From: an uncultured Anaerolineae bacterium
GTDB lineage: Bacteria > Chloroflexota > Anaerolineae > Aggregatilineales > Phototrophicaceae
Assembly (NCBI GenBank): GCA_937995825.1
Contig: CALKJO010000002.1
Location: 186,001 to 250,000, forward strand
Length of the DNA: 64,000 bases
Direction of reading: 5' to 3'
In this document: piece after piece, positions 1-64,000 of the stretch
How positions within the stretch are numbered: the first letter of the stretch is position 1
How the letters are laid out: each line of letters opens with the position of its first letter
Translations under genes and position numbers: made by a program
Notes under the pieces: model-generated
Databases searched by the model: none
What the model was told of the DNA's origin: nothing
The model's input: the letters and a program-made list of their open reading frames with translations, nothing else

Positions 1-873
1 CTCGATCAAGGTGTCTGCGCCGCCGGTGAGCATCGCCGGAAGCGGGAAGTTCAGCGTCAGCACGCCGCGCTCAACCAAGTTAGTGCTGGTGTTGATGAAC
101 TGCTCATAGGTCAGAGTCAGATCGCTGAAGAGCATCCCGATCAACATGCTCATCTGCCGCATTTCCTGATCGGTCATGCCGCTGGCATCTGCGCCCATCC
201 CCTGCGCCAAGCCCAGCCCCAGCAGCGGCGACAGAGCATCCGAGCTGAGCAGATCGGCGATCTTCAGGTCGATCACAAAGTGCGCCTGACCACCCATATC
301 GGCTTTGCGCGAAATGGCGATGAAGTCCGACGCCTGAAGCATGCTGAGCGCCATTATCGCATCCGTCATGCCCGGCACTGCCATCATGTCGCCCATGTCG
401 CCTTCAAAGAGCGATTCTGGATCGATGGGCAGCTCACTCAAGCCGAGCGCTTCAGTGAAGCCGCTCAAAAAGTCCTCAGCCGTCCCGCCGGTCCAGCCGC
501 TGCCTTTGACAAGCTCAAGGTAAGTTAAATCGCCAACAGTACGGACTTCCATATCAATCGGAGTGCGGTCGCGGCCGATTGTCATCTCGCCAACGGCGGT
601 CATCGAGAACATCGGCACGCCGTTCATCTCGCCGATCTGACCGCCGCCAGCGACCTGAATGTTGATATCGCCAGAGTCGACACCCGACACATTGAAGCGG
701 AAGGTATAGTCATACGAAAGCGTATTGAATGCAGCGCTGGTTTCGACAGCGTTTGTCCAATAGGCATAATCAGCATTGCTCAACCCGAAGGTGTCCTGCG
801 CCAGAGCCGATGGAACAATTAGAAGACCAACCAGCAAGACCAAGAAAAGCATCACCTGACGGAATTGTTTCAT
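1..873 (-). CDS. Secreted protein, LppX/LolA-like fold possible (3' end off the window)
   Basis: The reading frame is open from the ATG at 873 down to base 1 (291 codons), so the C-terminus is missing. It starts with a clear signal peptide (MKQFRQVMLFLVLLVGLLIV, then PSALAQ with a likely cleavage after ALA-Q). The mature part is rich in alternating short hydrophilic and hydrophobic strands and in Met, Gly and Asp, with no Cys lipobox. It resembles exported proteins of the LppX/LolA-like type that bind lipid or report on it, but I see no diagnostic motif, so the function is open. A strong Shine-Dalgarno AGGAGG lies nine bases before the ATG, which fixes the start. It is divergent from the sensory operon that begins near 1250. 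Confidence 0.75.
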   Translation of the reverse strand, partial: MKQFRQVMLFLVLLVGLLIVPSALAQDTFGLSNADYAYWTNAVETSAAFNTLSYDYTFRFNVSGVDSGDINIQVAGGGQIGEMNGVPMFSMTAVGEMTIGRDRTPIDMEVRTVGDLTYLELVKGSGWTGGTAEDFLSGFTEALGLSELPIDPESLFEGDMGDMMAVPGMTDAIMALSMLQASDFIAISRKADMGGQAHFVIDLKIADLLSSDALSPLLGLGLAQGMGADASGMTDQEMRQMSMLIGMLFSDLTLTYEQFINTSTNLVERGVLTLNFPLPAMLTGGADTLIE

Positions 874-1160
874 TACTCGTATCCTCCTATTCGTGAAGCC
901 GATACTAAATATCAGTGTAAATGCGAATTGAAATGGGGGCAAGCAAAGACCGTGTTAAAAGCGTACAAAACTAACGAAAGCAGGAGTAACGCTTACACAT
1001 CAGGAGACAATCCTTCGTTAAAGGTTGTTCAGACTTCCCCGCGCCTGTCTCCATCTGCTCGTGCCGTTACCCGATAGGATGCCGCGCGGACTGCAATCTG
1101 CCCTCTTCAGATCACGCCCGTTCCAACTAGCACTGTCCCCTGACCGACGCGCACGCAGGT
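874..1160. other. Intergenic leader region, no protein gene seen
   Basis: No convincing coding frame in this divergent spacer. Visible structure: an inverted repeat TAACGAA (972-978) / TTCGTTA (1014-1020), GGAGACA near 1003 against TGTCTCC near 1045, and a small hairpin ATCTG-7-CAGAT near 1096-1112. Because the next element is an intrinsic terminator on the plus strand with no plus-strand gene before it, this region is a candidate untranslated leader or small RNA. I recognise no known riboswitch, 6S, SRP, RNase P or tmRNA signature. Confidence 0.4.
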
Positions 1161-1195
1161 AAGCGATGAGACTCAAAACCTCATCGCTTTTTTAT
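1161..1195 (+). terminator. Intrinsic terminator upstream of the UrtA-like gene
   Basis: A perfect 10-bp stem (1161-1170 with 1180-1189), nine-base loop and a following T-rich run TTTTATTT. It points rightwards, yet no plus-strand gene precedes it in the window. It therefore either attenuates the downstream sensory operon or ends an unannotated RNA. Its position also argues against the most upstream possible start (ATG at 1166) of the next gene. Confidence 0.75.
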
Positions 1196-1252
1196 TTAGC
1201 ATATGCGGTACACTTCATGAATACGCGCGGCACAATTGACAATATGACAGCC

Positions 1253-2499
1253 ATGAATAGAAATTCTTTTCTGATCACGGGCATTGTCCTCGTGATCGGT
1301 CTGGGAGTGAGCGCGGCGCTGGTATCGGCGCTGAGCCACCGCGAGCCGATCCGCGTTGGGATACTCCATTCGTTGAGCGGGACAATGGCGATCAGCGAGC
1401 GCGCCGTTGTCGATGCGACTCTGCTCGCCATCGAAGAGATCAACGCGGCGGGCGGCATTCTGGGGCGGCAGCTCGAGCCGCTGGTCGTCGATGGGCAGTC
1501 GGATTGGGAGGTGTTCGCCGCTGAAGCGGAACGCCTCATCACCCAGGAAGGCGTCAGCGTCATCTTCGGCTGCTGGACTTCAGCGTGCCGTCGAACAGTC
1601 ATCCCGATTTTCGAGCGCCATGATCATCTGCTCATCTATCCGGTGCAGTATGAGGGCTTGGAGCAGTCGCCCAACGTCATCTACACCGGCAGCGCGCCCA
1701 ATCAGCAGATCACCCCCGCGGTCACCTGGACAATGCGCAGCCTCGGTCAGCGCGTGTTTCTGGTCGGCTCGGATTACATCTTTCCCCGCGCCGCCCACGC
1801 CATCATCCGCGATCACGTCGCGGCGCTGCGCGGCGAGATCGTCGGCGAAAGCTATGTCCTGCTCGGCGAAACTGATATGACCGATGTCATCGCGCAGATC
1901 GAAGCCGCCGCCCCAGACGCCATCCTCAACACCATCAACGGGGACAGCAATATCGCCTTTTTTGCCGCCCTGCGCGAGGCGGGCATCAATGCGCCCGTGC
2001 TGTCGTTCAGCATCGCCGAGAGCGATCTCGTTTCGATCCCCATCGATGATGTGGTCGGCAGCTACGCCGCGTGGACATACTTTCAATCCATCGACACGCC
2101 CGAAAACCGCGCCTTCATCGCCCGCTTTCGGGCGCGCTTCGGCGCGGATCGGGTGCTGTCTTCGCCGATGGAAGCGGCGTATTTGGGCGTCAAGCTCTGG
2201 GCGCAGGCGGTTTCATCTGCTGGAACCTTCAGCCCAGCGGTCATTCGCACTGCCATCCTCAACCAAAGCTGCGCCGCGCCGCAGGGCGTCGTCTACATCG
2301 ATCAGTCGCGGCACACCTGGAAAACCGTCCGCATTGGGCAGATTCGCCCCGATGGACAGTTCGACATCGTCTGGGACTCCGGCGATCCGATCCGACCGAT
2401 CCCCTTTCCCGACAGCCGCACGCGCCAACAGTGGAATGCCTTCATCCGAATCCTGAATAACCGCTGGGGCGGTTGGGCGAATCCAGGAGAAGGGGGCGA

Positions 2500-2503
<4 letters not shown>
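1253..2503 (+). CDS. UrtA-family (urea/amide) substrate-binding protein, likely sensory
   Basis: About 416 aa. An N-terminal hydrophobic segment (residues ~4-25) is an uncleaved anchor or signal peptide. It is followed by a type I periplasmic-binding fold with UrtA-like motifs: GILHSLSGTMAISE, INAAGGILGR, VSVIFGCWTSACRR, YPVQYEG and TGSAPNQQ. This family binds urea, short amides or related small molecules outside the membrane. No urtBCDE genes follow. Instead the stop overlaps the start of a hybrid histidine kinase (ATGA at 2500-2503), so the protein most likely hands a ligand signal to the kinase, as AmiC-type proteins do with regulators. That role is inferred. ATG 1244 is an equally possible start; neither has a clear Shine-Dalgarno, and the ATG at 1166 lies inside the terminator hairpin. 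Confidence 0.85.
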
Positions 2504-5189
<2,686 letters not shown>

Positions 5190-5193
<4 letters not shown>

Positions 5194-6269
5194 GTGATGT
5201 ACAAACGATCCTGATTGTCGACGACACGCCCGCTAACCTGACCGTGCTGTCCAAGATGCTGACGCAGCATGGCTACCGCGTCCGCCCCGCCCTCAACGGG
5301 CAGCTTGCCATTGCCAGTGTCAGCCGCGAACAGCCCGATCTGATCCTGCTCGACATCAAAATGCCCGACATGAATGGCTATGAGGTCTGCACTCGCCTCA
5401 AAGCTGCTGAACACACCCGCGACATCCCGATTTTATTCATCAGCGCCCTGGATGATATTGAGGACAAGGTGAAAGCCTTTCAGGTCGGCGGCGTGGACTA
5501 CATCACCAAGCCGTTTCACGTCGAGGAAGTCCTCGCCCGTGTCCGCGCCCATATCACGCTGCAAAATCAGCGGCGGCATATCGCCCAGTTGAGCAGCTTC
5601 AAGGACGATCTGCTGCGCATCGTCTCTCATGACCTCAAAAACCCGATCTCGACGATTTTGGGCTACACCAAACTGATACAAGAAATAGGTGTGACCGGCG
5701 CTCACGCTGACTACATCGACCGTATCACCCGCTCAGCCCATTTCATGTACACGCTTGTCGGCGATCTGCTCGAATTGTCGCGGGCGGAGAGCGATTTTCC
5801 GCTGGAACTGCGCCAGGTCGATCTGCGGGGTATGATCGGCGCATGCGCGGTCAATCATGAGTTCGCCGCGCACAATAAGTCGGTCAGCTTGGCGTGCATC
5901 GCGATTGATACGCCGCTGATCGTCGCAGTCGATGAACGGCGCTTCACCCAGATCGTCAACAACCTGATCTCCAACGCCATCAAATACACGCCGGCGGGCG
6001 GTCAGATCGAAGTCCGGGTCTACGGCAGCGGTGACAGCGCAGTCGTCGAAGTCGCCGACAGCGGGCTGGGCATCCCGGCGGACGCGCTCCCGCGCATTTT
6101 CGACAGATTCTACCGCGTCAACACCGACGAACACATGGCGGTCAGCGGAACCGGACTTGGGCTGACCATCGCCAAAGAACTGATTGAGAAGCACGGCGGG
6201 CGCATCAGCGTCAGCAGCGCACTCGGCGTGGGCAGCGTGTTCACAGTGATGCTTCCGCTGGTGCGATAA
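5190..6269 (+). CDS. Receiver-histidine kinase fusion (REC-HisKA-HATPase)
   Basis: 359 aa, soluble. An N-terminal receiver (DDTPANL acidic pocket, LLDIKMPDMNGYEV with Asp55, conserved KPF near the end) is fused to HisKA (RIVSHDLKNPISTILGY, His147) and HATPase_c (NNLISNAIKYTPAGG, DSGLGIP, GTGLGLTIAKELIEKHGG). It has no DNA-binding output, so it looks like a relay: phosphate could pass from the hybrid kinase's receiver, or the receiver could gate this kinase's activity. Start overlaps the previous stop by ATGA. The final response regulator is not in this operon. Confidence 0.92.
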
Positions 6270-6273
6270 CGAT

Positions 6274-7485
6274 ATGGCATCGCTAGAAGTCGTGCTGATC
6301 ACATTTGGCGCGTTCGCCCTCGGCTTTGCGACAGCCTATCTGCTGCGCGGCGGGCAAATTCGCAGCGCCGAACGGCTTGCCGAGCGCTTGTTCAGCGACG
6401 CGGAAGCGCGCCGGCAGGCGAATGAAAACGCTATGATGGAGACTCTGCGGCATCAGTTCGGCAGCCTCTCGATGCAAGCGCTCCAGTTCTCGACCGAGCA
6501 GCTGGTCCGCATGGCGGAGGAGCGGCTGCGCGCTCAGTCGTACTACCAGTCCGCCGATCTGGACGCCAAAAAACAGGTCATCGACGGGCAGTTAGAGCAG
6601 ATGAACGCCCGCCTGTCCGAAGTCCAGATGATGGTAGCGGAATTTGAACGCACCCGCGCCGAACGGCTCGGCGCGCTCAGCCGCGAGCTGCAAGCACTGA
6701 TCCACACCTCCGGACAGATTCAGCGCGCCCTGGCGGACAACCGCTCGCGCGGACAGTGGGGCGAGCGCATCGCCGAGGACGTGCTGCGGCTGAGTGGGTT
6801 CATCGAGGGCGTTAACTATGCCCGTCAGCGCACCTTTCAAGATTCAGACGGAGCCAGCCGCCCCGATTTCACCTTCTTTCTCCCCAACGACCTGATCCTC
6901 AATATGGATGTCAAGTTCCCGCTCGACAACTACGCAGCCTATCAGGCGGCGGAGACCGAAACTCAGCGCGATTACTACCGCAAGCAGTTCCTCAGTGATG
7001 TCCGCGCCCGCATTTACGAAGTCGGCGTGCGCGGCTACGTCAGCCCGGAGCAGAACACCGTGGACTGCGCGCTGATCTTCATCCCCAACGAGCAGATTTT
7101 CCGCTTCATCTATGAGGCGGACGCGACGATCTTCGATGAGGCGATGGCGCGTAAAATCCTGCTCTGTTCGCCACTGTCGCTCTTTGGCGTGCTGGCGATC
7201 ATCCGCCAGTCGGTCGAGCAGCTTCGCCTGCAGCAGACCTCGCGCGACATTCTGCTGCTGCTCTACGACTTCCGCAAACAGTGGAATGAATACACCAAGC
7301 GCATGGACGATCTCGGCAAGGCGATCAACCGCGCACGCGGCGCATACAATGAGATCGTCGGGCGGCGCAAGCGCGCGCTGGACAAGTCCCTGCGCAAAAT
7401 CGACGGGCTGATGGCGCGCCAGTCCGATGCCGACGCCGATGATGATGAAAGTTACGATCAGGGCAGGTTGTTCAACGATTGGTAA
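6274..7485 (+). CDS. rmuC: RmuC-family protein (DNA recombination-associated)
   Basis: 403 aa. An N-terminal membrane segment (~5-22), a coiled-coil stretch (~60-145), then the RmuC core with GQWGERIAEDVLRLSGFIEGVNY, RPDFTFFLPN, MDVKFPLDNYAAY and a late coiled-coil/C-terminal acidic tail. RmuC proteins have a PD-(D/E)XK nuclease-like core and are linked to limiting DNA inversion/recombination. D and K of DVKFP fit the nuclease-like site. It starts four bases after the receiver-kinase stop, so it is co-transcribed with the sensory genes; that partnership is unusual. The hydrophobic N-terminus suggests membrane anchoring. Confidence 0.88.
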   Translation: MASLEVVLITFGAFALGFATAYLLRGGQIRSAERLAERLFSDAEARRQANENAMMETLRHQFGSLSMQALQFSTEQLVRMAEERLRAQSYYQSADLDAKKQVIDGQLEQMNARLSEVQMMVAEFERTRAERLGALSRELQALIHTSGQIQRALADNRSRGQWGERIAEDVLRLSGFIEGVNYARQRTFQDSDGASRPDFTFFLPNDLILNMDVKFPLDNYAAYQAAETETQRDYYRKQFLSDVRARIYEVGVRGYVSPEQNTVDCALIFIPNEQIFRFIYEADATIFDEAMARKILLCSPLSLFGVLAIIRQSVEQLRLQQTSRDILLLLYDFRKQWNEYTKRMDDLGKAINRARGAYNEIVGRRKRALDKSLRKIDGLMARQSDADADDDESYDQGRLFNDW

Positions 7486-7668
7486 CGATTGATAAAAGCA
7501 GGGAAACAGTCTTGAAACACGCTGATGAAACCATCACCAAGTCCATCAAATGCCCGATGCCGCATGACTGCACCCGCGCCTAGGCTTAAAACCCGGCGTT
7601 TGCGCCGCGCCGCGACTCTCATGCATAATGAGTGAAAATTGAGATGCCCACAAAGCAGGGGGGATGGG

Positions 7669-10600
7669 ATGACAAGCCGCCGAATACTCTGGATGACGCT
7701 GCTGCTGGGCGCTGTGCTGGCGCTGGCTCCATCGCTGCTGCGTCAGCCCGCTGCGCTGACTCACGCTGCACAAACCGCGATGATTCAAGTCCTCGATGGC
7801 GCAACGGTCGTCCCCAACAGCGGCAGCGTCCCCGGTCTGCCCATCGATTTCCCGCCGACCACTCCTGGCGTCCCCGTCGTCAAAGACTTCACCGTCAACA
7901 ACCTAGGGACTGCCGATCTGTTCATGGCGAATCTGCTCCCGCCGCCGGGCTTCTCGGCTGAATTTGTCAGCTCAGGGACGAGCGCCTCCGTCCCGCCAAG
8001 CGCCAGCATAACCCTGCGCGTCACCTGTCTGGCGGCGGCTCCGGGAACCTATGACGGGCTGGTCTCGTTCAACACCACCGATCCAGGCAATGTCACCTTC
8101 ACCTTCACCATCCGCTGCGTGGTCGCTGTCATTGCGCCGCCCGCCATCGCCGTGAGCGCGAATAGTACTCCTGTGCTGAATGGGCAGATCGCCCCGGTCG
8201 AATTTTCGCCCACTTTCATCAACACCCCGGTCAACCTGACCGTGACCCTGACCAACACCGGCGCGCAGCCGCTCAACGTCAGCAATCTGTCCGTGACCGG
8301 CGGCGTATTCAGCGGCAGCTTTAGCAGCAGCGCGCCGAGCATCACCATTCCGCCGAACGCTTCATCATCGCTCAGCTTACAATGCCTCTCTGCCATCGGC
8401 GGCACTTTTGACGGCGCGGTCACGTTCACTACCAACGATCCTGCCAACCCCACCTTCACCTTCCCGATCCGCTGCGCGGTGAGCGGCGCGGGTCCTGATA
8501 TTGAAGTCCTGCTCGGCTCCACCCTGATCACCAACAATCAGCCGACCCCGGTCGATCTCGGCGCGACTGCAACCGGATCGATCCTGCAGCGCCAGCTCAC
8601 CATCCGCAATATCGGCAGCGCAAATCTCAATCTGACCGGGCTGGTGATCGCCCCTGCGGACCTCTTTCAGGGCAATTTTAGCGCTGCGACCGTCCCGCCG
8701 AGTCAGTCGATCACCCTGACTCTCGCCTGCTTCTCGCAGATCAGCGGAACCTTCACTGGAACGGTCACTTTCCAGTCCAACGACCCCGATGAGTCGCCGT
8801 TCAGCTTCTTCATCCGCTGCACCTTCGAATTCCAAACGGCAACTCCCACGCCCGACATCTCCGCAACGCCGACACCAACGTCAACGTCAACATCAACGCC
8901 AACCACCACCCGTACCGTCACGCGCACCCCGATCCCGACGGTCATCCTGCCGACCTCATTTTTGACTCTCGTCAGCCCGACGCCGTCGCTCGTCCCAACC
9001 TTCACGCCCTTCCCGACCTTCGTCTTCACGCCCTTCCAACGGACGCCGCTGCCTGCGCCTGCCTGCGCGCGCCAGGCTCCGGGGATTCCCCGAACGGGCG
9101 TGATCGTGCTGGCGAACCGCGACGGCGTCAACGTCCGCACGCTGCCCGCCATTGGCGCGCCGGTGATCGGCTTCGTCAACGCGGGCTACACCGCTGAAGC
9201 CGAAGCCCGCAGCGGCGACCGCCAGTGGGTGCGCGTGCAGTTGGGTCCAGGTCAGGAAGGCTGGATCGGGCTGGCAGTGCTGACCGTGCTGGAGGGCAGC
9301 ATCGAATCGCTGCCGGTCGCCGATCCGCGCACCATCCCCTACGGCGGCTGGGAAGCGCCGCGCGCCGGCTTGAGCGAAGCCACCAGCCCCATCACCGGAC
9401 GGCTGGCGCAGAGCGGCTTGCGCGTCCGATCCGGTCCCAGCACCAACTACGCCATCCTCGCCAACGCCCCGCGCTACAGCATCATGCCGATTGTGGGGCG
9501 CACCGACGACAACCGCTGGGTGCAGGTCATCTTTGAAGGCACGCTCGGCTGGGCGGCGGCGGAATTCTTCGAATTCTCTTCCGCGGACGTGTTCAACCTG
9601 CCGATTGACGGCATCTGCGCCGACGCCGTGCCGATCTCCGACACCGGCGACATCGACTTTTTCGACACGCTCCGCCTGCTGCTGGCGCGCCTCGACCTGG
9701 CGCAGCCCTCGCTCGATGCCATCCGCTCGATCTGGACCAATGTCGTCCTCGGCAGAGTCGCCCAGTGCGGCAGCTACCCGATCCGTCCCACCGATTACAA
9801 CATCCCGCAGGCGCTTCTGGCGGCCTACTTCGACCGCCTCAGCTCGATTGGGAATGACTTCAATACGGCGATGGGCGCGCTGCGCGCTGCCATTGAACTG
9901 CTGATCCAAGCGTGCCAGTTCCCGCAGCCGAGCGCCGGCTCGGTCGGTCAGGCGACAGTGCAGCAGGCGCTCGACGCTGTCAACCTGGCGGACTCGCTCT
10001 TTGCCTCCCTGCGCCGTCGGATCGCTGAGCTGCTTCCGCCCGATGAGATCGGCGAGGATGAATGCCTGTTCGTCTATCGCGGCAGCGCCGCCGTCGTCAA
10101 GCGGCTGGATGTCGGTCAGCCGCGCAACGCCCAGATCACCACGCGCCCACCGCGCTATGTCGTCGGCTTCTGCTTCGATGCCCCTGCCGGTCAGTCCTTC
10201 CGCGTCGAACTGCTCCGCCTCAGCGGGAATGCCGCGCCGCGCATCACCATCAGCAGCTTCGACAACCCGACCGACTTCATCGCGCAGCAGACCGTCCGCG
10301 ACACGCAGGAGTATGCTTCCGTCCAGCCGATCCTGATCCCACGCGACGGGCGCTATCTGGTGCTGGTCAGCGATCTCAATCTCGCCAGCCGCATCGGCAG
10401 CGGCGACTTCGTCATCCTGCTCACTAACATCACCGGCATCGCGTTTGCCGCGCCAAGCTTGTCGCTTGATCCGCAGACCGGGCAAATCCTGGTCGATCCA
10501 GTTCCACAGGCATCGATCCCGCAGCAGTTGCAACAGCAGCCCGGTCAGCCGGGTCAGTCCGTCGGAACCTGCCCCAATATCACCTTCACCTGCCAGCAGC

Positions 10601-10731
10601 TCAGCACCTGCAACGAGGCGATTGCCTGCTTATTAGCGGGCAATACTACCCTGGACGGCGACGCGGACGGCGTGCCGTGCGAAAATCTCTGCGCCGGCCG
10701 ACCCAGACCGACTTTCGATCCCAACCAGTAA
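7669..10731 (+). CDS. Large secreted protein: three ASH-like repeats, two SH3b domains, Excalibur C-terminus
   Basis: 1020 aa. Signal peptide (~1-35), then three tandem ~115-residue beta-sandwich repeats of the ASH/HYDIN/choice-of-anchor type (~36-152, 158-275, 279-387), each with a NxG(ta)xL strand and a terminal (I/V)RC, a Thr/Pro-rich linker (~388-460), SH3b domains at ~466-539 and ~575-636 (each with VR...P....WV.V...GW), a helical region and a jelly-roll-like region (~800-900), and an Excalibur motif near 968-1008 (six Cys, with DGDADGVPCE as a calcium-loop-like site). Expected at the cell surface or wall. Shine-Dalgarno-like AGGGGGG precedes ATG 7669, preferred over ATG 7639. A possible promoter is TTTGCG (7599) / CATAAT (7624). 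Confidence 0.85.
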   Translation: MTSRRILWMTLLLGAVLALAPSLLRQPAALTHAAQTAMIQVLDGATVVPNSGSVPGLPIDFPPTTPGVPVVKDFTVNNLGTADLFMANLLPPPGFSAEFVSSGTSASVPPSASITLRVTCLAAAPGTYDGLVSFNTTDPGNVTFTFTIRCVVAVIAPPAIAVSANSTPVLNGQIAPVEFSPTFINTPVNLTVTLTNTGAQPLNVSNLSVTGGVFSGSFSSSAPSITIPPNASSSLSLQCLSAIGGTFDGAVTFTTNDPANPTFTFPIRCAVSGAGPDIEVLLGSTLITNNQPTPVDLGATATGSILQRQLTIRNIGSANLNLTGLVIAPADLFQGNFSAATVPPSQSITLTLACFSQISGTFTGTVTFQSNDPDESPFSFFIRCTFEFQTATPTPDISATPTPTSTSTSTPTTTRTVTRTPIPTVILPTSFLTLVSPTPSLVPTFTPFPTFVFTPFQRTPLPAPACARQAPGIPRTGVIVLANRDGVNVRTLPAIGAPVIGFVNAGYTAEAEARSGDRQWVRVQLGPGQEGWIGLAVLTVLEGSIESLPVADPRTIPYGGWEAPRAGLSEATSPITGRLAQSGLRVRSGPSTNYAILANAPRYSIMPIVGRTDDNRWVQVIFEGTLGWAAAEFFEFSSADVFNLPIDGICADAVPISDTGDIDFFDTLRLLLARLDLAQPSLDAIRSIWTNVVLGRVAQCGSYPIRPTDYNIPQALLAAYFDRLSSIGNDFNTAMGALRAAIELLIQACQFPQPSAGSVGQATVQQALDAVNLADSLFASLRRRIAELLPPDEIGEDECLFVYRGSAAVVKRLDVGQPRNAQITTRPPRYVVGFCFDAPAGQSFRVELLRLSGNAAPRITISSFDNPTDFIAQQTVRDTQEYASVQPILIPRDGRYLVLVSDLNLASRIGSGDFVILLTNITGIAFAAPSLSLDPQTGQILVDPVPQASIPQQLQQQPGQPGQSVGTCPNITFTCQQLSTCNEAIACLLAGNTTLDGDADGVPCENLCAGRPRPTFDPNQ

Positions 10732-10879
10732 TGCTCATCGGGGGTGGAGCTTGACCGCTCTGCCCCCAACATGCCCCCATGCCGCTGAATACGCCGAAAA
10801 TCCCCCCAATTATTGCGACATTACACCGCGCGACTCGTATGTACAATACAGGAGAGGAGTCTGTCTCGGAGAGGACGAC

Positions 10880-11779
10880 GTGAATATCTATAACGACGAA
10901 CCAGACGTGATCGAGCAACAAAAACGCGAGCTGCCGCCGGACAACGCGGTTTTGCCGTATGAAATCCCCAGCTACAGCCCTGCAGTGAGCGAAAGCAAAA
11001 ATGAGGGCGCGGAACGGGGGGGCTGTGCGCGCGGCTGCATGTGGCTAACGGCAGGCGTCGGCGGCTGCCTCATCGTGGCGCTGATCGGGATCGGACTGGC
11101 GGTGATTTTGGGACTCACATCGATCGGGGCGCTGGTCGGCGGGGTGAGCGCGGCGCTGGGCGGCGTGACGCGGGCGGATGTCAATCTCTCGCGGACACTG
11201 GTCACCAGCGTGCAGCCGCTGGGGGTGCTGGTCACCTTCCGCACGGACAGCATGATCGAGAATATTCGAGTTGGCGTGCAGCAGAACATCGGCAATGCCT
11301 GCGGCGTGGCGGCAAGCCACATGGCGACCGGCGGCGTTGAAGCGGGGATCGACCTGTCGCAGATCACCGATGAGGACATTGTCTACGATCCGCTTCGCAA
11401 TGTCTATACGATCACCCTGCCCGCGCCTATACTGACCACCTGCCGCATCGACACCATCCAGCAGTACAACCGCACCTTCACCCTGTGTCCAGTGAACTGG
11501 GATACGGTGCGGGCGCTGGCGGATTACATGGCGCTGATCCGGCTTCGGGACGACGCGATTGCAGGCGGCGCATTGGAACGGGCGGCGGTTGAGGGAGCGC
11601 TGCGCCTGACCAGTCTGCTGCAAAACGTGACCGATGCCGGAATTGAGATCGTCTTCCGCGATCCTGTGCCGCCAGCGCCTGCAGGCGAAGCGGACGTGAT
11701 CGCGCTGGGCGCGTCGTGCTATCCAGAGCCGCCGGCGGGCTGGCGCCTCGATCCCAACACCGGCGGCTGGACGCGCTGA
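10880..11779 (+). CDS. DUF4230-type membrane-anchored protein
   Basis: About 299 aa from GTG 10880. A disordered acidic N-terminus, a Cys-containing juxtamembrane patch (GGCARGCMW), one TM helix (~55-85, Ala/Gly/Ile-rich), then an extracytoplasmic domain with the DUF4230 pattern: LVTSVQPLGVLVTF, GVEAGIDLSQITDEDIVYD and ITLPAPILTTCRID. Function of the family is unknown. GTG 10880 is chosen because GGAGAGGA lies just upstream and a TACAAT -10-like hexamer is at 10842; the longer frame from ATG 10751 would start before that promoter. It ends in a WRLDPNTGGWTR tail. Confidence 0.7.
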   Translation: MNIYNDEPDVIEQQKRELPPDNAVLPYEIPSYSPAVSESKNEGAERGGCARGCMWLTAGVGGCLIVALIGIGLAVILGLTSIGALVGGVSAALGGVTRADVNLSRTLVTSVQPLGVLVTFRTDSMIENIRVGVQQNIGNACGVAASHMATGGVEAGIDLSQITDEDIVYDPLRNVYTITLPAPILTTCRIDTIQQYNRTFTLCPVNWDTVRALADYMALIRLRDDAIAGGALERAAVEGALRLTSLLQNVTDAGIEIVFRDPVPPAPAGEADVIALGASCYPEPPAGWRLDPNTGGWTR

Positions 11780-11970
11780 GTCCAGCGTATACGGCAATCT
11801 GCACGTCACTCCGATCCAATCGCAGAGTGCGCCGGGACGTAGAGACCGCACCTGAACCTTCACGCTGCGCCTCCTGCGCACACGGCGGGCAAATTCGCCC
11901 CGTATTTTACGGCAGCTCAAGATGCGTTATGCTTATCGACTTGGTCAGCCGACAAGCGAATAGGCGCGGA

Positions 11971-12681
11971 ATGAAGCCGTTTGGATACTATGATCTGCTG
12001 GAGGCGTTCCCTGAGCGAGGATGCCCGTTGTGCCGCCTGCTGGCGCGAGACAAACAGCAGTATCTTGAACTGTTGATTTTTGAATACACGATGGATGTTG
12101 AGATCAATGCCAATTTTCAGGCGGCGCGCGGACTGTGCAGCGCGCACGCAGCGGAATTCATGGCGATCCAGATGAGCGCCACCAGCATCGCCAAGCTCTA
12201 CGGCGGGGTGATCGAGGAGACGCTGGCGCTGCTGGACGGACTGATCGAAAGCGGCGGGCATAAGCTCGGCGGACGCTGGCGGCGGAAGCGCGCTGTCGGC
12301 AAAGCCGCAGCCGAGGCGCTCGAACCGAACGCGCCCTGCCCGTGCTGCCATTCGCTTAACGTGCGCGAAGCGGATTACGCGCAGATCGCGGCGCAAAGCC
12401 TGCATGAACCATCCTTCCGAGACGCCTTTGCCGCCTCGGAGGGATTCTGCCTGCCGCATCTGGAGCGCATCCTGCGCAGCGCCGACAGCGACTCAGCGCG
12501 CTTCCTGATGACCACACAGCGGCGCATCTGGGCGCAGATGCGGGCGGATTTGAACATGTTCGTCGCCAAGCAAGACCCGCGCTTCGGCGCACTGCCGACC
12601 GATAACGAGGCGCGAAGCTGGCGGCGGGCGCTGGAGTCGATCAGCGGCATGGCGGGTATCTTCGGACTGCGCGGACGCTGA
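11971..12681 (+). CDS. DUF6062-like cysteine-motif protein
   Basis: About 236 aa, soluble. Two pairs of CxxC-type motifs separated by helical sequence: GCPLCRLL (C18, C21) followed by GLCSAHAAEF, then CPCCHSLN (C123, C125, C126) followed by GFCLPHLERIL. This CxxC..CxxH duplication matches the DUF6062 pattern and suggests metal binding; no enzymatic motif is visible and function is unknown. A promoter-like TTTTAC...TATGCT (-10 near 11928) makes ATG 11971 the sensible start. It is followed 61 bases later by a response regulator, and a common transcript is possible. Confidence 0.65.
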   Translation: MKPFGYYDLLEAFPERGCPLCRLLARDKQQYLELLIFEYTMDVEINANFQAARGLCSAHAAEFMAIQMSATSIAKLYGGVIEETLALLDGLIESGGHKLGGRWRRKRAVGKAAAEALEPNAPCPCCHSLNVREADYAQIAAQSLHEPSFRDAFAASEGFCLPHLERILRSADSDSARFLMTTQRRIWAQMRADLNMFVAKQDPRFGALPTDNEARSWRRALESISGMAGIFGLRGR

Positions 12682-12742
12682 GACGACATCATGCTGTCTT
12701 ACCGGATGGAGCGAATCAGCCGGCAGAAAGGTTGCCTGAACC

Positions 12743-13423
12743 ATGACCGATACCATCCTGATCGTGGATGACGAGCAGCACATCATCGATCTCGCCCGAA
12801 TGTATCTCGAACGGGCAGGCTATACAGTTGTCAGCGCCACCGAAGGGAACAGCGCGCTTGAACTCATCCTGAGCGCCAAGCCACCGACCCTGGTCGTCCT
12901 CGATCTAATGCTGCCCGGTCTGGACGGCTGGGAAATCTGCAAGCGCGTGCGCGCCAAGTCCGACGTCCCGATCATCATGCTGACCGCGCGCAGCGACGAC
13001 ATCGACCGCATCGTCGGCTTAGAGCTGGGCGCAGACGATTACCTAACCAAACCGTTCAATCCCCGTGAGCTGGTCGCCCGCATCCGCGCCATCCTCCGCC
13101 GCGCTGAGCGCCGCCCCGCCACCGACATAGAACGCACCCTCACGCTCGACAATCTGACGATCTATCCTGACCGGCGCATTGTCACCGTTGATGGCACGCC
13201 GGTCGATCTGCGGCTCAAGGAATTCGACCTGCTGCTGACGCTGGCGGAGAATAAAGGGATGGTCTTCTCGCGCGAAAAGCTGCTCGATGTCGTCTGGGGC
13301 TATGATTTCCCTGGCGAAACGCGCACGGTCGATGTCCACATCGCCCATCTACGCCACAAGCTGAGACGGATGCGACCGACGATTGAGACGGTTTGGGGCA
13401 TTGGCTACCGGCTGGACGCCTGA
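12743..13423 (+). CDS. OmpR/PhoB-family response regulator
   Basis: 226 aa. Receiver domain with DDE pocket (VDDEQH), phospho-acceptor in VVLDLMLPGLDGW (Asp54), LTAR and the K in YLTKPFNPRELVARI, then a winged-helix Trans_reg_C domain with LRLKEFDLLLTLAENKG, LLDVVWGYDF and TRTVDVHIAHLRHKL, ending GIGYRL. It acts as a DNA-binding output regulator. No kinase is directly adjacent; the nearest unpaired membrane kinase is on the opposite strand at 15827-17305 and is a reasonable partner by proximity only. Confidence 0.95.
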   Translation: MTDTILIVDDEQHIIDLARMYLERAGYTVVSATEGNSALELILSAKPPTLVVLDLMLPGLDGWEICKRVRAKSDVPIIMLTARSDDIDRIVGLELGADDYLTKPFNPRELVARIRAILRRAERRPATDIERTLTLDNLTIYPDRRIVTVDGTPVDLRLKEFDLLLTLAENKGMVFSREKLLDVVWGYDFPGETRTVDVHIAHLRHKLRRMRPTIETVWGIGYRLDA

Positions 13424-13500
13424 GTCGATCCTCCCACCGCCGAACAGAATCGAGTACACTTGATCCACATTATCCATACCATCCTGGAGCGAACAGCGCG

Positions 13501-13947
13501 ATGAGCCATGCCCATCATATGGGAACCGCGTTCACGAAGGCAATGGGCGCAGTTTTCAGCGCCGATCAGGGCGTCGTCACGGTGCGTGTGACCGCCTCCC
13601 CGATCATGGAGGGTCCGCGCGGCTACGCGCATGGCGGCGCGCTGGCGGCGCTGCTCGATGAAGCGATGGGCGCAGCCGGCTGGCTGGCAGGCTATCAATG
13701 CCTGACGGTGCATCTGGAGTATGATTTTCGCCGCCCCGTCCCGCTCGGCACAGCGTTCACCGTCCGCGCATGGGTCGAGTGCGGCGAAGCGCGTAAAGTC
13801 TTCGCGCGCGGCGAAGTGACTCTGCCTGACGGGGCGGTCGCGGTCGAAAGCAGCGGCATTTTCGCGCTCGCGCCGCCCGGCTTTTTCGCGTCTGGCATGG
13901 GCTTGGTGGAACCCCTCCGCACTCCGGCGGACGACAGCGAGGCGTAA
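13501..13947 (+). CDS. PaaI-type hotdog thioesterase
   Basis: 148 aa. Single hotdog domain with GPRGYAHGGALAALLDEAMG, the HGG loop and the Asp/Glu at the start of the long helix used for thioester hydrolysis in the PaaI/YigI group, then LTVHLEYDFRRPVPLG and a C-terminal strand LPDGAVAVESSGIFAL. Substrate is probably an acyl- or phenylacyl-CoA, not determinable here. ATG 13501 is preferred over the longer frame from 13393, which would overlap the response regulator; GGAG lies upstream. Ten bases separate it from the phosphatase gene. Confidence 0.85.
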   Translation: MSHAHHMGTAFTKAMGAVFSADQGVVTVRVTASPIMEGPRGYAHGGALAALLDEAMGAAGWLAGYQCLTVHLEYDFRRPVPLGTAFTVRAWVECGEARKVFARGEVTLPDGAVAVESSGIFALAPPGFFASGMGLVEPLRTPADDSEA

Positions 13948-13957
13948 CGCACACACA

Positions 13958-14749
13958 ATGCCTCCCATCTTCATCTGCGGTGATGTACACGGTCAGTATG
14001 ATAAGCTCGTCCGCGTCCTGCGCGAAAACGGCTTGATCCGCGAAACGCTCGCCTGGACGGGCGCGGACGCGCAGCTCTGGTTCATGGGTGATTTCGTGGA
14101 TCGAGGCGAGGATGGCATCCCCGCCGTCGATCTGGTCATGCGCTTGCAGCGCGAAGCGGAAGCGCAGGGCGGCGGCATCCATGCGCTGATGGGCAATCAT
14201 GAGCTGCTCTTCCTCTCGGCATACCAGTTCGGCAGGCGCGGCGGTTTCAGGCAGGCATGGCTGCGCAACGGCGGCGAGGAAGACGACATGGCGCGCGCCA
14301 CCATCCACCACATCTCCTGGATGCAGGCGCTGCCGGCGATGGCGCGGCTGGGCGATAAGCTGCTGATGCACGCCGATGCGCTCTTTTACGCCTCCTACGG
14401 ACGGACGGTCGAGCAGGTCAACGCCGCGTTCACCCGTATGATGTTCGATGAAACCATAGGGGTCTGGGAGACGATGCTCGATAACTTCAGCGAGCGCTTC
14501 GCCTTCTACGACCGCCATTCCCCCTCCCGCGCCTATTCCGAAGGCGCGACCCGCGCTCAGCATATGCTCAATCTCTTCGGCGGCAAGCAGATCGTGCATG
14601 GTCACACGCCGATTGTCTACATGAAAGAAGAACTGCCGCCGCAGATGGTGCGCGCCCCGCTGGTGTACGCCAATGACAGCTGCATCAATGTGGACGGCGG
14701 CATGTTCATGGGCGGACCCGGCTTTCTCTATCGCCTTCCAGGGACATAA
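13958..14749 (+). CDS. PPP-family metallophosphoesterase (Ser/Thr phosphatase-like)
   Basis: 263 aa. Complete two-metal signature in order: GDVHGQYDKL, FMGDFVDRGEDG, LMGNHELLFL, and a later HGHTPIV. These are the PPP-family motifs shared by bacterial PrpA/PphA-type protein phosphatases and ApaH-like enzymes. The spacing fits a short bacterial Shp-like phosphatase. Targets are unknown; the Ser/Thr kinase at 51.5 kb shows that phosphoprotein signalling exists in the organism. Followed after 5 bases by the deacetylase gene, suggesting an operon 13501-15879. Confidence 0.88.
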   Translation: MPPIFICGDVHGQYDKLVRVLRENGLIRETLAWTGADAQLWFMGDFVDRGEDGIPAVDLVMRLQREAEAQGGGIHALMGNHELLFLSAYQFGRRGGFRQAWLRNGGEEDDMARATIHHISWMQALPAMARLGDKLLMHADALFYASYGRTVEQVNAAFTRMMFDETIGVWETMLDNFSERFAFYDRHSPSRAYSEGATRAQHMLNLFGGKQIVHGHTPIVYMKEELPPQMVRAPLVYANDSCINVDGGMFMGGPGFLYRLPGT

Positions 14750-14754
14750 CCATC

Positions 14755-15879
14755 GTGAAGATCATCCACAATGACCGCCATCACCTGCACTACGCGCACA
14801 CCCGCGCCGAGCGCCAGCCCGGTATCTTTCGGCTGACCGCCTGGGAGGGCGCGGAACTCGCCCCCGCGCCGCTCGACATCGACGACAAGGACACGCCGGA
14901 GCGCGTCGAGTCGATCCTGCGCGCCCTGCGTGCCGCCGATATGACCGACATCGCGCCGCCGGTCGATCACGGCATCGATCCGATCCGCGCCGTCCACGCC
15001 AAAGACTATGTCGACTTTCTGCGGACGATCTACGACGACTACGCCGCCGCTTTTGGCGAGCGCGCCCCGATCTACGCGACCACCTTCCCCAACCGCGCTC
15101 ATCCGACAGCGATTCCGACCTTCCCGCTCGGTCAGCTCGGCTATTACGCGCTCGACATCGACACGCCGATTGTCGCCGGAACCTACGAAGCCGCCTACTG
15201 GTGCGCGCAGACCGCCGTGACCGCCGCCGATCTCATCCTCAACGGCGAACCGAATGCTTACGCGCTCTGCCGTCCGTCCGGGCATCATGCCAGCGTCGAT
15301 CAGTTCGGCGGCTTCTGCTTCTTCAACAATGCCGGGATCGCCGCCCGCCACCTCCAGGCGCAGACCGGCGCGAAGGTCGCCATCCTCGATGTCGATTACC
15401 ATCATGGCAACGGCACGCAGGCGATCTTCTACGCCGACCCGACGGTGCTGTTCTGCTCGCTCCACTGCGATCCGCGCCACGATTACCCGTATTTCTGGGG
15501 CTTCGAGGACGAAACCGGCTCCGGCGCGGGCGCGGGCTTCAACCGCAACTGGGCGCTGCCGAAAGGGACGGACGCCACGCAGTATTTCCATGCCTTGGAT
15601 GAAGCGCTGGACGCCATCCGGGCGTTCGCGCCGGGCTATCTGGTGGTGTCAGCGGGCTTCGATACCGGCGTGGGCGATTTTTACGGCGGCTTCACGCTGG
15701 TCACGGACGACATGCGCGAAAAAGGGCGGCGCATCGGCGCGCTCGGTCTGCCGACGCTGGTCTGTCAGGAAGGGGGCTATAATGCCGCCAAACTGGGAGA
15801 TTACCTGGTGGCGTTTTTACACGGACTCACCGTCGGCGCACCAGCGTCGTCCGCTGCGGCAGCGGGAACCACACCGTAA
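14755..15879 (+). CDS. Histone deacetylase-fold amidohydrolase (acetylpolyamine type likely)
   Basis: 374 aa with GTG start. Zn-dependent deacetylase hallmarks: RPSGHHAS (tandem His charge relay), FGGFCFFNNAGIAA, DVDYHHGNGTQAIFY (metal-binding Asp and His) and SAGFDTGVGDFYGGF, then EGGYN. The N-terminal region (HYAHTRAERQPG) resembles acetylpolyamine amidohydrolases more than acetoin-utilisation AcuC, so deacetylation of acetylpolyamines or a similar small amide is the best guess. Its last 53 bases overlap the 3' end of the histidine kinase on the other strand. Confidence 0.9.
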   Translation: MKIIHNDRHHLHYAHTRAERQPGIFRLTAWEGAELAPAPLDIDDKDTPERVESILRALRAADMTDIAPPVDHGIDPIRAVHAKDYVDFLRTIYDDYAAAFGERAPIYATTFPNRAHPTAIPTFPLGQLGYYALDIDTPIVAGTYEAAYWCAQTAVTAADLILNGEPNAYALCRPSGHHASVDQFGGFCFFNNAGIAARHLQAQTGAKVAILDVDYHHGNGTQAIFYADPTVLFCSLHCDPRHDYPYFWGFEDETGSGAGAGFNRNWALPKGTDATQYFHALDEALDAIRAFAPGYLVVSAGFDTGVGDFYGGFTLVTDDMREKGRRIGALGLPTLVCQEGGYNAAKLGDYLVAFLHGLTVGAPASSAAAAGTTP

Positions 15880-17305
15880 ACACGCTGCCGCGATTCGCGC
15901 CCGCGCTGTCGGCGGTCACCATGCCGCCGTGCGCCGCGACGATCTCGCGCACAATCGCCAGCCCTAAGCCCGTCCCGCGTTTAGGTCCGCGCGCCTTGTC
16001 CACCTGGTAGAAGCGCTCGAAGATGCGCGGCAGTTCCTCGGCTGCGATGCCGATGCCGCTGTCCTCCACCACCACCGCGACGCCGCCGTCCCGCGTCTCC
16101 GTCCGCACGCGCACCGTGCCGCCCGGCGGCGTGAATTTGATGGCGTTACTGATCAGGTTCATCAGCACCTGCGCGAGCCGGTCGCCATCGCCGGAGATCG
16201 ACGGCATCGGCGGCGTGTCCACCTGAAGATCGATCCCCTTGTCCTGCGCCACGATCATCAGCCGCTGCGCGACCGCCGCCGTCAGCGCGCCCAGATCGAC
16301 CGGGGACGCCCGCATCGACAGCCGCCCGGCTTGCAGGCGCGTGAGATCGGTCAGTTCGGTGACCATGCGGTTGAGGCGCGCCGCCTCGTCATAGATGATC
16401 TGCGCCGCCGCCACCGGATCGGGCGTCGCACCGTCGATGATCGCCTGCGCGTAGCCCTGAATCGAGGTCAGCGGCGTTTTGAGATCGTGCGAGACATTGG
16501 CTAAAAAGTCCTGCTGCGCGCTCTGCTGCGTCTCAAGCTGCTCGCTCATGTGGTTGAATGCCTCCGCGACCGCGCGCACTTCCGCCGCGCCGTTGACGGG
16601 GACGCGCGCGCCCAGCCGCCCCGACGCCACCACCGCCGCCGCGTCGGAGAAGGCTTGCAGCGGGCGGGCGATCCCTCGGCTGATCCACGCTGCCAGCAGC
16701 ACCGCCGCGATCACGCCCGCCAGCGCTGCCTGAAGCACGGGCGGGGCGACGCTCGCCCCAAATTCGTTGAGCGCCTCGTAGAGCGAAAGCATGGGGCGCG
16801 GCTCCGCGACAAGCAGCGCCGTCACCCGTCTGCCCGCCCGAAGCGCCTCCACCCCCACAAACAGCCATTCGCCGTCGTCGATGAAGCTGCCGATAACGCC
16901 CTTGATCCGCAGCGACAGCCCTTCGAGGATGCGCGCGGTGATGTTGGAGGGTTCAACGGTCGCCGTCAGCAGACTCCCCGGCGCAAATGTGCCGGCGCTG
17001 TCATAGGCGACGACGTTCTCAGGCAGCCCGACGATCAGCAGGCGAATCCCCCGCGTCTGCGCCAGCGCATCCAGATCATCGCGCAGATCGCTGAGCCAAA
17101 CCGCCGGACGCAGCCGCCTCGGACGCGCCAGCAGGGTGTGCAGGTCGAGGCTGATGAGCTGCGCGGCAAGCCGCTGGTAAGTCGGCTGTGGCGGCGCGCT
17201 GCGCGTGTTGAGCAGCACCACCAGCGCGACCGCCAGCACTCCCAGCGCGACTCCCAAGACCGCCAGATACGACACCAGCAGCCGCATCCGCAGCGTGGAC
17301 AGCAT
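15827..17305 (-). CDS. Membrane sensor histidine kinase (HAMP-HisKA-HATPase)
   Basis: About 492 aa from ATG 17305. TM1 (~7-28), an extracytoplasmic region (~30-205) with no domain I can name, TM2 (~210-235), HAMP (ISRGIARPLQAF and on), HisKA with FLANVSHDLKTPLTSIQGY (His273), HATPase_c with NLISNAIKFTPPGG, DSGIGIAAEELPRIFERFYQVDK and GTGLGLAIVREIVAAHGG. It begins 7 bases after livF ends on the same strand, so it is probably the third gene of a livG-livF-kinase transcript. The response regulator at 12743 is a candidate partner. The longer frame to 17503 runs into livF and is rejected. Confidence 0.92.
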   Translation of the reverse strand: MLSTLRMRLLVSYLAVLGVALGVLAVALVVLLNTRSAPPQPTYQRLAAQLISLDLHTLLARPRRLRPAVWLSDLRDDLDALAQTRGIRLLIVGLPENVVAYDSAGTFAPGSLLTATVEPSNITARILEGLSLRIKGVIGSFIDDGEWLFVGVEALRAGRRVTALLVAEPRPMLSLYEALNEFGASVAPPVLQAALAGVIAAVLLAAWISRGIARPLQAFSDAAAVVASGRLGARVPVNGAAEVRAVAEAFNHMSEQLETQQSAQQDFLANVSHDLKTPLTSIQGYAQAIIDGATPDPVAAAQIIYDEAARLNRMVTELTDLTRLQAGRLSMRASPVDLGALTAAVAQRLMIVAQDKGIDLQVDTPPMPSISGDGDRLAQVLMNLISNAIKFTPPGGTVRVRTETRDGGVAVVVEDSGIGIAAEELPRIFERFYQVDKARGPKRGTGLGLAIVREIVAAHGGMVTADSAGANRGSVFTVWFPLPQRTTLVRRR

Positions 17306-17312
17306 GATTTTT

Positions 17313-18017
17313 CTACCCCAGATAGGCGGCGATAATTTCGCGCGTCTGCCGCAGCGCCTCAGCGCGCCCTGAATGCACGATCTGACCGCGCTCCAGCACA
17401 TGGGCGTAGTCGGCGATCTGCAGCGCCTTGCGCGCATTCTGCTCAACCAGCAGGATCGGAATCCCCCGCGCCTTGATGTCGGCAATGATCCGAAAGACTT
17501 CATTGACCAGCAGCGGCGCTAAGCCCATGCTCGGTTCATCCAGCATCAGCAGGCGCGGACGCGCCATCAGCGCCCGCCCGACCGCGAGCATCTGCTGCTC
17601 GCCGCCCGACAGCGACCCCGCTTTCTGGCTCCGCCGCTCATTCAGCCGCGTGAAGCGCCGGAAGATGTCCTCCAGATCGCGCTCAATCTCATCGTCCTGC
17701 CGCAGGTGCGCGCCGAGCATCAGATTTTCCAGCACGCTCATCGGCGCGATGATCTGCCGCCCCTCTGGAACCTGCACCAGCCCGGCCGCGAACACCCGAT
17801 CCGGACGCCAGCCGGTGATGTCCTGCCCATCGAACAGGATGCGCCCCCGCGACGGCTTGAGGATGCCGCTGATGGTGTTGAGCGTCGTGCTTTTGCCCGC
17901 CCCGTTCGCGCCGATCAGCGTGACCACCTGCCCGACTTCCACCGTGAACGACACGCCGCGCAGCGCAGCAATCGCGCCATACGCCGTGTGAATATCCTGC
18001 ACCTCAAGCAGCGCCAT
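17313..18017 (-). CDS. livF: Branched-chain amino acid-type ABC transporter ATPase LivF
   Basis: 234 aa. ABC ATPase with Walker A GANGAGKST, Q-loop VPEGRQII typical of LivF, signature LSGGEQQMLAVGRALM, Walker B LLMLDEPSMGLAP and switch His within LLVEQNAR. Drives import by a LivHM-type permease. Overlaps livG by 14 bases (18004-18017). No permease or binding protein accompanies this pair, so they must serve a transporter encoded elsewhere, possibly with the livG-livH pair at 54-56 kb. Confidence 0.93.
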   Translation of the reverse strand: MALLEVQDIHTAYGAIAALRGVSFTVEVGQVVTLIGANGAGKSTTLNTISGILKPSRGRILFDGQDITGWRPDRVFAAGLVQVPEGRQIIAPMSVLENLMLGAHLRQDDEIERDLEDIFRRFTRLNERRSQKAGSLSGGEQQMLAVGRALMARPRLLMLDEPSMGLAPLLVNEVFRIIADIKARGIPILLVEQNARKALQIADYAHVLERGQIVHSGRAEALRQTREIIAAYLG

Positions 18018-18771
18018 CGTCGTCCTCGCCCAGATACGCCTGAATCACCGCCGGATCATGTTTGATCTGCTCATGCGTCCCCTGCGCGATGATCTGCCCA
18101 AAATTCAGCACGTAAATCTCATCGCAGACCTGCTGAATCAGCGCCATGTCATGTTCGATCACCAGGATCGTCATGCCCTCATCGCGCAGGCGCAGAATTT
18201 GCTCGCCCAATTCGCGCGTCTCGACCGGGTTCATGCCCGCCGTCGGCTCATCCAAAAGCAGCAGCTTCGGATCGGTCGCCATCGCTCGCGCGATCTCCAG
18301 CCGGCGCTGATCGCCGTAGGGCAGCGATCCCGCCCGCGCGTCGGCGGCATCCGCCATGCCGAAACGCTCCAGCAGGGCGCGCGCCCGTTCGCGCAGCGCC
18401 CGCTCCTCGCGCAGAAAGCGCGGCGCGAAGACGAACGCCTCGAACGGAGTCGCCTGCCCGCGCCCATGCTGCCCGATCAGGAGATTTTCCAGCGCGGTCA
18501 TCTCCCCAAACAGGCGGATGTTCTGATACGTGCGCGCGATCCCCGCCGCCGTGATCTTGTGGGGCGGCGCTCGGCTGATGTCCTGATCGCGGAAGATGAT
18601 CCGTCCGCGGGTGGGATGATCCAGCCCGCTGATGCTGTTGATCAGCGTCGTCTTACCCGCACCGTTGGGCCCGATCAGCCCGACGACCCGCCCCTCCGAG
18701 ACGGTGAGAGTGACATTGGTCAGCGCGTGCAGCCCGCCAAACACTCGGCAGACATCGATCAGCTTGAGCAT
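18004..18771 (-). CDS. livG: Branched-chain amino acid-type ABC transporter ATPase LivG
   Basis: 255 aa. Walker A GPNGAGKTTLINSISG, LivG-typical RTYQNIRLFGEMTALENLLIG, signature LPYGDQRRLEIARAMA, Walker B LLLLDEPTAGMNPVE, and ILVIEHDMALIQQVCDEIYVLNFG. The C-terminal EAYLGE-type end (QAYLGE) is also usual. It is first in a livG-livF-kinase group and lies 132 bases after rpoB on the same strand, separated by a terminator-like hairpin. A second LivG is encoded at 54247. Confidence 0.93.
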   Translation of the reverse strand: MLKLIDVCRVFGGLHALTNVTLTVSEGRVVGLIGPNGAGKTTLINSISGLDHPTRGRIIFRDQDISRAPPHKITAAGIARTYQNIRLFGEMTALENLLIGQHGRGQATPFEAFVFAPRFLREERALRERARALLERFGMADAADARAGSLPYGDQRRLEIARAMATDPKLLLLDEPTAGMNPVETRELGEQILRLRDEGMTILVIEHDMALIQQVCDEIYVLNFGQIIAQGTHEQIKHDPAVIQAYLGEDDDGAA

Positions 18772-18805
18772 GGCGTTTTCTTCCTTTTACAAGTTGAATT
18801 GTAAC

Positions 18806-18841
18806 GAAACCAAAAGCGCCCCGGCAATCGCAAAGGCGCTT
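18806..18841 (-). terminator. Likely terminator between rpoB and livG
   Basis: Read on the minus strand, AAGCGCC (18841-18835) pairs with GGCGCTT (18820-18814) around a 14-base loop, followed by TTTTGGTTT. The stem is only 7 bp and the T run is interrupted, so strength is moderate. It would separate rpoB from the liv genes. Confidence 0.5.
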
Positions 18842-18903
18842 CTGGCATCAGATTGGATCGCTCTTTTACATGCTGTTGAGGGCTGTCATCGGCCCGGCGG
18901 TGA

Positions 18904-21900
18904 TTACATGTCGCCGGCGCTAGTGAAGCCGAGAGTCGGTGTCGCGTTCTGGCTCTGCTTGCTCTGCGACGCATTCTGCGAAGCGCCGCCCTGCGCGCGT
19001 TCATCCTCTTTGCCGAAGCGGATCACGTCGCCGGTGTCGCTGATGGCTTCGACCGCCAGACCGAGGCTTTGCAGCTCCTTGACCAGCACGCGGAAGCTGG
19101 TCGGGATGCCCGGTTCCTCGATCGGCTCGCCTTTGATGATGGCTTCATAGGTCTTGACGCGCCCGAGAACATCATCCGACTTGACCGTGAGCATCTCTTG
19201 CAGCGTGTATGCCGCGCCGTAGGCTTCCAGCGCCCAGACTTCCATCTCGCCGAAGCGCTGCCCGCCAAACTGCGCCTTGCCGCCCAACGGCTGCTGCGTG
19301 ACTAGGCTGTACGGACCGGTTGAGCGCGCATGGACTTTGTCCTCGACCAGGTGCGCCAGCTTGAGCATATGCATGATGCCAACCGTGACCGGCTGATCGT
19401 ATTTCTCGCCCGTCCGCCCGTCGTAGAGCGTCTGCTTGCCGTAGTGCGGGACGGGATTGCCGGTATCGAACATCACCTGATTGGCATAGGGATACAGGTC
19501 TTTGCCCTGTACATCATCCGGCGGCAGTTCGACGCCCGGATCGCACCACAGCATCCACTCGCGCAGCGAGACAGTGAGCGCGTTGTGATCGCGGCGCTTG
19601 CGCTCCGCCAAATCCAGCCCAACGGTGTCCCACATCAGAATGCTGTCCGGATCATAGCCTTTTTCGCGCAGCCACTCGGTCACGACCGCTCGCCGCGCGT
19701 AGACCAGATCGAACTGGAGCTGCTCCAGATCGTAGCGCCCGTCCTTGCCGATCCATTCGTAAATGTACAGGCGGCGGACTTCGATATCATCTTCCAGATC
19801 GGTCGTCGGGTAATCATACTGCTTGACCCATGCCCAGGCGCGCTCGCCGATGTCATCCCAGGCGCGGTCGATCAGCCATGCCCGACCGAGTTCTGCCTGA
19901 ATCTCATCTTCTTTCGCGCCGTCGAACACTGGCGTGATCGCGCGGAAACCGAGCCGATCCGCCGCCCAACCGAGGTGAATCTCCAGCACCTGCCCGATGT
20001 TCATGCGCCCCGGCACGCCGAGCGGGTTGAGGATGATCTCGACCGGACGCCCATCTTCCAGATACGGCATGTCCTCAATCGGCACGATCTTGGAGATGAC
20101 GCCCTTGTTGCCATGCCGCCCCGCCATCTTGTCGCCGACGGTCAGCTTGCGCTTCTGCGCCACCGCTACGCGCACCATCTTCTCGACGCCCGCCGGCAGA
20201 TCAGGGTGTTCTTCGCGGGTGAACGTCTTGACATCGACCACCTTGCCCTTTTCGCCGTGCGGCAGGCGCAGCGATGAGTCCTTGACCTCGCGCGCCTTCT
20301 CGCCGAAGATCGCCCGCAGCAGCTTCTCCTCCGGGCTGAGTTCCTTCTCGCCTTTGGGCGTGATCTTGCCGACCAGAATGTCATTCGGTCCGACTTCCGC
20401 GCCGATGCGAACGATGCCGAATTCATCCAAGTCTTTGAGCGCGTCCTCGCCGATATTCGGGATGTCGTAGGTGATCTCTTCCGGTCCGAGCTTGGTATCG
20501 CGGGCTTCGACCTCGTGCTTTTCGATGTGGATGCTGGTGAATTTGTCCTGGCGCAGCAAGTCCTCGCTGATCAGCAGCGCGTCCTCATAGTTGCCGCCGC
20601 TCCATGACAAAAAGACCGCCAGCACGTCATGTCCGAGCGCCAGCGCGCCCAAATGCGTCGATGAACTGTCGGCGATCACGTCTCCCTTGCGGATGTGCTG
20701 CCCTTTGCTGATGATCGGGCGCTGATCGACGCAGGTCGATTGGTTGCTGCGGTTGTATTTGCGCAGCCGGTAGATGCGATCCTCGCCGCTGGCAGTACGG
20801 ATGACGATCCGGTCGCCCTGGACGCTGATCGCCTCGCCATCGACATCGGACACCAGCACCTGACCGCTGTCATACGCCGCCTGGCGCTCCATGCCGGTGC
20901 TGACAATCGGCACATCCGGCTGGAGCAGCGGGACTGCCTGACGCTGCATATTGCTGCCCATCAGCGCGCGGTTGGCGTCGTCATGTTCCAAAAAGGGGAT
21001 CAGCGCCGCGCTGATGCCCACGATCTGGCGCGGAGCCACATCCATCAGGTCGATGCGGCGGGCTGGCACGGTCAAAAATTTCTGATCATGCCGCGCCGAC
21101 ACGCGGTCAGACACGAACTGACGGCGCTCATCGAGCGGCGAATTCGCCTGCGCAACCACAAAGTTATCCTCGCGATCCGCCGACATGTAGATGATCTCGC
21201 CGGTGATGAACGGCACAACCGGAACCTGCTCGATGCCCGCCTTCGCCAGCGCTGCCGCCAGCTTTTCAGTGACGACCGCGCCTTCTTCAGCGATCACATC
21301 GCCGTTCTTGTTCTCAACATCCTCGCGCAGTTTGCGCCCGATCAGCTCCGGATCGGTCGGCGGCAGCCATTTCTTGACCTCGCGGTAGGGCGTCTCGATG
21401 AAGCCGAACTCGTTCACGCGCGCGTAGCTCGCCAGACGCCCGATCAGCCCGATGTTCGGACCTTCCGGCGTCTCAATCGGGCAGATGCGCCCGTAGTGGC
21501 TGTGATGCACGTCGCGCACGTCGAAGCCGGCGCGTTCGCGGCGCAGACCGCCCGGACCCAACGCCGACAGCGTGCGCTTATGCGTCAGCTCCGCCAGCGG
21601 GTTGGTCTGCTCCATGAACTGCGAAAGCTGCGACGAGCCGAAAAATTCGCGGATCGCCGCCACAATCGGGCGGATGTTGACCAGGTTGCCCGGCGTTGGC
21701 GTCTCATCTTCGCGAATCGACATGCGCTCCTTGACCACACGCTCCGTCCGCCGCAAGCCGATGCGCAGCTTGTTCTGAATCAGTTCACCGACCGTCTTGA
21801 CGCGCCGATTGCCCAGATGATCGATGTCATCCTTGCCGACCCTGCCGGTGTTGATCATGATCATGCGCTCAACCAGCTTGACGATGTCGCTCTTGGTCAC

Positions 21901-22875
21901 GGTGCGCACTGTCATCGGCACGGGGTTATCCCCATGCAGCCGCTGATTGAGCTTGTAACGTCCGACGCGCTCCAGGTCATAGCGGCGCTGGTCGAACAAC
22001 TGGGTTTCCAGATATTCGCGCGCGTTGTCCAAGGTCGGCGGGTCGCCGGGGCGCATCTTCTTGTAGAACTCGATCAGCGCCGCCTGCGAGACGGTCTGCT
22101 CCTTCTTGCCGCCCGTCTCCCACTGCGGTTCCTGCTTGATCGTGTTGAGGACGAAGGGCAGAAGCGGATCCGTGTCGACATGCTCATAAAGCGCGACGAT
22201 CTCCTCCGTTGTGCCGTACTGCAGCGGCGACATCTCCGGCGGCAGCGCATCCTTGACCGCCGCCAGCGCGCGCAGCAGCACCGTCACCGGCACGGTGCGC
22301 TTGCGGTTGAATTTGATCGTCAGGTAGTTGTTCTTGCGCGTCTCAAATTCCATCCACGCGCCGCGATCGGGAATCAGCTTGGCGCTTGCCAGCGCGCGCC
22401 CGGTCGTCCGCTCCGGCTCAGCATCGAAATACACGCCCGGAGAGCGAATCAACTGGCTCACCACCACGCGCTCCGTGCCGTTGATGATGAACGTGCCTTT
22501 TTCGGTCATGATCGGGAAATCACCGAGGTAGATATCGGTGCGAGTGATCTCGTCGATCTCTTTATTGACCAGCGCGACCCGAATATGCAGCGGCGCGGCA
22601 TACGACATGTCGCGCTCGAGGCAGATTTCTTCCGTGTGTTTCGGCTCATCGAACCAGTAGGTCAAGCCCAGCTCTTTAGCTTCGCGGCTCGTGCCTGGAA
22701 AGTAGAGTTTCAGATTGCCATTGTAGCTTTCAATCGGGTTGATCTCGTCGAAAAGCTCGGCTAAGCCCTCTTTGACAAACCATTCAAACGACTGAAGCTG
22801 CACTTCGATCAGCGACGGCAGTTCCTGTACATCTGGCGTTCGCCCGTAACTTTTGATATGCTGATAACGTGGCAA
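18904..22875 (-). CDS. rpoB: DNA-directed RNA polymerase beta subunit
   Basis: 1323 aa, full length for a short-type bacterial beta subunit. Recognised by [19 protein letters not shown] near the N-terminus, the rifampicin region [106 protein letters not shown] and a short Gln/Ser/Asn-rich tail. Compared with E. coli, position 516 is Glu and 529 is Thr. Neither rplJ/rplL upstream nor rpoC downstream is present: livG follows after 132 bases. A good promoter lies at 23029-23058, giving a leader of about 150 nt. Confidence 0.98.
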
Positions 22876-23028
22876 AGCACCGCTCCTCGTCTACATCCGT
22901 TGTTGACTGAGAATCAAAAGCCGAGGCGGAGAACCGACTCACCCCGCATCGCCTGCTCAAAATACATGAATGGGCTTGAAGACTGCATCCTACCTGTGGC
23001 GGAGATTAGGTTGATCTAGCAACTTCCT

Positions 23029-23058
23029 ATTGTATATCATCTTGCTTTTAAAAGTCAA
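23029..23058 (-). promoter_or_regulatory. rpoB promoter
   Basis: On the minus strand TTGACT (23058-23053), 18-base spacer, TACAAT (23034-23029). Close to the sigma70-type consensus and located in an AT-rich patch before rpoB, so rpoB has its own promoter rather than depending on a ribosomal protein operon. Confidence 0.7.
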
Positions 23059-23139
23059 CAGGCGGAATTCAGCGGACATGCCTGAAGATCGAACCGGCTC
23101 TGTGCTGGACGATATGTCTCGGATGAGAACAGCGCCGCC

Positions 23140-23967
23140 TCACAGCAGATCATGAACGGCGTCGCTGGTATAGCCGACAATCGCCCGCGTGCCTGGAGCG
23201 GGCAGCGCCTGCGGCGGGTAATCCTCACTGACCGGGATGAGCGCGACGCCGTCGATCCGCTTGCGACTGGCGGGCGACTGAAATTCGTAATCGAGAAACA
23301 AGACCAGCGCGTTCGTGTCCTGCTCCCGATACAGCTCCGCCTTGACCACCAAGCCTTCGACCGGGGTCACGCCGCTGTCCGATGTCGCCGTCACATAGGC
23401 GGTCAGATCGCGTTCGCGCTCGACCACGAAGATCGGCTGCTCATCGCCTTTGACCCACCTTCTCGGCGCGGCGATCAGCGTCCCATAGCGCGGGGCGCGG
23501 CGCAGAAAATCATGGACGGACACCGGCTCTTTGCCATCGATCAGGCGGGCGGCGCGCTCAGCATCGCCGCCGAGAATTTTCATCAACAGCGCAAGCGTGA
23601 TGGCGCGGCGGTCGCTGCGCGGCGCTGTAGGCAGGTCGGCGGCGGGCGGCGCAGCCAGCGCGTTCAGATCGGGCAGGTCGAGCGGCTCGTCATGCAGCAG
23701 AGCGTTCAGGTCGGGTTCAGGCAGGCACGCCGCGGGCGTGCTGGGCGGGTCAGCGCTGATCGGCTGCGCTGTCCCGCAGGCGATGCACAAGCCCTGATGG
23801 GCGAAGTTGAGCATCCCGCACGCCGGGCATTCCCAGACGTTCTCGGCGAGCGGCGCGAGCGGCGCGCTCCGCTGCATCGTGCCGCAGACGATACAGCGCC
23901 GCTGATGTTCATAGTTGATCATGCCGCAGCGGTGGCATTCCCAGGTCGGGATGGCTTCGGTCAGCAC
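23140..23967 (-). CDS. Double zinc-ribbon (RanBP2-like) protein of unknown function
   Basis: 275 aa. Two N-terminal W-x-C-x2-C-x10-C-x2-C ribbons (~9-28 and ~45-65), each with an Asn after the first knuckle as in RanBP2-type fingers, a low-complexity Leu/Asp/Pro linker (~70-115), then a ~150-residue C-terminal domain with no motif I recognise (FLRRAPRYGTLIAA, YVTATSD, RKRIDGVALIPVSEDYPP). GTG 23967 is used because AGGAG lies nine bases upstream; an ATG nearby is out of frame. It sits between serS and rpoB on the same strand. Possible protein- or nucleic-acid-binding adaptor, not provable from sequence. Confidence 0.7.
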   Translation of the reverse strand: MLTEAIPTWECHRCGMINYEHQRRCIVCGTMQRSAPLAPLAENVWECPACGMLNFAHQGLCIACGTAQPISADPPSTPAACLPEPDLNALLHDEPLDLPDLNALAAPPAADLPTAPRSDRRAITLALLMKILGGDAERAARLIDGKEPVSVHDFLRRAPRYGTLIAAPRRWVKGDEQPIFVVERERDLTAYVTATSDSGVTPVEGLVVKAELYREQDTNALVLFLDYEFQSPASRKRIDGVALIPVSEDYPPQALPAPGTRAIVGYTSDAVHDLL

Positions 23968-24058
23968 AGCGCATCACTCCTAATTCATCCGTCGTTTGTA
24001 TACATATAGAGTACGAACTGCGCTGGCTGAATGTTCTAATTCGCTGACCACTGCGGGG

Positions 24059-25465
24059 TCAGCTGGCGATCACCGCCTGCCCACCCAGATACGGGCGCAG
24101 CGCCTCCGGCACGCGCACCGTCCCGTCTGCCTGCTGGTAATTTTCCAGAATGGCGATGATCACGCGCGAAGTCGCCAAGCCGCTGCCATTCAGCGTGTGG
24201 ACGAAGCGGGTTCGCTTGCCCTCTTTCGGGCGGTAGCGGATGTTGGCGCGCCGCGCCTGAAAATCCTCCGTGTTGCTGCATGAGCTGACTTCCAACCATT
24301 CGCCGCACCCCGGCGACCAGACTTCAATGTCGTATTTCTTCGACGCGCTGAAGCCCAGATCGCCGCTGACGATCTCCAGCCGGCGGAAGGGCAGCTTGAG
24401 CGCTCGGCACACGTCCGACGCTGCCTCAGTCAGCGACTCCAGTTCGGCATAGCTGGTCTCTGGCGTGGTGAACTTGTACAGCTCGACCTTCTCAAACTGA
24501 TGCACGCGCTTGATCCCGCGCACATCGCGCCCTGCTGACGCCCGTTCGCGCCGGAAACACGGTGAATGCGCGCAGTAGTAGAGCGGAAGCTGATCTTCTT
24601 CGAGAATCTCATCCCGATGCAGATTCGTCAGCGCAACTTCGGAGGTGGGGATGAAATATACGTCCGCTTCAGGATCGTGATAGACCTGCTCGCGAAATTT
24701 CGGGAACTGCCCCGCCCCGATCAGGCTCTCCTCGCGCACCATGAACGGAATGTAGACCTCGGTGAAACCGTGCTGACGCGCCAGGTCAAGATACAGGCTG
24801 ATCAGCGCCCGCTGCAGGCGCGCCCCGCCGCCTTTCAGCACATAGCCGCGCGACCCGGCGATCTTGATCCCGCGCTCAAAGTCGATGATGTCCAGCGCGG
24901 GCCCGATTTCCCAGTGCGGCTTCGGCTCGAAGTCGAATTCGTAGAATTCCCCCTCCGGCGTCCAGGCGATGTTGCTGGCTTCGCTCTCGAACACCGGCAC
25001 GCTCTCATGCGGCAGATTGGGAATCCAGAGCATTTCGCGCTCCAATTCCGCCTCGACCTCGCGAAGCTGCGCATTGAAGCCCTCGACGCGCTCGCCCATT
25101 GCGCCGAGCGCCTGATTGAGCGCGTCCAGCGCGCCGGAGTCGGCGACGGCAGCGACAGCGGGTTTATCGGTCAGCAGCGCCGCGGCGGCGTCGTAGTCCG
25201 CGTTCCGGATCAGGTCGGCAGCGCGGGCGGCAAGCGCGTTTTTCTGCGCCTCATCGAGCTTTTTATCCCCGCGCAGCATCCCGACGGCTTTGTTGAGCTT
25301 GTTGCGCGCCGCCTGCGTGCGCTCGGACTCAGTCAGCAGGGCGCGGCGGCGCGCGTCGAGCGCGATGATGGCGTCGATGCGCTCGACGGCAGCAGCGTCA
25401 AAGAGCTTGCCGATCTGCGCTTTGACCCAGTCTGGCTGTTCGCGGATCAGGGCGATGTCGATCAT
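24059..25465 (-). CDS. serS: Seryl-tRNA synthetase
   Basis: 468 aa, slightly long for bacterial SerRS (~420-430). N-terminal tRNA-binding coiled coil (~1-120), then the class II catalytic core: motif 1 around RALISLYLDLARQHGFTEV, motif 2 with CFRRERASAGRDVRGIKRVHQFEKVE-type sequence (positions 24490-24565), and motif 3 in HTLNGSGLATSRVIIAILEN. It charges tRNA-Ser (and would charge tRNA-Sec). The upstream space is only 52 bases, so no T-box leader fits; it is likely co-transcribed with the C39-like gene. Confidence 0.97.
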   Translation of the reverse strand: MIDIALIREQPDWVKAQIGKLFDAAAVERIDAIIALDARRRALLTESERTQAARNKLNKAVGMLRGDKKLDEAQKNALAARAADLIRNADYDAAAALLTDKPAVAAVADSGALDALNQALGAMGERVEGFNAQLREVEAELEREMLWIPNLPHESVPVFESEASNIAWTPEGEFYEFDFEPKPHWEIGPALDIIDFERGIKIAGSRGYVLKGGGARLQRALISLYLDLARQHGFTEVYIPFMVREESLIGAGQFPKFREQVYHDPEADVYFIPTSEVALTNLHRDEILEEDQLPLYYCAHSPCFRRERASAGRDVRGIKRVHQFEKVELYKFTTPETSYAELESLTEAASDVCRALKLPFRRLEIVSGDLGFSASKKYDIEVWSPGCGEWLEVSSCSNTEDFQARRANIRYRPKEGKRTRFVHTLNGSGLATSRVIIAILENYQQADGTVRVPEALRPYLGGQAVIAS

Positions 25466-25517
25466 GATGCTGTCCTATGGGTACGAATCGAGTCGGATCG
25501 AGAAATTCGGATCACGC

Positions 25518-26546
25518 TCACCCGCCCTGCACACGGGCGCGGGCTTCGCGGGCGGGCGTGAAATTCGGGTTGAACGCAATCGCTCCGTTGAAATTGTTGA
25601 TGGCGCGCTCGGTCTCGCCGCGCGCGGCGCGCGCCAGACCGCCGTAGTAATAGGTCTCCTCGACGTACTGCCCGCCGCCGTCGTCGAGCTTGGCGCGTGC
25701 CAGCGCGAGCATGTCGTCATAGCGCCCGACGTGGTAATACGCCTCATAAATCCCGAACTGATACCAGAGCATCCGCCAGGGCAGCCCGATCTCACGGGCG
25801 CGGTCATAGGCGGTTGCTGCCTCGACATACATCCCCAGCCCGACTAGGCTCGTCCCCATGTTGAACCAGGCGAACGGGTCATCGGGGTTGGCGATGGCTT
25901 CGCTTTGCGCGGCGCGGAAGGCGTTGGCGTAGTTTTGGGTCGGGTCGGCGTCCGCGCCGAGCAGCGCCAAAACCCGACTCTCCGACGCCGCCGGATACAG
26001 CACGATATAGAGCCGGTTGAAATGCCGCCAGAAGGCATCGAAGTAATCGTAGGGATAGCTGTAGTCGGGTCCGTTGAAGCTGTCCTGCGTCAGGAACACG
26101 CCGCGCCCATCATCCCAGCCCGTGACCAGCAGGTAATGTCCCATCCAGCCCTGATTGTCCTGCGGCGGATCGTAGCCTGCTTCGACCAGCACCGGAAAAC
26201 TGTTGTTCAGCAGGGTTTTGATCAGCTGCATCGTCCCGCCGTAACGATAGAGCGCGCGCAGCGTTGTCCCGGAATGCTCATTGATATATGCCACCATCTG
26301 CCAGGGACTGACATTCTTATCCTCCGAGTTCGGCTTGAGCCACTGCGCCGCCGGATACTGGTCGGCGGGATAGCCGAAATAGGTCATGCCCATCGTCAGC
26401 GTGGCGGGTCCGCAGTTATTCCAGTCCTGATAGATATGGGTCACCCCGGTCAGTTGGAAGAAAGGCGGCTGTGCAGCGGCGGGACGGGCACTCAGCGCGA
26501 TCAAGCCCGCCATCGCGATCAGGGAAAGACGAATCACCACCGACAT
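25518..26546 (-). CDS. Secreted C39-like cysteine peptidase domain protein with TPR-like repeats
   Basis: About 342 aa from ATG 26546. Signal peptide MSVVIRLSLIAMAGLIALSA ending ARPAAAQ, then a papain-like C39_2 domain: YQDWNNCGPATLTMGMTYFG (nucleophile Cys), MGHYLLVTGWDDGRGVFLTQDSF (His and Asp), and two or three TPR-like helical pairs toward the C-terminus (DPFAWFNMGTSLVGLGMY, YYGGLARAARGETERAINNF). It probably cleaves peptides outside the membrane. The longer frame to 26648 is rejected because the promoter at 26583-26610 lies inside it. Confidence 0.82.
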   Translation of the reverse strand: MSVVIRLSLIAMAGLIALSARPAAAQPPFFQLTGVTHIYQDWNNCGPATLTMGMTYFGYPADQYPAAQWLKPNSEDKNVSPWQMVAYINEHSGTTLRALYRYGGTMQLIKTLLNNSFPVLVEAGYDPPQDNQGWMGHYLLVTGWDDGRGVFLTQDSFNGPDYSYPYDYFDAFWRHFNRLYIVLYPAASESRVLALLGADADPTQNYANAFRAAQSEAIANPDDPFAWFNMGTSLVGLGMYVEAATAYDRAREIGLPWRMLWYQFGIYEAYYHVGRYDDMLALARAKLDDGGGQYVEETYYYGGLARAARGETERAINNFNGAIAFNPNFTPAREARARVQGG

Positions 26547-26582
26547 CGAACGTTCTCGCTTGCTATGCTTGCAGTGTTTATA

Positions 26583-26610
26583 ATTATACTCTCCCGATCC
26601 GCCGCGTGAA
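26583..26610 (-). promoter_or_regulatory. Promoter of the C39-like peptidase gene (and perhaps serS)
   Basis: Minus-strand TTCACG (26610-26605), 16-base spacer, perfect TATAAT (26588-26583), about 37 bases before ATG 26546. Confidence 0.6.
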
Positions 26611-26644
26611 CGCCGAAATCCCGCTCGCTGCCACGGCGGCGGAC

Positions 26645-27280
26645 TCATCCCGTATCCGCTGTGACCATTTCCGCGACCAGATCGAGGATGGCGTCCTCGT
26701 TTGGCAGTTCACGCTGCCAGAGCAGCGCCGGATCGAGCGCGAAGCCAGGCAGCAGATTGGAGACCAGCTTTCCCTGTCTCATCGGCAGCCGAGCATATTT
26801 GCCGTCCTCGTCCAGCGCGTAAATGTCGGCTGCTCGCCGCGCCGGATCGAACAGCCAGTATTCCGTCACGCCCGCCGCTTCATATTCGTTGAATTTCGTC
26901 TCGTAATCGCGCCCAACGCTCTCCGGCGATACGATCTCGATGCAGATGTCCGGCGCGCCGTCGAAATAGGTGGGTTTCATGCGGTCGGCGTTAGCGCTCA
27001 GGACGACCATTAAATCCGGCTCTCGGGCGCGGCTCAGCTCGCTCAGCTTGATCGGATAACCACCTGGCTTGACCACGCCGAGTTTCGTCCGATTGAGAAA
27101 AAACCGCAGCAAGAGATACAGGAATCCGAACATCTCAACGTGAATTAAGCTCACCGGCATCAGCTTCTCCACCCTGCCATCGACCCATTCAACGCGCCCC
27201 TCATGACCCAGCTTGAGATACTCCTCGAAGCTGACGCGCTCGTCGGTCGTGGATTCATCGATGGCTTTCTGAGGCGTCAT
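26645..27280 (-). CDS. Uma2-family (DUF820) protein
   Basis: 211 aa. Matches the Uma2 restriction-endonuclease-like fold: SFEEYLKLGHEGRVEWVDGRVE at the N-terminus, REPDLMVV (catalytic-type Asp), PDICIEIVSPESVGRDYETKFNEYEAAGVTEYWLFDP (E-x-K core) and a closing strand region. The PD-(D/E)XK residues appear intact. The biological role of Uma2 proteins is unknown; they are abundant in Cyanobacteria and Chloroflexi. Its start overlaps the stop of the ABC-F gene by four bases, so the two are translated from one message. Confidence 0.88.
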   Translation of the reverse strand: MTPQKAIDESTTDERVSFEEYLKLGHEGRVEWVDGRVEKLMPVSLIHVEMFGFLYLLLRFFLNRTKLGVVKPGGYPIKLSELSRAREPDLMVVLSANADRMKPTYFDGAPDICIEIVSPESVGRDYETKFNEYEAAGVTEYWLFDPARRAADIYALDEDGKYARLPMRQGKLVSNLLPGFALDPALLWQRELPNEDAILDLVAEMVTADTG

Positions 27281-29169
27281 CGCTCGTCCTCCTCATCGAT
27301 CAGCACTTCCCATTCTACCATCGCGGCGTGCAGCGCCTCCTCAGCCGCCGCATAGTCCGCGCCGAGCGCTGCGACTCGCTCGGCGTCGGCGGTTCCGCCG
27401 CTGAGTTCGGTCTGGATCGCCTTCAGCCGCGCTTCCAGAGCGTGGATTTCGCCTTCTAGCGCCGCCAGCCGCTTCCTGCGCTGATACGGATTGAGTCCGC
27501 TGCGGGGCTTTTTGCCGCTGCTGCCGCCGTTTTTCGGCGCGGACGCAGGTTCTGGCGCGGACGCGGCGCGCTGGCGCTCGCGCCATGCCAGATACTCGCT
27601 GTATGTCCCCTTGAAAACATCCAGCCGACCGTTGGCGACCGCCCAAATTTGCGTTGCCAGCGCCTCGACCAGATAGCGATCATGGCTAACCAGCACGATC
27701 GTCCCCGCAAAATCGGTCAGCACCGCCTGTAAGACCTCCTGGCTGGCGATGTCAAGATGGTTGGTCGGCTCGTCGAGCAGAAGCAGGTTCGCGCCCTCCA
27801 ATGCCAGCTTCGCCAGCGCCAGCCGCCCGCGCTCCCCGCCGGACAATGTGTCCACCGTGCGGAAGGCGTCGTCGTCGCTGAATAGATATGACCCCAGATA
27901 CGCCCGCGCCGCGCTGATCGGCATCTCCTGCGACGCGAAAATCTCGTCGATCAGGGTGTTTTTTGGGTTGAGCGCCTCGTGCGCCTGCGCAAAATAGCCG
28001 ATCTTGACCGACGCGCCGATTTTCGCCTCCCCTGCCAGCGGCGGGATGTCGCCCAGGATGGTCTTGATGAAGGTGCTTTTGCCCGCGCCGTTGGGTCCGA
28101 TCAGGGCAGCGGCTTCGCCGCGCCGCAGCGTGATGTCCGGCGCATCGAACAGGGTTTTGTCGGGATAGCCGACGCGCAGCTCGCGCGTCATGATCACCTG
28201 CTCGCCGCTGCGCCCGCTCTCCGCCAGCCGCAGCGTCAGATCGCGGCGCGCGCGCGGACGGCGGACTAACTCATCGCGCTTGAGCCGTTCCAGGCGCGTC
28301 CGGCGTCCTTTTGCCTGGCGCGTGTTCTGCCCGGCGATATTGCGGCGGATATAGTCCTCTTCTTTGGCGATGAACGCCTGCTGCGCCTCATACTCCTTCC
28401 ACAGGCGCTCATGCCGCTCTGCGCGCTGCTGGACGTAGTGGCTGTAATTGCCGCGATAGCGTTCGAGCGTCCCGAAGTCGAGTTCCCAGATCGTGTCGGC
28501 GACGGCGTCCATGAAATAGCGGTCATGGCTGACGACCAGGACTGCGCCCGGAAAGTCCTTGAGGTAGCCTTCCAGCCATTCGATGGCGCTGATGTCGAGA
28601 TGGTTGGTCGGCTCATCGAGCGCCAGCAGATCGGGCGCTTCGAGCAGCAGCCGCGCCAACAGCGCGCGCGTCTTCTGCCCGCCGGAGAGCTGGCTGAGTC
28701 TCATCTTGCCGTCTTCGGGCGCAAAGCCCAAGCCCTGCATGACCATCTTCAAGCGCGCTTCGTAGGTGTAGCCGCCGAGCGCCTCAAAGCGATCCTGCAA
28801 GTCGCCATAGCGCTCAAGCAGGGCGAGATCCTCAGGGCACGCGGCGATCTCCTCCGCCAGCGCGCCCAGATCGGCTTCCAAGGCGCGCAGCCCCGCTAGC
28901 CCCGCCAACAGTTCGTCGCGCAGCGTGTGCGCCCCGTCCAGCGCCGGACGCTGCGGCAGGAATCCCACGCGCACCGCCCGCGCCCGCGTCACGCTCCCCG
29001 CTGACGGCGGCTCGATGCCGAGCAGGATGTGCAGCAGCGTCGTCTTGCCCGCGCCGTTGGGTCCGACCAGCGCGATGCGCGCGCGATGCGGCACTTCGAC
29101 CGTCACGCCGCTGAAAATCTCGTCCGCTCCGAACGACTTCGCCAGATTGACCCCGGTTAGTATCGACAT
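27277..29169 (-). CDS. ABC-F family ATPase
   Basis: 630 aa. Two fused ABC ATPase domains without membrane segments: Walker A GPNGAGKTTLLHI, signature LSGGQKTRALLARLL, Walker B LLALDEPTNHLD; second copy GPNGAGKSTFIK, LSGGERGRLALAKLA, LLLLDEPTNHLD. Both carry the SHDRYF/L switch His. Between them is a charged helical linker (about 80 residues), and a C-terminal coiled coil (~555-630) follows a basic patch. ABC-F proteins act on the ribosome (translation factors of EttA/Uup/YdiF type or antibiotic protection). The long C-terminal coiled coil points to the Uup/YdiF side; resistance is not implied. Confidence 0.94.
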   Translation of the reverse strand: MSILTGVNLAKSFGADEIFSGVTVEVPHRARIALVGPNGAGKTTLLHILLGIEPPSAGSVTRARAVRVGFLPQRPALDGAHTLRDELLAGLAGLRALEADLGALAEEIAACPEDLALLERYGDLQDRFEALGGYTYEARLKMVMQGLGFAPEDGKMRLSQLSGGQKTRALLARLLLEAPDLLALDEPTNHLDISAIEWLEGYLKDFPGAVLVVSHDRYFMDAVADTIWELDFGTLERYRGNYSHYVQQRAERHERLWKEYEAQQAFIAKEEDYIRRNIAGQNTRQAKGRRTRLERLKRDELVRRPRARRDLTLRLAESGRSGEQVIMTRELRVGYPDKTLFDAPDITLRRGEAAALIGPNGAGKSTFIKTILGDIPPLAGEAKIGASVKIGYFAQAHEALNPKNTLIDEIFASQEMPISAARAYLGSYLFSDDDAFRTVDTLSGGERGRLALAKLALEGANLLLLDEPTNHLDIASQEVLQAVLTDFAGTIVLVSHDRYLVEALATQIWAVANGRLDVFKGTYSEYLAWRERQRAASAPEPASAPKNGGSSGKKPRSGLNPYQRRKRLAALEGEIHALEARLKAIQTELSGGTADAERVAALGADYAAAEEALHAAMVEWEVLIDEEDER

Positions 29170-29216
29170 CTCGCTCTTTCACCCTCATCGACGGCGCAGA
29201 CTATCCAGCGCCGCGC

Positions 29217-30128
29217 CTAATTCGCTCTGACGACACTCACGACATCGCGCGCGAGCCGCTCGATCCCCGCCAGATCGTCCAGATCGAGCCACTGGAGCAT
29301 GATCCGCTCGACGCCCGCATCTGCATATTCACCGAGTCGATCCACGATCTGGCTTGCCGTCCCGATCACCAGCTTGGCGGCGCGCTCGTCGTTGATCTGA
29401 GCGCGCCTCGTCTGGACTTTGGCGTCATCCGCCCCGAAGATGACCTGCGTCATGAGTGAGCGTTTGACGGCAGAACACGGACGCCCGCGCTCATCGAGCA
29501 GTTCATCCAGCCGCGCCGTGCGCTCGCGGAAATCGGCGGGGGAGAGGAATACCCCATTCCATTCATCGGCGTACTGCGCGACGAAGGGCAGCGTCTTATT
29601 CATGCCGTTGCCGCCGATCAAAATCGGCGTCCGGCGCTTCGGACGCGGCAGCAGCACCGCGCCGTCGAGCGAGAAATGTTTACCGGTGTAACTGACCGGT
29701 TCGCTCTGGTCGAACAGGCGCGTCGTGATCTCTAGCGCGTCCTGAAGCATCTCGAAGCGGGTCGGCACGTCATAAAACGGGATGCCATACTGCCGATGTT
29801 CGCGCTCATGCCAGCCTGTCCCCAAGCCCAAAACCAGTCGTCCGCCGCTCAGATCATCGACGGCGGCTGCCATGCGCGCCGTCAGCGCCGGATGGCGAAA
29901 CGTCGTCGGGCTGACCAGGGGTCCGAATTCGATCCGTGTGCTGTGCGACGCCGCATAAGTCAGCGAGACCCACGTCTCCAGCGAGTCGTAATCGGGGGGT
30001 CCGATGGTGTCGTGGTCGGAGCGAAAGACGCTGTCGAAGCCAAAATCCGCCGCCGCTTTCAAGATTCGATCCCAGCGCTCCCAGGTCAAACCGTACTGAC
30101 CTTCGAGCATCAATCCCACCGCGATCAT
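29217..30128 (-). CDS. LLM-class F420-dependent oxidoreductase
   Basis: 303 aa TIM-barrel luciferase-like monooxygenase fold: MLEGQYGLTWERWDRILKAAADFGFDSVFRSDH, GPLVSPTTFRHPALTARMAAAVDDLSGGR, LGLGTGWHEREH, and PILIGGNGMNKTLPFVAQYADEWN-type substrate wall (around 29560-29640). The pattern fits the coenzyme F420 subgroup seen in Chloroflexi and Actinobacteria. Substrate unknown. Same strand as the PucR gene, 38 bases downstream of it. Confidence 0.88.
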   Translation of the reverse strand: MIAVGLMLEGQYGLTWERWDRILKAAADFGFDSVFRSDHDTIGPPDYDSLETWVSLTYAASHSTRIEFGPLVSPTTFRHPALTARMAAAVDDLSGGRLVLGLGTGWHEREHRQYGIPFYDVPTRFEMLQDALEITTRLFDQSEPVSYTGKHFSLDGAVLLPRPKRRTPILIGGNGMNKTLPFVAQYADEWNGVFLSPADFRERTARLDELLDERGRPCSAVKRSLMTQVIFGADDAKVQTRRAQINDERAAKLVIGTASQIVDRLGEYADAGVERIMLQWLDLDDLAGIERLARDVVSVVRAN

Positions 30129-30166
30129 GGTTGTCCCTTTCGTTGGTCAAACAAGCCTAGCATACC

Positions 30167-31777
30167 TCATCCATCTTCGAACAGGCGCAGCAGCTTGAGC
30201 GCGATGTGCAGGTTGGTGCGCGTCGGCGCGTCGTCCAGCCGCGCATTCAGCCGCGCCTTGAGCTGATCGAGCCGATAGTTGAGCGTGCTGCGGTGGATCG
30301 ACAGCGCTTCGGCGGTCGCCACGCCGCTGCCGCCGCTGTCGAGATAGGTCTCCAGCGTGCGGAAGAGGTCTGCGCCGTCGTCGCGGCGCAGTGCGCGCAG
30401 CGCCGCCGCATACGGATTGCCCGCCAGCGCGTCCGCGCCCGCCCGATAGAGCGTGTGCAGATAGCCGAGATCGGCGAAGCGCACGATCTGACCGGGCAGA
30501 CTCAGCCGCCGCGCGATGATCAGCGCCTCCCGCGCCTGCTGATACGCCCCAACTGCGCGGTCAGCGCCCCGCGTTATGCCGCTGACCGCGACCCGCATCC
30601 CGTTGAGCGCGCCGCGAACGGCGTCCGCCATTTTGTCCAGCGGCGCGTCGGTGTTGGCGACAGCGACCAACTGCCCGGCAAAGCCGCCGATGATGGCGCG
30701 CCAGCGCTCGGTCTCCGCCAGCCGATTGACGCGCCGCGCCCACTGCGCCGCCCGTTCGCGCTCGGTCAGGGGCATGTCTGCCAGCAGCAGGGCGTAATCC
30801 GCATCGAGATCGACGCCAAAGCGCAGCGCGCCGTCCATGAGCGCGCCCTCGTTCCCGCGCCCGACGCCTTCGAGCAGTCCCGCCAGCAGTCCGCCTTTGA
30901 GCGACGCTTCCGCGTCTTGGACGGCTTCGCGATGGAGCATGATCAGCGCCGCGATGGTCGCGCCGCTCTCAATCGCCATCCGATCCAAATCCGACAGCGG
31001 GCGATCATCGGCGATGATCCACAGATAGCCGTAAAGCTCGCCGTGAACGACAATCGGCGCGAGGATGCGCTCCATCTCCAGACCGACATCCGCCATCTGC
31101 CCAATCGCCACCGGGCGCAGCGTCGCCCGAATCTGCGGCAGGATGCCGCGCTCCTCCAGCGCCGCGACCAGGCGCGGGTCGGTGCGCCCTTTGTCGAGCG
31201 TGTAGCGGCGTGCCTCATCGTATGCGCCGACGTTGAAGGCTGCCAGCGCGTCGAAGCGGTCGGTCTCGATGCTGATCGACTGCCCGATCAACTGCGCCAT
31301 CGTCTCGGCGAGCTGCTGCAAGTCGCCGCCGTCCAGCACCAACTGCGACAGGACGCGGTGGATGTGCAGAGCGCGCTCATAGAGCGCCAGCGGCTCCTGG
31401 GCGATGCGCTGATTGGCAGCCCGCGCCACATCGACAAAGCGCGTCTGATACGGGATTTCCACTAAGGGAAACGCCAGCGCGTCCGCTGTTCGGCGCAGTC
31501 CGGCGCTCAGACGCGGAATCGCCCGCCCAACCGTGACCGCCAGCCCGACGACGCCGCGCGCTGCCATCTGCTCGATGTAATGGCAGCGTCCGGCATCGTC
31601 GGGGGGGAGATTGAGATCGGTCGTCAGCACCAGTTCGCCGCCGTTGACCCATTCGTAGGCGTCCGCGCCGCTGGCGATATGCACCCAAGCGACCGGCTTC
31701 TTCAGCCCCTCGTGTCCAGCGGCGACGTGCGCCCCCGCCATTTCCGGCAGCCGCAGCGCTTCTGCAATCGTGAGCAT
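30167..31777 (-). CDS. PucR-family transcriptional regulator
   Basis: 536 aa. N-terminal PucR domain (TIAEALRLPEMAGAHVAAGHEGL, HIASGADAYEWVNGGELVLTT), a middle GAF/GGDEF-like CdaR region, and the C-terminal PucR-type helix-turn-helix ETYLDSGGSGVATAEALSIHRSTLNYRLDQLKARL (positions ~30225-30340). Such regulators control purine, amino acid or sugar-acid catabolism; the ligand is unknown. It probably governs the downstream LLM oxidoreductase or itself. Confidence 0.9.
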   Translation of the reverse strand: MLTIAEALRLPEMAGAHVAAGHEGLKKPVAWVHIASGADAYEWVNGGELVLTTDLNLPPDDAGRCHYIEQMAARGVVGLAVTVGRAIPRLSAGLRRTADALAFPLVEIPYQTRFVDVARAANQRIAQEPLALYERALHIHRVLSQLVLDGGDLQQLAETMAQLIGQSISIETDRFDALAAFNVGAYDEARRYTLDKGRTDPRLVAALEERGILPQIRATLRPVAIGQMADVGLEMERILAPIVVHGELYGYLWIIADDRPLSDLDRMAIESGATIAALIMLHREAVQDAEASLKGGLLAGLLEGVGRGNEGALMDGALRFGVDLDADYALLLADMPLTERERAAQWARRVNRLAETERWRAIIGGFAGQLVAVANTDAPLDKMADAVRGALNGMRVAVSGITRGADRAVGAYQQAREALIIARRLSLPGQIVRFADLGYLHTLYRAGADALAGNPYAAALRALRRDDGADLFRTLETYLDSGGSGVATAEALSIHRSTLNYRLDQLKARLNARLDDAPTRTNLHIALKLLRLFEDG

Positions 31778-32112
31778 CTTTCCGTCCTTGTCTTCCCGTT
31801 CATTTGTTAGAGATACGCACCTGCATCGCCGCGAACGCCTGCGCGCGTGTGTCCGTCAAAGCGGTCGTGTGTTCCATGCTGCACATGCCGCGCACTGCCG
31901 CCGTGCGGCTGTGTTCGATCAGCCACCATGGCGCGGGCGACTCCAGGCTGACGATACGAGCTATGGATAAGCCATAATATAGAGGGTCTTTCCATCTCTG
32001 TGACGCTTACGTAAGGGGCAGTTACCATACCGACCTGAACCTAAATATAGCGAGGTTGTGTATAATTTAAAGCGAGCGTTTAGAGATGTCGCCATAGGGG
32101 AGATTCGAAACG
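31778..32112. promoter_or_regulatory. Divergent regulatory region between pucR-type gene and DUF6159 gene
   Basis: No protein gene seen here. A perfect palindrome CTTACGTAAG lies at 32006-32015 and an intact TATAAT at 32061-32066, about 47 bases before ATG 32113, with only a poor -35. Facing the other way a TATATT near 31970 with GTCACA 17 bases upstream is a weak candidate for the regulator gene. The palindrome is a possible operator, perhaps for the PucR protein; no experiment supports this. Confidence 0.4.
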
Positions 32113-32958
32113 ATGTTTGAGTCGATTTCGCGCAGTTGGGCGCCGGTGCAGGCGAGCCTGAACGTGCTGCGCGCCGATAAAGAACTGATCATCTATCCGC
32201 TGGTGTCGATGGGCGCGATGATCGTCGTCACGCTGACCTTCATCATCCCGCTGGCTGCTACTGGATTGTTCCGCGTGTTCACCGAAGGCGATGGCTTGAG
32301 CATCGACGCGATGATCGTCCTGTTTTTGTACTATGTCGTCTCCTATACCGTCATTTTCTTCTGCAATTCGGCGCTGGTGGCGGGGGCGCTGCTGCGGCTG
32401 CGCGGCGGCGATCCGACTGTCAGCTATGGCTTTCAGGAAGCCAGCAAGCGCATCAGCAGCCTCCTCGGCTACGCGCTGATCGCATCAACCGTCGGCATGA
32501 TCTTGCAGGCGATTCGCGAGCGCTCCGACACAATCGGGCAGATCGTGGTCAGTCTGATCGGCGGCGCGTGGAATCTGGTCACGTTTCTGGTCGTGCCGGT
32601 ACTGGTGGCGGAGGATGTCAGCCCGCTGGATGCGATCCGCCGCAGCTCTGAGCTGCTCAAGAGAACCTGGGGCGGGCAGATCGTCGGCAGTTTCAGCATT
32701 GGCGGGGTCTTCGGGCTGGCGATCTTGGGTGTGATCGTGCTGGGCGGGATTTTGGTCGCTGTCGCCGCCAGCATCGCGCCCGCGCTGGGGATTCTGCTCT
32801 TCATCCTCCTGCTAATCGTGGTGGTGGGGATCGGGCTGCTGTCGTCGGCGCTGAGCGGCATCTACACCGCCGCGCTCTACCGCTACGCGACGGAAGGGGA
32901 AGTCGATTTCTTCGATGAGTCGCTGATTCAGGGCGCATTCAAGCCCAAACGCGCCTGA
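32113..32958 (+). CDS. DUF6159-like polytopic membrane protein
   Basis: 281 aa with about six TM helices (~30-60, 78-105, 118-140, 160-180, 200-230, 232-262). The conserved start MFESISRSWAPVQASLNVLRADKELIIYPLVS, cytoplasmic GYALIASTVGMILQ and LDAIRRSSELLKRTWGGQIVGSFSIGG segments match DUF6159 proteins (exact block order seen at 32113-32720). Function unknown. It precedes the cox cluster but has its own promoter at 32061 and the oxidase has another at 33038. Confidence 0.75.
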   Translation: MFESISRSWAPVQASLNVLRADKELIIYPLVSMGAMIVVTLTFIIPLAATGLFRVFTEGDGLSIDAMIVLFLYYVVSYTVIFFCNSALVAGALLRLRGGDPTVSYGFQEASKRISSLLGYALIASTVGMILQAIRERSDTIGQIVVSLIGGAWNLVTFLVVPVLVAEDVSPLDAIRRSSELLKRTWGGQIVGSFSIGGVFGLAILGVIVLGGILVAVAASIAPALGILLFILLLIVVVGIGLLSSALSGIYTAALYRYATEGEVDFFDESLIQGAFKPKRA

Positions 32959-33037
32959 TCGTGCTGATCATAGGGCGATCCCTTGCAAGATCACTCTAGA
33001 ACATCATAAAGAAACTGTTTACAAAGCGATTAATTTC

Positions 33038-33066
33038 TTGCCAGATGCGCCAGCTTGCGTTAGAAT
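33038..33066 (+). promoter_or_regulatory. Promoter of the cox cluster
   Basis: TTGCCA (33038-33043), 17-base spacer, TAGAAT (33061-33066). Transcription would start near 33073, upstream of both possible coxB starts (33101 and 33170). Confidence 0.65.
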
Positions 33067-33169
33067 AAGCATAGATTGTGTAATTTTGAACAAGTAACAA
33101 ATGTCCTTCTTCGCCTATGACGAAAAGGATGAATCGTCTCGTCGAGAGCGTTTTACGCAGGACGTGTCT

Positions 33170-34366
33170 ATGAATCTTTCCACGCGTTCGCCCGGCAGCG
33201 CCGGGTCTGGGATCAGCCCGATCTGGGTGGTTGCGGCAGGTCTGGCGATCATCTTCGGCGGTCTCCTTATCGGCTCATTCGCCCCCGCGATCTTGCCGCC
33301 GCAGGCATCCGCTGAATCGCGCCAGATCGATGCCCTGTTCCGCTTCATGCTCGCCATCGGCGGGTCGATCTTTTTGCTGGTGCAGGGGATGCTGGTCTAT
33401 TCGGTCATCCGCTTTCGCGCCAAGCCCGGCGACGCCAGCGATGGCGCGCCGATTCACGGCAACACCACGCTCGAATTCGTCTGGACGATCATCCCCGCGA
33501 TCATCGTCACGGTGCTTGCCCTCTACAGCGTCAGCGTCTGGAACAGCACCCACAGCATCAAACCGAATGAGCAGACGGTCGGCGCGGTCGGCGCGCGCTA
33601 TGCCTGGACGTTCAACTACCAACTCGATGCGCGCGCGCTCCCAAGCGGCGTGACGCTCGACCAGCTTGAGCCGAATATCCGCGCCGCGGTCGAGAACGGC
33701 GGACTCACGCTGTCATCCACGCAGCTTCACACCTGGGTCAATCAGCCGGTCGCCGTCAGCATGAACACGCAGGATGTCAATCATGCCTTCTGGATTCCGG
33801 GGATGCGCGTCAAGCAGGATTTGCTCGCCGGACGCACCACCGAGATTCGCTTCACCCCGATCGAAGCGGGCGTCTATCGCATCGTCTGCGCCGAGCTGTG
33901 CGGCTCCGGGCATGGCAACATGGCGGGGTCGGTCGATGTCAATGGCAATCTGGTCGGGGCGTGGCTGATCGTCCATGAGAGCGAGGACGCTTTCCGCAGC
34001 GAGTTTTTCGATCCGCTGGCGCGCGCAGCGCTCTTCCCACCGGAAGACCCGGTCGAGCGCGGACGACAAATTCTCGCCAGCGGCGTCTATCCGTGCGCAT
34101 CCTGCCATGTGGTCGATGATCTCGGCTGGAACGGCGCGGTCGGGCCCAATCTGAACAACGTCGGCAGCCGCGCCGCGACCCGCGTCGCAGGCGAGTCCGC
34201 CGAGGAATATCTGCGCATCTCGATTCGGATGCCAGGCGCATATCTCGTGCCAGGCTACAACAACCTGATGCCGCAGTTCAACGCCGAACCCGGTCAGCCC
34301 AACTATATGCCTGACGACGATCTCGATGCGATCATCGCCTATTTGCTGACCCTCAAGACCAGTTGA
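33170..34366 (+). CDS. coxB: Cytochrome c oxidase subunit II with fused cytochrome c (caa3 type)
   Basis: About 398 aa. Two N-terminal TM segments (~17-42, ~60-85) with a Pro-rich periplasmic loop, the TTLEFVWTIIPAIIV helix, then the CuA cupredoxin domain ending CAELCGSGHGNM (C240, C244, H248, M251 plus an upstream His), and a C-terminal cytochrome c domain with CASCH (C309, C312, H313) and a distal NLMPQF Met ligand. Electrons enter through the fused heme c, pass to CuA and on to subunit I. ATG 33170 has AGGA upstream; ATG 33101 has none but cannot be excluded. Confidence 0.93.
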   Translation: MNLSTRSPGSAGSGISPIWVVAAGLAIIFGGLLIGSFAPAILPPQASAESRQIDALFRFMLAIGGSIFLLVQGMLVYSVIRFRAKPGDASDGAPIHGNTTLEFVWTIIPAIIVTVLALYSVSVWNSTHSIKPNEQTVGAVGARYAWTFNYQLDARALPSGVTLDQLEPNIRAAVENGGLTLSSTQLHTWVNQPVAVSMNTQDVNHAFWIPGMRVKQDLLAGRTTEIRFTPIEAGVYRIVCAELCGSGHGNMAGSVDVNGNLVGAWLIVHESEDAFRSEFFDPLARAALFPPEDPVERGRQILASGVYPCASCHVVDDLGWNGAVGPNLNNVGSRAATRVAGESAEEYLRISIRMPGAYLVPGYNNLMPQFNAEPGQPNYMPDDDLDAIIAYLLTLKTS

Positions 34367-34396
34367 CGACGGAATGAGTGAGATAAAGGGGTAACG

Positions 34397-36109
34397 ATGG
34401 CAACTATTTCAGTTCCTCTCATCGGCGGACGCGCCGTCGAGGGTAAGCGCTTCGGGATCAGCGACATTCTGCGCTGGACGGTCGATCACAAGGTCATCGG
34501 CATCCAGTATATGCTGACGGCAAGCTTCTTCTTCATCGTCGGCGGGGCGCTGGCGATGCTGATCCGCTGGGAACTGCTGACGCCCACGCTCGACATCATG
34601 GCAGATGGGCAGCAGTACAATCAGCTTTTCAGCATTCACGGCACGGTCATGATCTTCTTGTGGATCGTCCCGATGATGGCGGGCTTCGGCAATTACCTGC
34701 TGCCGCTGATGCTCGGCGCGAAGGACATGGCGTTCCCGTGGCTGAATGCGTTCGCCTTCTGGCTGATCCCACCGGCGGGCATCCTGATGCTCATGGGCTG
34801 GTTCGTCGGGCAGGCGGAAGCAGGCTGGACAAGCTATCCGCCGCTCAGCACGCTCTACAGCCTGGATGGACAGACGCTCTGGGCGATGTCGCTGCATCTG
34901 CTCGGCTTGTCGTCCATTCTGGGCGCCGTCAATTTCATCGTCACGATCAAAAATATGCGCCCCGTAGGCATGGGCTATTTCCAGATGCCGCTGTTCGTCT
35001 GGGCGATCCTGGCGACTTCGATCATCATCCTGATGGCAACGCCCTTCCTGGCTGGCGCGCTCACGCTGCTGATTCTGGATCGCGTCGTCGGGACGCAGTT
35101 CTTCAATCCAGCGCAGGGCGGCGATGTGCTGCTGTGGCAGAATGTCTTCTGGTTCTACAGCCATCCAGCGGTGTATATCATGGTGCTGCCCGCCTTCGGC
35201 ATCCTGTCTGAAGTGCTGTCGGTGCATGCGCGCAAGCCGATCTTCGGCTACCGCGCAATTGCGCTCTCCAGCCTGGCGATTGCGCTGGTCGGGTTCACCG
35301 TCTGGGCGCATCACATGTTCACCAGCCTGACGCCCGAACTGCGCATCCCGTTCATGATCACGTCGATGATCATCGCTGTGCCGACAGGGATCAAGGTCTT
35401 CAGCTGGCTCGGCACGCTGTTCATGGGCAAGATTCGCTTCACCAGCGCGATGCTGTTCGGCTTGGGCTTTTTGTCGATGTTCGTGATCGGCGGCATCAGC
35501 GGCGTCATGCTGGCGTCTGTGCCGTATAACATCCACGTCCATGACACCTATTTCGTCGTCAGCCACCTGCATTTTGTGCTGTACGGCGGCAGCGTGTTCG
35601 GCATCTACGCCGGACTTTACCACTGGTTCCCCAAGATCAGCGGGCGGATGCTCGATGAGCGGCTGGGACGGCTGCACTTCATCGTCACCTACATCAGCTT
35701 CTTCTTCACCTTCTTCCCGCAGCATATCCTCGGCATGTCGGGGATGCCGCGCCGCGTCGCGGTTTACGCGCCGGAATATCAGTCGCTCAATGTGGTGGTC
35801 AGCATCGCCAGCTTCATCCTCGGTATCTCAACCTTCATCCTGATTTGGAATGTGATCGTCAGCCTCCGTGCCGGCAAACGCGCCAGCGCCAATCCCTGGC
35901 GCGCGCTGACGCTCGAATGGGCGACCAGCAGCCCGCCGCCGGTCACCAACTTCATCGGCGATCCGGTTCCGTATCGCAATCCGTATGGCTATGGCTCGGA
36001 GAGCGCCAACGCCTATCTCAACGCGCTCGAAAGCGCCTATGGACCGTCCGAACATCCATCGCCCGACGCGCCGAAGGCGATCAAGCCCGCGCCCGCCGCC
36101 GGAGATTGA
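34397..36109 (+). CDS. coxA: Cytochrome c oxidase subunit I, A2-type heme-copper oxidase
   Basis: 570 aa, about 12-13 TM helices. Ligand motifs: FSIHGTVMIFLW (heme a His), YSHPAVYIMVLPAFGI (CuB His and cross-linked Tyr region; Tyr254-Ser255-His256), WAHHMF (CuB His pair), and HDTYFVVSHLHFVLYGG (heme a/a3 His). The usual proton-channel Glu of HPEVY is absent; the Tyr-Ser motif replaces it, the mark of A2 oxidases such as Thermus caa3. Shine-Dalgarno AAAGGGG precedes the ATG. Reduces O2 to water and pumps protons. Confidence 0.97.
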   Translation: MATISVPLIGGRAVEGKRFGISDILRWTVDHKVIGIQYMLTASFFFIVGGALAMLIRWELLTPTLDIMADGQQYNQLFSIHGTVMIFLWIVPMMAGFGNYLLPLMLGAKDMAFPWLNAFAFWLIPPAGILMLMGWFVGQAEAGWTSYPPLSTLYSLDGQTLWAMSLHLLGLSSILGAVNFIVTIKNMRPVGMGYFQMPLFVWAILATSIIILMATPFLAGALTLLILDRVVGTQFFNPAQGGDVLLWQNVFWFYSHPAVYIMVLPAFGILSEVLSVHARKPIFGYRAIALSSLAIALVGFTVWAHHMFTSLTPELRIPFMITSMIIAVPTGIKVFSWLGTLFMGKIRFTSAMLFGLGFLSMFVIGGISGVMLASVPYNIHVHDTYFVVSHLHFVLYGGSVFGIYAGLYHWFPKISGRMLDERLGRLHFIVTYISFFFTFFPQHILGMSGMPRRVAVYAPEYQSLNVVVSIASFILGISTFILIWNVIVSLRAGKRASANPWRALTLEWATSSPPPVTNFIGDPVPYRNPYGYGSESANAYLNALESAYGPSEHPSPDAPKAIKPAPAAGD

Positions 36110-36128
36110 TCACCGCATGAAAAACAGA

Positions 36129-36180
36129 GTCGCAGCGGCGCAGGCTGACCGCCTTCTCGGCGTCTTTGCGCCGCTGCGAT
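36129..36180 (+). promoter_or_regulatory. Strong intercistronic hairpin in the cox cluster
   Basis: A perfect 13-bp inverted repeat, TCGCAGCGGCGCA (36130-36142) and TGCGCCGCTGCGA (36167-36179), with wobble pairs possible at both ends and a 24-base loop. No T run follows, so it is not a classic terminator. It lies between coxA and the next subunit III-like gene and could protect the coxA mRNA end or lower downstream expression. Confidence 0.7.
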
Positions 36181-36205
36181 CTGGGGATAGCGACAAAAAA
36201 TACAC

Positions 36206-36772
36206 ATGAACGCTGAACACAGCTTATCCCGCGACGAACGGATCGCGCTGCAAAACCGCAAGACCGGCATCACCGTCTTTCAGATTTCCTGGATCATGGT
36301 GTTCGTCTGTCTCTGCATCGTCAACTTGCAGATTCGCAGCAATTTTCCATCTTGGCCGCCCGCAGGCGTCGCCGCCCTCGACCGCATCCTGCCGACGATT
36401 GCCACGCTCGCCCTGATCGCCAGCGGAGTCACGACACAGCGCGGCGTTAAGGGCGATCTGGTGACTCAGTGGCGCATCGCGCTTGGGCTGGGGATCGTGT
36501 TCACGCTGATCATGTTCGCGCAGTGGGTGACGGTCGATACTGGCGGTCTGGGCGCGCAGTACGGCACGATCTTCCGCGTGATGGTCGCGTACCATGCCGT
36601 TCACGCCGTCGTCATCGGCTGGATCATGTGGGGTGTGGTCAAAAAGGCGGCGCGCGGCGATTACGCCGATGGCAATCCGCTCAAAACTTGGATCATCGAA
36701 GGAGCGGCGCGCCTGTGGTATTTCGTGATCGCCGCGTGGGTGCTGTTTTACATCGTCCTCTACATCGTCTAG
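36206..36772 (+). CDS. Cytochrome c oxidase subunit III-like protein (first copy)
   Basis: 188 aa, about five TM helices. It has the subunit III layout without strong identity: a TM with AQWVTVDTGGL between helices, AYHAVHAVVIGWIMWG (compare FHG-x-HV-x2-G of subunit III), and the final ARLWYFVIAAWVLFYIVLYIV resembling W-x-FVD-x-VW. Heme is not expected. It may be a second subunit III or a lineage-specific quinol-oxidase-like relative. Located between the hairpin at 36129 and the unidentified membrane protein at 36815. Confidence 0.7.
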   Translation: MNAEHSLSRDERIALQNRKTGITVFQISWIMVFVCLCIVNLQIRSNFPSWPPAGVAALDRILPTIATLALIASGVTTQRGVKGDLVTQWRIALGLGIVFTLIMFAQWVTVDTGGLGAQYGTIFRVMVAYHAVHAVVIGWIMWGVVKKAARGDYADGNPLKTWIIEGAARLWYFVIAAWVLFYIVLYIV

Positions 36773-36781
36773 TGCTATAAT
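36773..36781 (+). promoter_or_regulatory. Extended -10 promoter inside the cox cluster
   Basis: TGCTATAAT overlaps the end of the preceding gene and stands 34 bases before the ATG at 36815. TG-n-TATAAT is a consensus extended -10, so a clear -35 is not needed. Suggests internal transcription of 36815-39115. Confidence 0.55.
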
Positions 36782-36814
36782 GACGCCAATTTTCGTCACA
36801 GGGGGTTTTTCCGT

Positions 36815-37921
36815 ATGCAACCAGGATTGAGCCGAGCCATCCCCATGGGGATTCTGGGGTTTGGGCTGGGCGCGTTTCTCGTGCTGGTGGTGCGCGGCTT
36901 GCAGTCGATGGATCCCGTCTGGGATGCGGGAACGGGCTTGGTCTTTGCCACGCTGTTCTGCGCCGGCTTTTTCGTCTGGGGAATGGGCGCATTTGATCCC
37001 AAAATGAGCGCGCACGGCGAAGAAGCGCACGCCGAACCCGATCCCGATGATGCGCCTCCGCCGGCGCTGGTCAGCGGCATCACCTGGCAGGTTGCCGCGC
37101 TGCTGAGCGTTACCATCGTCATCCTGTTCGCCGCTGGCGCGTACAGCGGGCTTGGGCTGACCATCACTACTGATCCGCTCGCCTCCCGCAGCATGATCGG
37201 CATGAACCCGGTCACAGTGGCTGACCTGGCGCACCTGATCATCCTGCTGATCATCACACCGGTCGTGCTGCTTGTGCCGCTCATCGGTGTGATCGCGCTG
37301 GCGCGGTGGCTGCTGCGTCCGCCGCAAGACGGGACGAAGCGCACAACCCAGAACTGGCTGCTGCGCGTCGTGGTGGTTTTGGGGCTGTTCAGCGCCGGCC
37401 CCTTGCTGATCCCGCTCTGGTTCGACACCGTGACGCCGCTGCGAGGTCCTCCGCTGCCGCTGATCCTGTTCACCATCCCGACGTCGATCAGCCAAATCGT
37501 CACCGACTGGGTTTACCAGGGACTGGTCAGTTTGTTCGGCGGCGTGACCACGATTTACGTCAGCCAGTTGGTCTTTTTCATCGCCTTCATCGCAGCGGCG
37601 ATCCTCTCGCTGCTGATCGTCGGCGGCGGGCTGGGGCTGATCTTCTTTGCGCTGGCGCGCGGGCTGGCGATCAGCAAAGCCGAAGCCGAACTCAAGGCGA
37701 AGCGGCTCGCTGCGCGCGCTGAACGTCAGCAGGCGGCGGCACTCACTTCTGGCACGACGGCGGTCGCGGCGCTGCCCAGCGGCGGCGCGATGGCGCTGCC
37801 CGATGCCGCTCAGGATGATGACGGCGATCTCGACAAGCCCGCCATCTGGGTGCAGATCGTTGCCACCGTTGCGCGCACCCTCGCCCGTATCCTGCGCGGC
37901 GCAACCCGTTCGCTGCAATAA
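36815..37921 (+). CDS. Unidentified polytopic membrane protein in the cox cluster
   Basis: 368 aa, about eight TM helices with an acidic His/Asp/Glu/Pro loop (~68-87: HGEEAHAEPDPDDAP) and a long Ala/Arg-rich cytoplasmic tail (~285-368). I recognise no family. No heme-binding or copper-binding motif is evident, although the His-containing acidic loop could bind metal. AGGGGG precedes the ATG and an extended -10 lies upstream. Its position between two subunit III-like genes suggests an oxidase subunit or assembly factor particular to this lineage. Confidence 0.7.
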   Translation: MQPGLSRAIPMGILGFGLGAFLVLVVRGLQSMDPVWDAGTGLVFATLFCAGFFVWGMGAFDPKMSAHGEEAHAEPDPDDAPPPALVSGITWQVAALLSVTIVILFAAGAYSGLGLTITTDPLASRSMIGMNPVTVADLAHLIILLIITPVVLLVPLIGVIALARWLLRPPQDGTKRTTQNWLLRVVVVLGLFSAGPLLIPLWFDTVTPLRGPPLPLILFTIPTSISQIVTDWVYQGLVSLFGGVTTIYVSQLVFFIAFIAAAILSLLIVGGGLGLIFFALARGLAISKAEAELKAKRLAARAERQQAAALTSGTTAVAALPSGGAMALPDAAQDDDGDLDKPAIWVQIVATVARTLARILRGATRSLQ

Positions 37922-37937
37922 CAGAGGAGAAGCCAAA

Positions 37938-38567
37938 ATGAGCGAAGCGCGCCTTGAAGCAGGCGTCCACCACGCCGCAGTGCATAATGACAGCCTGAAG
38001 TTCGGCATGTGGCTGTTTCTGGCATCCGAGGTGATCATCTTCACAGTCCTGATCGCCGCGTATGTCGTCTTCAGCCTCGACAACCGCGGTATCGTCAAGC
38101 AAATTCATGAGTCAACCATCAATGTTCTCGGTCTGCGCCTGCCGAGCGTGTTTCTGGTCGCGCTCAACACCTTCTTTCTGCTCACCAGCAGTTGGACGCT
38201 GGTCATGGGGCTGCGCGAAGCGGAACGAGGCAGCCGCAAAGGCTTGGCGCAGTGGATCACCTACACAGCCATCCTCGGAATCGTCTTTCTGGTTTTCCAG
38301 TACATCGAGTACGGCATCCTGGCGCATGAAGGCGTCGTCATCAACGGCACGGGTCCGCTTGCCGAATTCGGGATGCGCTTCTACACGCCAACCGCCATCC
38401 ACGGCGCGCATGTGCTGGTCGGCGTCTTGTGGGCATTCTGGGTGATCCGGCAAGCCAATCGCGGCGCATACGATCAGAATCCCGTCGGCGTTGAGGTCTT
38501 CGGCTTGTATTGGCACTTCGTCGATGTCGTCTGGATCGTGATCTTCACAGTCGTGTATCTGATTTAG
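37938..38567 (+). CDS. coxC: Cytochrome c oxidase subunit III
   Basis: 209 aa with five TM helices. Typical features: LKFGMWLFLASEVIIFTVLIAAY near the N-terminus, LNTFFLLTSSWTLVMGL, FQYIEYG, FYTPTAIHGAHVLVGVLW (FHG-H-VxxG motif) and VFGLYWHFVDVVWIVIFTVVYL at the end. Shine-Dalgarno AGAGGAGAAG before ATG 37938 makes this the start; the longer frame from 37647 overlaps the previous gene. Adjacent to subunit IV by 8 bases. Confidence 0.93.
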   Translation: MSEARLEAGVHHAAVHNDSLKFGMWLFLASEVIIFTVLIAAYVVFSLDNRGIVKQIHESTINVLGLRLPSVFLVALNTFFLLTSSWTLVMGLREAERGSRKGLAQWITYTAILGIVFLVFQYIEYGILAHEGVVINGTGPLAEFGMRFYTPTAIHGAHVLVGVLWAFWVIRQANRGAYDQNPVGVEVFGLYWHFVDVVWIVIFTVVYLI

Positions 38568-38575
38568 GGGGCAGC

Positions 38576-39115
38576 ATGTCCGAAGAAACCAAACCGACCG
38601 AGGCGGCTGAAGAGTCGCAGACGATGTGGCTGCGCAGCGAGCGGGCTGAGGCAGCCGCGCCCGCCGCAGCATCGATCACAGACGCTCCATCCCCCCCTGT
38701 GCCCGCGCCAGCGGCTGAGGCGGTCTGGGCGGCGGCGCGCGCCTCCCACGCTGACGCGCCCGCGCCCCGCGCGCCGAGACCGCTATTGAGCGCGTGGATC
38801 GATGAGCGTGACGGCGGCGACTCGACCTACTTCTTCGGCAGGATCATCCCGATGCCGATGTATACGGTGATCTTCGCTGTCCTTGCCGTGATCACGCTGG
38901 TTGAGGTCATCATCTCGGAGCTGCCGGAGGGTTTTCTCGGCACGCTTCTGCTGGTTGCGCTGTCGCTGGCAAAGGCGGTGCTGGTAGTTTTGTTCTACAT
39001 GCATCTGCGCAGTGACAGCCGATTTTTCGCCGCTGCGCTGATCCTGCCGCTGATCATCGGGCTGATCTCCGCCATGTTCCTGCTCGCCGTCCCGACCACC
39101 GGCTATCCATATTGA
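38576..39115 (+). CDS. coxD: Cytochrome c oxidase subunit IV (prokaryotic, CtaF/CoxD type)
   Basis: 179 aa. A ~75-residue Ala/Pro/Glu-rich cytoplasmic extension, then three TM helices: YTVIFAVLAVITLVEVII, LLLVALSLAKAVLVVLFYMHLR with the conserved LAKA..V..FYMHLR motif of bacterial subunit IV, and AALILPLIIGLISAMFLLAV. The motif is diagnostic. The long N-terminal extension is unusual for the family. Last gene of the oxidase cluster. Confidence 0.88.
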   Translation: MSEETKPTEAAEESQTMWLRSERAEAAAPAAASITDAPSPPVPAPAAEAVWAAARASHADAPAPRAPRPLLSAWIDERDGGDSTYFFGRIIPMPMYTVIFAVLAVITLVEVIISELPEGFLGTLLLVALSLAKAVLVVLFYMHLRSDSRFFAAALILPLIIGLISAMFLLAVPTTGYPY

Positions 39116-39209
39116 TCATCATCAGGAAAGAGGGAGGAGTCGAAAGAGATGGGGACAGAAGCGCCGGCTCCCTCGTTGGTCATCGCTCATCCCTCATAGC
39201 TCGACCTTC
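39116..39209. repeat. Intergenic inverted repeat between coxD and crp-type gene
   Basis: Contains GAGGGAG (near 39131) and CTCCCTC (near 39169), plus the string CTCATCCCTCAT that recurs in the intergenic repeats at 44379-44458 and 49391-49458. May be a degenerate copy of the same element and may act as a terminator for the cox operon. Confidence 0.35.
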
Positions 39210-39953
39210 ATGAACGATCTCGCTATCGACTGGAACGCTGTTCCCTATTTCGCCGGACTGAACGCGGCGGCGCGCCGCCGCATCATGGATGCAGCCCGCC
39301 TGCATCACTATCAGGCGGGCGCAGTCATCTTCAATGAGGGCGATCCCTGCGCTGGACTGTTCATCATTCAGAATGGCATGGTACGCCTTTACCGCGCTAA
39401 CGCCGAAGGACGGCTGCACACGCTGAGTCTGCTGCGTCCGCCGTCCACCTTCAACGAAGTCGCCGCTGTCGATGGCGGAGCCAACCCCTTCAACGCGACC
39501 GCCGTCACCGCCGCCGCCGCCTACGTGATTGCGCACTCCGCGCTGCTCAACCTGATGGCGTCCGAACGGACGCTCTTAGCCAATTTATTACAGGCGCTCG
39601 CGCACCTCAACCGCGATTACCTCGAACGCCTCGAAGATATGACCTTCCGCACGATCCCCTCGCGGCTGGCGAAGCTGTTTCTGCGCGAAGCCGCCTACGA
39701 CGGGCAAATCTGCGAAATTCCCTCGCAGCTCACTCAGGAGGAGATCGCCGCGATCCTCGGCACGACTCGCGAAGTCGTCGGGCGCGCCATGCGGATGCTG
39801 CTGAATGCTGGGCTGCTGCGCAAACAGGGTCGGGCGGTCTACGTCGTCGATCAGGCGGGGCTGGCATACCTCGCTGAGACCAACACGCTGCGCAATCCGC
39901 CGCTCAACCGCTGCCCCCTATCGGTCGAAGATTCGCAGTCTGAACCTGGCTGA
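39210..39953 (+). CDS. Crp/Fnr-family transcriptional regulator
   Basis: 247 aa. Cyclic-nucleotide-binding-type beta roll (YQAGAVIFNEGDPCAGLFIIQNGMVRLYR-like segment at 39318-39400), a connecting helix with ERTLLANLLQALAHLNRDY, and a Crp-type HTH with TQEEIAAILGTTREVVGRAMRML. The N-terminus has no Fe-S Cys cluster of Fnr, so the ligand may be a nucleotide, heme or nothing. Placed between the oxidase and ferredoxin genes; a partial palindrome TTGATCATCGATC at 39997-40009 lies in front of the ferredoxin gene and could be its target. Confidence 0.92.
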   Translation: MNDLAIDWNAVPYFAGLNAAARRRIMDAARLHHYQAGAVIFNEGDPCAGLFIIQNGMVRLYRANAEGRLHTLSLLRPPSTFNEVAAVDGGANPFNATAVTAAAAYVIAHSALLNLMASERTLLANLLQALAHLNRDYLERLEDMTFRTIPSRLAKLFLREAAYDGQICEIPSQLTQEEIAAILGTTREVVGRAMRMLLNAGLLRKQGRAVYVVDQAGLAYLAETNTLRNPPLNRCPLSVEDSQSEPG

Positions 39954-40124
39954 CGCTGCATTGTTGCGATGCGTTTGAATACTTTTTTAACTTGTGTTGA
40001 TCATCGATCTTCATTTAGCAAAAACTCATTTTCAAATCCAACAAAAGTTCCAGACAAGCGCGTTAAAGCCGATTACTATCACGTCTGTAGACAGAGTGAA
40101 ACAGTCTTTAGGAGACGTTGTTCC

Positions 40125-40475
40125 ATGACGCACATCATCACCAGCCTGTGCCTGCGCGACGGCGCATGTGTTGAAGTCTGCCCGGTCGAGTGCATTGTCC
40201 CCGGTCAGCCGGAGAACGAATGGCCTTGGTATTTCATCGACCCGGATACGTGCATCGACTGCGGCGCGTGCGTGCCGGAATGCCCGTATGAAGCGATCTT
40301 CATCGAGGAAGAAGTCCCATCGGAATACACGCTGGCGGCTGGGCAGGAATATGTGCCGTTCGACACCAAGACGCGCGTCAAGGCGGCGGGCGGCGAAGTC
40401 ATCGACCTGACGAAGGACATTCAGCCCAATTACGATTATTTTGCCAAAGGACCCGGCTACGACGCGCTGGGCTAG
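40125..40475 (+). CDS. Seven-iron ferredoxin ([3Fe-4S][4Fe-4S])
   Basis: 116 aa. First cluster motif CLRDGACVEVCPVECI has the longer C-x5-C spacing of 3Fe-4S-containing Thermus-type ferredoxins; second motif CIDCGACVPECP is a regular 4Fe-4S site. The C-terminal ~45 residues extend beyond the core. Shuttles electrons between soluble enzymes. AGGAGA precedes ATG 40125. The preceding 170 bases are unusually AT-rich and include a TTGATCATCGATC partial palindrome. Confidence 0.93.
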   Translation: MTHIITSLCLRDGACVEVCPVECIVPGQPENEWPWYFIDPDTCIDCGACVPECPYEAIFIEEEVPSEYTLAAGQEYVPFDTKTRVKAAGGEVIDLTKDIQPNYDYFAKGPGYDALG

Positions 40476-40504
40476 CGCGCGCGAGGCGGTTGGTCGAATA
40501 TCAA

Positions 40505-40534
40505 AAGGGGCGTGCCATCAGCGGCACGCCCCTT
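40505..40534. terminator. Bidirectional intrinsic terminator
   Basis: A perfect 12-bp stem (40505-40516 / 40523-40534) with a 6-base loop. It ends the ferredoxin gene on the plus strand and, with CCCCTTTTGATA on the minus strand, the convergent secreted-repeat gene. Confidence 0.85.
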
Positions 40535-40561
40535 GCATTTGATGAAGAGATGGAGTGGCGA

Positions 40562-41314
40562 TCAGGGCAGCGCCACGAACCAGACATCGCCGCGCAGGTG
40601 ACCGGTGGTATCGCCGCGCGCCATGTCCTGCACCCAGTAGTACAGCGGGTCGCCATTGTAGGTGACCTGAAGCGTGCCGTCAGGGCGTTCAATCGTGCTG
40701 AAGATGCCGGGCAGATCGAGCGACGTGATCAGCGCGTTGGCATCCGGCACGGTCAGCGGGGGCCAGTTGTTGGCGCAGTTGTCCACGCAGTTGCTCACGC
40801 CAGGCTCATCGTTGGCAAACGTGTAGAGGGTGAAGCCGCGCTCACCGACCAGCATGAAGCCATGTTCGGCATTCGGCACGGCGTAAACGGTCGCCGGGCG
40901 AACCACTAGCCAAGCAGTGCGGAAATTGTGACCGGTAGCATCGCCGATTTCAGCGTCATTCTGCCAGAAATAGAGCGGCATCCCATTGTAAGTGACCTGA
41001 AGCGCGCCATCGGGACGCTCGATCGTCCCCACTTCGCCGGGGATGCCCTCAGCGACAGTCAGCCCCTCCGCGCTCTCCACAGTATAGGGCGGCCATGCCT
41101 GCGCGCAGTTCCCGGTGCAGTTGGTGACGCCAAAGCTGTCGCGCTTGAACGTATAGAGGGTCATACCGTTGGCAGCCACGATGAAAGGACCGAGATCGCT
41201 GTTTTCGCCGCCGAGGTTGAGCGTGTGCGGCAGCGGGTCTTGTGCCATCGCTGGAGCCGCCGCCGCGATCACGACTGCCGCCAGCGCCATCAGAATGACC
41301 AATCGCTTCATCAT
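40562..41314 (-). CDS. Secreted repeat protein (COG4315 type), two repeats
   Basis: 250 aa. Signal peptide (MMKRLVILMALAAVVIAAA, cut near AMAQ) then two ~100-residue repeats, each with LYTF...D..GVSNC/TNC.G/DNC.WPP and a QVTYNG.PLY(F/Y)W motif (~36-135 and ~140-245). This is the lipoprotein-like family with Yx(FWY)xxD repeats; two Cys per repeat could form a disulfide. No lipobox. Role unknown, probably extracytoplasmic. Shine-Dalgarno GAGGAG lies upstream. Confidence 0.85.
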   Translation of the reverse strand: MMKRLVILMALAAVVIAAAAPAMAQDPLPHTLNLGGENSDLGPFIVAANGMTLYTFKRDSFGVTNCTGNCAQAWPPYTVESAEGLTVAEGIPGEVGTIERPDGALQVTYNGMPLYFWQNDAEIGDATGHNFRTAWLVVRPATVYAVPNAEHGFMLVGERGFTLYTFANDEPGVSNCVDNCANNWPPLTVPDANALITSLDLPGIFSTIERPDGTLQVTYNGDPLYYWVQDMARGDTTGHLRGDVWFVALP

Positions 41315-41430
41315 CTTTTAGCTCCTCATCTTTTGAACCAAGACTGCGCTAAAATTTCGCGCTGATCGTAAGGGCGCAGCCTTGACCGATGATGAGTTTT
41401 CGACAAGGCGCATATGAGTGTGCGAGGTGG

Positions 41431-41458
41431 TTGACAATTTCTCAAGCTGCGTTATGCT
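41431..41458 (+). promoter_or_regulatory. Promoter of the amine oxidase gene
   Basis: Perfect TTGACA (41431-41436), 16-base spacer, TATGCT (41453-41458). About 65 bases before ATG 41523. Shows that the TGA-interrupted gene still has a good promoter. Confidence 0.65.
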
Positions 41459-41522
41459 GATAGCAGGCATAGTTATTCAGATGGACCGCGATCAGACGGG
41501 CTTGATCGCATAGGATCGAAAA

Positions 41523-42809
41523 ATGGTCACCCTCATTATCGGGGCAGGGACAGCAGGGTTAGTGGCGGCGCGCGGCTTACATGATGCAGGTTCACCTGTG
41601 ATCGTGCTGGAAGCCCGTGATCGCTGCGGTGGTCGCGTTCACACCGACCGCGCTTTCGCGTCTCACCCGGTTGAGCTGGGCGCGGAATTCATTCACGGCG
41701 ATCTCGCCCCGACCTGACTGCTGGCGCAGCGGTTCACGCTGCGCACCCTCCATTGGACGAAAACCGATGAGTCGCTGGTTCGGCTGGCGGATGGGACGCT
41801 ACGGACGATGGCGGAGGCGCGCCGGCTTCACCCGGATTTCGACATCACGCGCAGTTGGAATTTTCCGCCGGAGCTGCTCGCTGCGCACCCGATTGCGCCG
41901 TTCGATCAGCCGCTCGACGCCTATCTGCGCCGCCTCGGATTCAACCCCGATCAGCTTGAGTATGTCCGCCGCAGTTACGCCAACGCCGCCGGCGAGTCGA
42001 TCGACCGGCTGAGCGCGCGCGCTGCGCTGGACGACTGGGCGGATACGCGCTTTGGCTCTGGGGACTACCGCATCCTTGACGGCTACGACACGATTCATGC
42101 GCGCTTGGCAGAGGGGCTGGACATCCGCTTCCATGCCGTCGTCACGGAGATTCACTGGAGCAGGTCTGGTGTGCGCGTGCTGACGGCGGATGAGCGTGAG
42201 TTTGAGGGCGCGAGTCTGATCATCACGCTGCCGCTGGCGGTGCTGCAAAGCGGGCATGTCCGCTTTGAACCGCCGCTGCCCTCGGACAAGCAGGCAGCAG
42301 TTGCGGCGCTCAACATGGCTCCGGCGCTCAAGCTGATCTACCGCTTTGGTGAACCGGTGCTGCCGCGCGAGATCGCCGCGCTCTACAGCGCGCAGAGTCC
42401 GCCGATGTGGTGGACGCCCTCGTATGGGCATGACGCGGTCGATGGGCAGGTCTGGACGGCGTTCGTGACCGGCGATTACGCCCGTCAGATGCGCAGTCTG
42501 GGCGAAGCCGGGGCGCTCGATGCCGGGCTGCGGACGCTGCGCGCTGAGACTGAGCGCGGCGATCTTCAACCTGTGTCCGCGCGCTGGATCGACTGGGCAA
42601 GCGACCCGTTCGCGCTCGGCGGCTACAGCAGCAAACCGCCCGGAGCCTACGGCGCGCGCGCGGTGCTGGCGCAGCCGACTGAGGATGTGCTGTACTGGGC
42701 GGGCGAAGCGACCGCCTCCGGCGATGCCGCCGGCACGGTTCACGGCGCGTATTTGTCCGGCGTGCGCGCAGCGCAGGAAGTGTTGGCTTTAGGCATTCAG
42801 CAGGGCTGA
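41523..42809 (+). pseudogene. FAD-dependent amine oxidase interrupted by one in-frame TGA
   Basis: One continuous frame of 429 codons, except TGA at codon 65 (41715-41717). Upstream: GAGTAGL dinucleotide fold, [17 protein letters not shown] (FAD-binding Glu/Arg-Gly-Gly-Arg) and [14 protein letters not shown]. Downstream: LLAQRF immediately in frame, then a flavin amine oxidase core ending YWAGEATASGDAAGTVHGAYLSGVRAA. Relatives usually carry a Trp a few residues after the AEFIHG motif, so TGA probably replaces TGG. No frameshift, no other stop, and coding composition is unbroken after the TGA, so it is either a recent nonsense mutation, a consensus error or read through. Restart at 41808 alone would lack the FAD-binding fold. 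Confidence 0.8.
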
Positions 42810-42857
42810 GACCCTGATAATGCAGTTATCTGTTGGCATAGAAGGAGTATCCTGATC

Positions 42858-43619
42858 ATGGTCGCGTACACGACCGAACAACACGATGGTAGACAGACCG
42901 CCGCGACCTCAACGGCGCGGCAGATCGTCATTCGGAACACCACCCCTGAGCATGTGCAGGGGATGGATAAGCTGTCGCAGTTGGTTTACAACTACGACCA
43001 TTTCTCGCGTGTCGATGAATTTCTCAGTCAGATTCGCATCTTCCCTGAAGGGCAGTTCGTCGCCCTTGATATGACCATCCCCGATGCGCCGCAGGTCGTC
43101 GGTTACACGGCGTCCATGCGCATCAACTTCGATCCCGCTCGCCCGCGCTTCAAGCCCTGGGCGGATGAGACGGGCTACGGTTGACTGACCACCCACAACC
43201 CACACGGCGAGTGGATGTACGGCGTGGAGACATGTGTGCATCCCGACTATCGCGGGCAGGGCGTCGGCGGCAAGCTGATGGACGCGCGCTTTACGCTGCT
43301 CAAACGCCTGAATCTGCGCGGCATGATCGCTGGCAGCATGATCATGGACTATCACAAGGTCGCCGATCAGATGTCGCCGCAGCAGTATGTCCGCGAGGTG
43401 GTGGCGGGCGTCCGCTTTGACACCAACCTGTCCAAGCAGCTCCATAAGGGGTTCAAGGTGCTGCACTTGATCCCGGAGTACGAATATGACCCCCGCTCGC
43501 TCAACTGGGCGGTGGCGATTCGCTGGGACAACCCCGATTATCGACCCGAATACAAACCGCAGACGCGGATCGCGCCGTTCATTCAGCCCGCACAGGGGGC
43601 GCGCCTGGCGGCGCGGTGA
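42858..43619 (+). pseudogene. GNAT-family acetyltransferase-like protein interrupted by one in-frame TGA
   Basis: 254-codon frame with TGA at codon 109 (43182-43184); AAGGAG precedes ATG 42858. Before the stop: FPEGQFVALDM and VVGYTASMRINF; after it: LTTHNPHGEWMYGVETCVHPDYRGQGVGGKLMDARF, holding the acetyl-CoA-binding R-G-Q-G-V-G-G-K loop, then the NLSKQLHKGFKV segment. The tandem paralog at 43628 reads TGDGWLTTHDP where this gene reads TGYG-stop-LTTHNP, so TGA stands exactly for Trp. The C-terminal half is intact. Either a recently disabled duplicate or a leaky UGA. Confidence 0.85.
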
Positions 43620-43627
43620 AGGACACC

Positions 43628-44374
43628 ATGACTGCCGATCACAGCATTCAGATCGTGCCGAGCGCGGCACGCTATGCCGATGAGATGGAACGGCTCTACC
43701 GACTGGTCTATGGCGATGATACTCCAGACGCCGCCGATGTCTTCACCGCCGCCATGTTCCGCCGCCACCTGGAGATTTTCCCGGAAGGGCAGTTCGTCGC
43801 GCTCGATACGGCGCTGCCCGAAGGTGAGCAGGTCATCGGGCTGACGTGCAGTATGCGGATCGCCTTCGATCTGGCGCATCCGCATCTAGAGTCGTGGTAC
43901 AAGACCACCGGCGACGGCTGGCTAACCACCCATGACCCAAACGGCGAATGGCTGTACGGCGTCGAGTCGTGCGTCCATGCCGATTATCGCGGGCAGGGCG
44001 TCGGCGGCACGCTGATCGATGCCCGCTTCGACTTAGCGCGCCGCCTCAATCTGCGCGGCATGGTGGCAGGCAGCGCGCCGATGAGCTATTACCGCTACGC
44101 GGACGCGCTGACGATTGAGGACTACATGCAGGGCGTGGTCGAAGGCAGGTACTTCGACATCAACACCAGCAAGCAGCTCCGCAAGGGCTTTCGCTACACG
44201 GGCGTGCTGATCCCGAATTACATCATCGACGAAGAAGCGCGGGGCTGGGGCGCGCTGATCGTCTGGGAGAACCCGTCGTATAGCGCGGCGCGGATGCCGC
44301 AGATGGATGTGACGCTGCCGCTGATGTATTCTGTGACTGTCCGCCCGACTCAGGTGGTTGGACGGGGATTTTAA
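43628..44374 (+). CDS. GNAT-family acetyltransferase-like protein (intact paralog)
   Basis: About 248 aa. Same fold as its neighbour: FPEGQFVALDTALPEGEQVIG, GDGWLTTHDPNGEWLYGVESCVHADYRGQGVGG (acetyl-CoA loop), then ARRLNLRGMVAGSAPMSYY, VEGRYFDINTSKQLRKGF and LIVWENP. The DIN-x-SKQLRxGF block resembles the acetyltransferase half of fused GNAT/carbon-nitrogen hydrolase proteins; here the hydrolase half is absent. Substrate unknown. GTG 43616, overlapping the previous stop, is an alternative start; ATG 43628 has AAGGA close by. Tandem duplication with 42858. Confidence 0.85.
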   Translation: MTADHSIQIVPSAARYADEMERLYRLVYGDDTPDAADVFTAAMFRRHLEIFPEGQFVALDTALPEGEQVIGLTCSMRIAFDLAHPHLESWYKTTGDGWLTTHDPNGEWLYGVESCVHADYRGQGVGGTLIDARFDLARRLNLRGMVAGSAPMSYYRYADALTIEDYMQGVVEGRYFDINTSKQLRKGFRYTGVLIPNYIIDEEARGWGALIVWENPSYSAARMPQMDVTLPLMYSVTVRPTQVVGRGF

Positions 44375-44378
44375 GGAC

Positions 44379-44458
44379 AGTGATGAGTAGAGAGTTATGA
44401 GTTATGAGTAATGAGGGATGCGCTGTGCATCATCCCTCATTACTTTCTCCTCATCACT
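44379..44458. repeat. Palindromic intergenic element, likely bidirectional terminator
   Basis: Two nested stems: outer AGTGATGAG (44379-44387) with CTCATCACT (44450-44458), inner 14-bp perfect stem AGTAATGAGGGATG (44407-44420) with CATCCCTCATTACT (44431-44444). A stretch of ATGAGTTATGAG-like short repeats fills the left arm and TTTT follows the right arm. It lies between convergent genes. Related CTCATCCCTCAT strings occur near 39190 and 49438. Confidence 0.7.
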
Positions 44459-44464
44459 TTTACC

Positions 44465-45898
44465 TCACAGGTCGAAATACTGCCCATGAAACCCGAACGG
44501 GATGGGGACGGGCGTCCGCGCGCGGGCGATCTCGGTGAAGGTCTGCGCATCCAGCGCCAGCAGGAACGATGACCCCGCCGCGCCGTCCAGCACCACCGAC
44601 AAGATCACGCCGTCGTCCTCGGCGCGTCCGTCTGGCGTTGGGACAAAGACTGGCTCGCCCGGATAGCAGTCCGCTTCATGCCACACCACGCCTGCGCCGG
44701 TCTCGGTGTCAATTTTGACCAGTTGATTCAGAAAATCGGCGTCTGCGCTCCGCGTCCCCGCGCCGTAGGCAAAGCGATATGCCCTGCCATTATGCGCCCG
44801 ATAGTGGATGCGCGGCAGCTCAATTGCATCTGCGCCGATGGTCTCATAGGTTGCGCGCCCGCCGGACAGCGGAATCCGACAGCGCCGCAGCCGTCCGGTG
44901 GTAATTTTCGGATCAGCGCTCCGCAGATGGTCGAGCCGGAGTTCGTCGATCAGCCGCGCATCATCATAGGCGCTCAGATCGACCACGATCTCGCCATCGC
45001 GCTCAAAGGCATTGATGTGGTGGAAGGCGAAGAAGGCATCCGCCTCCGCCCGCGCCGCCACGCTGCCATTTTCCTTGTCGATGATGTGAAAAGTCGCGCC
45101 GCGCTCCGGCTGCCAGCGGTAGTTTTCGATGAACGGCTTATCCCCCAGCAGGATCGTCAGCGGGCTGGGCAGCACCAGCGGAAATTCGACCAGGATCAGA
45201 TAGCGCTCGGTCATGCCGAAGCTGTGGATGTACGCCGGATGCGCCGTCTGGATCGACGCCAGGCGGCGGCGCGTCCCGCCGTCGATGGCGATCACCTGAT
45301 AGCGCGACTGCATCCCGAAATGGAGCAGGTAGTTATACGCCAGCCGCCGCGACGGATCATAGTGCGGGTGGGCGGTGGTGACGCTGCCCTGAAGCCGCTC
45401 CGTCCCCTCCCTGCCATCATCGTAACCGTAGGGGCGCAGCGTCTCCAGCGTGCGCGGATCGAAGGCGATCGCCATCGGCGTCTCAGTCATGGCGATGATG
45501 TTGTCGCCCAGGCGGGTGATATTGACGTTGGCGTTCATGCCCTCCGGCGTCGGTGTGAATAGCGACATGGCGCGCTTGAACAGCGACCGGCATGGGTCGG
45601 AGGCGAAGCCGCGAAAGCTGATCCTGCCCGATGCCATATCGGCATGGTAGGCAGGCGAATGCAGATAGCGCGACGTATACGTGACCGCGCCATCCGCGAA
45701 AGCGAAGCTGTGCAGCAGCGCCAGCCCATCGAACCAATGGCGGTAGCGCGTATGCTTCAGGTCAAACGTGCCGGGTCCGTTGCGCACCAGCACGCCGGAG
45801 AGCCAGTCGGGAAAGCGCCCCTCGACATGAAGGGGCGTCGGATCGGTTTCGGGCGTGTTGGCAAAGCCGGGTTGAAAACGGTTAGCGGTCGTCTGCAT
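44465..45898 (-). CDS. Carotenoid oxygenase family protein
   Basis: 477 aa. Seven-bladed propeller family with the Fe(II)-binding His set visible: TTAHPHYDPSRR, YIHSFGMTERY, FAFHHINAFE and the C-terminal FGFHGQYFDL. Other hallmarks: GVLVRNGPGTFDL near the N-terminus and FWLD-like strand regions. Cleaves carotenoid or apocarotenoid double bonds (or stilbenes) with O2. Soluble or membrane-associated. Full length. AAGGAG lies 17 bases before the ATG, farther than usual. It is divergent from the small secreted ORF at 46035. Confidence 0.93.
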   Translation of the reverse strand: MQTTANRFQPGFANTPETDPTPLHVEGRFPDWLSGVLVRNGPGTFDLKHTRYRHWFDGLALLHSFAFADGAVTYTSRYLHSPAYHADMASGRISFRGFASDPCRSLFKRAMSLFTPTPEGMNANVNITRLGDNIIAMTETPMAIAFDPRTLETLRPYGYDDGREGTERLQGSVTTAHPHYDPSRRLAYNYLLHFGMQSRYQVIAIDGGTRRRLASIQTAHPAYIHSFGMTERYLILVEFPLVLPSPLTILLGDKPFIENYRWQPERGATFHIIDKENGSVAARAEADAFFAFHHINAFERDGEIVVDLSAYDDARLIDELRLDHLRSADPKITTGRLRRCRIPLSGGRATYETIGADAIELPRIHYRAHNGRAYRFAYGAGTRSADADFLNQLVKIDTETGAGVVWHEADCYPGEPVFVPTPDGRAEDDGVILSVVLDGAAGSSFLLALDAQTFTEIARARTPVPIPFGFHGQYFDL

Positions 45899-46034
45899 GG
45901 CGCGGATATCTCATCTCCTTGTCATGATCGGATGGACTATCATACATCAGAGCGGCTCGATTTCATGGAACGATTCAGCGGGCAGCGCCGTCTTAAGCGA
46001 TATATTTGTCTGTCCATTCAAATGAGGAACGCCA

Positions 46035-46172
46035 ATGAGACACATGAAATGCGGATGGGCGCTGATCGTCGTGATCGGCATGATGCCTTCGGGAGCGATG
46101 GCGATGGCACAAGCAGACACCCCGCTGACCGGCACCAGATGGACGCTGGTCTTTGCGCCGTCGGCGGAGTGA
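46035..46172 (+). CDS. 45-residue secreted peptide, truncated META-like remnant
   Basis: Short frame with a signal peptide (MKCGWALIVVIGMMPSGAMA, cut near MAQADT) followed by only 17 residues, TPLTGTRWTLVFAPSAE, then TGA. The LTGTRWTL segment matches the first strand of META/HslJ-type domains, and nothing META-like continues in any frame after the stop. GAGGAA precedes ATG 46035. It is best read as the N-terminal remnant of a secreted META protein, or less likely a genuine small secreted peptide. Confidence 0.45.
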   Translation: MRHMKCGWALIVVIGMMPSGAMAMAQADTPLTGTRWTLVFAPSAE

Positions 46173-46195
46173 GTTAAGTCGGCGCGCTGTAAATG

Positions 46196-46219
46196 GGCGG
46201 GGAGCCTCAAGTCCCCGCC
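46196..46219. terminator. Hairpin at the end of the sugar permease gene
   Basis: GGCGGGGA (46196-46203) pairs with TCCCCGCC (46212-46219), 8-base loop. It includes the stop codon of the minus-strand permease at 46207 and follows the small ORF on the plus strand. No T run on either side, so termination strength is uncertain. Confidence 0.45.
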
Positions 46220-47094
46220 ACCGCGCCGACCGTCAGCCCGCGCACCAGATAGCGCTGGAAGAACAGCGCCAGCAGCATCGGCGGCAGCATCGTCATGACC
46301 GCCGCCGCGCTCATCGCTTCCCAAGCGACCTCATACTGCCCGATGAAGAACGACAGCACGACTGTCACCGGCTGCGAGCGCGCAGTGGTCGAGAAGATCA
46401 GCGGCACAAGGAAGCTGTTCCACGCTGAGAGCAGCGCCACCAAAAAGACCGCTGTCATGCCGGGGCGCGCCAGCGGGATGATGACGCTTGCCATCAACTG
46501 CCAGCGCCCGCAGCCATCGACGAACGCTGCATCTTCGAGGTCTTGCGGAAGGTCGCGGATGTAAGTCGTCATCAGCCAGATATTGAGCGGCAGCAGCAGC
46601 GTCGTCGTGATCAAGATCAAGCCGAGCAGGTTATCGACCAAGCCCACCTGCGACATGATGAAATACAAGGCGATCAGCGACACCCAGATCGGCAGCGGCA
46701 TCATCAGCAGGAAAAGGAAGAAGATCATCCCCTTGAGTCGAAAGCGCATCCGCGCAAACACATAGCCCGACAGGGTGGACATGATCGTGACAGCGGCGGC
46801 GGTCGCCAAGCTGTAGATCAGGCTGTTGCGCATCCCCGCGCCCATCAGGTCCGCTGTCGGCAGAAAGCCGCCGTCGCGGTAGCGCGGACCGGTTGTGAAC
46901 AGATCGACGTAGTTTTGCAGCGTCGGCGCGCTCGGAAACCAGACTTTATAGGGCGCGCTGTACAGCTCCGCCCGCGTGCTGACGCTGGAGACGATCACCC
47001 AGTAGATCGGCGCGAGCGCCCAGAACAGCACCACGCCGCAGAGCGCGTAGATGATCGTCAGCCGCAGCCACTTGCGCCAGGGCAAGGCGATCAT
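46207..47094 (-). CDS. Sugar ABC transporter permease, MalG type
   Basis: 295 aa with six TM helices and the EAA loop (LEDAAFVDGCGRWQLMASVIIPLARPGMTAV, positions ~46455-46545) typical of CUT1 permeases; ends near GLTVGAVAGT. Works with the MalF-type partner upstream and the binding protein at 48073. Start overlaps the partner's stop by four bases. No ATPase gene is present, so the pair likely shares an MsmK/UgpC-type ATPase from elsewhere. Confidence 0.92.
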   Translation of the reverse strand: MIALPWRKWLRLTIIYALCGVVLFWALAPIYWVIVSSVSTRAELYSAPYKVWFPSAPTLQNYVDLFTTGPRYRDGGFLPTADLMGAGMRNSLIYSLATAAAVTIMSTLSGYVFARMRFRLKGMIFFLFLLMMPLPIWVSLIALYFIMSQVGLVDNLLGLILITTTLLLPLNIWLMTTYIRDLPQDLEDAAFVDGCGRWQLMASVIIPLARPGMTAVFLVALLSAWNSFLVPLIFSTTARSQPVTVVLSFFIGQYEVAWEAMSAAAVMTMLPPMLLALFFQRYLVRGLTVGAVAGT

Positions 47095-47999
47095 CGTTTT
47101 GTCCCCTGGTTATACAGCCGCACGACGAAGAACAGCCCGACCGCCAGCGACATCAGCATGATCAGATACGACAGCGCCGACCCGACCGCGATGCGCAGAT
47201 CGCGAAAGACCAGTTCGTAGTTATAGAGCATGAGCGTTTTCGTACCAGGGTTGATCGCCCCGCCCGTCTGACCGCCCGCCGTCAGCGTCCAGATCACGTC
47301 GAAAATCTGAAACGACGCGATGAATTCGACGATCAGCGCAATCGCAAACGAGGGCAGCAGAAACGGGAAGGTGATGAAGCGAAAGCGCGCCAGCCAGCCC
47401 GCGCCGTCCACTTCCGCCGCGTCATACAGATCGACTGGGATCGACTGCAAGCCCGCCAGCAGGATGATCATCGGGAAGGCGAAGCGCGTCCAGGTCTGAA
47501 CAATCGCGACCCAGGTGAGCTGCGATGCCGGATCGCGCAGCCAGAAGCGGTATTGATCGATCAGCCCGAATTGATAGAGCAAGCCGTTGAGCGCGCCGTA
47601 TTCTCCATTGAGAAGCCAGCCCCATAAAAAGCCGTTGACCACCGGCGGCAGCATCCAGGGCAGGATCACCAGCGTGCGCACGATGCCGCGCCCAGGAAAT
47701 CTCTCATTCAAGAGCAGCGCGACGCCCAAGCCGAGCGCCAGCTCCAGCGGCAGCGTCAGCGCGACCACGGTCAGGCTGCGCTCAGTCACCTGCCACATTT
47801 CATTTCCGGTCAGCAGGCGCTGATAGTTGCTCAGCCCGACGAACTCAATCGGGCGGTTCGGCTGGCGCAGATTGCGATTGGTCAGGCTGGTGCGCAAGGT
47901 GTCTACTGCCGGCACGTAGATCAGCGCGGCGACCAGCAGCGCAATCGGCAGCAGCACCGCCAGCACGAAAACGCGGTCTTCAAAGGAACGCAGAGTCAT
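47091..47999 (-). CDS. Sugar ABC transporter permease, MalF type
   Basis: About 302 aa from ATG 47999 (a GTG at 48032 would add 11 residues; no clear Shine-Dalgarno for either). Six TM helices, EAA-type loop YDAAEVDGAGWLARFRFITFPFLLPSF and the N-terminal RVFVLAVLLPIALLVAALIYVPAVDTL-like first helix. Couples with the MalG-type subunit. The substrate is probably a sugar or glycerol-phosphate-like solute, not specified by sequence. Confidence 0.9.
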   Translation of the reverse strand: MTLRSFEDRVFVLAVLLPIALLVAALIYVPAVDTLRTSLTNRNLRQPNRPIEFVGLSNYQRLLTGNEMWQVTERSLTVVALTLPLELALGLGVALLLNERFPGRGIVRTLVILPWMLPPVVNGFLWGWLLNGEYGALNGLLYQFGLIDQYRFWLRDPASQLTWVAIVQTWTRFAFPMIILLAGLQSIPVDLYDAAEVDGAGWLARFRFITFPFLLPSFAIALIVEFIASFQIFDVIWTLTAGGQTGGAINPGTKTLMLYNYELVFRDLRIAVGSALSYLIMLMSLAVGLFFVVRLYNQGTKR

Positions 48000-48072
48000 G
48001 GTTTGTTCATTTCGCAGCAGCAGAGTAAACACGGGGACAGGCGCGCGCCCATCCCCGCCGCGCGCAGCGCGC

Positions 48073-49299
48073 TTATTGGTATTCGGCGCGCAGATTGATC
48101 CACGCTTCCGCCAGCGCGTCGATCACCGCATCAGCGCTGACATTCCCCGCCTGCGCCGCCTGCAAGATCGAGCTGCTGACGAAGTTGGTGAACGGTCCCC
48201 ACCACAGCACGTAGCGCGGAAGCTGATTAACGCGCTGGCTCTGCGCCACGATCACATCATAGCCTTCAATCGCGCCGGCTGCATTGAGCGCCTCCTGCAC
48301 CGACAGCCGCGACGGGATCAGCCCGACGGCATTGTAGATGGCGATCTGATTATCCTCGCCCAGATACCATTTGATGAACTCCCACGCTGCATCGGGCGCG
48401 TCGGAATTGGCGGCGATGCCAATCGCGGCGTCCAGGCTCCACGTATTGCCAACTTCGGGAAGCAGCATGTAAGCGACATGGGGAGCCTGCTGCGAGACAG
48501 CGGGATTGTTGCCGACGCGCACCGATCCCTGCCAGCCCTGATGGAAGACACCCGATCCGCTCCAGAAAAGCTGGTGCTGCGTGGTTGAGCCGCTCAGCAG
48601 TTCAGGGCTGATCACCTCGCTGCCGAACAGACTGAGCAGGTAGTCCATCGCTTCGCGCGCCTTCGACCCTGGATCGGCAAAGACGGGATTGAGGTTGCTG
48701 TCGAACATCGGATCGCCCATCGAGAGCGCGATCAAGTACCATGACCAGTCAATCGCGCCGAAGGTCACCGGATACTGATCGATCCCCTCCGCCTTGATCG
48801 CCGTCGCCATGTTCCACAAGTCGAGCCAGGTCGTCGGCGGCGCATCGAAGCCGGCTTGCGCCAGTTTAGCGGCGTTGTAATCCATCATCACTAACTGAAC
48901 ATAGGTCGTGATGCCGTAAACCTGCCCATCGAGCGTCCAAAAATCGAGCCGGTCGATGTCGTCGATGTTCAGCTCCGGCGTGGCAGCGATGTAGTCATTG
49001 AGCGGGCGCATGTTGCCGGTCGCGACGATGTTGGAGGGCGCTTCCTCGGAGAGGAAGATCACATCTGCGGCTTCCTGTCCGCTGGCAGCCGCCACCTGCA
49101 CGCGGCTGAACAACTGATCCATCGGCAGCGATTGAATTTCGACCGTGATCCCCGTCTCCGCCTGAAATGCCGCGAGCGCGTCGGCGTCTGGCGGCACGCC
49201 CCAGGGCGGGGTCAAAAAGGTGATGGTCGTCCCCTGCGCGAATGCCATCGATGGCAGCATGAGCGCGATCAGGGCGAGCAGCAGCACACGTTTACGCAT
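48073..49299 (-). CDS. Sugar ABC transporter substrate-binding protein
   Basis: 408 aa. Signal peptide (MRKRVLLLALIALMLPSMAFAQ), no lipobox Cys. Type II periplasmic-binding fold (CUT1 group): GTTITFLTPPWG, FQAETGITVEIQSLPMDQLFSRV, and a C-terminal helical half with AWEFIKWYLGEDNQIAIYNAVGLIPSR. Delivers ligand to the MalF/MalG-type permeases encoded downstream. A typical three-gene binding protein-permease-permease operon. Confidence 0.93.
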   Translation of the reverse strand: MRKRVLLLALIALMLPSMAFAQGTTITFLTPPWGVPPDADALAAFQAETGITVEIQSLPMDQLFSRVQVAAASGQEAADVIFLSEEAPSNIVATGNMRPLNDYIAATPELNIDDIDRLDFWTLDGQVYGITTYVQLVMMDYNAAKLAQAGFDAPPTTWLDLWNMATAIKAEGIDQYPVTFGAIDWSWYLIALSMGDPMFDSNLNPVFADPGSKAREAMDYLLSLFGSEVISPELLSGSTTQHQLFWSGSGVFHQGWQGSVRVGNNPAVSQQAPHVAYMLLPEVGNTWSLDAAIGIAANSDAPDAAWEFIKWYLGEDNQIAIYNAVGLIPSRLSVQEALNAAGAIEGYDVIVAQSQRVNQLPRYVLWWGPFTNFVSSSILQAAQAGNVSADAVIDALAEAWINLRAEYQ

Positions 49300-49390
49300 G
49301 GTGAGTCACTCCCTTTATTTAAGATACGCGGTTATATTGTAGTGCGCCGCCGCGTTCACGCAAGCAGTTGACAACATAGCGATGACATAG

Positions 49391-49458
49391 CGCTGAGTGA
49401 TAAAGGGGGACGGAGTTCCTTCCTCATCCCGTTTGACTCATCCCTCATCACTGTCCCC
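49391..49458. repeat. Intergenic inverted-repeat element
   Basis: AGGGGGAC near 49404 pairs with GTCCCCCT near 49453, with CTCATCCCTCATCACT between them, matching the repeat at 44379-44458. Lies between the ABC operon promoter side and the end of the aminotransferase gene; it may terminate the latter. Confidence 0.45.
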
Positions 49459-50799
49459 CTAAAGTCCGGCTTTGCGCTCCGCCTGAGTCAGCGCCCGATC
49501 CAGGCGTTCCAAGCCCGCTTCGACATCCGCCCGCGCGATCATCAGCGGCGGACAGAAGCGCAGCGTGCTTGTCCCTGCGCCCAGAATCAGCAGTCCTTCC
49601 TGCAAGGCGAACAGCTCGACATCGTTGCGCAGCGCGCCCGCCGGCGTCCGTGCCTCATCCAGCACCAGCTCCACCCCAACCATCAAGCCTTTGCCCTGAA
49701 TCCGCGCGTATTTCAGCGACGGATGATGCGGGCGCATTTCTTCGAGCGCGTCCAAGATGAACGCGCCCTGCTCCGCCGCGTTGTCCATCATGCCGGCTTC
49801 GATCAGGTCGATGGTCGCCAGCGCCGCCGCGCACGCGATCGGGTTGCCGCCAAAGGTCGTGCCGTGCGCGCCAGGGGGCCAAGTCATCAGGTGGCTGCGG
49901 GCGATGATCGCCCCAAGCGGCATCCCGCTGGCGATGCCCTTGGCTGAACAGACGATGTCCGGCTCGACGCCGTAATGCTCAATCGCCCACCATTTGCCCG
50001 TCCGTCCCATGCCGCTCTGCACTTCGTCCGCGATCAGCAAAATGCCGTATTTGTCGCAGATGGCGCGCAGCTCCTGCATAAAGCGCGTATCCGGCACGAG
50101 ATAGCCGCCCTCGCCCTGGATGCTCTCGATGATGAGAGCCGCCACACTGTCACCGGGGAAGAGGCGCTTGAAGACCATCTCCTCAAGGTAGCTGGCGCAC
50201 AGGCAGGCCGCGCGGCAGTCCTCCTCGCGCCGCATATGCCCGCAACGGTACGGGTTGTTGTACGGGATGTGATGGACGCCCGGCAGCAGCGGGAAAAAGC
50301 CATCGCGCTGGACGACTTTGCTGGCATTGAGCGAGAGCGCCCCAAGCGTCCGCCCATGAAATGCGCCGTAGAAGGCGATGATGTGCGGGCGCTCCGTGTA
50401 CCAGCGCGCCAGCTTGATCGCCCCTTCGACCGACTCTGCGCCGGAATTGCACAGAAAGACCCGCGCCAGATCGGCGAACGGCGCGATCCCCGCCAGCCGT
50501 TCCGCCAGCCGCACCTGAACCTCGTAGTAATAGTCCGTCCCGGCAATGTGGATGAATTTCTGCGCCTGCTCGGTGATCGCCGCCACCACGCGAGGGTGGC
50601 AGTGTCCGGTTGAGTTGACCGCAATTCCGGCGGCAAAGTCGATATATTCGTTGCCGTCCACATCCCACACATGCGCGCCTTCGCCCCGCGCTATCACGAA
50701 CGGATAGCGCGGCGTCATCGACCCGGACATGGTCGCGTTATCCCGCTCGATGATCATCTGCGCGACCGGACCCGGTCGAACGCTCATCTCGACTGCCAT
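49459..50799 (-). CDS. Class III PLP-dependent aminotransferase (acetylornithine/GABA type)
   Basis: About 446 aa from ATG 50799 (AGAGGTG upstream). Fold-type I features: WDVDGNEYIDFAAGIAVNSTGHCHPRVV, VFLCNSGAESVEGAIKLAR, FYGAFHGRTLGALSLN, ESIQGEGGY, ILLIADEVQSGMGRTGKWWAIEHYG, VCSAKGIASGMPLGA (PLP Lys in SAKG) and FGGNPIACAAALATID. Belongs to the acetylornithine/4-aminobutyrate group; a Cys-rich insert YRCGHMRREEDCRAACLC is notable. Physiological substrate not certain. Confidence 0.93.
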   Translation of the reverse strand: MAVEMSVRPGPVAQMIIERDNATMSGSMTPRYPFVIARGEGAHVWDVDGNEYIDFAAGIAVNSTGHCHPRVVAAITEQAQKFIHIAGTDYYYEVQVRLAERLAGIAPFADLARVFLCNSGAESVEGAIKLARWYTERPHIIAFYGAFHGRTLGALSLNASKVVQRDGFFPLLPGVHHIPYNNPYRCGHMRREEDCRAACLCASYLEEMVFKRLFPGDSVAALIIESIQGEGGYLVPDTRFMQELRAICDKYGILLIADEVQSGMGRTGKWWAIEHYGVEPDIVCSAKGIASGMPLGAIIARSHLMTWPPGAHGTTFGGNPIACAAALATIDLIEAGMMDNAAEQGAFILDALEEMRPHHPSLKYARIQGKGLMVGVELVLDEARTPAGALRNDVELFALQEGLLILGAGTSTLRFCPPLMIARADVEAGLERLDRALTQAERKAGL

Positions 50800-50843
50800 C
50801 AATACACCTCTATACACAGCCCGCTTTCAGATTTGTTACTCCG

Positions 50844-50873
50844 ATTATAATGCCGCGCCCCGACTCTCCGCAA
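50844..50873 (-). promoter_or_regulatory. Promoter of the aminotransferase gene
   Basis: Minus-strand TTGCGG (50873-50868), 18-base spacer, TATAAT (50849-50844), 45 bases before ATG 50799. Confidence 0.6.
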
Positions 50874-51002
50874 TTTTACGGCGGGATGAGCCAGGGCAGC
50901 CGCTTCAAACAAGAGAACCCGCGGCTCACCTGCGTGCTGACTTTTTGAAGCGCCTGCCCCAAGCCCATACGCGGCTGCGCAACCCTGCGCGCCATCCTCG
51001 CG

Positions 51003-51008
51003 TATAAT
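51003..51008 (+). promoter_or_regulatory. -10 element before the small membrane protein gene
   Basis: Perfect TATAAT at 51003-51008, 36 bases before ATG 51044; no good -35 match 17 bases upstream. The Shine-Dalgarno GGAGAG follows near 51030. Confidence 0.5.
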
Positions 51009-51043
51009 TAAGTGTAGAAAGAGGTGACACGGAGAGTCGGACG

Positions 51044-51445
51044 ATGTGGTGGGGGCATAACGGCAATTTCCAACTTTCAGACAGCGCTCGCAAAGCCTTG
51101 CTGCTGTTGATCGGTTTGATCATCATTGCGCTGATCTTCCGCTTCAACGGATGGCTGATCTTCTTCATCTTTTTTCCGTTTGTTTTTCGCTTCAGCCGCT
51201 CCTGGTTCGATCTGGATCAGAACGCCGTTGAGAAGCGCAAGCGCGAACCCGAAACCATCCTGATCATGCCGGATGACAAGCCCAAGCGCGCCGAGCCTGT
51301 CCCGCGATACGCCCTTGGCGATGACGGCGAACTGATCGAGCTGGATGATCGCAGCGCGGATGCACCCAACGCAGAGCGCAACCGTCGAGATCAAGACGAC
51401 GACGCCGCGCCGCGCCGCGCCTACTCTCGGGACGAATACGTCTAA
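51044..51445 (+). CDS. Small membrane protein of unknown function
   Basis: 133 aa. A short N-terminal aromatic segment, two close TM helices (~18-32 and ~36-50, very Phe/Ile-rich), then a charged tail with acidic and basic repeats (ELDDRSADAPNAERNRRD). Not recognised. GGAGAG precedes the ATG. The 63-base gap to the kinase gene, same strand, suggests a link with Ser/Thr kinase signalling. Confidence 0.65.
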   Translation: MWWGHNGNFQLSDSARKALLLLIGLIIIALIFRFNGWLIFFIFFPFVFRFSRSWFDLDQNAVEKRKREPETILIMPDDKPKRAEPVPRYALGDDGELIELDDRSADAPNAERNRRDQDDDAAPRRAYSRDEYV

Positions 51446-51508
51446 AATTGGACGCACTCGCGGTACAATCAAAGTAACATACGCCCTAATCTGGGGGGAC
51501 TCGCATTC

Positions 51509-53500
51509 ATGGTGTCGCTCATCGGACAAACGCTCGGACAATATCAAATTATCGCCCAACTGGGTCACGGCGGGATGGCGACGGTCTATAAAGCCTATCA
51601 CCCACGCCTGGATCGCTATGTCGCGGTCAAAGTCGTGCATCCGATGTTCATCCAGGACGAGGCGTTTCTGGCGCGCTTCGCGCGCGAAGCGCAGATCGTC
51701 GCTCGGCTCGATCACCCACACATCGTCCCAGTCTATGACTTCGATGAGTATCAAGGGCAGCCGTACCTGGTGATGAAGTTCATCGAAGGGACAACGCTCA
51801 AGGACGTACTGACGAACAAGACGCTCTCGCTGGACGAGACGCTCAAGCTGATGCCGCCGCTTGCCGACGCGCTCGATTACGCGCACCGGCAGGGCGTGCT
51901 GCACCGCGACATCAAGCCGTCCAACATCATGATCGACAGCGCCGGCGTCCCCTACCTGACCGATTTCGGGCTGGCGCGCGTGGTCAAGAGCGGCGAAAGC
52001 TCGCTCAGCCACGATCTGCTGCTCGGCACACCCAATTACATCAGCCCTGAACAGGCGCAGGGCAAAGCCGACATCACGGCGCGCACGGATCGGTATTCGC
52101 TCGGCATCGTCCTATATGAGCTGGTCACCGGGCAGCTTCCGTTCAGCGCGGATACGCCGTTTGCTGTCATCCACAGCCATATCTACGCGCCGCCGCCTGC
52201 GCCATCGACGATCAATCCCGCCATCCCGCCCGCCGTCGATGCCGTGCTGATGCGCGCGCTGGCGAAAGACCCGGAAGCCCGCTACGCGAGCGCGGCTGAG
52301 ATGGTCAGCGCCTTCACCGCCGCCGTCCGCGATGCTGACCTGAACAAGCTCAATGCCGCCCGCGATCAGATGCGCGCCGCCCTGCCCGTCCCTGCTGGCG
52401 AAGACCTGCCCACGATTCAGACACCGACGCCCTCAATCGAGTCGCCGGTTCACGACAAAACGCCGGGCGGGATGCCGCGCCGCGTCGTGGAGGCGTCGCT
52501 CGATTTTGGGAACATCAGCGCGGCAATCTACCAGCTTGGCGGCAAGCCGCACGCCGATGCCAAGCGCAACAGCGCGCCGCCCGGACGCAAACCCAAGCCC
52601 AATTCCCCAACCGTATCGCAGTCGGTTGAGGACGCTTTACAAAAAGTCGGCGAATCGATCCGCGATGCAGTCGAGGATGTGTTCGGCGGCGCTGATCTGG
52701 ACACTGCGCCGGAGGACGACGAGTCCGCCGCCCGCAAGCGCATTGAGCGCCAGATCAAGAAGCGCGAGGAATTCAACCGTCACGCCATCACCTATGTGTT
52801 CATCAACATCTTTCTCTGGCTGATTTATTTGAGCGTGTCGAGCGGGAGTCTCTTTGCGAGCATCCCCACAGAAGTGGCTTCCTTCCCCTGGCCGATCTTC
52901 ATCACATTTGGATGGGGCGCAGGGTTGGTGTCGGATGCGGTCGAGACCCATTACAAGACAGGCAAGCGCGCCGCTCACCGGCTGCGTGTCATCCGCGATG
53001 CCTACCGCCGCGAATTTGGCGTGAACTGGGCGCAAGCCGCCAGCCGAAATGACCTGAAGCGGGTGCGCCGCCGCCTCGAAGCGCCGATCCAGAAGCGCGT
53101 CGAATTTTTCACGCATCTCGGCGTCTATGTTATGATCAACCTGATGTTTTGGGCAATCTATCTCTTCGCCATGCCCAGCGTGGTGGACGTGCTTAACCTT
53201 CAGGATGTGCCGATGATCAGCAGCGATGTACCCTTCCCCTGGCCCCTGATGGTCATGTTCTTCTGGGGGATCGGGCTGGTGGCAAACGCAGCCGAAGCGT
53301 TCGGCGCAGCATGCAGCGAGCGCGCCATCGAACGCGAGCTGGAGCGCGAGCGCGCCATCCTCGACTCGGAAAAGCCCAAACGCGCCCCCGCTGCCGATCA
53401 GGACGGCTCGCCAATGTCCATCCGCCTGACTCAGGATGGCGAACTGACCGACAGCATGATCGCCGATCTTGACGACGACGCCCGCCGCGCGCGCCGCTGA
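51509..53500 (+). CDS. Ser/Thr protein kinase with two C-terminal 2TM domains
   Basis: 663 aa. Hanks-type kinase domain (~10-275): GHGGMATVYKA glycine loop, VAVKVVHP (Lys41), VLHRDIKPSN (Asp134), LTDFGLARV (Asp152), GTPNYISPEQA. A Pro/Thr-rich and charged linker (~290-405) follows. Then two copies of the 2TM domain, at ~410-480 and ~510-590, each with KRxEFxxH...YVxIN..FW.IYL and FPWP(I/L)...FWG.GLV. The 2TM domain is usually found once. The C-terminal tail is acidic. No extracellular sensor domain. Confidence 0.93.
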   Translation: MVSLIGQTLGQYQIIAQLGHGGMATVYKAYHPRLDRYVAVKVVHPMFIQDEAFLARFAREAQIVARLDHPHIVPVYDFDEYQGQPYLVMKFIEGTTLKDVLTNKTLSLDETLKLMPPLADALDYAHRQGVLHRDIKPSNIMIDSAGVPYLTDFGLARVVKSGESSLSHDLLLGTPNYISPEQAQGKADITARTDRYSLGIVLYELVTGQLPFSADTPFAVIHSHIYAPPPAPSTINPAIPPAVDAVLMRALAKDPEARYASAAEMVSAFTAAVRDADLNKLNAARDQMRAALPVPAGEDLPTIQTPTPSIESPVHDKTPGGMPRRVVEASLDFGNISAAIYQLGGKPHADAKRNSAPPGRKPKPNSPTVSQSVEDALQKVGESIRDAVEDVFGGADLDTAPEDDESAARKRIERQIKKREEFNRHAITYVFINIFLWLIYLSVSSGSLFASIPTEVASFPWPIFITFGWGAGLVSDAVETHYKTGKRAAHRLRVIRDAYRREFGVNWAQAASRNDLKRVRRRLEAPIQKRVEFFTHLGVYVMINLMFWAIYLFAMPSVVDVLNLQDVPMISSDVPFPWPLMVMFFWGIGLVANAAEAFGAACSERAIERELERERAILDSEKPKRAPAADQDGSPMSIRLTQDGELTDSMIADLDDDARRARR

Positions 53501-53632
53501 TCAAGGACGGCTGAATGAGCGTGCGTATCACCGCGCGTCACCGCGCGCTATCCCGATCCGATCAAATCCTGCGGACGCCATCAGCACGATCAGATCGCGG
53601 TCGGGGAACGCGGTTGAGATTGGGGCATGATC

Positions 53633-54010
53633 TCAGACCGACATCGGCACGTCGAGCCGCAGCCAGGTGCGCCCGATGCGAAACAGCGTCCCCGGACGGA
53701 CGCTGACGCGCCCATAGAGCGGCTTACGATCCCGCTCGATAAACGTCCCGTTGCGGCTGCTCATATCCTCCAGCCAGAAATACAGCACATACGGCTCTGT
53801 CACCGAGTCGCTGGCGGTTACAGGCGTGGACTTGCAGCCGAGATGGGCATGAATGCGCGAGACCTGATTGTCAAACGGCAGGTGAATTTCGCAGCCTTCG
53901 CGCCGCCCGATGCGCAAGACGCACTCGTCGCCGATCTTCGGCTGATCGAAGCGCTGGGTCTTGCCGTCGAGGGGTCCGCTCATGAATGTGATCGAAATTT
54001 CGCGGCTCAT
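53633..54010 (-). CDS. FHA-domain protein
   Basis: 125 aa, a single forkhead-associated domain: VLRIGRREGCEIHLPFDNQVSRIHAHL with the conserved G-R, S-R-x-H, and WLEDMSSRNGTFIERD (N-G-T). It binds phosphothreonine peptides and thus pairs naturally with the Ser/Thr kinase whose 3' end faces it at 53500. ATG 54010 follows AGAGAAAATGAG. In the same frame after the stop TGA another 34 codons remain open with coding-like composition. Confidence 0.9.
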   Translation of the reverse strand: MSREISITFMSGPLDGKTQRFDQPKIGDECVLRIGRREGCEIHLPFDNQVSRIHAHLGCKSTPVTASDSVTEPYVLYFWLEDMSSRNGTFIERDRKPLYGRVSVRPGTLFRIGRTWLRLDVPMSV

Positions 54011-54209
54011 TGCTGACTCATTTTCTCTCGCGCGGTGCTGTCCGCGGAACGCGAATGCTCGTCCCGTTATTCACATACGATCTATCCGGTTCGACTGTAC
54101 TGCGCTTGTCTATGTCGTCACCGCGCAGCAGTCCGACTCTTTGTTCATATTCTACCGTAAATGCAAAGGACGCCAAGACCATAATCCTCATCTCGGTTCT
54201 GTGCTGTGG

Positions 54210-54239
54210 TTGCCGCGGCTCACCCGACCTCGTTATACT
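54210..54239 (+). promoter_or_regulatory. Promoter of livG-livH, possibly leaderless
   Basis: TTGCCG (54210-54215), 18-base spacer, TATACT (54234-54239). Transcription would begin about 7 bases later, at or next to ATG 54247, which has no Shine-Dalgarno. Confidence 0.5.
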
Positions 54240-54246
54240 AATCGCC

Positions 54247-54969
54247 ATGACCAACTCCCTCCAGATCGACACCGTTTCCGTCCAATTTGCTGGGCTGCGC
54301 GCGCTCGATGCAGTCTCGCTGACGCTGCAGCGGGGCGAGATCGTTGGGCTGATCGGACCCAATGGCAGCGGCAAGACAACGCTGATCAACGCCATCACCG
54401 GCTATGTGCCGCTGACGAACGGGCAGATATACGTCAGCGGGCGCAGAATCAGCGGGCTGCCGCCGCACCGCATCGCCCATCACGGCATTCGGCGGACATT
54501 TCAGACGATCCGGTTGTTCAAGCAGCTCACGACGCTGGAAAATGTCGAAGCCGCCGCCGTTGCCGCTGGGCAATCCCGCCGCGCAGCCTCAAAGCTGGCT
54601 CACGCCACGCTGGAACGGCTCGCATTGAGTGACCGCGCGCGCCAGACCGCCGAGTCGCTGCCTTATGGTGAGCAGCGGCGGCTTGAGATCGCGCGCGCCC
54701 TAGTGACCGCGCCGCCGTTTCTGCTGCTTGACGAACCCGCCGCCGGACTCAACGAGAGCGAAAGCGACTCCCTGCTGAATATCCTGATCGGGATCGTGCG
54801 CGCCGACGGCTGCGGGCTGCTGATCATTGACCACGATATGCGGCTGATCATGCGCCTGTGCGACCGGCTGCATGTGCTGAACTACGGCAGGACGATTGCC
54901 GAAGGCGATCCGGCGTCCGTCCGCGCCAATCCCGACGTGATCGCCGCCTATCTAGGCGGGAGGCGCTAG
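54247..54969 (+). CDS. livG: Branched-chain amino acid-type ABC transporter ATPase LivG (second copy)
   Basis: About 240 aa. Walker A GPNGSGKTTLINAITGY, RTFQTIRLFKQLTTLENVEAAAVA, signature LPYGEQRRLEIARALV, Walker B FLLLDEPAAGLNESES, LLIIDHDMRLIMRLCDRLHVLNYGR and AAYLGGRR at the end. ATG 54247 is used since the longer frame from 54010 carries no ABC sequence. Adjacent to livH with no gap. This copy is shorter and diverged from the LivG at 18004. Confidence 0.92.
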   Translation: MTNSLQIDTVSVQFAGLRALDAVSLTLQRGEIVGLIGPNGSGKTTLINAITGYVPLTNGQIYVSGRRISGLPPHRIAHHGIRRTFQTIRLFKQLTTLENVEAAAVAAGQSRRAASKLAHATLERLALSDRARQTAESLPYGEQRRLEIARALVTAPPFLLLDEPAAGLNESESDSLLNILIGIVRADGCGLLIIDHDMRLIMRLCDRLHVLNYGRTIAEGDPASVRANPDVIAAYLGGRR

Positions 54970-55869
54970 ATGGACGCCGGGACGCTGCTTGTGCAGTGGC
55001 TGATCAGCGGCTTGAGCCTAGGCGGGCTGTATGCGCTGATGGCACTGGGGCTGTCGCTGGTCTACAGCATCCTGCGGCTGGTCAATTTCGCCTATGGCGA
55101 GCTGATCCTGGTCGCCGGATACACGCTGTTTCTGCTCAATCCAACGCCGATCCCGTTTCTGATCGTCGTCGGCATCGCCATCGCGCTCGCCGCGATCACC
55201 AGCATCCTGACGGAGCGCATCGCCTTTCGACCCGTCCGCAGCGCTGACCCGAACACGGGCTTGATCACGTCGTTTGCACTGAGCGCGCTGCTGCAAAATG
55301 CGGCGCTGCTGTTCATCTCGCCGCGTCCGCAGGGCGTGCCGATGCCGGCGCTGTTCACCGACAATGTGCGCATCGGGGCGGTCTTTTTCGCGCAGCGCGA
55401 CCTGATCAGCCTGGTCGTCAGCCTTGTGCTGCTGGCGCTGCTGGTGGCATTTCTGACGCGCACCAGGCTGGGAATTGGGCTGCGTGCAGCCGCCGACGAC
55501 TTCACGATGGCATGTCTGCTGGGAGTCAACGCGAGCCGGATCATCGCGGCGGCGTTTGCGATCAGCGGGCTGCTGGCGGGGGTGGTGGCGATCTTCTGGG
55601 TGGGGCGAGTCGGGACGGTGACCGCCGATGTCGGGACGACTCCGGTGCTGGTGGCGTTCGTCGCCATCGTCATCGGCGGCATGGGCAGCCTGACCGGAGC
55701 GGCAATCGGCGGATTTCTGCTCGGCTTCCTCAACGTCGGCTTGCAGTTCGTGCTGCCGAGCGATCTGCTCGCCTTCCGTCAGGCATTTTTGTTCGGGATC
55801 GTGATCCTGGTGCTGCTCTTTCGTCCGGCGGGGCTGATCGCCAGTGGGCGGACGGTGGATCGGGTGTGA
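54970..55869 (+). CDS. livH: Branched-chain amino acid-type ABC permease LivH
   Basis: 299 aa with eight TM helices: SGLSLGGLYALMALGLSLVYSILRLVNFAYGEL at the N-terminus, GIGLRAAADDFTMACLLGVNASRIIAAAFAISGLLAGV, VAFVAIVIGGMGSLTGAAIGGFLLGFLN and a C-terminal LLFRPAGLI. These match LivH rather than LivM. LivM, LivF and a binding protein are missing nearby; 54247-55869 is therefore an incomplete transporter unit. Confidence 0.93.
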   Translation: MDAGTLLVQWLISGLSLGGLYALMALGLSLVYSILRLVNFAYGELILVAGYTLFLLNPTPIPFLIVVGIAIALAAITSILTERIAFRPVRSADPNTGLITSFALSALLQNAALLFISPRPQGVPMPALFTDNVRIGAVFFAQRDLISLVVSLVLLALLVAFLTRTRLGIGLRAAADDFTMACLLGVNASRIIAAAFAISGLLAGVVAIFWVGRVGTVTADVGTTPVLVAFVAIVIGGMGSLTGAAIGGFLLGFLNVGLQFVLPSDLLAFRQAFLFGIVILVLLFRPAGLIASGRTVDRV

Positions 55870-56826
55870 TCACCACGCCCGCAGCACATCCCCCGTCCCG
55901 GACAGCGTGAAGCGCCCCAATCCAGCTGGCATGAAGGCTGAGCGCCCCTTGCTGAGTGTGATCGGCTCGCCCGACTCGGCGCGCACAGTGACTGCGCCGT
56001 CGATGCAGGTGAGCAGATGGAATGTCCCGCCCATCTCGACGGATCGATCTGCGCCGCGCACATGGTGCAACACGGCGTTGAAGAAGGAGCTGGAGGCGAT
56101 CTCGACCTCCTCGGCGCCAGTCTGCATCCCTGTGCGCCGGATCGACGGCAGCAGCTGGGTGTCGGCAACCTGCACGCCTTTATCGATGTGGAGCGCGCGC
56201 GGCTTGCCATCGAGATCGACCCGCCCCCAATCGTAGAGCCGATAGGTGAGATCGGATGACTGCTGAATCTCATAGATCAGCACGCCCGGTCCGAGCGCGT
56301 GGATCGTGTTGGCGCGCATGAACAGCGCATCCCCCGCCGTCACGTCCTGATACACCAACAGCTTTTCGAGCGTGTTTTCGCGGATGGCGCGCGCCATCTC
56401 CGCGCTCGACGTGCCAGGATAGACGCCGATCACCAGCTTTGCGCCCGGATCGGCGTGCAGCACATACCAGGCTTCGGTCTTGCCGCGCGGCTCGCCTTCG
56501 AGCTGCTTTGCCTGCGCATCGTTGGGATGCACCTGAACGGAGAGCCACTCATTGGCATCCAGAAATTTCACCAGCAGCGGCACACCCGCCGCCGGATCAT
56601 GCTTGTCGCCGAGCAGCGCCGCCGGATGGGCTTTTGCGGCGTCCCCAAGCGTCTGCCCTGCCAGCGCGCCATTTTCGATCACGGCGCTGTCATGAATCTC
56701 CCACGATTCGCCGTATGGGGAGTCGTCGGGCAGCGTTTTGCCGAGCATGGTTTCAAGCCTGCGCCCGCCCCACACCTTGACCTTGAGCGCGGGCAGCATG
56801 AGCATGGGATAGCGTACATCTGTCAT
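55870..56826 (-). CDS. manA: Mannose-6-phosphate isomerase, class I short type
   Basis: About 318 aa. Cupin metal site: SVQVHPND (Gln, His), GKTEAWYVLHADPGAKLVIGV-type segment (Glu; positions 56440-56485) and ANTIHALGPGVLIYEIQQSSDLTYRLYDWGR (His), with the isomerase Arg in YRLYDW. Interconverts mannose-6-P and fructose-6-P for nucleotide sugars. A promoter TGGTTC (56893-56888) / TATAAT (56871-56866) lies upstream of ATG 56826; the longer frame is rejected for this reason. Confidence 0.92.
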   Translation of the reverse strand: MTDVRYPMLMLPALKVKVWGGRRLETMLGKTLPDDSPYGESWEIHDSAVIENGALAGQTLGDAAKAHPAALLGDKHDPAAGVPLLVKFLDANEWLSVQVHPNDAQAKQLEGEPRGKTEAWYVLHADPGAKLVIGVYPGTSSAEMARAIRENTLEKLLVYQDVTAGDALFMRANTIHALGPGVLIYEIQQSSDLTYRLYDWGRVDLDGKPRALHIDKGVQVADTQLLPSIRRTGMQTGAEEVEIASSSFFNAVLHHVRGADRSVEMGGTFHLLTCIDGAVTVRAESGEPITLSKGRSAFMPAGLGRFTLSGTGDVLRAW

Positions 56827-57017
56827 AAAACCGACTTTCGTTATGCTGACTATCATTGTCCCCACATTATAACCGGCTGAAAAGACTGAACCATCCTGGG
56901 ATGAGAGAGGTGTTGGATGAAGATGCCGGATGACGACCATTCGGCACTACACAGCGCTCGCGTTTACCCTGTACAATGACGTCTGGCAGCGCTTGTTATG
57001 GTAGAATGGAGTTTATC

Positions 57018-58754
57018 ATGAAACGATTAGCAGGTTTGTTGGCGATGCTGCTCCTCACTGCGCTGGTCATGCCGGCGTCGGCGCAGGAGACGCTGGGCGC
57101 GGGCGAAGGCGCTCCCATCATCTACCCGAATTTCGGCGGCGATCCGACGACATTCAACCCGCTCCTGGTGAATGACGGCGGTTCTTCGGCGGTGGTCGCG
57201 CGTATCTTCCCGGCGTTCATCGGCATCGATCCGTTCACGGGCGCGTTCGTGCCGGGCGCGGCGGGCGCGATTGCCTCCGACTGGACGATCAGCGAGGATG
57301 GGCGCACCTATACCTTCACCATCCGCGATGACTGGACATGGAGCGATGGCACGCCGTTCACATCGATGGACATCAAGTATGCCTACGATGCCATTGTCAG
57401 CGGGCAGATTAACACTCCCCTGGCGAGCGCGGTCGTGACGGTCGAGAGCGTGGAAGCGCCCGATCCGAAAACGGTCGTGATCACGTTCGTCGCGCCGACC
57501 TGCACAGCGATCAACGTCGCGTCGAGCATCCCGCCGATCCCGTCGCACGTCTTCACCGAGCTGTTCGGCACGGATTACGCGCAGATGAATGACAGCCCGT
57601 GGAATCTTGCGCCGACGGTCACCGCCGACGCCTTCGACTTCGGCAATTTCCGCCCTGGCGAACAGGTCACCCTAGTCGCCAATCAGAATTACGCCGATGC
57701 CCAGTTAGGCTATGTCGTGCCGCAGGGCTGGATCATGCGAATGCTGGCGAGCCAGACAGTAGAGGTGGAGGAGTTCTTGGCTGGCAATCTCACCATCATC
57801 CCCAGCGTCCCTGAAGACCGCCAAGCCGAGCTGGAAGCGCTGGCGGACGCCGGCGAAATTCAGATGCACAAGGGTCCGTCGGCGGGCTGGCAGTTCCTGT
57901 CGTTTAATCTGGCTGACCCGACCAACCCGCGAAACGGTCTGGATGCCGACGGCAGCCCCATCGACCAGGGCAATCACCCGATCTTCGGCGATGTCCGCGT
58001 CCGTCAGGCGTTCGCCATGTCGATTGACCACGCCGCGCTGAACGCGGGCGCGTTCGCCGGCACGGGCTTCCCGGTGGCGGGTCCGATCCTGCCGCAGTCA
58101 TGGGCATACCCGGACAGCGTGCAGCCCTGGCCCTATGATCCCGAAGCCGCCGCCGCGCTGCTCGACGAAGCCGGCTGGATCGACCACGACAACAACCCCG
58201 CAACGCCGCGCATCGCGCAGGGCGCGCTTTACGCCGACGATGGCACCCGATTGTCCTTCACGCTGACCACCTTCAGCGGCAACCCATCGGTCGATGCGTC
58301 CACGTTGATCATGCAGGATCAACTGCGCGCCACCGGTTTCGACATGCAGCTTGAGATCATCGAATTCCAGGCGATGGTTGAGAAATTCCTCAACCAGGAA
58401 TTCGACGCTGCCGTGTTGTTCTTCGGTCTCGACCCGCAGAACCCCGACGAATTCACCGACCTGTTCACCCCAGCCGGCGATGTGGTTGGCGCGGGCTTCA
58501 ATGTCAGCAGCTACAACAACCCCCGCGCGACCGAACTGCTCGAACTGGCGCGCACCGTCCCCGACTGCGATACCGAAGTCCGCAAGGCATACTATGAGGA
58601 ATTCCAGCAGATCATCCATGACGATCTGCCCTGGTTCTTCATCAACGTCAGCATCGTGCCGTCGGTCGCGCGCGGCGATCTGGTCAATTTCGCGCCGACC
58701 GAGTACAGCCTGTACTGGAACATCGACGCCTGGTCATATCAACTGACTCGCTAA
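57018..58754 (+). CDS. Peptide/nickel-type ABC transporter substrate-binding protein
   Basis: About 578 aa (SBP_bac_5 family). Signal peptide MKRLAGLLAMLLLTALVMPA ending SAQ, then YPNFGGDPTTFNPLLVNDGG, WTISEDGRTYTFTIRDDWTWSDGTPFTSMDIKYAYD, FGDVRVRQAFAMSIDHAALN and DLPWFFINVSIVPSVARGDL-type segments (57018-58740). Binds oligopeptides or similar. ATG 57018 has GGAG upstream. A hairpin terminator between it and the permease genes suggests higher expression of the binding protein. Confidence 0.93.
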   Translation: MKRLAGLLAMLLLTALVMPASAQETLGAGEGAPIIYPNFGGDPTTFNPLLVNDGGSSAVVARIFPAFIGIDPFTGAFVPGAAGAIASDWTISEDGRTYTFTIRDDWTWSDGTPFTSMDIKYAYDAIVSGQINTPLASAVVTVESVEAPDPKTVVITFVAPTCTAINVASSIPPIPSHVFTELFGTDYAQMNDSPWNLAPTVTADAFDFGNFRPGEQVTLVANQNYADAQLGYVVPQGWIMRMLASQTVEVEEFLAGNLTIIPSVPEDRQAELEALADAGEIQMHKGPSAGWQFLSFNLADPTNPRNGLDADGSPIDQGNHPIFGDVRVRQAFAMSIDHAALNAGAFAGTGFPVAGPILPQSWAYPDSVQPWPYDPEAAAALLDEAGWIDHDNNPATPRIAQGALYADDGTRLSFTLTTFSGNPSVDASTLIMQDQLRATGFDMQLEIIEFQAMVEKFLNQEFDAAVLFFGLDPQNPDEFTDLFTPAGDVVGAGFNVSSYNNPRATELLELARTVPDCDTEVRKAYYEEFQQIIHDDLPWFFINVSIVPSVARGDLVNFAPTEYSLYWNIDAWSYQLTR

Positions 58755-58769
58755 AAATAAGCTATACTG

Positions 58770-58806
58770 ATGGGGCATGGATTCACGTCTATGCCCCCAT
58801 TTTTTC
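58770..58806 (+). terminator. Partial terminator between binding protein and permease genes
   Basis: ATGGGGCAT (58770-58778) pairs with ATGCCCCCAT (58791-58800) with one bulged base, then TTTTTCTT. A TATACT at 58763-58768 just before it might also be a -10 for the permease genes. Confidence 0.65.
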
Positions 58807-58844
58807 TTCTTTGTGGCTCGTCCGTTTACGGATCAATCGTCCCG

Positions 58845-59921
58845 ATGGTCAAGTATGTCGTCCGGCGTTTGCTGCAATCGATCCCGATCCTGTTCGGGAT
58901 CACTCTGCTTTCCTACCTGCTGATGACTGCCGCGCCCGGCGGACCGGTCGCGGCGCTGGCGTTCGATCCGCGCATCTCGGCGGCGGAGCGCCAGCGGCTT
59001 GAAGCGCGTCTCGGCGTCAACGATCCCTGGCTGGTGCAGTATTTGCGCTGGCTGATCGGCGATGACTGGATGCGCCGCGACACTGACGGCGACGGGATCG
59101 CCGACACCGCCATCCTGATCCCGCTCGATGCCAACGGCGACGGCGTGCCGGAGCCGCCCGGCGAACGGCGCGGCGTTCTGCGCGGCGATTTCGGCATCTC
59201 GTTCACCCACCGCCGACCAGTGCTGGATGTGCTGTTCGAGCGCGTCCCCGCGACACTCGAACTGAGCATCTCGGCGCTGCTGATCGGCGCGTCGGTCGGC
59301 ATCACGATTGGCGTGCTGGCGGCGGTGCGGCGCGGCAGCATTTTCGACAATTTGACCCGTGTGCTGGCGGTGGTGTTTGACGCCATCCCCGGCTTCTGGC
59401 TCGGTCTGATGCTGATCCTGCTGCTGGGGAGTCAGCTTGGGCTGCTGCCGATGCAGGGGCGCTGCCGCGTCACGATGGATGACTCGTGTCCGCCGGTCTA
59501 CCAGCGGATCGAATATCTGATCCTGCCGACCTTCATCCTCTCGACCGGCTTGATCGCGGGCTATTCGCGCTTCACCCGCGCCTCGATGCTCGATGTCATG
59601 GGCGAGGATTACATGCGCACCGCCCGCGCCAAAGGACTGCGCGAGCGCGTCGTCTGGTTCAAGCACGGCGCGCGCAACGCGCTGATCCCGATTGCGACCT
59701 TTCTGGGTCCGGCGCTGACCGGCTTGCTCGGCGGCGCGGTCATCACGGAGACGGTGTTCTCGTGGCCTGGAGTCGGGCGCGAAGCGATTGCCGCCGTCAG
59801 CCAGCGCAACTATCCGGTCGTCATGGCGGTCACGGTCTATGCGGCGCTGGCGACGATCATCGGCTACTTGATCTCCGACATTCTCTACGGCATCATCGAT
59901 CCGCGTATTCGGCTGGAGTAA
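58845..59921 (+). CDS. Peptide ABC transporter permease, DppB type
   Basis: About 358 aa, six TM helices. MVKYVVRRLLQSIPILFGITLLSYLLM, an insert containing DTDGDGIADTAILIPLDANGDGVPEPPGE (thrombospondin-3-like D-x-D-G-D-G calcium motifs, unusual in DppB), LERVPATLELSIS, DVMGEDYMRTARAKGL (EAA-like loop) and PGVGREAI near the end. ATG 58845 is chosen because the first helix begins there and the upstream frame contains the terminator. Partner of DppC. Confidence 0.88.
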   Translation: MVKYVVRRLLQSIPILFGITLLSYLLMTAAPGGPVAALAFDPRISAAERQRLEARLGVNDPWLVQYLRWLIGDDWMRRDTDGDGIADTAILIPLDANGDGVPEPPGERRGVLRGDFGISFTHRRPVLDVLFERVPATLELSISALLIGASVGITIGVLAAVRRGSIFDNLTRVLAVVFDAIPGFWLGLMLILLLGSQLGLLPMQGRCRVTMDDSCPPVYQRIEYLILPTFILSTGLIAGYSRFTRASMLDVMGEDYMRTARAKGLRERVVWFKHGARNALIPIATFLGPALTGLLGGAVITETVFSWPGVGREAIAAVSQRNYPVVMAVTVYAALATIIGYLISDILYGIIDPRIRLE

Positions 59922-59927
59922 CCCGCA

Positions 59928-60854
59928 GTGACCACCGCAGCTCCCTCACCATCTGCACGGTTATCCGTGATCGATCTCGAACTGAGCGCGAGGCGGCGCC
60001 GCGAATCGCTGATGGCGCGCGGACTGCGCCGCCTGCGCCGCGACCGGCTGACGCTGGTCGCGCTGTCGATCCTGTTCATCCTGGCGATGCTGTCGGTATT
60101 CGCGCCCGTCATCACCGGAGCGATGGGGATCGATCCGAATGCCACCAACCCGACGCAGGGCTTTCTGCCCATCGGATCGCCCGGCAACCTGCTCGGCACG
60201 GACAAGATCGGGCGCGATCAGTTCGCCCGCATCCTCCACGCTGGTCGGGTGTCGCTGGGAATCGGCTTCTTCGGCGCGCTCTTCTCGCTCACCATCGGCA
60301 CGACCTTCGGCGTCATGGCGGGCTACTGGGGCGGCGCGTTCGATGACATCATGAACTGGATCATCACTACGCTCGACTCGATCCCGTCGCTGTTCATCCT
60401 GGTCATCCTGTCGTCGGCGCTCAGACCGTCGGCGGAGGTGCTGATTTTGATCGTGAGTCTGATCGGCTGGACGGGCGCAACCCGCCTCATGCGCGGGCAG
60501 ACGCTCAAGCTGAAGAATATGGACTATATCCTCAGCGCCAGGGCGATGGGCGCAAGCGCGCTGCGGATCATGTTCGTCCACATCGTCCCGAATATCTTCA
60601 GCTATACCGCGCTGGCGCTGGCGGGCGGGATCGGCGGGCTGATCCTGACTGAGTCGGGCTTGAGCTTCCTGGGGCTGGGTGTGCAGCCGCCTACCGCAAC
60701 CTGGGGCAACATGCTGACCGACGCGCAGCAGATGTTCCGCCGCGGGCCGCATCTGGTCTTCGTCCCTGGATTGATGATCTTCGTGACCGTGCTGTGTCTG
60801 TACATCATCGGTGACGGGCTGCGCGACGCCTTCGATCCCAAGACCGAGGACTGA
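59928..60854 (+). CDS. Peptide ABC transporter permease, DppC type
   Basis: 308 aa with GTG start. Cytoplasmic N-terminus with basic residues, then GSPGNLLGTDKIGRDQFARILHAGRVSLGIGF, LDSIPSLFILVILSSALRP, the EAA loop MDYILSARAMGASALRIMFVHIVPN and ILTESGLSFLGLGVQPPTATWGNML (positions 59928-60770). These are standard DppC marks. No DppD or DppF ATPase genes follow, so the transporter needs ATPases from elsewhere. Confidence 0.92.
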   Translation: MTTAAPSPSARLSVIDLELSARRRRESLMARGLRRLRRDRLTLVALSILFILAMLSVFAPVITGAMGIDPNATNPTQGFLPIGSPGNLLGTDKIGRDQFARILHAGRVSLGIGFFGALFSLTIGTTFGVMAGYWGGAFDDIMNWIITTLDSIPSLFILVILSSALRPSAEVLILIVSLIGWTGATRLMRGQTLKLKNMDYILSARAMGASALRIMFVHIVPNIFSYTALALAGGIGGLILTESGLSFLGLGVQPPTATWGNMLTDAQQMFRRGPHLVFVPGLMIFVTVLCLYIIGDGLRDAFDPKTED

Positions 60855-60861
60855 GAAGCGG

Positions 60862-61398
60862 ATGCAGGTCGCCTATCCCCGCTATCATTTCCTGCTGATC
60901 GCGCCCAATCTCGGCGCGGAATGGCTGTTCGACGCGCTTCGGCTGTACTGGACGCGCTTCCGCCCGACCGTCATCAGCGATACGCGCCTGATCTACATGA
61001 TCCCCGCTAGCGAGTCGATTGCGCTGACGGCGCTGGCATACCGCGACCTGATGCCGCAGCTTGGGGTCGAGATCGCCCGCCTCGCGCCTCACGCCTTCTT
61101 CGATGCCGTGCCAGCGGACAACTTCGACGCCATCCGCGCCGAGTTCAACCGCCGCGCGCAGCTCAATTACCCGTTCGGCGCATCCGTCCTCGCGCCGGGG
61201 CAGACGATCCCGACGCTGCCGCCGCAGCCGGACATTCCGACTCCGCGCGTCCCGACGCGCGCGCCCGCCGGATTCATCACCCAGACCCCCGAACCGACGC
61301 TCCCGCTGACGCCGACGCCAGTCATCGTCGTCACATCCGAGGAAGGGTCAGCGCCGGAACCGATCAGCCCATCGCCCGGTCCGATCACCGGCGGCTGA
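60862..61398 (+). CDS. Conserved-looking protein of unknown function with Pro/Thr-rich tail
   Basis: About 178 aa. An N-terminal ~95-residue alpha/beta-like region (RYHFLLIAPNLGAEWLFDALR, YMIPASESIALTALAYRDLMPQ) without signal peptide, then a disordered tail rich in PTP, PPQP and TPT motifs (~115-178) like a wall-spanning linker. Not recognised. ATG 60862 (GAGAAGCGG before it) begins 8 bases after the DppC stop, so it is likely in the peptide transporter operon. Confidence 0.6.
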   Translation: MQVAYPRYHFLLIAPNLGAEWLFDALRLYWTRFRPTVISDTRLIYMIPASESIALTALAYRDLMPQLGVEIARLAPHAFFDAVPADNFDAIRAEFNRRAQLNYPFGASVLAPGQTIPTLPPQPDIPTPRVPTRAPAGFITQTPEPTLPLTPTPVIVVTSEEGSAPEPISPSPGPITGG

Positions 61399-61491
61399 GC
61401 AGACCGGTTTTATAGAATTGTAAAATTCCGCTCAGAATTGGATGAGATCGCCCCCGCTGCAGGGCGTTTCGGTTTATGATACGGAGTATCT

Positions 61492-62256
61492 ATGCAGTCA
61501 GACAGGAGCTTGTATCGTATGGGCTTGATAGTCCGGATTGTCATGGGTGTAGTTGTTCTGGCGGTGGTTGCTGCTGCTGCTGTGTTTCTCTATACCTTTT
61601 TCATCGGCGGATCGGGCGAACCCAGCACTGACATCAGCCAGGTCGTCTCGACGCTTGCGCCAACCACACCGCCGGACGGCGAGGGCGCATCGGGCGCGGA
61701 GGTGGAAGCGGCGGCGGCGGGCGTCCTGTTCAATATCGTCCCGGAGGAGTCGGAAGCGCGCTTCGTCATCGATGAAATCCTCAACAACAATCCCTTCACT
61801 GTCGTCGGCACGACCAATCAAGTCGGCGGTCAGCTGATCGTCGATTTTGCTGACCCGTCCAAGACCCAGATCGGCGAGATTGTGGTCAATTTGCGCACGC
61901 TGGTGACGGACGACGGCAACCGCGACCGCGCCGTGCGCGGCTTCATCCTCAACACCAACCAGTATGAATTCAGCCGCTTCATGCCGACCGCCCTCAACGG
62001 GCTGCCCGAAGCGATCACGTTCGGTGAGCCGCTGAATTTCACCATTGACGGCAATCTGACCGTCATCGATAAGACGACGCCGGTGACGTTTGCCGCATCG
62101 GTCACGCCGATCTCGGAGACGCGCATCGAAGGCTTGGCGACGCTGATCATCAACTACGCCGATCTGGGCGTGAGCATCCCGCGTCTGCCGCCGCAGGTCG
62201 CCAGCGTCGATGATGAAATCCGCCTCGAACTCGACTTTGTGGCAGTGGCGGGCTGA
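61492..62256 (+). CDS. YceI-family lipocalin-like protein
   Basis: 254 aa. N-terminal TM anchor (~12-38), an acidic/Thr-rich linker, then the YceI eight-strand barrel: FNIVPEESEARFVIDEILNNNPFTVVGTTNQVGGQL, STRFR-like RDRAVRGFILNTNQYEFSRFMPT and LTVIDKTTPVTF, ending RLELDFVAVA (61720-62250). YceI proteins bind isoprenoid lipids such as polyprenols outside the membrane. ATG 61519 (with AGGAG upstream) is a possible alternative start that would shorten the protein by nine residues. Confidence 0.88.
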   Translation: MQSDRSLYRMGLIVRIVMGVVVLAVVAAAAVFLYTFFIGGSGEPSTDISQVVSTLAPTTPPDGEGASGAEVEAAAAGVLFNIVPEESEARFVIDEILNNNPFTVVGTTNQVGGQLIVDFADPSKTQIGEIVVNLRTLVTDDGNRDRAVRGFILNTNQYEFSRFMPTALNGLPEAITFGEPLNFTIDGNLTVIDKTTPVTFAASVTPISETRIEGLATLIINYADLGVSIPRLPPQVASVDDEIRLELDFVAVAG

Positions 62257-62279
62257 ACTGGACTTGCGGTAAAGTGTTA

Positions 62280-62303
62280 AAGGGGACTCAGGCGAGTCCC
62301 CTT
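62280..62303. terminator. Hairpin after the YceI-type gene
   Basis: Perfect 10-bp stem AAGGGGACTC / GAGTCCCCTT with a 4-base loop. T run is absent on the plus strand, so it may be a weak terminator or an RNA-stabilising hairpin before the DUF6391-type gene. Confidence 0.55.
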
Positions 62304-62325
62304 AAGTTATCGGAGGGAATATCCC

Positions 62326-62877
62326 GTGAATCTGATCGCGTCTCTGGCATCGCTCGCCCGTCCAGTGCTGACTCTGCCATTGGTCAGGCAGACGCGCCGC
62401 AATCACAGCCTGGAACATGCCACTATTCACCTTCTCAGCCGCCGCGTCAAGGTTCCGATGGCAGGGCGCAGCGATCAGACCGGCTTTGTCCTGTTCGGCA
62501 ATATCCCGACGACCGCCGTCGAAGCCGCCGCCCGCGATGCGCTCAAGCGCTTGCAGTCGGGCGAGCGCCATCTGGCGATCCATCCCAACTGCGGGACGAA
62601 CCTGGTCACCACGGCGTTCATGGTCACCGTCGCGGCGTTCATCGCGTCCATCGGCGCAAAGCCGGGCGAGCGCTGGTCACGGCTGCCGCTGGCGATGGCG
62701 CTGAGCATGATCGCGCTGTTCGCCTCGCGCCCGATTGGGATGGAGCTGCAGCGCCACATCACCACTGACGGCGATCCGGCGGACACCGAGATCGTCACCG
62801 TCACGCAGCACGACATCCGCCTGCCGATGAGCAAAACGCCGATCACGGTGCATCGGGTCGAGACGCGCTCAAGCTGA
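62326..62877 (+). CDS. DUF6391-like protein
   Basis: 183 aa from GTG 62326 (CGGAGGGA upstream). Carries the family pattern TRRNHSLEHATIHLLSRR, AGRSDQTGFVLFGN, ALKRLQSGERHLAIHPNCGTNLVTT, then one or two TM helices (~100-145). The NH-x-LEHATI motif is striking and may bind metal. Function unknown; common in Chloroflexi and Cyanobacteria. Convergent with the protease-like gene, 14 bases apart. Confidence 0.7.
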   Translation: MNLIASLASLARPVLTLPLVRQTRRNHSLEHATIHLLSRRVKVPMAGRSDQTGFVLFGNIPTTAVEAAARDALKRLQSGERHLAIHPNCGTNLVTTAFMVTVAAFIASIGAKPGERWSRLPLAMALSMIALFASRPIGMELQRHITTDGDPADTEIVTVTQHDIRLPMSKTPITVHRVETRSS

Positions 62878-62891
62878 GCTGGCGCGTCTGC

Positions 62892-63962
62892 TTAAGCCGC
62901 GCCGCCGCAGCGCAGACAGCGCCCCTTGTAACTTCCCGCCATCGCCCCGCAGGTCGCGCATGGCGCGCCGCCAACACGATACGGCTGATCGCTGCCAGGC
63001 AGCGAACGCCGCACCGCCGGCGCCGCCGCCCCCACCGCGCCGCAGCGCTCGCAGTAGGCATAGCCCGCCGCCAGCGCCGCGCTCCGAACGCCGCAGGACG
63101 GACAGTAGACCCCCGCCCCCCCGCTCTGACGATACGCCGCGATCAAGGCGCGCGCCGCCTCCACAGTGACCGCGAACAGGTGATCGGCGTTGCGCGCGGT
63201 GTTGAGCGTCATGATCCCGACCAGCCGGTTGGAGTCGTCGAAGAGCGGATCGCCGCCGGCGTCGGGCAGTGCTTTGATGTCGGTCGGCAGCCAGTGCGCC
63301 GCCATTGTCCGCCGAGTCGGGCGATACGCGCCCAGCGTGACCGTCCCATCGAACGCCAGCGCGATCAGCGGCGTCTCGCGGTCTCCATGCAGCGCCGCGG
63401 TTGGCAGCGATGCCGGCGGTGTATGCCCGATGCTCAGCAGCGCCAGATCGTGATCCGGCGACGATGCCGTGACCGCCGCCACCATCTGACCATGCTGATG
63501 CAGCTCGACCGTCAGCCGCGCCGCGCCGCCAACCACATGGCGCGTCGTCACCCACATGCCTTCCACAAAGACCGCCGTCCCCGCGCCATACGCGCCGTCC
63601 AGCACGCGCGCCACCATCAGCGCGACGTTGACGCTGGCGGACGAGGCAGGCGCTTCCGGCGGGAGAGACGCTGGCGGCATCGCTGAACGCGCGGGCGCGA
63701 TCAGCGCGCCGAGTCGGGCGCGAATCTCGGCGCTTAGACCGGGATCGCGGGCGTGCTGAAGCGCGGCGGCATAGTAACCGCGCTTCGACGCCAAATCGTC
63801 GGTCGTCTCCGCCAGCCCGATATATGCTGTCGCCCGCTGATCGCCGTCGAGCGTCGCGGATCGCCCGTCCTGCTTGAGCGCATAGCGCAGCAGCCGCGCC
63901 CCTTCCGCCCGACTGCCCATCTGCACCGCTTTGATGCCCATCTCCAATGCCCGCAGCGACAT
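62892..63962 (-). CDS. Trypsin-like protease-fold protein with zinc ribbons, probably inactive
   Basis: About 356 aa from ATG 63962 (GGGGAGGGG upstream). N-terminal TPR-like helical region (~5-85), Pro/Ala linker, trypsin-like domain (~110-280) with VTTRHVVGGA (His) and SSPDHDLALL (Asp), but where G-x-SGGPLF is expected the sequence reads DAGGDPLFDD, replacing the catalytic Ser by Ala. The C-terminus has three or more CxxC knuckles (CPSCG, CERCG, CATCG, CLRCG), i.e. two zinc ribbons. Likely a cytoplasmic or membrane-adjacent binding protein rather than a protease. Longer frame to 63995 is less likely. Confidence 0.8.
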   Translation of the reverse strand: MSLRALEMGIKAVQMGSRAEGARLLRYALKQDGRSATLDGDQRATAYIGLAETTDDLASKRGYYAAALQHARDPGLSAEIRARLGALIAPARSAMPPASLPPEAPASSASVNVALMVARVLDGAYGAGTAVFVEGMWVTTRHVVGGAARLTVELHQHGQMVAAVTASSPDHDLALLSIGHTPPASLPTAALHGDRETPLIALAFDGTVTLGAYRPTRRTMAAHWLPTDIKALPDAGGDPLFDDSNRLVGIMTLNTARNADHLFAVTVEAARALIAAYRQSGGAGVYCPSCGVRSAALAAGYAYCERCGAVGAAAPAVRRSLPGSDQPYRVGGAPCATCGAMAGSYKGRCLRCGGAA

Positions 63963-64000
63963 CGCGCCCCTCCCCGACCATGCCTGAAGGCTCAATTGTC

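Follow-up and report, generated by a model that had tools for sequence, protein, structure and literature searches.

In-frame UGA-CUG in a flavin amine oxidase and GNAT gene pair of Anaerolineae: a conserved site of probable programmed stop codon readthrough

Two adjacent genes of an uncultured Anaerolineae bacterium, one for a flavin amine oxidase (FAO) and one for a GNAT-fold protein (GNAT 1), are each interrupted by an in-frame TGA, and the question raised by this locus is whether the pair is decaying, has been misread in assembly, or is read through by the ribosome. The window, by which we mean the whole 64,000-nucleotide stretch of DNA analyzed, holds the two genes at 41523-43619, with the second TGA ending at position 43184 (Table 1). 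The two sites read ACC TGA CTG CTG at 41712-41723 and GGT TGA CTG ACC at 43179-43190, bearing out the sequence-only reading that both TGAs are in frame and that each is followed by CTG. Termination at the UGA would leave products of 64 residues (FAO) and 108 residues (GNAT 1). The uninterrupted paralog GNAT 2 is 51% identical to GNAT 1 (over residues 22-238 of GNAT 1) and has TGG at the corresponding codon; Trp is thus the expected residue at GNAT 1 codon 109.

Table 1. Features of the FAO-GNAT module, in window coordinates.
Feature	Position	Strand	Remarks
Flavin amine oxidase (FAO) gene	41523..42809	+	428 codons with internal UGA as amino acid
In-frame UGA, FAO codon 65	41715..41717	+	TGG in 48/84 distinct homologous sequences
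CUG directly after FAO UGA	41718..41720	+	CTG in 18/19 distinct FAO-TGA sequences, CTT in 1/19
GNAT-fold gene 1	42858..43619	+	253 codons with UGA read
In-frame UGA, GNAT 1 codon 109	43182..43184	+	Conserved; Trp in paralog
CUG directly after GNAT 1 UGA	43185..43187	+	CTG in 33/33 distinct GNAT-TGA sequences
GNAT-fold gene 2, uninterrupted paralog	43616..44374	+	4-base overlap with GNAT 1 end
GNAT 2 TGG CTA, counterpart of GNAT 1 TGA CTG	43919..43924	+	

Homologs were searched for with FAO in 101 genomes (the source genome and 100 relatives). FAO codon 65 was TGA in 11 of the 20 loci read, from 11 genomes in four genera, and the next codon was CTG in ten of these and CTT in one; the other nine loci had TGG (eight, followed by Glu, Asp, His or Gly codons) or TCA (one). 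GNAT codon 109 was TGA in 25 of 32 loci read, from 24 genomes in six genera (g1, g2, g5, g13, g22 and g24), with CTG next every time, and the remaining copies had TGG apart from single cases of TCG, TAC and CAT. Within the source genus, 14 of the 15 genomes in the set carry the GNAT TGA, the exception (G005) having only a distant homolog. The proteins of TGA loci are about 50-65% identical to the query, and their frames are open on both sides of the conserved in-frame stop. When the relatives' genomes and GTDB loci were pooled and identical neighborhoods were collapsed, 84 distinct FAO sequences (19 TGA, 48 TGG and 17 other) and 102 distinct GNAT sequences (33 TGA, 22 TGG and 47 other, the last mostly distant homologs) were obtained; with 47 sequences having neither TGA nor TGG, Trp is not universal at the GNAT codon.

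The GTDB record titles of the TGA loci name Anaerolineae or Chloroflexi, from many projects, with two exceptions. L214, titled Pleurocapsa minor GSE-CHR-MK-17-07R, and L195, titled Bacteroidetes, hold FAO-GNAT loci of the Anaerolineae type with TGA, and these probably come from a companion bacterium or from mislabeled or mixed records. A search over the class (396 genomes drawn evenly, matches taken at E 1e-40, 52 genomes matching) gave no TGA FAO outside the GTDB family of the source genome among the matches listed; the internal-TGA matches listed were from the source genome (G000), G009, G011 and G016, all of that family, the TGA of G016 being terminal. Several further homolog matches flagged with one TGA, TAA or TAG may likewise be terminal stops. 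One GNAT paralog (C16), flagged with one TGA, was considered as a third case and set aside, as its TGA lies near the end of the match (query position 233) and TGG stands at its codon 109.

The earlier options of nonsense mutations clustering in decaying DNA and of consensus error, along with assembly error, have in their favor that the two TGAs lie within 1.5 kb and that each is one step from TGG. TGA stands at this codon, however, in no fewer than 24 separate genomes from six genera, the frame is open to either side of it and the next codon is near-invariant, and we therefore reject decay and error alike, giving them practically no chance of being correct.

The codon after the TGA was CTG in 51 of 52 distinct sequences (FAO, 18/19; GNAT, 33/33), although the TGA-bearing sequences are related and the 51 are not independent trials; at the sequence level, the nucleotide context beside the stop is thus conserved. 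The share of CTG among Leu codons is 0.53-0.55 in the same genes and 0.547 in a genome sample, and in mostly-Leu columns elsewhere the highest CTG counts were 22/31 (GNAT) and 14/16 (FAO). Because another FAO Leu column reaches 14/16, the FAO context alone is weak evidence. Leu followed codon 65 in none of the 48 FAO-TGG sequences, so that the CUG travels with the UGA; in GNAT-TGG copies, CTG was next in 10 of 22. It is the GNAT counts and the absence of Leu from the 48 FAO-TGG sequences that carry the weight of the case for a constraint on the CUG as RNA. Synonymous sites flanking the UGA are mostly free, apart from a few favored codons, each in one of the two genes, and no consensus fold emerged when the FAO site was searched for shared RNA structure. 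A weak fold at the GNAT site (-1.6 kcal/mol) was judged meaningless; its z-scores are inflated by a shuffle control that does away with the similarity among the sequences. With the flanks mostly free and no fold in common, the signal common to both genes is the hexanucleotide UGACUG.

Because a TGA and a near-invariant next codon have been kept together across many relatives, the readthrough is very probably deliberate, as a means of making two enzymes. Of the options in the sequence-only reading, context-dependent UGA decoding is the one supported by the conservation of TGA over at least 24 genomes and of the CTG that follows it, and we consider programmed, context-dependent UGA readthrough, in one FAO-GNAT module of a single Anaerolineae family (Chloroflexota), to be the highly likely explanation of the locus.

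The FAO tree (83 rows) requires four changes of the TGA label and is compatible with one origin, and the GNAT tree (50 rows) requires six TGA gains or losses, with TGA in both tandem paralog lineages; the UGA has thus sometimes been gained or lost. In two loci (L173, at 6300-7960, and L067), TGA-CTG is present at the equivalent codon of each tandem GNAT copy. The share of A-ending codons in TGA copies was 0.16-0.68 at 12 of 14 conserved Lys, Glu or Gln columns, and the other two columns were nearly all A-ending (0.94 and 0.96). As 12 of the 14 columns mix A and G third bases, a neutral TGA/TGG pair should usually mix too, and we take the pattern to indicate that the UGA is kept by selection.

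The two TGAs also occur together. Among 28 FAO-TGA loci, 26 have a TGA GNAT and two have no GNAT in the stretch, whereas a TGA GNAT accompanies only two of the 72 other FAO loci, both from one genome (G015); some genomes are counted twice in these tallies. In G034 the GNAT codon is TCG, and one TGA lies somewhere in its FAO piece. In a comparison of 21 gene neighborhoods (the window and 20 loci), FAO and the GNATs were the sole genes to recur widely, which makes a linked decoding factor unlikely; other gene clusters are common to at most three loci. By clustering, an ornithine/DAP-type decarboxylase is found in two of the 21 regions, where it lies directly upstream of the TGA FAO (L037, 153-1331; L163, 3683-4858). 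L163 also has a class III aminotransferase downstream of its GNATs (8241-9521).

Elsewhere in the source genome, TGA serves as an ordinary stop. It ends 423 of the 765 called genes in 1.104 Mb, and the earlier exclusion of wholesale UGA reassignment therefore stands. Terminal TGA was followed by CTG in six of the 423 cases, one of which is the GNAT itself; the other five genes have a second in-frame stop 2-15 codons on. Because these five apparently end at UGA-CUG, readthrough may require the hexanucleotide and yet need something besides it, and, UGA-CUG being apparently usable as a terminator, readthrough would be either partial or dependent on more than the hexanucleotide. C was under-used directly after terminal TGA (83/423, against 106-177 at the next eleven positions).

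A homology-free scan was made over 1.504 Mb (43%) of the source genome, in which at least 25 open codons before the stop and 40 after were demanded; sites near gene ends are therefore missed. The scan scored 77 in-frame TGA-CTG sites, and the only two that passed the coding test on both sides were those of FAO and GNAT 1, a result that agrees with the exclusion of reassignment and argues against a generally leaky UGA, for which a genome-wide excess of such sites had been proposed as the test. The corresponding counts were 1/43 for TAA-CTG and 0/35 for TAG-CTG, and over all stops 53 of 9,273 sites passed (27 TGA, 15 TAA and 11 TAG). The 25 passing TGA sites with another codon next are candidates from the scan; of those shown that lack a nearby start codon, most look like gene ends or antisense frames. 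In samples of the source genome and G012, sensitivity was three of four known sites (2/2 and 1/2, respectively), and one of four in a stricter version. In the G012 sample (0.4 Mb), two of 30 TGA-CTG sites passed, FAO and a low-complexity frame that was judged not to be a gene.

If the UGAs are decoded, selenocysteine has to be considered as the residue inserted. A tRNA-Sec match over the cut-off was found in 82 of the 101 genomes, some only just, and in four TGA genomes it lies on the same contig as the FAO-GNAT genes, about 6-25 kb off (G002:C75, G012:C4, G013:C34 and G008:C328). Against this, six TGA genomes (the source genome, G003, G007, G009, G010 and G014; 78-96% complete) had no SelB over the cut-off in a search of 61 genomes, and none of their tRNA-Sec matches, which are read as class-II tRNAs, was better than E 4.8e-8. 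Furthermore, Cys was found at the TGA column in none of the 84 FAO and none of the 102 GNAT sequences, and the FAO site has no downstream fold. The probability that selenocysteine is inserted is, in our judgment, negligible.

A dedicated or altered suppressor tRNA would be a second route to decoding. The D arm of tRNA-Trp(CCA) varies inside the source genus (L265, L266 and L267, from G002, G013 and G004), and, with the assembly at 94% completeness and short of some expected tRNAs, the gene for such a tRNA could be missing. However, no UCA anticodon was found among 41 tRNA matches of the source genome, all assigned, or among 42 of G009, seven of which are contig-end pieces read by eye; both genomes are incomplete. 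The single tRNA-Trp(CCA) gene of the source genome has a 5-bp anticodon stem and G24, where a UGA-reading tRNA-Trp would be recognized by a 4-bp stem or G24A (PMC13092985); no tRNA gene lies in the window, and genes end in TGA freely. The tRNA-Trp gene, whose inspection had been proposed, thus has no recognizable suppressor feature, and we give a suppressor tRNA only a slim chance; tRNA-Trp itself was dropped as the cause because, although the D arms of the genus vary, the source genome's own gene, with a more usual D arm, looks ordinary. Release factor 2 was discarded on similar grounds: prfB, the other gene proposed for inspection, is intact, and the full-length prfB matches listed for the source genome and the family have no internal stop.

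The change might instead be made in the mRNA, if a deaminase acting at GACUG edited A to I and so converted UGA to UGI, which is read as UGG (Trp). Among FAO homologs Trp is the residue seen most often, and a strict short context without structure would suit an enzyme site. The known mRNA motif of TadA differs from GACUG, however, and by analogy with Meiothermus (below), where both TAA and TGA occur, one editing event could not yield one residue; editing appears slightly less probable still than a suppressor tRNA. Lastly, both enzymes could be split, with termination at the UGA, fresh initiation just after it and assembly of the two chains. Weak initiation at the CUG, beside the stop, is conceivable in principle, but there is no ATG, GTG or TTG within 20 codons after the FAO UGA of the source genome, and the first in its GNAT is at codon 10. 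In addition, the TGG homologs of both proteins are unbroken, and it would be odd for two unrelated folds to be cut in this way. We regard splitting as very improbable.

Readthrough would yield two whole proteins, and predicted structures are consistent with this. The FAO read-through model is a confident single fold (pLDDT 93.7) with residue 65 in a helix, and the Amino_oxidase domain (PF01593) matches residues 11-421 (E 1e-62). GNAT 1 is likewise modeled as a confident single fold (pLDDT 85.6), with the block around residue 109 at about 69. The nearest solved relatives of FAO are LSD2/LSD1, spermine oxidase, maize polyamine oxidase and putrescine oxidase, and its sequence and fold both match the PAO/SMOX/LSD group; among its structural relatives are enzymes for nicotine, amino acids and putrescine as well. 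In sequence and model, FAO resembles a polyamine-oxidase-like enzyme whose substrate assignment is putative. The best folds for GNAT 1 were the GNAT-like decarboxylases of CurA, GphF and SxtA (Z 20.5-21.0), other GNATs scoring 17.4 and lower, and spermidine/spermine acetyltransferase (SSAT) was absent from the best 50 matches listed in either GNAT structure list. That the GNAT folds point first to CurA, GphF and SxtA weakens an acetylate-then-oxidise picture of the module.

The FAO family has a further in-frame stop in another phylum. Among 80 GTDB FAO loci, all eight titled Meiothermus (L207, L210, L211, L212, L215, L216, L217 and L218) have a stop at FAO column 190, and four are from cultured strains, M. 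hypogaeus DSM 23238, M. granaticius NBRC 107808, M. luteus KCTC 52599 and M. taiwanensis DSM 14542. The stop is TGA in three loci and TAA in five, the next codon is CTA in six and CTG in two, and GCGATAAA comes after the CTA or CTG in all eight. The frames are open for 182-285 codons before the stop and 254-261 after it; no ATG, GTG or TTG follows for 16-17 codons in six loci and until codon 5 in two. Both Calidithermus loci lack the stop. Trp was present at column 190 in none of 18 aligned FAOs, and the Meiothermus site is therefore not a Trp codon. We consider Meiothermus to have a comparable second candidate site, within this same family of genes but another phylum and in a CUR context; taken together, UGA-CUG in Anaerolineae and stop-CUR in Meiothermus make a stop followed by CU-purine the element common to both phyla.

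This element has a counterpart in mammalian cells, where C after UGA makes a weaker stop and UGA_CUAG is a readthrough motif, carried by OPRL1 and DUS4L; spermidine raised OPRL1 readthrough more than 20-fold, to more than 25%, via near-cognate decoding (PMC9841425). The mammalian motif resembles the Anaerolineae sites in having UGA followed by CU-purine, a near-cognate tRNA and no hairpin, at least none named in the part of that paper drawn on here, and the Meiothermus sites are all stop_CUR, six of the eight being stop_CUAG. It differs in being eukaryotic and in adding a C-terminal extension past a normal stop (PMC9841425), whereas the UGA here lies in mid-enzyme and in bacteria. For bacteria, the influence of the base that follows the stop is treated in PMC5289835.

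By analogy with near-cognate decoding at UGA_CUAG in OPRL1, the UGA-CUG here is probably read by tRNA-Trp(CCA). The ribosome would insert an amino acid at the internal UGA of UGA-CUG; judging by the homologs, this is most likely Trp, with ordinary tRNA-Trp(CCA) as the near-cognate. A fraction of ribosomes would then make the full enzymes, and the others would stop at 64 and 108 residues. The UGA may have been kept because enzyme output should follow the readthrough capacity of the cell, a capacity that would be set by RF2 against the near-cognate tRNA, by polyamines and by tRNA modification. In its use of tRNA-Trp(CCA) to read UGA as Trp, this scheme is like the superwobble described in bacteria for a tRNA-Trp(CCA) with a 4-bp anticodon stem (PMC13092985); unlike it, the source genome's own tRNA-Trp has the full 5-bp stem, and decoding would be site-specific, with no change of code.

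A stop codon that acts as a sensor is not without parallel, as both the bacterial RF2 (prfB) frameshift and eukaryotic antizyme use an internal UGA in this way, and antizyme answers polyamines (PMC5009743); these systems shift to the +1 frame, however, whereas the frame of FAO and GNAT is unchanged. The relatives of FAO, together with the decarboxylase upstream in two genomes, suggest a polyamine feedback; the resemblance of the GNAT to CurA, GphF and SxtA is of no help to that idea. Polyamines would stimulate near-cognate decoding at stop-CUR sites, the readthrough products would be the polyamine-oxidase-like FAO and an acyl-CoA-handling GNAT, and the stop codon would be the sensor setting the level of an enzyme that removes polyamines, as a counterpart of antizyme. 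Such a loop would have arisen twice, at UGA-CUG of codon 65 in Anaerolineae and at UAA/UGA-CUR of column 190 in Meiothermus. Drawn by analogy, it is a tentative proposal that we rate as rather unlikely.

The nearest bacterial report that we found is that of Belinky et al. 2021 (PMC7918605), in which in-frame stops at orthologous positions in bacteria were likewise proposed to be read through. Their example of a Paenibacillus sulfotransferase TAG comprises eight TAG and ten CAG sequences in one genus, whereas several genera, two genes of one module, a near-invariant CUG and a Trp position are involved here. The open-licence literature searched had little to say of deeply conserved readthrough of stops within the chromosomal genes of bacteria, and no report of the FAO-GNAT UGA-CUG was found in it; nor did the papers listed on in-frame stop readthrough mention Meiothermus. 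Genes with such stops would be expected to be annotated as pseudogenes, and a conserved in-frame stop followed by CUR provides a simple signature by which more of them may be found. Because cultured Meiothermus strains carry a stop-CUR site of their own, the idea that bacteria sense their metabolism through a weak stop codon is directly testable, as are the tRNA and the condition that would set the level of readthrough.

Follow-up and report, generated by a model that had tools for sequence, protein, structure and literature searches.

Conserved in-frame UGA-CUG sites as probable read-through codons in an amine oxidase–acetyltransferase operon of Chloroflexota

A GNAT-family acetyltransferase gene of an uncultured Anaerolineae bacterium (Chloroflexota) is interrupted by an in-frame TGA at the very position where its tandem neighbour encodes tryptophan. 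This raises the question of whether the codon is an error, the mark of a decaying gene or a stop that ribosomes pass. The window analysed here comprises 64,000 nucleotides (contig CALKJO010000002.1, positions 186,001 to 250,000). The interrupted gene, GNAT 1, is located on the forward strand at 42858..43619. Its ORF 42858-43184 is terminated by the TGA at 43182-43184, which corresponds to codon 109, and the same frame continues past it to a terminal TGA at 43617-43619, yielding a read-through protein of 253 amino acids that includes the GNAT domain (Pfam Acetyltransf_7/Acetyltransf_1). The tandem paralogue GNAT 2 (43616..44374, forward strand), which is 51% identical to GNAT 1, has no such stop; in its sequence TGDG-W-LTTHDP the Trp is encoded by TGG at 43919-43921, and the next codon is CTA. 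In the alignment, the TGA of GNAT 1 sits on the Trp column. The sequence-only reading, which had claimed on the basis of the paralogue that the stop occupies a Trp position, is therefore borne out.

The AlphaFold model of GNAT 1 (pLDDT 88) has a GNAT fold, in which the Trp position immediately precedes a core strand that itself lies ahead of the acetyl-CoA loop. According to this model, a product of 108 amino acids would be without both that strand and the loop. In the fold comparison, the nearest structures were CurA-type GNAT-like domains and other acetyltransferases, with SSAT not being singled out.

The conservation of the stop was surveyed by searching the read-through GNAT protein against 101 related genomes, after which contigs of named genomes were added. 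Each GNAT orthologue from the same genus and family has a single in-frame TGA, at an identical position. In total, the TGA occupies one column in 37 distinct copies from 34 loci, approximately 46-60% identical to the window protein. As the assemblies were made independently, this sharing goes far beyond chance and rules out, for practical purposes, an error of sequencing or assembly. The sequence GGN-TGA-CTG is found in all 37 TGA copies, while close relatives without TGA have TGG (24), TAT or TCG at this column, so that the residue is mostly Trp and never Cys. The named TGA-bearing records are Chloroflexota MAGs, several of them labelled Anaerolineae or Aggregatilineales; the few titles that name other organisms probably reflect mislabelling. 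The contigs of L110, L133 and L134 (record titled Pleurocapsa minor) and of L119 (titled Bacteroidetes) carry Chloroflexota-type genes, and these records are probably mislabelled MAGs or contamination. Separately, a distant GNAT paralogue (37%) in the genome of the window (G000:C16:236303-236944) gave a match reported with one internal TGA.

A GNAT tree was built without the TGA column, with moderate support. It places 35 of the 37 TGA copies in one group (SH-aLRT 85), which also contains one TGG and one TCG copy, and GNAT 2 in the Trp clade. The remaining two TGA copies are found among the Trp tandem partners, in genomes already holding another TGA copy, which indicates that gain or conversion of the TGA recurred.

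Purifying selection acts on the gene beyond the stop. In the four closest TGA-sharing pairs, dN/dS values are 0.02-0.16 after the stop and 0.05-0.30 before it. The downstream half does not evolve neutrally, and the earlier claim that the gene is preserved past the stop holds for the 253-residue frame with its GNAT domain. These data bear on the simplest alternative, an isolated nonsense change in a pseudogene or a sequencing error. Automatic annotation would give that verdict, and in-frame stops in bacteria have been reported to be widespread and mostly short-lived, with a dN/dS of approximately 0.66 around in-frame TGA (PMC7918605). However, the sharing of the TGA by 34 loci at around 50% protein identity, the purifying selection past the stop and the fixation of CTG beside the TGA leave this explanation with a practically negligible probability.

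The codon that follows the stop is as constant as the stop itself. TGA-CTG (codons 109-110, 43182..43187) is conserved in 37/37 GNAT copies, with CTG directly 3' of TGA in every case. CTG makes up 50% of the other Leu codons in these genes and at most 71% at other conserved Leu columns, and in non-TGA relatives with Leu at this position it is used in 22 of 45. The resulting enrichment of CTG next to TGA is significant if shared ancestry is ignored (Fisher p 3e-8). Elsewhere near the GNAT stop, third positions vary freely. When the upstream gene and its remnants, described below, are added (29/30), the presence of CTG beside TGA is not explained, from these sequence comparisons, by Leu codon use or by ancestry of the residue.

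A conserved stop could also divide the gene, with UGA as a true terminator and a second start producing a separate C-terminal subunit. An ATG does occur 33 nt past the stop in the window and in 17/37 copies. However, the other 20 copies have CTG (18/37), CTC or TTG at this codon (+11), so that no start codon is conserved there among the 37 copies. Trp paralogues also often have Met at this position, which indicates that the ATG occurs independently of the stop. Moreover, the ten linker codons between the stop and this position keep their amino acids while their third positions vary (pN 0.18 versus pS 0.49 over codons +1 to +10), as expected if they are translated in frame; the part from +2 to +10 (43188..43214, forward strand) has the pattern [TS]TH.P.G.W. 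The amine oxidase described next likewise has no common restart codon after its TGA, and a split gene is very unlikely. A frameshift or hop was also considered and is unneeded, the frame and residues after the stop continuing unchanged.

The gene directly upstream, the first of the operon, contains its own TGA-CTG. It encodes a flavin amine oxidase of the LSD1/polyamine-oxidase-like type (41523..42809, forward strand; 428 aa with TGA as Trp), with LSD1B, 6-hydroxynicotine oxidase and polyamine oxidase as best PDB matches. Its read-through site, GCCCCGACC-TGA-CTG (A-P-T-stop-Leu), spans 41706..41720 on the forward strand, with the TGA at 41715-41717. A two-sided coding scan for in-frame stops, covering 2.35 Mb, or about two thirds, of the same genome, window included, retrieved only GNAT 1 and this adjacent oxidase as convincing TGA-CTG candidates. 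The oxidase TGA is conserved in 17 full-length loci and in 13 decayed leader remnants, and the codon after it is CTG in 16 of the 17 full-length loci and CTT in one. In-operon homologues with at least about 54% identity have one TGA each, and a few similar oxidases of other genomes (e.g., G042, G024 and G020) have none. Past the stop, the closest oxidase pair shows a dN/dS of 0.12. The TGA column corresponds to an invariant Trp, encoded by TGG in outgroup homologues. In these outgroup oxidases the following codon is variable and mostly specifies E, R, D or A rather than Leu, which indicates that CTG was gained together with the TGA, for a reason other than the residue it encodes.

In other Chloroflexota, Trueperaceae and Deinococcota (L138-L168), a GNAT gene and a flavin amine oxidase gene also adjoin, in reversed order and with no stops. 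These stop-free neighbours indicate that the GNAT and oxidase genes have long been associated.

At 13 loci, all that is left of the oxidase is a short, decayed ORF that retains the site. These leader ORFs keep GCNCCNACN-TGA-CTG, with A-P-x-TGA-CTG present in 13/13 (A-P at -3/-2). Comparison with intact sister species in the GNAT tree puts the number of separate oxidase losses at about eight. The 15-nt core has a per-base identity of 0.86 among 10 remnants, versus 0.39 for the flanks, and outside the core one pair of remnants evolves neutrally (pN 0.52 and 0.54 versus pS 0.61 and 0.34). The A-P-T codons differ in their third bases. From the TGA to the GNAT start, 13 stops occur in the read-through frame of the remnants versus 36 and 40 in the other two frames; in most of them the first read-through-frame stop is no more than about 25 nt away from the GNAT start, and in two the read-through frame continues in frame into the GNAT gene. 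A Ser codon at +19 past the leader TGA is also kept in 12/13 decayed leaders (e.g., L121, L122 and L108), with a variable third base. The survival of the leader after loss of the enzyme suggests, from these comparisons, an on/off gate for the operon.

The site may also change its host sequence. In G036 (L125:4091), codon 109 of the GNAT gene is TGG, and the ORF has V-P-T-TGA-CTG 76 codons upstream of it, in a variable loop that would not be expected to contain Trp; here the gate seems to have moved. In G034 (L117:475), a decayed first GNAT holds TDYG-TGA-CTG, and the second GNAT, which follows it, is intact and has TCG at the Trp column. In G015, the GNAT with TGA comes first and the oxidase, located downstream of it, has TGG. 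From such arrangements, what is kept seems to be a stop codon at or near the operon start, whichever sequence carries it. The site statistics given above are only partly corrected for ancestry; the case made by the independent losses and moves does not need such a correction.

The leaders also recall arrest peptides, and a tnaC-like logic has been considered, in which a small molecule makes ribosomes stall at the leader UGA, with little read-through there, and read-through matters only in the enzyme copies. TnaC is a precedent for a bacterial leader whose UGA serves to detect a metabolite (PMC8429421). Like tnaC of the tryptophanase operon (PMC8429421), the 13 remnant leaders are short upstream ORFs with a conserved C-terminus before the stop, located upstream of putatively catabolic enzymes, and the result would hinge on events at UGA. 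TnaC also stalls with Pro near its UGA, free Trp inhibiting RF2 action (PMC8429421), and here the ORFs end in a conserved A-P-T whose varying third bases indicate that the peptide may matter. On the other hand, tnaC stalls (PMC8429421), whereas here the frame past UGA is kept open, CTG is fixed even in the remnants and UGA is found within intact enzymes as well; neither a fixed CTG nor an open frame is needed for stalling alone. Furthermore, the GNAT TGA-CTG follows G-[DY]-G, a different nascent peptide. Arrest without much leader read-through is unlikely, though it keeps a real share of the probability.

Read-through requires something to decode the UGA. A conserved in-frame UGA is what a selenoprotein would show, the codon encoding selenocysteine, and several relatives do possess SelB and tRNA-Sec. 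However, both are absent from six TGA-bearing genomes (G000, which is that of the window, G003, G007, G009, G010 and G014). At either site, the homologues examined have Trp, Tyr, Phe, Ser, His, Gly, Arg, Thr or Gln, but never Cys, and the UGA of G036 sits in a variable loop. No SECIS-like conserved hairpin follows the UGA in the 37 sequences: RNAalifold detected no conserved downstream structure better than in column shuffles (z of about +0.4 to -1.1). Selenocysteine is highly improbable at these sites. Searches for known RNA families across the operon gave sub-threshold matches only. A-to-I editing of the mRNA, turning UGA into UGI, was considered too, but there is no supporting hairpin.

A genome-wide reassignment, or a suppressor tRNA, by which UGA would simply mean Trp, would agree with the finding of UGA at the Trp columns of two genes. 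However, UGA is the stop of 919 of the 1,695 predicted genes (54%; 2.35 Mb of the genome of the window), and the scan of that sequence yielded essentially this operon only. RF1 and RF2 are both present and intact, and the prfB genes of these genomes have no internal stop. The tRNA-Trp is ordinary: its anticodon is CCA, it has G24, and its anticodon stem comprises five pairs. Among the tRNA loci examined, none had a UCA anticodon. UGA reading by a tRNA-Trp with a 4-bp anticodon stem is a described system (PMC13092985), but the unpaired 27:43 was not found in the tRNA-Trp of G000, whose stem (ACGGT/ACCGT) pairs at all five positions. Judged by the sequence covered, reassignment is scarcely credible. 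With selenocysteine, reassignment and pseudogene set aside, UGA read-through is left, most likely as Trp, and reading by the near-cognate tRNA-Trp(CCA) is the simplest and most likely explanation consistent with these gene contents.

Regarding the signal itself, UGA-CUG also serves as the apparently ordinary terminator of about six genes in the same genome, so the hexamer alone may not suffice and the nascent peptide or other context probably contributes. An avoidance of UGA-CUG as terminator was looked for and is unsupported, with 7 cases seen, GNAT 1 included, versus about 9.8 expected. A search of the 101 genomes with GCNCCNACNTGACTG gave about one background match per genome besides the operon, as assessed with a reversed-pattern control, which makes the motif unfit for a blind search for further cases.

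The best explanation is that the in-frame UGA is very probably a functional, conserved read-through codon, with UGA-CUG gating an operon of the oxidase and one to three GNAT genes in a Chloroflexota lineage. As the comparisons among loci show, UGA and CUG are both kept at each of two separate sites, selection maintains the two enzymes at full length beyond the UGA, and the frame past it is open even in leaders without an enzyme. In the proposed mechanism, a fraction of ribosomes would decode UGA, most likely as Trp, through the ordinary tRNA-Trp(CCA), which would outcompete RF2. UGA followed by CU would act as a weak terminator, with A-P-T or G-[DY]-G in the nascent chain possibly assisting. 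The remaining ribosomes would terminate, and their fragments of 64 or 108 aa would lack the catalytic parts. In the leaders, read-through would let ribosomes get to the GNAT start and would control the downstream gene via translational coupling or the prevention of polarity; this role is proposed because the upstream site is kept as a leader ORF whose frame often ends near the GNAT start.

The signal that sets the level of read-through might be polyamines or Trp/RF2 status, a speculative guess that the enzyme families permit but do not show. Equally speculatively, the amine oxidase and the acetyltransferase could form a catabolic pair. The more ambitious form of the proposal is a tuned UGA-CUG read-through at tandem sites, with a level set by a metabolite and a portable gate that survives the loss, decay and replacement of its host gene; we regard it as evenly balanced between right and wrong.

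The programmed frameshift of prfB, the gene for RF2, uses UGA-C as a weak terminator and sensor. The sites described here share with prfB a bacterial UGA followed by C, but they involve no frameshift and lie in genes for metabolic enzymes. In fungi and animals, UGA-CU is a core motif of read-through (PMC4207609). The fungal and animal UGA-CU(A) cases resemble this operon in the short UGA-CU 3' context and in a functional, conserved read-through product (PMC4207609); in contrast, the present sites are bacterial, have CTG instead of CTA and lie inside the enzyme core of two adjacent genes in one operon, rather than adding a C-terminal tail. In E. coli, Trp is the main residue inserted at read-through UGA (PMC11126739). 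The leaky UGA of E. coli, Salmonella and Bacillus is comparable, as the leakiest stop with Trp mainly inserted, but those cases are low-level errors or short-lived nonsense changes (PMC11126739; PMC7918605), whereas this UGA is fixed across many genera and the protein depends on it. Antizyme, with its polyamine-controlled +1 frameshifting, is another UGA recoding in a gene possibly concerning amines (PMC4505036); here, however, the frame does not change, and both polyamine control and the substrate are only guesses. The literature searched contained no description of this operon and none of read-through in Chloroflexota.

Conserved read-through without selenocysteine is barely documented in bacterial chromosomal genes. 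In-frame stops of this kind are normally filed as pseudogenes or errors, and annotation pipelines discard the genes that carry them. Dozens of species nevertheless keep a UGA in two adjacent enzymes and in the leaders left by one of them. These operons offer a natural test bed for the choice of the bacterial ribosome between RF2 and tRNA-Trp, for UGA-CU as a read-through signal across domains and for metabolite control at a stop codon.
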